6,008 nt of DNA from positions 1 through 6,008 of the forward strand of contig JAFGVM010000095.1 of NCBI GenBank assembly GCA_016937995.1, read 5' to 3'. Under the pieces are notes generated by a model that saw nothing but the letters and a program-made list of their open reading frames with translations, was not told where the DNA came from and did no database searches. The position numbers and the translations under genes were made by a program. Every line of letters begins with the position of its first letter. Within the stretch, counting starts at the first letter, position 1. This document shows positions 1 to 6,008 of the stretch, piece by piece. This stretch comes from Candidatus Delongbacteria bacterium. GTDB lineage: Bacteria; UBA4055.

Positions 1-69
1 CAATCTCATAAATTATTACGGATTTATGAATAAAAAGGTATGGAAAGCAGGTTAATTTTGCGCAGCCTG

Positions 70-86
70 CCGTCCCTTTTGTACCT
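70..86. repeat. 17-bp direct repeat, left copy
   Basis: CCGTCCCTTTTGTACCT occurs here and identically at 264-280. Its reverse complement has the form AGGTACAAAAGGGACGG. This resembles GGTGACAGGGGACGGTTCT-type motifs that I recall as common in clostridial intergenic regions, often near Y1 (IS200-like/RAYT) transposases. The repeat itself is seen directly; the link to RAYT elements is from memory. Confidence 0.75.
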
Positions 87-109
87 GCATGTGTCCCCCT
101 CGTTTTTTT

Positions 110-142
110 GGAAGTGTCAAATCCGGCACTCCTATTTTTTTT
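110..142 (+). terminator. Hairpin plus T-run, possible plus-strand terminator
   Basis: GG, a bulged A, then AGTGTC (113-118) can pair with GGCACT (125-130) and CC around a six-base loop, with one G-T pair. TATTTTTTTT follows directly (133-142). In the plus-strand transcript this has the form of an intrinsic terminator for a gene left of the window. In the minus direction no U-tract follows it, so it is not a normal terminator for mcrC. It also resembles the inverted repeat upstream of the xre gene, so it may instead be a protein-binding site. Confidence 0.4.
113..142. repeat. 30-base imperfect direct repeat, left copy
   Basis: Aligned without gaps to 5926-5955, this stretch matches at 24 of 30 positions. 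Shared parts are AGTGTCAA at the left and CACTCCTATT in the middle, followed by a T-rich tail. Both copies keep the same inverted-repeat geometry: six-base arms and a six-base spacer. The two copies enclose all four genes in the same orientation. Confidence 0.55.
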
Positions 143-263
143 AAATCTTTATATAATCCCTACAAGCCTTGCTATCTTTAACCCCTGCAATAAGTTATAA
201 GTTATCTAACAGGCACCAATCAGGTTCATGGCTGAACAATCGTTAAACTATCGTTAAAAAGAA

Positions 264-280
264 CCGTCCCTTTTGTACCT
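264..280. repeat. 17-bp direct repeat, right copy
   Basis: This is an exact second copy of the 17-mer at 70-86, in the same orientation. It is preceded by GAA, which completes the GAACCGTCCC core typical of the suspected REP-like family. The two copies start 194 bases apart. No transposase gene lies between or beside them in the window, so this would be a non-autonomous remnant. Confidence 0.75.
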
Positions 281-331
281 CATTAGGGAACATATCCAAG
301 ATTGACTGTCGTTTGGGAGAACTTATCAACT

Positions 332-346
332 ACCTATTTTTTAGGT
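332..346. other. Short dyad downstream of mcrC
   Basis: ACCTA (332-336) and TAGGT (342-346) form a perfect five-base stem around five T residues, inside a looser AT-rich dyad reaching about 320-359. It starts 37 bases beyond the mcrC stop. In the minus-strand transcript no run of U follows it, so it is at best a weak or factor-assisted end of the mcrBC message. No better terminator for the operon is visible. Confidence 0.25.
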
Positions 347-382
347 GCTTATAAAAGTTCACTTGTAGCCCGTCATAATTAA

Positions 383-1687
383 TTATTCTACTTCTAATAT
401 GCTTTTTAATTTTGAGAGGTTTAACTCAATATCTTCTACATCAACAAAAAACAAATTTACAGTCGTCCCATCACCGCTTTCAAATTTTATATGACTCGTG
501 TTTCTCATTTCGTCATTAATGGGATACAATAACCATATTTCTGCTGTTTCATATTTTTTGGAATAAGCATACATCTGATACATATCACTTTGAGAAATTC
601 CATAATTTGCTCTTTCATTATTAATAAGATTTTTCCACTTAGTATCCAGAATTATTGTTCGATCATTCTTTCTAAGAACAATATCCGGTCTTAATGCAAA
701 TTGTCTTCTCGGCTCAACAAACAGATAATGTCCTTTATCTTGGCTTGATATCTCCCAGCCACTTGGACGAAATACTTTTTTCATTTGTTGGGCTACATAA
801 CTTTCATAAACACTTTCCATAGGAAACAGTAACGCCCTTGATGTTGTATTGCCAGAAAACGTAGTAAAACTCTTATTCATAAGAAATACTTTTGACCATT
901 GAATTAACATTTCATAATCTTTTGTACTCCTATCTATAACAACTTTAGAAAAATCCTTCTGATAATCTGCAGATGATTCAACCAGCTCAAAAGCAGTAAG
1001 TAACTGTCTTATTTCTTTTGAGTTTTCTGCACTCGTAGTTATCTTCTGGAGTTTCTCTAAAGTTGACTTCACTAGCTTATTTTCTGGCCTATTCATTAAG
1101 AACTCTTCATACCCTACATAAAAACGTTCTTTATGCACTAAATTGTTGCGTAAATGCTGTCCTACGAGAAGCTTTCCCTTGTAATACCGCAGATTATCCT
1201 CTTGTGAAATATACGCTGACTTAATGCCTCGTTTCACCAAATGTCGAACTTCCTGAAGATACATATTGATAAAAATTTCGTATAGATTCATATGATCTAT
1301 TTTAAGACTGGCATCATTAAACACCTTACTTGGAAAGTCTTTCATACTACGTAACATTCGCAGAAAGACTCTCTTAGTCTTAACATTTCCTGGATCATCT
1401 CCATCACCAAATGAAATCTTTGGAAGAACTTGTACCTGAAACCCATCCTTCATCTGAATTAGACCAACATAATTCTTGATGGTGATTGTCTCACCAACGT
1501 TCCTTCGATAACCTATACGCATAAAATCCAATACATCTGCATTTTCTTTACTTCCTGAAAATTCATAGATAAACGTTTCTAGGTTATCAAATTCCTTTTT
1601 AATGAGGTGCTTATATTTATTTTCATTTTTATAATCACTATTGCAGATAATTGAATCATATTCTTTTATCTCAAACGGTTTACCCAT
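383..1687 (-). CDS. mcrC: McrC-family nuclease subunit of a type IV restriction system
   Basis: This 434-residue cytoplasmic protein is the probable DNA-cutting partner of the McrB protein upstream. In the family, McrC binds the McrB GTPase ring through its N-terminal part, stimulates GTP hydrolysis and carries a C-terminal PD-(D/E)XK nuclease. Visible family marks are VGLIQMKDGFQVQVLPKI (74-91), GKLLVGQHLRNN (171-182), the RxxNK-type stretch around 200-204, and the nuclease core RPD (333-335) followed by ILDTKWK (346-352). D335, D348 and K350 are the likely catalytic residues; DMYQMYAY (368-375) and WLLYP (385-389) complete the usual C-terminus. E. coli McrC is 348 residues, so this one is longer, mainly before the nuclease. 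The ATG is preceded by GGTGAG five bases upstream. The gap to mcrB is 16 bases with no promoter room, so the pair is presumably cotranscribed. No frameshift or lost catalytic residue is seen. Confidence 0.93.
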   Translation of the reverse strand: MGKPFEIKEYDSIICNSDYKNENKYKHLIKKEFDNLETFIYEFSGSKENADVLDFMRIGYRRNVGETITIKNYVGLIQMKDGFQVQVLPKISFGDGDDPGNVKTKRVFLRMLRSMKDFPSKVFNDASLKIDHMNLYEIFINMYLQEVRHLVKRGIKSAYISQEDNLRYYKGKLLVGQHLRNNLVHKERFYVGYEEFLMNRPENKLVKSTLEKLQKITTSAENSKEIRQLLTAFELVESSADYQKDFSKVVIDRSTKDYEMLIQWSKVFLMNKSFTTFSGNTTSRALLFPMESVYESYVAQQMKKVFRPSGWEISSQDKGHYLFVEPRRQFALRPDIVLRKNDRTIILDTKWKNLINNERANYGISQSDMYQMYAYSKKYETAEIWLLYPINDEMRNTSHIKFESGDGTTVNLFFVDVEDIELNLSKLKSILEVE

Positions 1688-1703
1688 GTTATCTCACCAC
1701 ACT

Positions 1704-4700
1704 TTACAGTATCTCGATATAGCTTTGAATATTGGACAGGGCTTCTTTATTAATAGAGTATCTCTTTTCTGGCAAATCTATAATATCTTCAACATTACCC
1801 TTGAAAATATTCTTTGCAACCACTTTTTCATCTTTTATAAATTTCAAATCAGAATTTTCTTTACCATCATCACCCAGGACCATCTGGATTTTCTGGTAGT
1901 CTTCATAAAAGTACTCCTGTAGTAAAGGAATTACTGATTTTTCAAAAATACATTTCAAACGTTCAATTGAAGCATCATCCTTTAAATCTGTAAAAAATGC
2001 ATGGCCAATTGTATGTTCTCTATCATATAAGAAACCAATTCTTTCATTGATTACATCAAGCATATCTGCTACATTTAGATCTCCAACCTTGTCTGCTCCT
2101 ATTAAACGTAATACGTCCGTTTCAGGCATCATTTCTATAAAGCTAAATCTTCTTCTTAGTGCCGTGTCCATCAGAGCAATGGATCTATCAGCAGTATTCA
2201 TTGTTCCAAGTATATAAACATTTTTAGGGATACTAAAAGGATTCCCTGAATAAGGTAGTATAGCTTCAGTAGCTTCTGGCATTCCTTCTCGCTTTGTACA
2301 CTCTAAAAGGGTAATCAATTCACCAAAGATTTTTGATATATTGCCTCTATTAATTTCATCAATTACAAATACATATGGTTTCTCATTTTGCTCAATTTCA
2401 GTGTTATATAGATCAGAATTATATTTTTTTGCTAAGGAGACGATGTCGCTTACCTGCATGACTGGAACACGAGCAACGGTCATCCTATGCAACATCCTAT
2501 TCATATTAATGTCTTTTATATCTTCATCTATATGTGTTGCTAGCCACATTACATCTCTTGTAGTTGCATCATCTTCGCTATCAAGTGAATATGCTTCATC
2601 TTTAGTGATAAAGGCAATACCATTTATCTTACTTCTCGACCCGTCTGTGGTTATAATAATGTCACCAAGTTTCATGTCATTAACAAATGCTGAAGCACCT
2701 TTACTCTCTATCCCCCAATCGATACGTACACGATTATTCTTAAAGCAGTCTTCGCTTACAGAATTACGCACTGTTGCTTTCCAAACCGATGCATCTTCTG
2801 GTATATCAAATTTATCCATTTTCACTTTTAATTTCTTTGCAGTTTCACAGAATTTTTTAAATATGCCTGGTGCAACCTTATAAGATACATCTCCGCTACC
2901 ATCAGAACGTTCATCTGAGATAACAGGTTTAATACCTTCAATAAACTCTTCGTACCCATATGATTGATGGAATGTAGTAAACACAATGCGTTGCTCATTC
3001 TTTAACTCGTTGTAACGTTTCATAACAGCATCATAATCGGTTAATTCATCCAAAGACTTATTGTCACAAATTGCAACTGCATATATAGCGGAATGATATG
3101 TTTTCCCTGTTCCAGGAGGTCCATATAGTATTAGATTTTTGTCATATACAATATCTTTAACTTCCAAACTTGTTAAATCAATTTTTGATAAATCCATCTC
3201 TTCTAATGCCTCCTTTAGCTCATCCCTAAGCTTCCATGAATATCTATTATTTCCATCTTCTTTCACATGTCTTCCGACAAAAGGAATTGGAAAATATCTA
3301 TTCTCTTCTCCATCAGGAAATGGCGTGACATGTTCGATTGTATCTACAATTTTTTTCGCGAAATTACTTCCTCTCATATTATATGACGAAGCAGTTCTTC
3401 CATATTTTTTTGCAAGATTGGAGCATGTTGATTCTCCGCCCTCAAGAAGCATACACTTGAACATTTTCAAATCTTCTTTACTACTGATTTCTTCGTTTAA
3501 TAAAATATTTAACCATTCTTCTTTACTAATGTTTGGGTTATATTCTTCTAAACTTGGCCAGTATGTTACGTTTTCAATTCCAAGAACATGCTCATAGTAA
3601 GGAATCAATGCTTCAACAGCCTCAAGCATTACATTTTCATAGTCATCATTAGTGAACACATCCACCCATTCTTGAACTCTACAAAGCTTAACTTTTTTAT
3701 ATACACCATTAGTAATTTTGTGCTTTATATCCTCTACAGATTCATTTAGAACTCTTGTTGAACCAAGTTCACCGTTTCCTGAAACAAAAGCAAGGGTGTT
3801 TTCTGGATCAACTGGCAAGTCCAAAAAACTATGGTATTTTTTCATCTGATCCTTATCAGAATTTTCATTCTTTATTTCCAAACTAAAACGATACCTACTC
3901 TTATTAGTTTCGTCAGACAGCTCCACAAAGATTGAGACACTAATAGGGTTATTCGCATACTGTCCATATTTCATCTGGGCCCATAAATAGTTTCTTGTTT
4001 TTGTGTTTGATCCGTCAAGCCATGACATCGTTTCACATTTATCTAACCCAAACAGTTCGTTACAAATAGCAACCATTTTTTTCATTTCAGCTACTGCAGC
4101 CTGCCCTTTACTTTTCAAATTTAGTAAACGTTGTTTTTCTGTCTCTTCAACCCCTGGAGCTTCAGGGTTTGAATAAGGAATATCTCGGTTGTTATCCAAA
4201 TAATCAAGAACGCCAATATAATCAATATCTGTCTGTGAGTATCCTTTACCTAAATTCCAAGCAGCCATGTCAAAAATTCTATAGTTTTTTATAGGAAATA
4301 TTTCGTCTCTATATTTTTTTACTTGGCGACAGTTCCTTATATAAGTATGCACTTCTGTTTTCTTATCTAAATCAACGCCTAGATACACATATATATTGTC
4401 AGAGCCCATGTTGCTATTGAAAATCGGAAATGTAAACGGCTTTAAGCAGTGTAATACCATTGATGCAGATGCGGCTTTCATGCCTCGATATTTTTTATCC
4501 AGCACTTTTTCAAATCTATCGAAAATCTGCTCATCATCTTCCATGTCAAGAATGTCTACACAGGCTTTAATGAATTTTGAGGGAGAAGTATTATCCGTTT
4601 TTCCTTTAAATGAAAAAAAACCAGTCCCAAACATTCCAAAAGACCCATCACTATTTGTATACTCTCTGCTTTGAGCTCTTTCCCAAATAACATCAAGCAA

Positions 4701-5354
4701 AGACTTAAGTTTCTCTTTAGCTTCTTCAGGAAGATTACTTAAGTCAACAATTTTTTTCTTCGACAAAACTTTATGCTTCCATGTCCCTATCGTCATAAGA
4801 TAAACAAGATTTAAATCATTGTAATCACAAATACTTAGATCTCCCAGTTCTGCATATGATCTTATGGTTTCTTTAACAAGTTCATAAGTACCATCGTGCT
4901 TATAAGGATCCATTTCTTCAGAAGCTCTTAATTTTTGAATCAAGTCCATATATGTTTTCAATTGTATTGGAAGTCGTATTGGACCCTGTGGTGAAGAGAA
5001 TCCATAACTCTCTAATATTTTTCGAGAAAATAATTTTTCTGGAAATTCCTCTATCATTTCTAGTTCCATGTATCTTCCATAAGTTCCGTCAAATTCCCCT
5101 GAAATGTTAAATTTACTATCATCAATATCCAGCTCTTTTATATTGACTTTATTTGCTCTACATTTAAAACGCACCGCCTGAATAGCATCAGAAACATAAA
5201 TATAAACAATATCGCCTTCAGAAACATTCGTACTCTGCTTCCAATCTATTTTTCCTAGTTCAAGAAAAGCACCAATGACATCATACTTTTTCGGATTCCC
5301 TGGAATAATCCATTCCGTTATTGCCTTCTCCTTAATGACCACATCATGGTTCAT
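1704..5354 (-). CDS. mcrB: Large multi-domain McrB-type GTPase with EVE-like modules
   Basis: This 1216-residue protein is the probable DNA-recognition and GTP-driven motor subunit of a McrBC-type restriction system. Regions in order: an N-terminal PUA/EVE-like module (about 11-110; WIIPGNPKKYDVIGAF, then EGDIVYIYV); a helical region (about 150-380) with SASMVLHCLKPFTFPI; an unassigned alpha/beta region (about 420-595); a possible winged-helix region (about 611-714; GGESTCSNLAKKYG); and the AAA+ GTPase (about 735-1216). The GTPase has Walker A GPPGTGKT (745-752), TTFHQSYGYEEFIEG, Walker B VFVIDEINRGN (995-1005), the McrB signature MNTADRS (1052-1058), ALRRRF (1065-1070) and IGHAFF. A second EVE-like segment (about 855-964; VWKATVRN, VRIDWG, MKLGDIIIT, VMWLA) interrupts it between the Walker motifs. 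E. coli McrB has only 459 residues. The frame extends six codons upstream to a TTG, but AAAAGAGGT lies inside that extension, six bases before this ATG. The GTPase call is firm; the folds of the middle regions are inferred. Confidence 0.93.
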   Translation of the reverse strand: MNHDVVIKEKAITEWIIPGNPKKYDVIGAFLELGKIDWKQSTNVSEGDIVYIYVSDAIQAVRFKCRANKVNIKELDIDDSKFNISGEFDGTYGRYMELEMIEEFPEKLFSRKILESYGFSSPQGPIRLPIQLKTYMDLIQKLRASEEMDPYKHDGTYELVKETIRSYAELGDLSICDYNDLNLVYLMTIGTWKHKVLSKKKIVDLSNLPEEAKEKLKSLLDVIWERAQSREYTNSDGSFGMFGTGFFSFKGKTDNTSPSKFIKACVDILDMEDDEQIFDRFEKVLDKKYRGMKAASASMVLHCLKPFTFPIFNSNMGSDNIYVYLGVDLDKKTEVHTYIRNCRQVKKYRDEIFPIKNYRIFDMAAWNLGKGYSQTDIDYIGVLDYLDNNRDIPYSNPEAPGVEETEKQRLLNLKSKGQAAVAEMKKMVAICNELFGLDKCETMSWLDGSNTKTRNYLWAQMKYGQYANNPISVSIFVELSDETNKSRYRFSLEIKNENSDKDQMKKYHSFLDLPVDPENTLAFVSGNGELGSTRVLNESVEDIKHKITNGVYKKVKLCRVQEWVDVFTNDDYENVMLEAVEALIPYYEHVLGIENVTYWPSLEEYNPNISKEEWLNILLNEEISSKEDLKMFKCMLLEGGESTCSNLAKKYGRTASSYNMRGSNFAKKIVDTIEHVTPFPDGEENRYFPIPFVGRHVKEDGNNRYSWKLRDELKEALEEMDLSKIDLTSLEVKDIVYDKNLILYGPPGTGKTYHSAIYAVAICDNKSLDELTDYDAVMKRYNELKNEQRIVFTTFHQSYGYEEFIEGIKPVISDERSDGSGDVSYKVAPGIFKKFCETAKKLKVKMDKFDIPEDASVWKATVRNSVSEDCFKNNRVRIDWGIESKGASAFVNDMKLGDIIITTDGSRSKINGIAFITKDEAYSLDSEDDATTRDVMWLATHIDEDIKDINMNRMLHRMTVARVPVMQVSDIVSLAKKYNSDLYNTEIEQNEKPYVFVIDEINRGNISKIFGELITLLECTKREGMPEATEAILPYSGNPFSIPKNVYILGTMNTADRSIALMDTALRRRFSFIEMMPETDVLRLIGADKVGDLNVADMLDVINERIGFLYDREHTIGHAFFTDLKDDASIERLKCIFEKSVIPLLQEYFYEDYQKIQMVLGDDGKENSDLKFIKDEKVVAKNIFKGNVEDIIDLPEKRYSINKEALSNIQSYIEIL

Positions 5355-5360
5355 CCAAAC

Positions 5361-5369
5361 ACCTCTTTT
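5361..5369 (-). promoter_or_regulatory. Ribosome binding site that sets the mcrB start
   Basis: On the minus strand this reads AAAAGAGGT and ends six bases before the ATG at 5354. It lies inside the region that a TTG start at 5372 would translate, which argues for the ATG as the true start. Confidence 0.75.
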
Positions 5370-5415
5370 CAATTAGTATCAACATAATTGCTTTTTGACT
5401 TTTAAAATCTCTGTA

Positions 5416-5444
5416 ATTTTATTTTTCCTATTCTTCATGCTCAA
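5416..5444 (-). promoter_or_regulatory. Probable sigma-A promoter for mcrBC
   Basis: The minus strand has TTGAGC (5439-5444, 4 of 6 to the -35 consensus), a 17-base spacer, and TAAAAT (5416-5421, 5 of 6 to the -10 consensus). Transcription would start near 5409, giving a leader of about 55 bases before the mcrB ATG. It lies in the 110-base gap after the small gene, the only sizeable gap among the four genes. mcrBC could therefore be expressed on its own as well as by read-through from xre. No strong terminator separates the two gene pairs. Confidence 0.55.
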
Positions 5445-5464
5445 ACACCAATTTTATCTATCGA

Positions 5465-5659
5465 TCACTCATTCACCAATTTGAAGTTCTTTAAGTGCAT
5501 CTGTAAAAGTGTCCTTTGTAAAGGGCTCTCGTTATACTCATCCCACAACGAAAGTGCTTCTTCATCTTCCCATAATTTTGTATAGGCTTTCAATCCATCT
5601 GATAGTTCTACCACATAGCTCCAGTAGTCGCCAAAGTAGCCTTCTGGGCTAATCATCAT
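5465..5659 (-). CDS. Small acidic protein of unknown function
   Basis: I do not recognise this 64-residue protein. It is acidic (12 Asp/Glu against 5 Lys/Arg) and rich in aromatic residues (GYFGDYWSYV near the start, then a Trp/Glu/Asp-rich centre). It has no signal peptide, membrane segment or metal-binding cysteines. The central and C-terminal part looks helical. Support for it being a real gene is the strong AAAGGAGA ribosome binding site nine bases before the first ATG, and tight coupling to the regulator: the gap is 15 bases and the binding site overlaps the xre stop codon. A second in-frame ATG follows immediately, with poorer spacing. It may be a partner or modulator of the XRE protein, or an accessory of the restriction system; neither can be shown from sequence. 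Confidence 0.7.
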   Translation of the reverse strand: MMISPEGYFGDYWSYVVELSDGLKAYTKLWEDEEALSLWDEYNESPLQRTLLQMHLKNFKLVNE

Positions 5660-5668
5660 ATTAGACCG

Positions 5669-5676
5669 TCTCCTTT
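5669..5676 (-). promoter_or_regulatory. Ribosome binding site overlapping the xre stop
   Basis: The minus strand reads AAAGGAGA. Its first A residues belong to the TAA stop of the xre gene (5675-5677). This arrangement suggests translational coupling between the regulator and the small gene downstream. Confidence 0.75.
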
Positions 5677-5899
5677 ACTCGCTTCCTATCTTTATTTCCT
5701 TGCCATCAGATAGAATAAAAGTCTGTTCAAACTTAACATCCATCACTTCTGCTATGGCCTTAAGTTCTTCTAAGGTAATCGTCTCACGCTTTAGCTTCTT
5801 CCCGAAGTTTTGTGGAGACTGGCCTATCCTTCTGGCCAATTCGGAAACGCTAATATTCATTTGTTCACACAACTGTCTTATCATATCAGAAGTTTTCAT
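5675..5899 (-). CDS. XRE-family helix-turn-helix transcriptional regulator
   Basis: This 74-residue DNA-binding protein is a Cro/C1-type regulator. Helix 2 is SVSELARRIG (17-26) and the recognition helix is about SPQNFGKKLK (28-37), followed by ITLEELKAIAEVMDV (41-55), the usual fourth and fifth helices. The tail FEQTFILSDGKEIKIG looks like the beta-hairpin found at the end of many short Firmicute XRE proteins. The open frame extends to a TTG at 5920, but GGAGGG sits six bases before the ATG at 5899, so the shorter form is preferred. An inverted repeat 22 bases upstream of the start (5921-5947) is a likely autoregulatory operator. The gene heads a pair with the small gene at 5465-5659, and mcrBC follows in the same direction. 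It may control the restriction genes, in the manner of restriction-modification controller proteins, but this is an inference. Confidence 0.88.
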   Translation of the reverse strand: MKTSDMIRQLCEQMNISVSELARRIGQSPQNFGKKLKRETITLEELKAIAEVMDVKFEQTFILSDGKEIKIGSE

Positions 5900-5905
5900 A
5901 ATGAT

Positions 5906-5911
5906 CCCTCC
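5906..5911 (-). promoter_or_regulatory. Ribosome binding site that sets the xre start
   Basis: GGAGGG on the minus strand lies six bases before the ATG at 5899. It falls inside the frame of the alternative TTG start at 5920 and so favours the 74-residue protein. Confidence 0.75.
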
Positions 5912-5920
5912 ACATATCAA

Positions 5921-5947
5921 TAGGTAGTGTCAAGTTAGACACTCCTA
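5921..5947. promoter_or_regulatory. Inverted repeat, probable operator of the XRE regulator
   Basis: TAGG, an extra T, then AGTGTC (5921-5931), is mirrored by GACACTCCTA (5938-5947) around AAGTTA. The inner six-base arms are perfect; the outer four bases also pair if one base is bulged. The site lies just upstream of the xre ribosome binding site, where a Cro/C1-type dimer could block its own transcription. The symmetry is seen; binding is inferred. A hairpin role in the transcript is also possible. Confidence 0.6.
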
Positions 5948-5955
5948 TTATTTAT
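5926..5955. repeat. 30-base imperfect direct repeat, right copy
   Basis: This stretch matches 113-142 at 24 of 30 positions. It includes the inner inverted repeat of the likely operator and the adjoining CCTATT plus T-rich tail. It lies upstream of the first gene of the locus, while the left copy lies beyond the last gene. Confidence 0.55.
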
Positions 5956-5974
5956 TTAAAGCTTATATTTTCAA
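5945..5974 (-). promoter_or_regulatory. Weak candidate promoter for xre
   Basis: The minus strand has TTGAAA (5969-5974, 5 of 6 to the -35 consensus). An AT-rich stretch follows, in which TAATAG after an 18-base spacer is the nearest, poor -10 match (3 of 6). If used, transcription would start within the inverted repeat, consistent with repression there. The real promoter could lie elsewhere in this AT-rich leader or beyond the window. Confidence 0.25.
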
Positions 5975-6008
5975 GGGTTTCATTATTTTTTTAACAAAAA
6001 TAACAATG

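What the first reader, a model, noticed from the sequence alone, without database searches (positions are those of the whole stretch)
1704..5354. McrB with several stacked candidate DNA-reading modules
The protein places an EVE-like module, a helical region, an unassigned alpha/beta region and a possible winged-helix region before the GTPase, and has another EVE-like segment inside the GTPase. E. coli McrB has one N-terminal reader domain. EVE/PUA-like folds are known readers of modified bases, so this enzyme may recognise an unusual modification, two modifications, or a modification in a sequence context. Related multi-domain McrB proteins exist in Firmicutes, so the novelty may lie in the exact combination.
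Basis: partly seen in the sequence, partly recalled or inferred. Interest (0 to 1): 0.7.

Follow-up and report, generated by a model that had tools for sequence, protein, structure and literature searches.

The report
McrBC restriction enzyme with stacked DNA-reader modules
This gene pair is a McrBC-type restriction system whose motor protein carries four reader-like modules in front of the motor and one more EVE/YTH-fold module inside it; it is an elaborate, mobile variant of a known anti-phage system, and it could be a test case for how such systems read more than one DNA mark.

Summary
Window 1704-5354 (-) encodes a 1216-aa McrB, followed by an McrC gene (383-1687). AlphaFold models (mean pLDDT 90 and 87) and fold searches show: residues 11-144, a PUA-superfamily EVE/ASCH/YTH-like fold; 145-370, a helical module with no secure assignment; 374-594, a YktB/DUF1054-like fold; 607-704, winged-helix-like topology; 705-1216, a McrB AAA+ GTPase with intact Walker A, Walker B and NxxD motifs.

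It is less singular than suggested. The inserted domain is near-universal among the closest 80 genomic relatives, mostly Firmicutes, and a 2024 census already reported specificity-type inserts in McrB GTPases. The N-terminal modules shuffle freely. The full four-module set recurs in Peptostreptococcus russellii (88% identity), a metagenomic contig (91%) and [Clostridium] polysaccharolyticum.

[quoted passage not shown] Which modification it reads, and whether both EVE-like domains bind bases, is untested. New variant of a known kind; moderate interest.

The parts
1704..5354 (-). mcrB, 1216 aa (residue r starts at 5354-3(r-1)); complete ORF
   Evidence: PDB McrB matches; Pfam AAA_5
4923..5324 (-). 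Module E: N-terminal EVE/ASCH/YTH-like (PUA superfamily) domain, residues 11-144
   Evidence: AF2 model; VIA-align Z 12.2 ZmASCH, 10.9 2eve, 10.5 THYN1 with 5mC DNA; same module at the N-terminus of HNH endonucleases
4245..4922 (-). Module H: all-helical domain, residues 145-370; HhH-like hairpin around RGMKAASASMVLHCL (residues about 291-305); fold not securely assigned
   Evidence: AF2 model; conserved in 9 genomic relatives (A3); weak Pfam DUF6308 0.0022; Foldseek 3knt prob 0.44; hhalign to HhH glycosylases not significant
3573..4235 (-). Module Y: alpha/beta domain with YktB/DUF1054-like fold, residues 374-594
   Evidence: VIA-align Z 13.5 over 191 residues to 2a8e and Z 10.7 to 3mqz; relatives hit DUF1054 (0.0058) and HI_0552 (9e-5) weakly; hhalign to DUF1054 P 0.0026, probability 11%
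3243..3536 (-). Module W: winged-helix-like domain, residues 607-704
   Evidence: predicted order helix-strand-helix-helix-hairpin; Foldseek ArsR-type repressor 6uvu prob 0.77; conserved GGESTC..LA.KYG..YN / FVGR / YSWKLR motifs
1707..3242 (-). McrB AAA+ GTPase, residues 705-1216
   Evidence: AF2 model; VIA-align Z 26.2 to 6ut5 (Thermococcus McrBC) and 20.8 to 6ut6 (E. coli)
3099..3122 (-). Walker A GPPGTGKT, residues 745-752
   Evidence: sequence; alignment
2418..2792 (-). Inserted EVE/YTH-like domain, residues 855-979, between helix 2 and the Walker B strand
   Evidence: beta-alpha-beta-alpha-beta4 order in the model; VIA-align Z 10.7 to PH1033 (1wmm) and 10.7 to the YTHDC1 YTH-m6A complex (6rt4); EVE is the most frequent Pfam hit among relatives' inserts, best 0.0031
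2346..2375 (-). Walker B strand YVFVIDEINR, residues 994-1003
   Evidence: sequence; alignment
2187..2198 (-). McrB signature NxxD (NTAD), residues 1053-1056
   Evidence: sequence; conserved MNTADR
383..1687 (-). mcrC, 434 aa, with RPDIV...ILDTKWK nuclease-type motif; start 16 bases after the mcrB stop
   Evidence: Pfam McrBC 3.8e-95; sequence

Best explanation
[quoted passage not shown] Shown by sequence and model: a McrB GTPase with intact nucleotide-binding motifs and its McrC nuclease partner. In front of the motor lie an EVE/ASCH/YTH-like domain, a helical domain, a YktB-like domain and a winged-helix-like domain, and a second EVE/YTH-like domain is inserted in the GTPase. Inferred: McrB assembles into a GTP-dependent hexamer that recruits McrC. 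The N-terminal EVE-like domain is the primary reader of a modified base by base flipping, as in EVE-HNH enzymes. The winged helix and perhaps the helical and YktB-like modules add DNA affinity or sequence context. The inserted EVE-like domain, carried six times on the ring, either reads a second base or senses DNA to gate GTP hydrolysis. DNA carrying the right marks triggers translocation and cleavage by McrC.
For: McrB and McrC identity. Confident models. PUA-like folds at both places. The same N-terminal module is fused to HNH nucleases, as expected of a modified-base sensor. The insert is facultative yet strongly constrained where present: W858, C870, G897, D898, R933 and W937 are invariant in 36 divergent inserts, but it is absent in near relatives L090 and L094. 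Module shuffling. On a GTPase tree the four-module set of the window and L048 and that of L049 lie in different parts. In L049 the E and H modules are 61% and 51% identical to the window's while the Y module is only 23%. Mobility: serine recombinases next to the system in L015, L048 and L049 (by eye in the ORFs).
Against: No specificity or activity data. EVE assignments rest on fold similarity: the window's own segments do not reach Pfam's EVE cut-off. A PUA-like fold alone does not prove modified-base binding; ASCH relatives include enzymes (PMC11037411). Sequence profiles do not link the winged helix to DpnI-type readers. The window is the whole 6008-base contig, so its wider context is unknown.
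Confidence: 0.75

Rival explanations
1. The inserted EVE-like domain is not a reader but a structural or assembly element of the GTPase ring, for example holding McrC or neighbouring subunits, and only the N-terminal part reads DNA.
For: It sits inside the AAA+ core beside Walker B and is near-universal in the close clade whatever the N-terminal modules, more like a fixed part than a swapped specificity module.
Against: It has been lost or never gained in close relatives with otherwise similar proteins (L090, L094); the characterised E. coli and Thermococcus McrB GTPases have no such insert in the PDB alignments; its fold matches base-binding YTH and EVE structures.
Confidence: 0.35
2. The system recognises a specific unmodified sequence, as McrB-like LlaJI does, with a methyltransferase elsewhere protecting the host, so it is not modification-dependent.
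For: LlaJI, a site-specific R-M cassette, uses a McrB-like subunit (PMC1459862, title and abstract listed; detail from general knowledge); PADLOC's best hits are Type II REase models; a type I RM operon with an N6-methyltransferase follows the system in L049.
Against: No methyltransferase in the window; the system occurs in other loci without an obvious one next to it (ORFs of L015, L048, L129, only partly scanned); EVE-like modules are typical of modification-dependent enzymes (PMC7641849).
Confidence: 0.12
3. The four N-terminal modules are mostly spacers or oligomerisation domains and only one reads DNA.
For: Relatives exist with any subset of the modules, and many have none of them.
Against: Modules keep conserved aromatic and charged residues and recur in other contexts, such as E with HNH nucleases.
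Confidence: 0.3

Closest known systems
Peptostreptococcus russellii RT-10B McrBC (L048) and IMG/VR contig 3300037608_000238 (L015)
   Same: Same gene order and all modules; McrB 88-91% identical over full length
   Different: Only sequence divergence; also uncharacterised
[Clostridium] polysaccharolyticum McrB (L049) and viral-contig McrB L129
   Same: Same module order with the GTPase insert
   Different: L049's Y module is only 23% identical; L129 lacks the winged-helix module; their GTPases lie elsewhere on the tree
E. coli K-12 McrBC
   Same: McrB GTPase with NxxD motif and McrC partner
   Different: One N-terminal ADAM/DUF3578 reader, no GTPase insert
Thermococcus gammatolerans McrB
   Same: PUA-superfamily (YTH-like, 6mA-binding) reader on a McrB GTPase (PMC7641849, citing Hosford 2020)
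   Different: Single N-terminal reader, no insert in the PDB-aligned GTPase
EVE-HNH and other PUA-fusion endonucleases (e.g. VcaM4I, PMC7897488)
   Same: PUA-superfamily sensor; HNH endonucleases on Firmicutes plasmids carry the same N-terminal E module (35-42% identity)
   Different: Nuclease fused in one protein, no GTPase
NTD-wH-NTPase/McrC fusions of PMC11037411
   Same: Winged-helix domain before a McrB-like NTPase with a McrC partner
   Different: In the passages read, described without an EVE-like insert or this module set; their activity was not measured

Membership tests
McrBC Type IV restriction system | McrB-type AAA+ GTPase with Walker A, Walker B and NxxD signature | tested here: met
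   GPPGTGKT, DEINR and MNTADR present; PDB McrB 1e-53; fold Z 26.2
McrBC Type IV restriction system | Adjacent McrC with DUF2357 and PD-(D/E)xK nuclease | tested here: met
   Pfam McrBC (PF10117) 3.8e-95 across residues 69-389; motif RPDIV...ILDTKWK; DUF2357 was not scored separately
McrBC Type IV restriction system | Cleaves modified DNA in a GTP-dependent way | not testable with these tools
   needs biochemistry or phage challenge
EVE/PUA superfamily (N-terminal module, 11-144) | EVE/ASCH/YTH-like beta-barrel fold | tested here: met
   predicted model; Z 12.2 ZmASCH, 10.9 2eve, 10.5 THYN1-5mC DNA
EVE/PUA superfamily (N-terminal module, 11-144) | Pfam EVE profile match at the curated cut-off | tested here: not met
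   no hit for the window; one of nine relatives at 0.0012; so it is EVE-like by fold, not a Pfam EVE member
EVE/PUA superfamily (GTPase insert, 855-979) | EVE/YTH-like fold with beta-alpha-beta-alpha-beta4 order | tested here: met
EVE/PUA superfamily (GTPase insert, 855-979) | Pfam EVE profile match at the curated cut-off | tested here: not met
   window 13.8 bits against cut-off 23; 6 of 36 relatives hit EVE, best 0.0031
EVE/PUA superfamily (both modules) | Modified-base pocket that binds a flipped base | not testable with these tools
   aromatic residues conserved, but pocket geometry and ligand were not tested
YktB/DUF1054 fold (374-594) | Same fold as YktB | tested here: met
   Z 13.5 over 191 residues to 2a8e
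YktB/DUF1054 fold (374-594) | Sequence-profile homology | tested here: inconclusive
   hhalign P 0.0026 but probability 11%; relatives hit DUF1054 at 0.0058
ADAM/DUF3578 (McrB-N) | Profile or sequence similarity to the E. coli McrB N-terminal domain | tested here: inconclusive
   no hit to it in Pfam scans; hhalign against a single E. coli sequence recalled from memory, probability 0.2, has low power; PF12102 gave no hit in any control genome
DpnI-type winged-helix 6mA reader (607-704) | wHTH topology | tested here: met
   predicted secondary-structure order; Foldseek wHTH repressor 6uvu prob 0.77
DpnI-type winged-helix 6mA reader (607-704) | Sequence similarity to DpnI wH or its 6mA motif | tested here: inconclusive
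   profile search of PDB sequences gave no DpnI hit
HhH-GPD DNA glycosylase fold (145-370) | HhH-GPD profile similarity and fold | tested here: inconclusive
   Foldseek 3knt prob 0.44; hhalign not significant
CoCoNuT McrBC branch | NxD (not NxxD) signature in the GTPase | tested here: not met
   residues 1053-1056 read NTAD, an NxxD; branch definition from PMC11090510

The most novel reading that the evidence does not exclude
The two EVE/YTH-fold domains read different marks, or the same mark at two sites, as a two-key check: the N-terminal one selects the DNA and the one inside the motor licenses GTP hydrolysis. The helical module is a DNA-glycosylase-like (HhH) fold reused as a further base reader.
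Probability: 0.12. Interest if true: 0.75.

Novelty: new variant of a known kind. Interest (0 to 1): 0.42.

Why it matters
McrBC systems are very common anti-phage nucleases, but how specificity is encoded outside E. coli and Thermococcus is little known. This family gives a natural series (same motor, different reader sets; insert present or absent) in which the role of each module, and of a reader-type domain inside the motor, can be tested by module swaps. It also links YktB/DUF1054-like domains, for which I found no functional study in the library, to DNA restriction.

Tried and rejected
Pfam, NCBIfam and PADLOC scans of the whole protein do not resolve the N-terminal modules. Profile searches of PDB sequences with modules E, H, insert, Y and W gave no significant match; only fold comparison helped. 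HhH-glycosylase idea for the helical module: the motif lines up by eye and in hhalign, but scores equal unrelated controls, so it is left as a lead. No HhH glycosylase was shown among the VIA-align rows, which EVE/YTH folds filled. ADAM/DUF3578 for the Y module: no support, test weak. CoCoNuT branch: excluded by the NxxD motif. Assembly contamination: base composition fits the rest of the genome (34% against 31-38% GC), so not indicated, although the contig is only 6008 bases. A viral-contig scan with the E module alone found no relative other than the 91% contig. Slip: the module slices were taken from a gapped copy of the protein, so the ADAM, WH and GTPase labels there are shifted; boundaries given here come.

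Full report
What is there. The window is a whole contig of 6008 bases. On the minus strand it holds mcrB (1704-5354, 1216 aa), mcrC (383-1687, 434 aa), a small ORF (5465-5659) and a short Cro/CI-type regulator (5675-5902). McrB identity rests on PDB matches to Thermococcus and E. coli McrB, the NCBIfam McrB model as a partial match, and Walker A, Walker B and MNTADR motifs. McrC identity is Pfam McrBC at 3.8e-95. The NTAD motif is an NxxD, so the protein is outside the NxD branch that holds the CoCoNuTs (PMC11090510).

Modules. Relatives from a genome scan (560 relatives, best 80 kept) and viral contigs were aligned. Sequences carrying only some modules gave consistent edges: E about 1-135, H 135-357, Y 374-607, W 607-704, then the GTPase. 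Two AlphaFold2 jobs used alignments of 64 and 75 sequences: residues 1-735 with mean pLDDT 90.2 and 702-1216 with 87.0.

Folds. E (11-144) matches ASCH, EVE and YTH structures: ZmASCH Z 12.2, 2eve Z 10.9, human THYN1 with 5mC DNA Z 10.5 (Foldseek agrees). The same module, at 35-42% identity, heads HNH endonucleases on Staphylococcus, Tepidibacter, Psychrobacillus and Lactococcus plasmids, which suits a sensor of modified DNA. Y (374-594) matches Bacillus subtilis YktB (2a8e, Z 13.5 over 191 residues) and a DUF1054 protein (3mqz, Z 10.7); sequence support is weak but in the same direction. W shows a winged-helix order of elements, with an ArsR-type repressor as a Foldseek match. H is helical; Pfam DUF6308 at 0.0022 and a Foldseek match to an 8-oxoguanine glycosylase at probability 0.44 are only leads, and profile comparison with glycosylases was not significant.

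The insert. In the GTPase model, residues 855-979 form a beta-alpha-beta-alpha-beta4 domain. This is the order that PMC7641849 gives for EVE. It matches PH1033 and the YTHDC1 YTH-m6A complex, both Z 10.7. EVE is the most frequent Pfam hit among 36 relatives' inserts, with a best E-value of 0.0031. Six residues are invariant in those 36 (W858, C870, G897, D898, R933, W937). The distance between the conserved FHQ-Y-E-F and DEINR motifs is 41-57 residues without and 182-235 with the insert (one outlier, L067, at 28). L090 and L094, close to the window on the GTPase tree, lack it. The second McrB in the same genome (contig 73) has an intermediate distance of 159 and a Pfam EVE domain (6.9e-16) in its N-terminal part, so the genome carries two different McrBC systems.

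How unusual. The insert is the rule in this clade, not the exception, and reaches plasmid McrBs of Klebsiella, Deinococcus and Pseudoalteromonas. The 80 genomic relatives were ranked by similarity to the window protein, so this share is biased upwards; among viral-contig relatives many lack the insert. PMC11090510 already states that McrB GTPases frequently contain inserts that likely encode specificity domains. PMC7641849 reports EVE-McrB as the most common defence architecture of EVE, often with additional domains. PMC11037411 reports winged helix-NTPase fusions with McrC that were not assayed. The exact module set E-H-Y-W plus insert was found in the window, L048 and L015/L028 (one lineage), and L049; L129 has it without W. 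On a GTPase tree (quick search, SH-aLRT support only) L048 with the window, L049 and L129 fall in different places, and L049 shares E and H (61% and 51%) but hardly Y (23%). I read this as recombination of reader modules onto related motors; an alternative is ancestral presence with repeated loss (the parsimony counts for Y and W, 18 and 19 changes, also include detection failures at the blastp cut-off).

Mechanism. Shown: parts, order, folds (predicted) and conservation. Inferred from established McrBC biology: GTP-dependent hexamer, DNA translocation, cleavage by McrC. Inferred and unproven: modified-base reading by the N-terminal EVE-like domain (likely), by the inserted domain (about even), and contributions of the H, Y and W modules. 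Nothing here tells which modification is read.

Mobility. Near-identical systems in Peptostreptococcus russellii (88%) and in a metagenome contig filed as viral (91%), absence from the 12 other genomes of the same order held, and serine recombinases beside the system in L015, L048 and L049 (by eye in the ORFs) point to horizontal spread.

Verdict. A real, well-supported multi-reader McrBC. It is a new variant of a known kind; the interest lies in the combination, in the YktB-like module, and in the motor-embedded EVE-like domain as something testable.

Noticed in passing
L182 1279-7125 (same genome, contig 73): A second, different McrBC system: McrB of 1151 aa with a clear Pfam EVE domain (6.9e-16) and another, shorter GTPase insert (159 residues between motifs), then a gene with a RhuM-like N-terminus (by eye), then McrC.
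   Followed up: partly
window 5675-5902: Short Cro/CI-type helix-turn-helix gene upstream of mcrB on the same strand, possibly its regulator.
   Followed up: no
L015, L048, L049: Serine recombinase genes lie next to the McrBC system, suggesting a mobile element that carries it.
   Followed up: partly
L049 8688-13242: A type I restriction-modification operon (HsdM, HsdS, and probably HsdR) follows the McrBC genes.
   Followed up: no
L015 4361-5821: A 487-aa ORF with a long run of GYDRD repeats upstream of mcrB, then a leucine-rich-like region.
   Followed up: no
L086 (Niallia endozanthoxylica McrB): Winged-helix module lies before the YktB-like module, the reverse of the usual order.
   Followed up: no
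L129 3599-8171: McrBC with EVE-like, helical and YktB-like modules plus the GTPase insert, but no winged helix, on a 41.7-kb contig filed as viral.
   Followed up: partly
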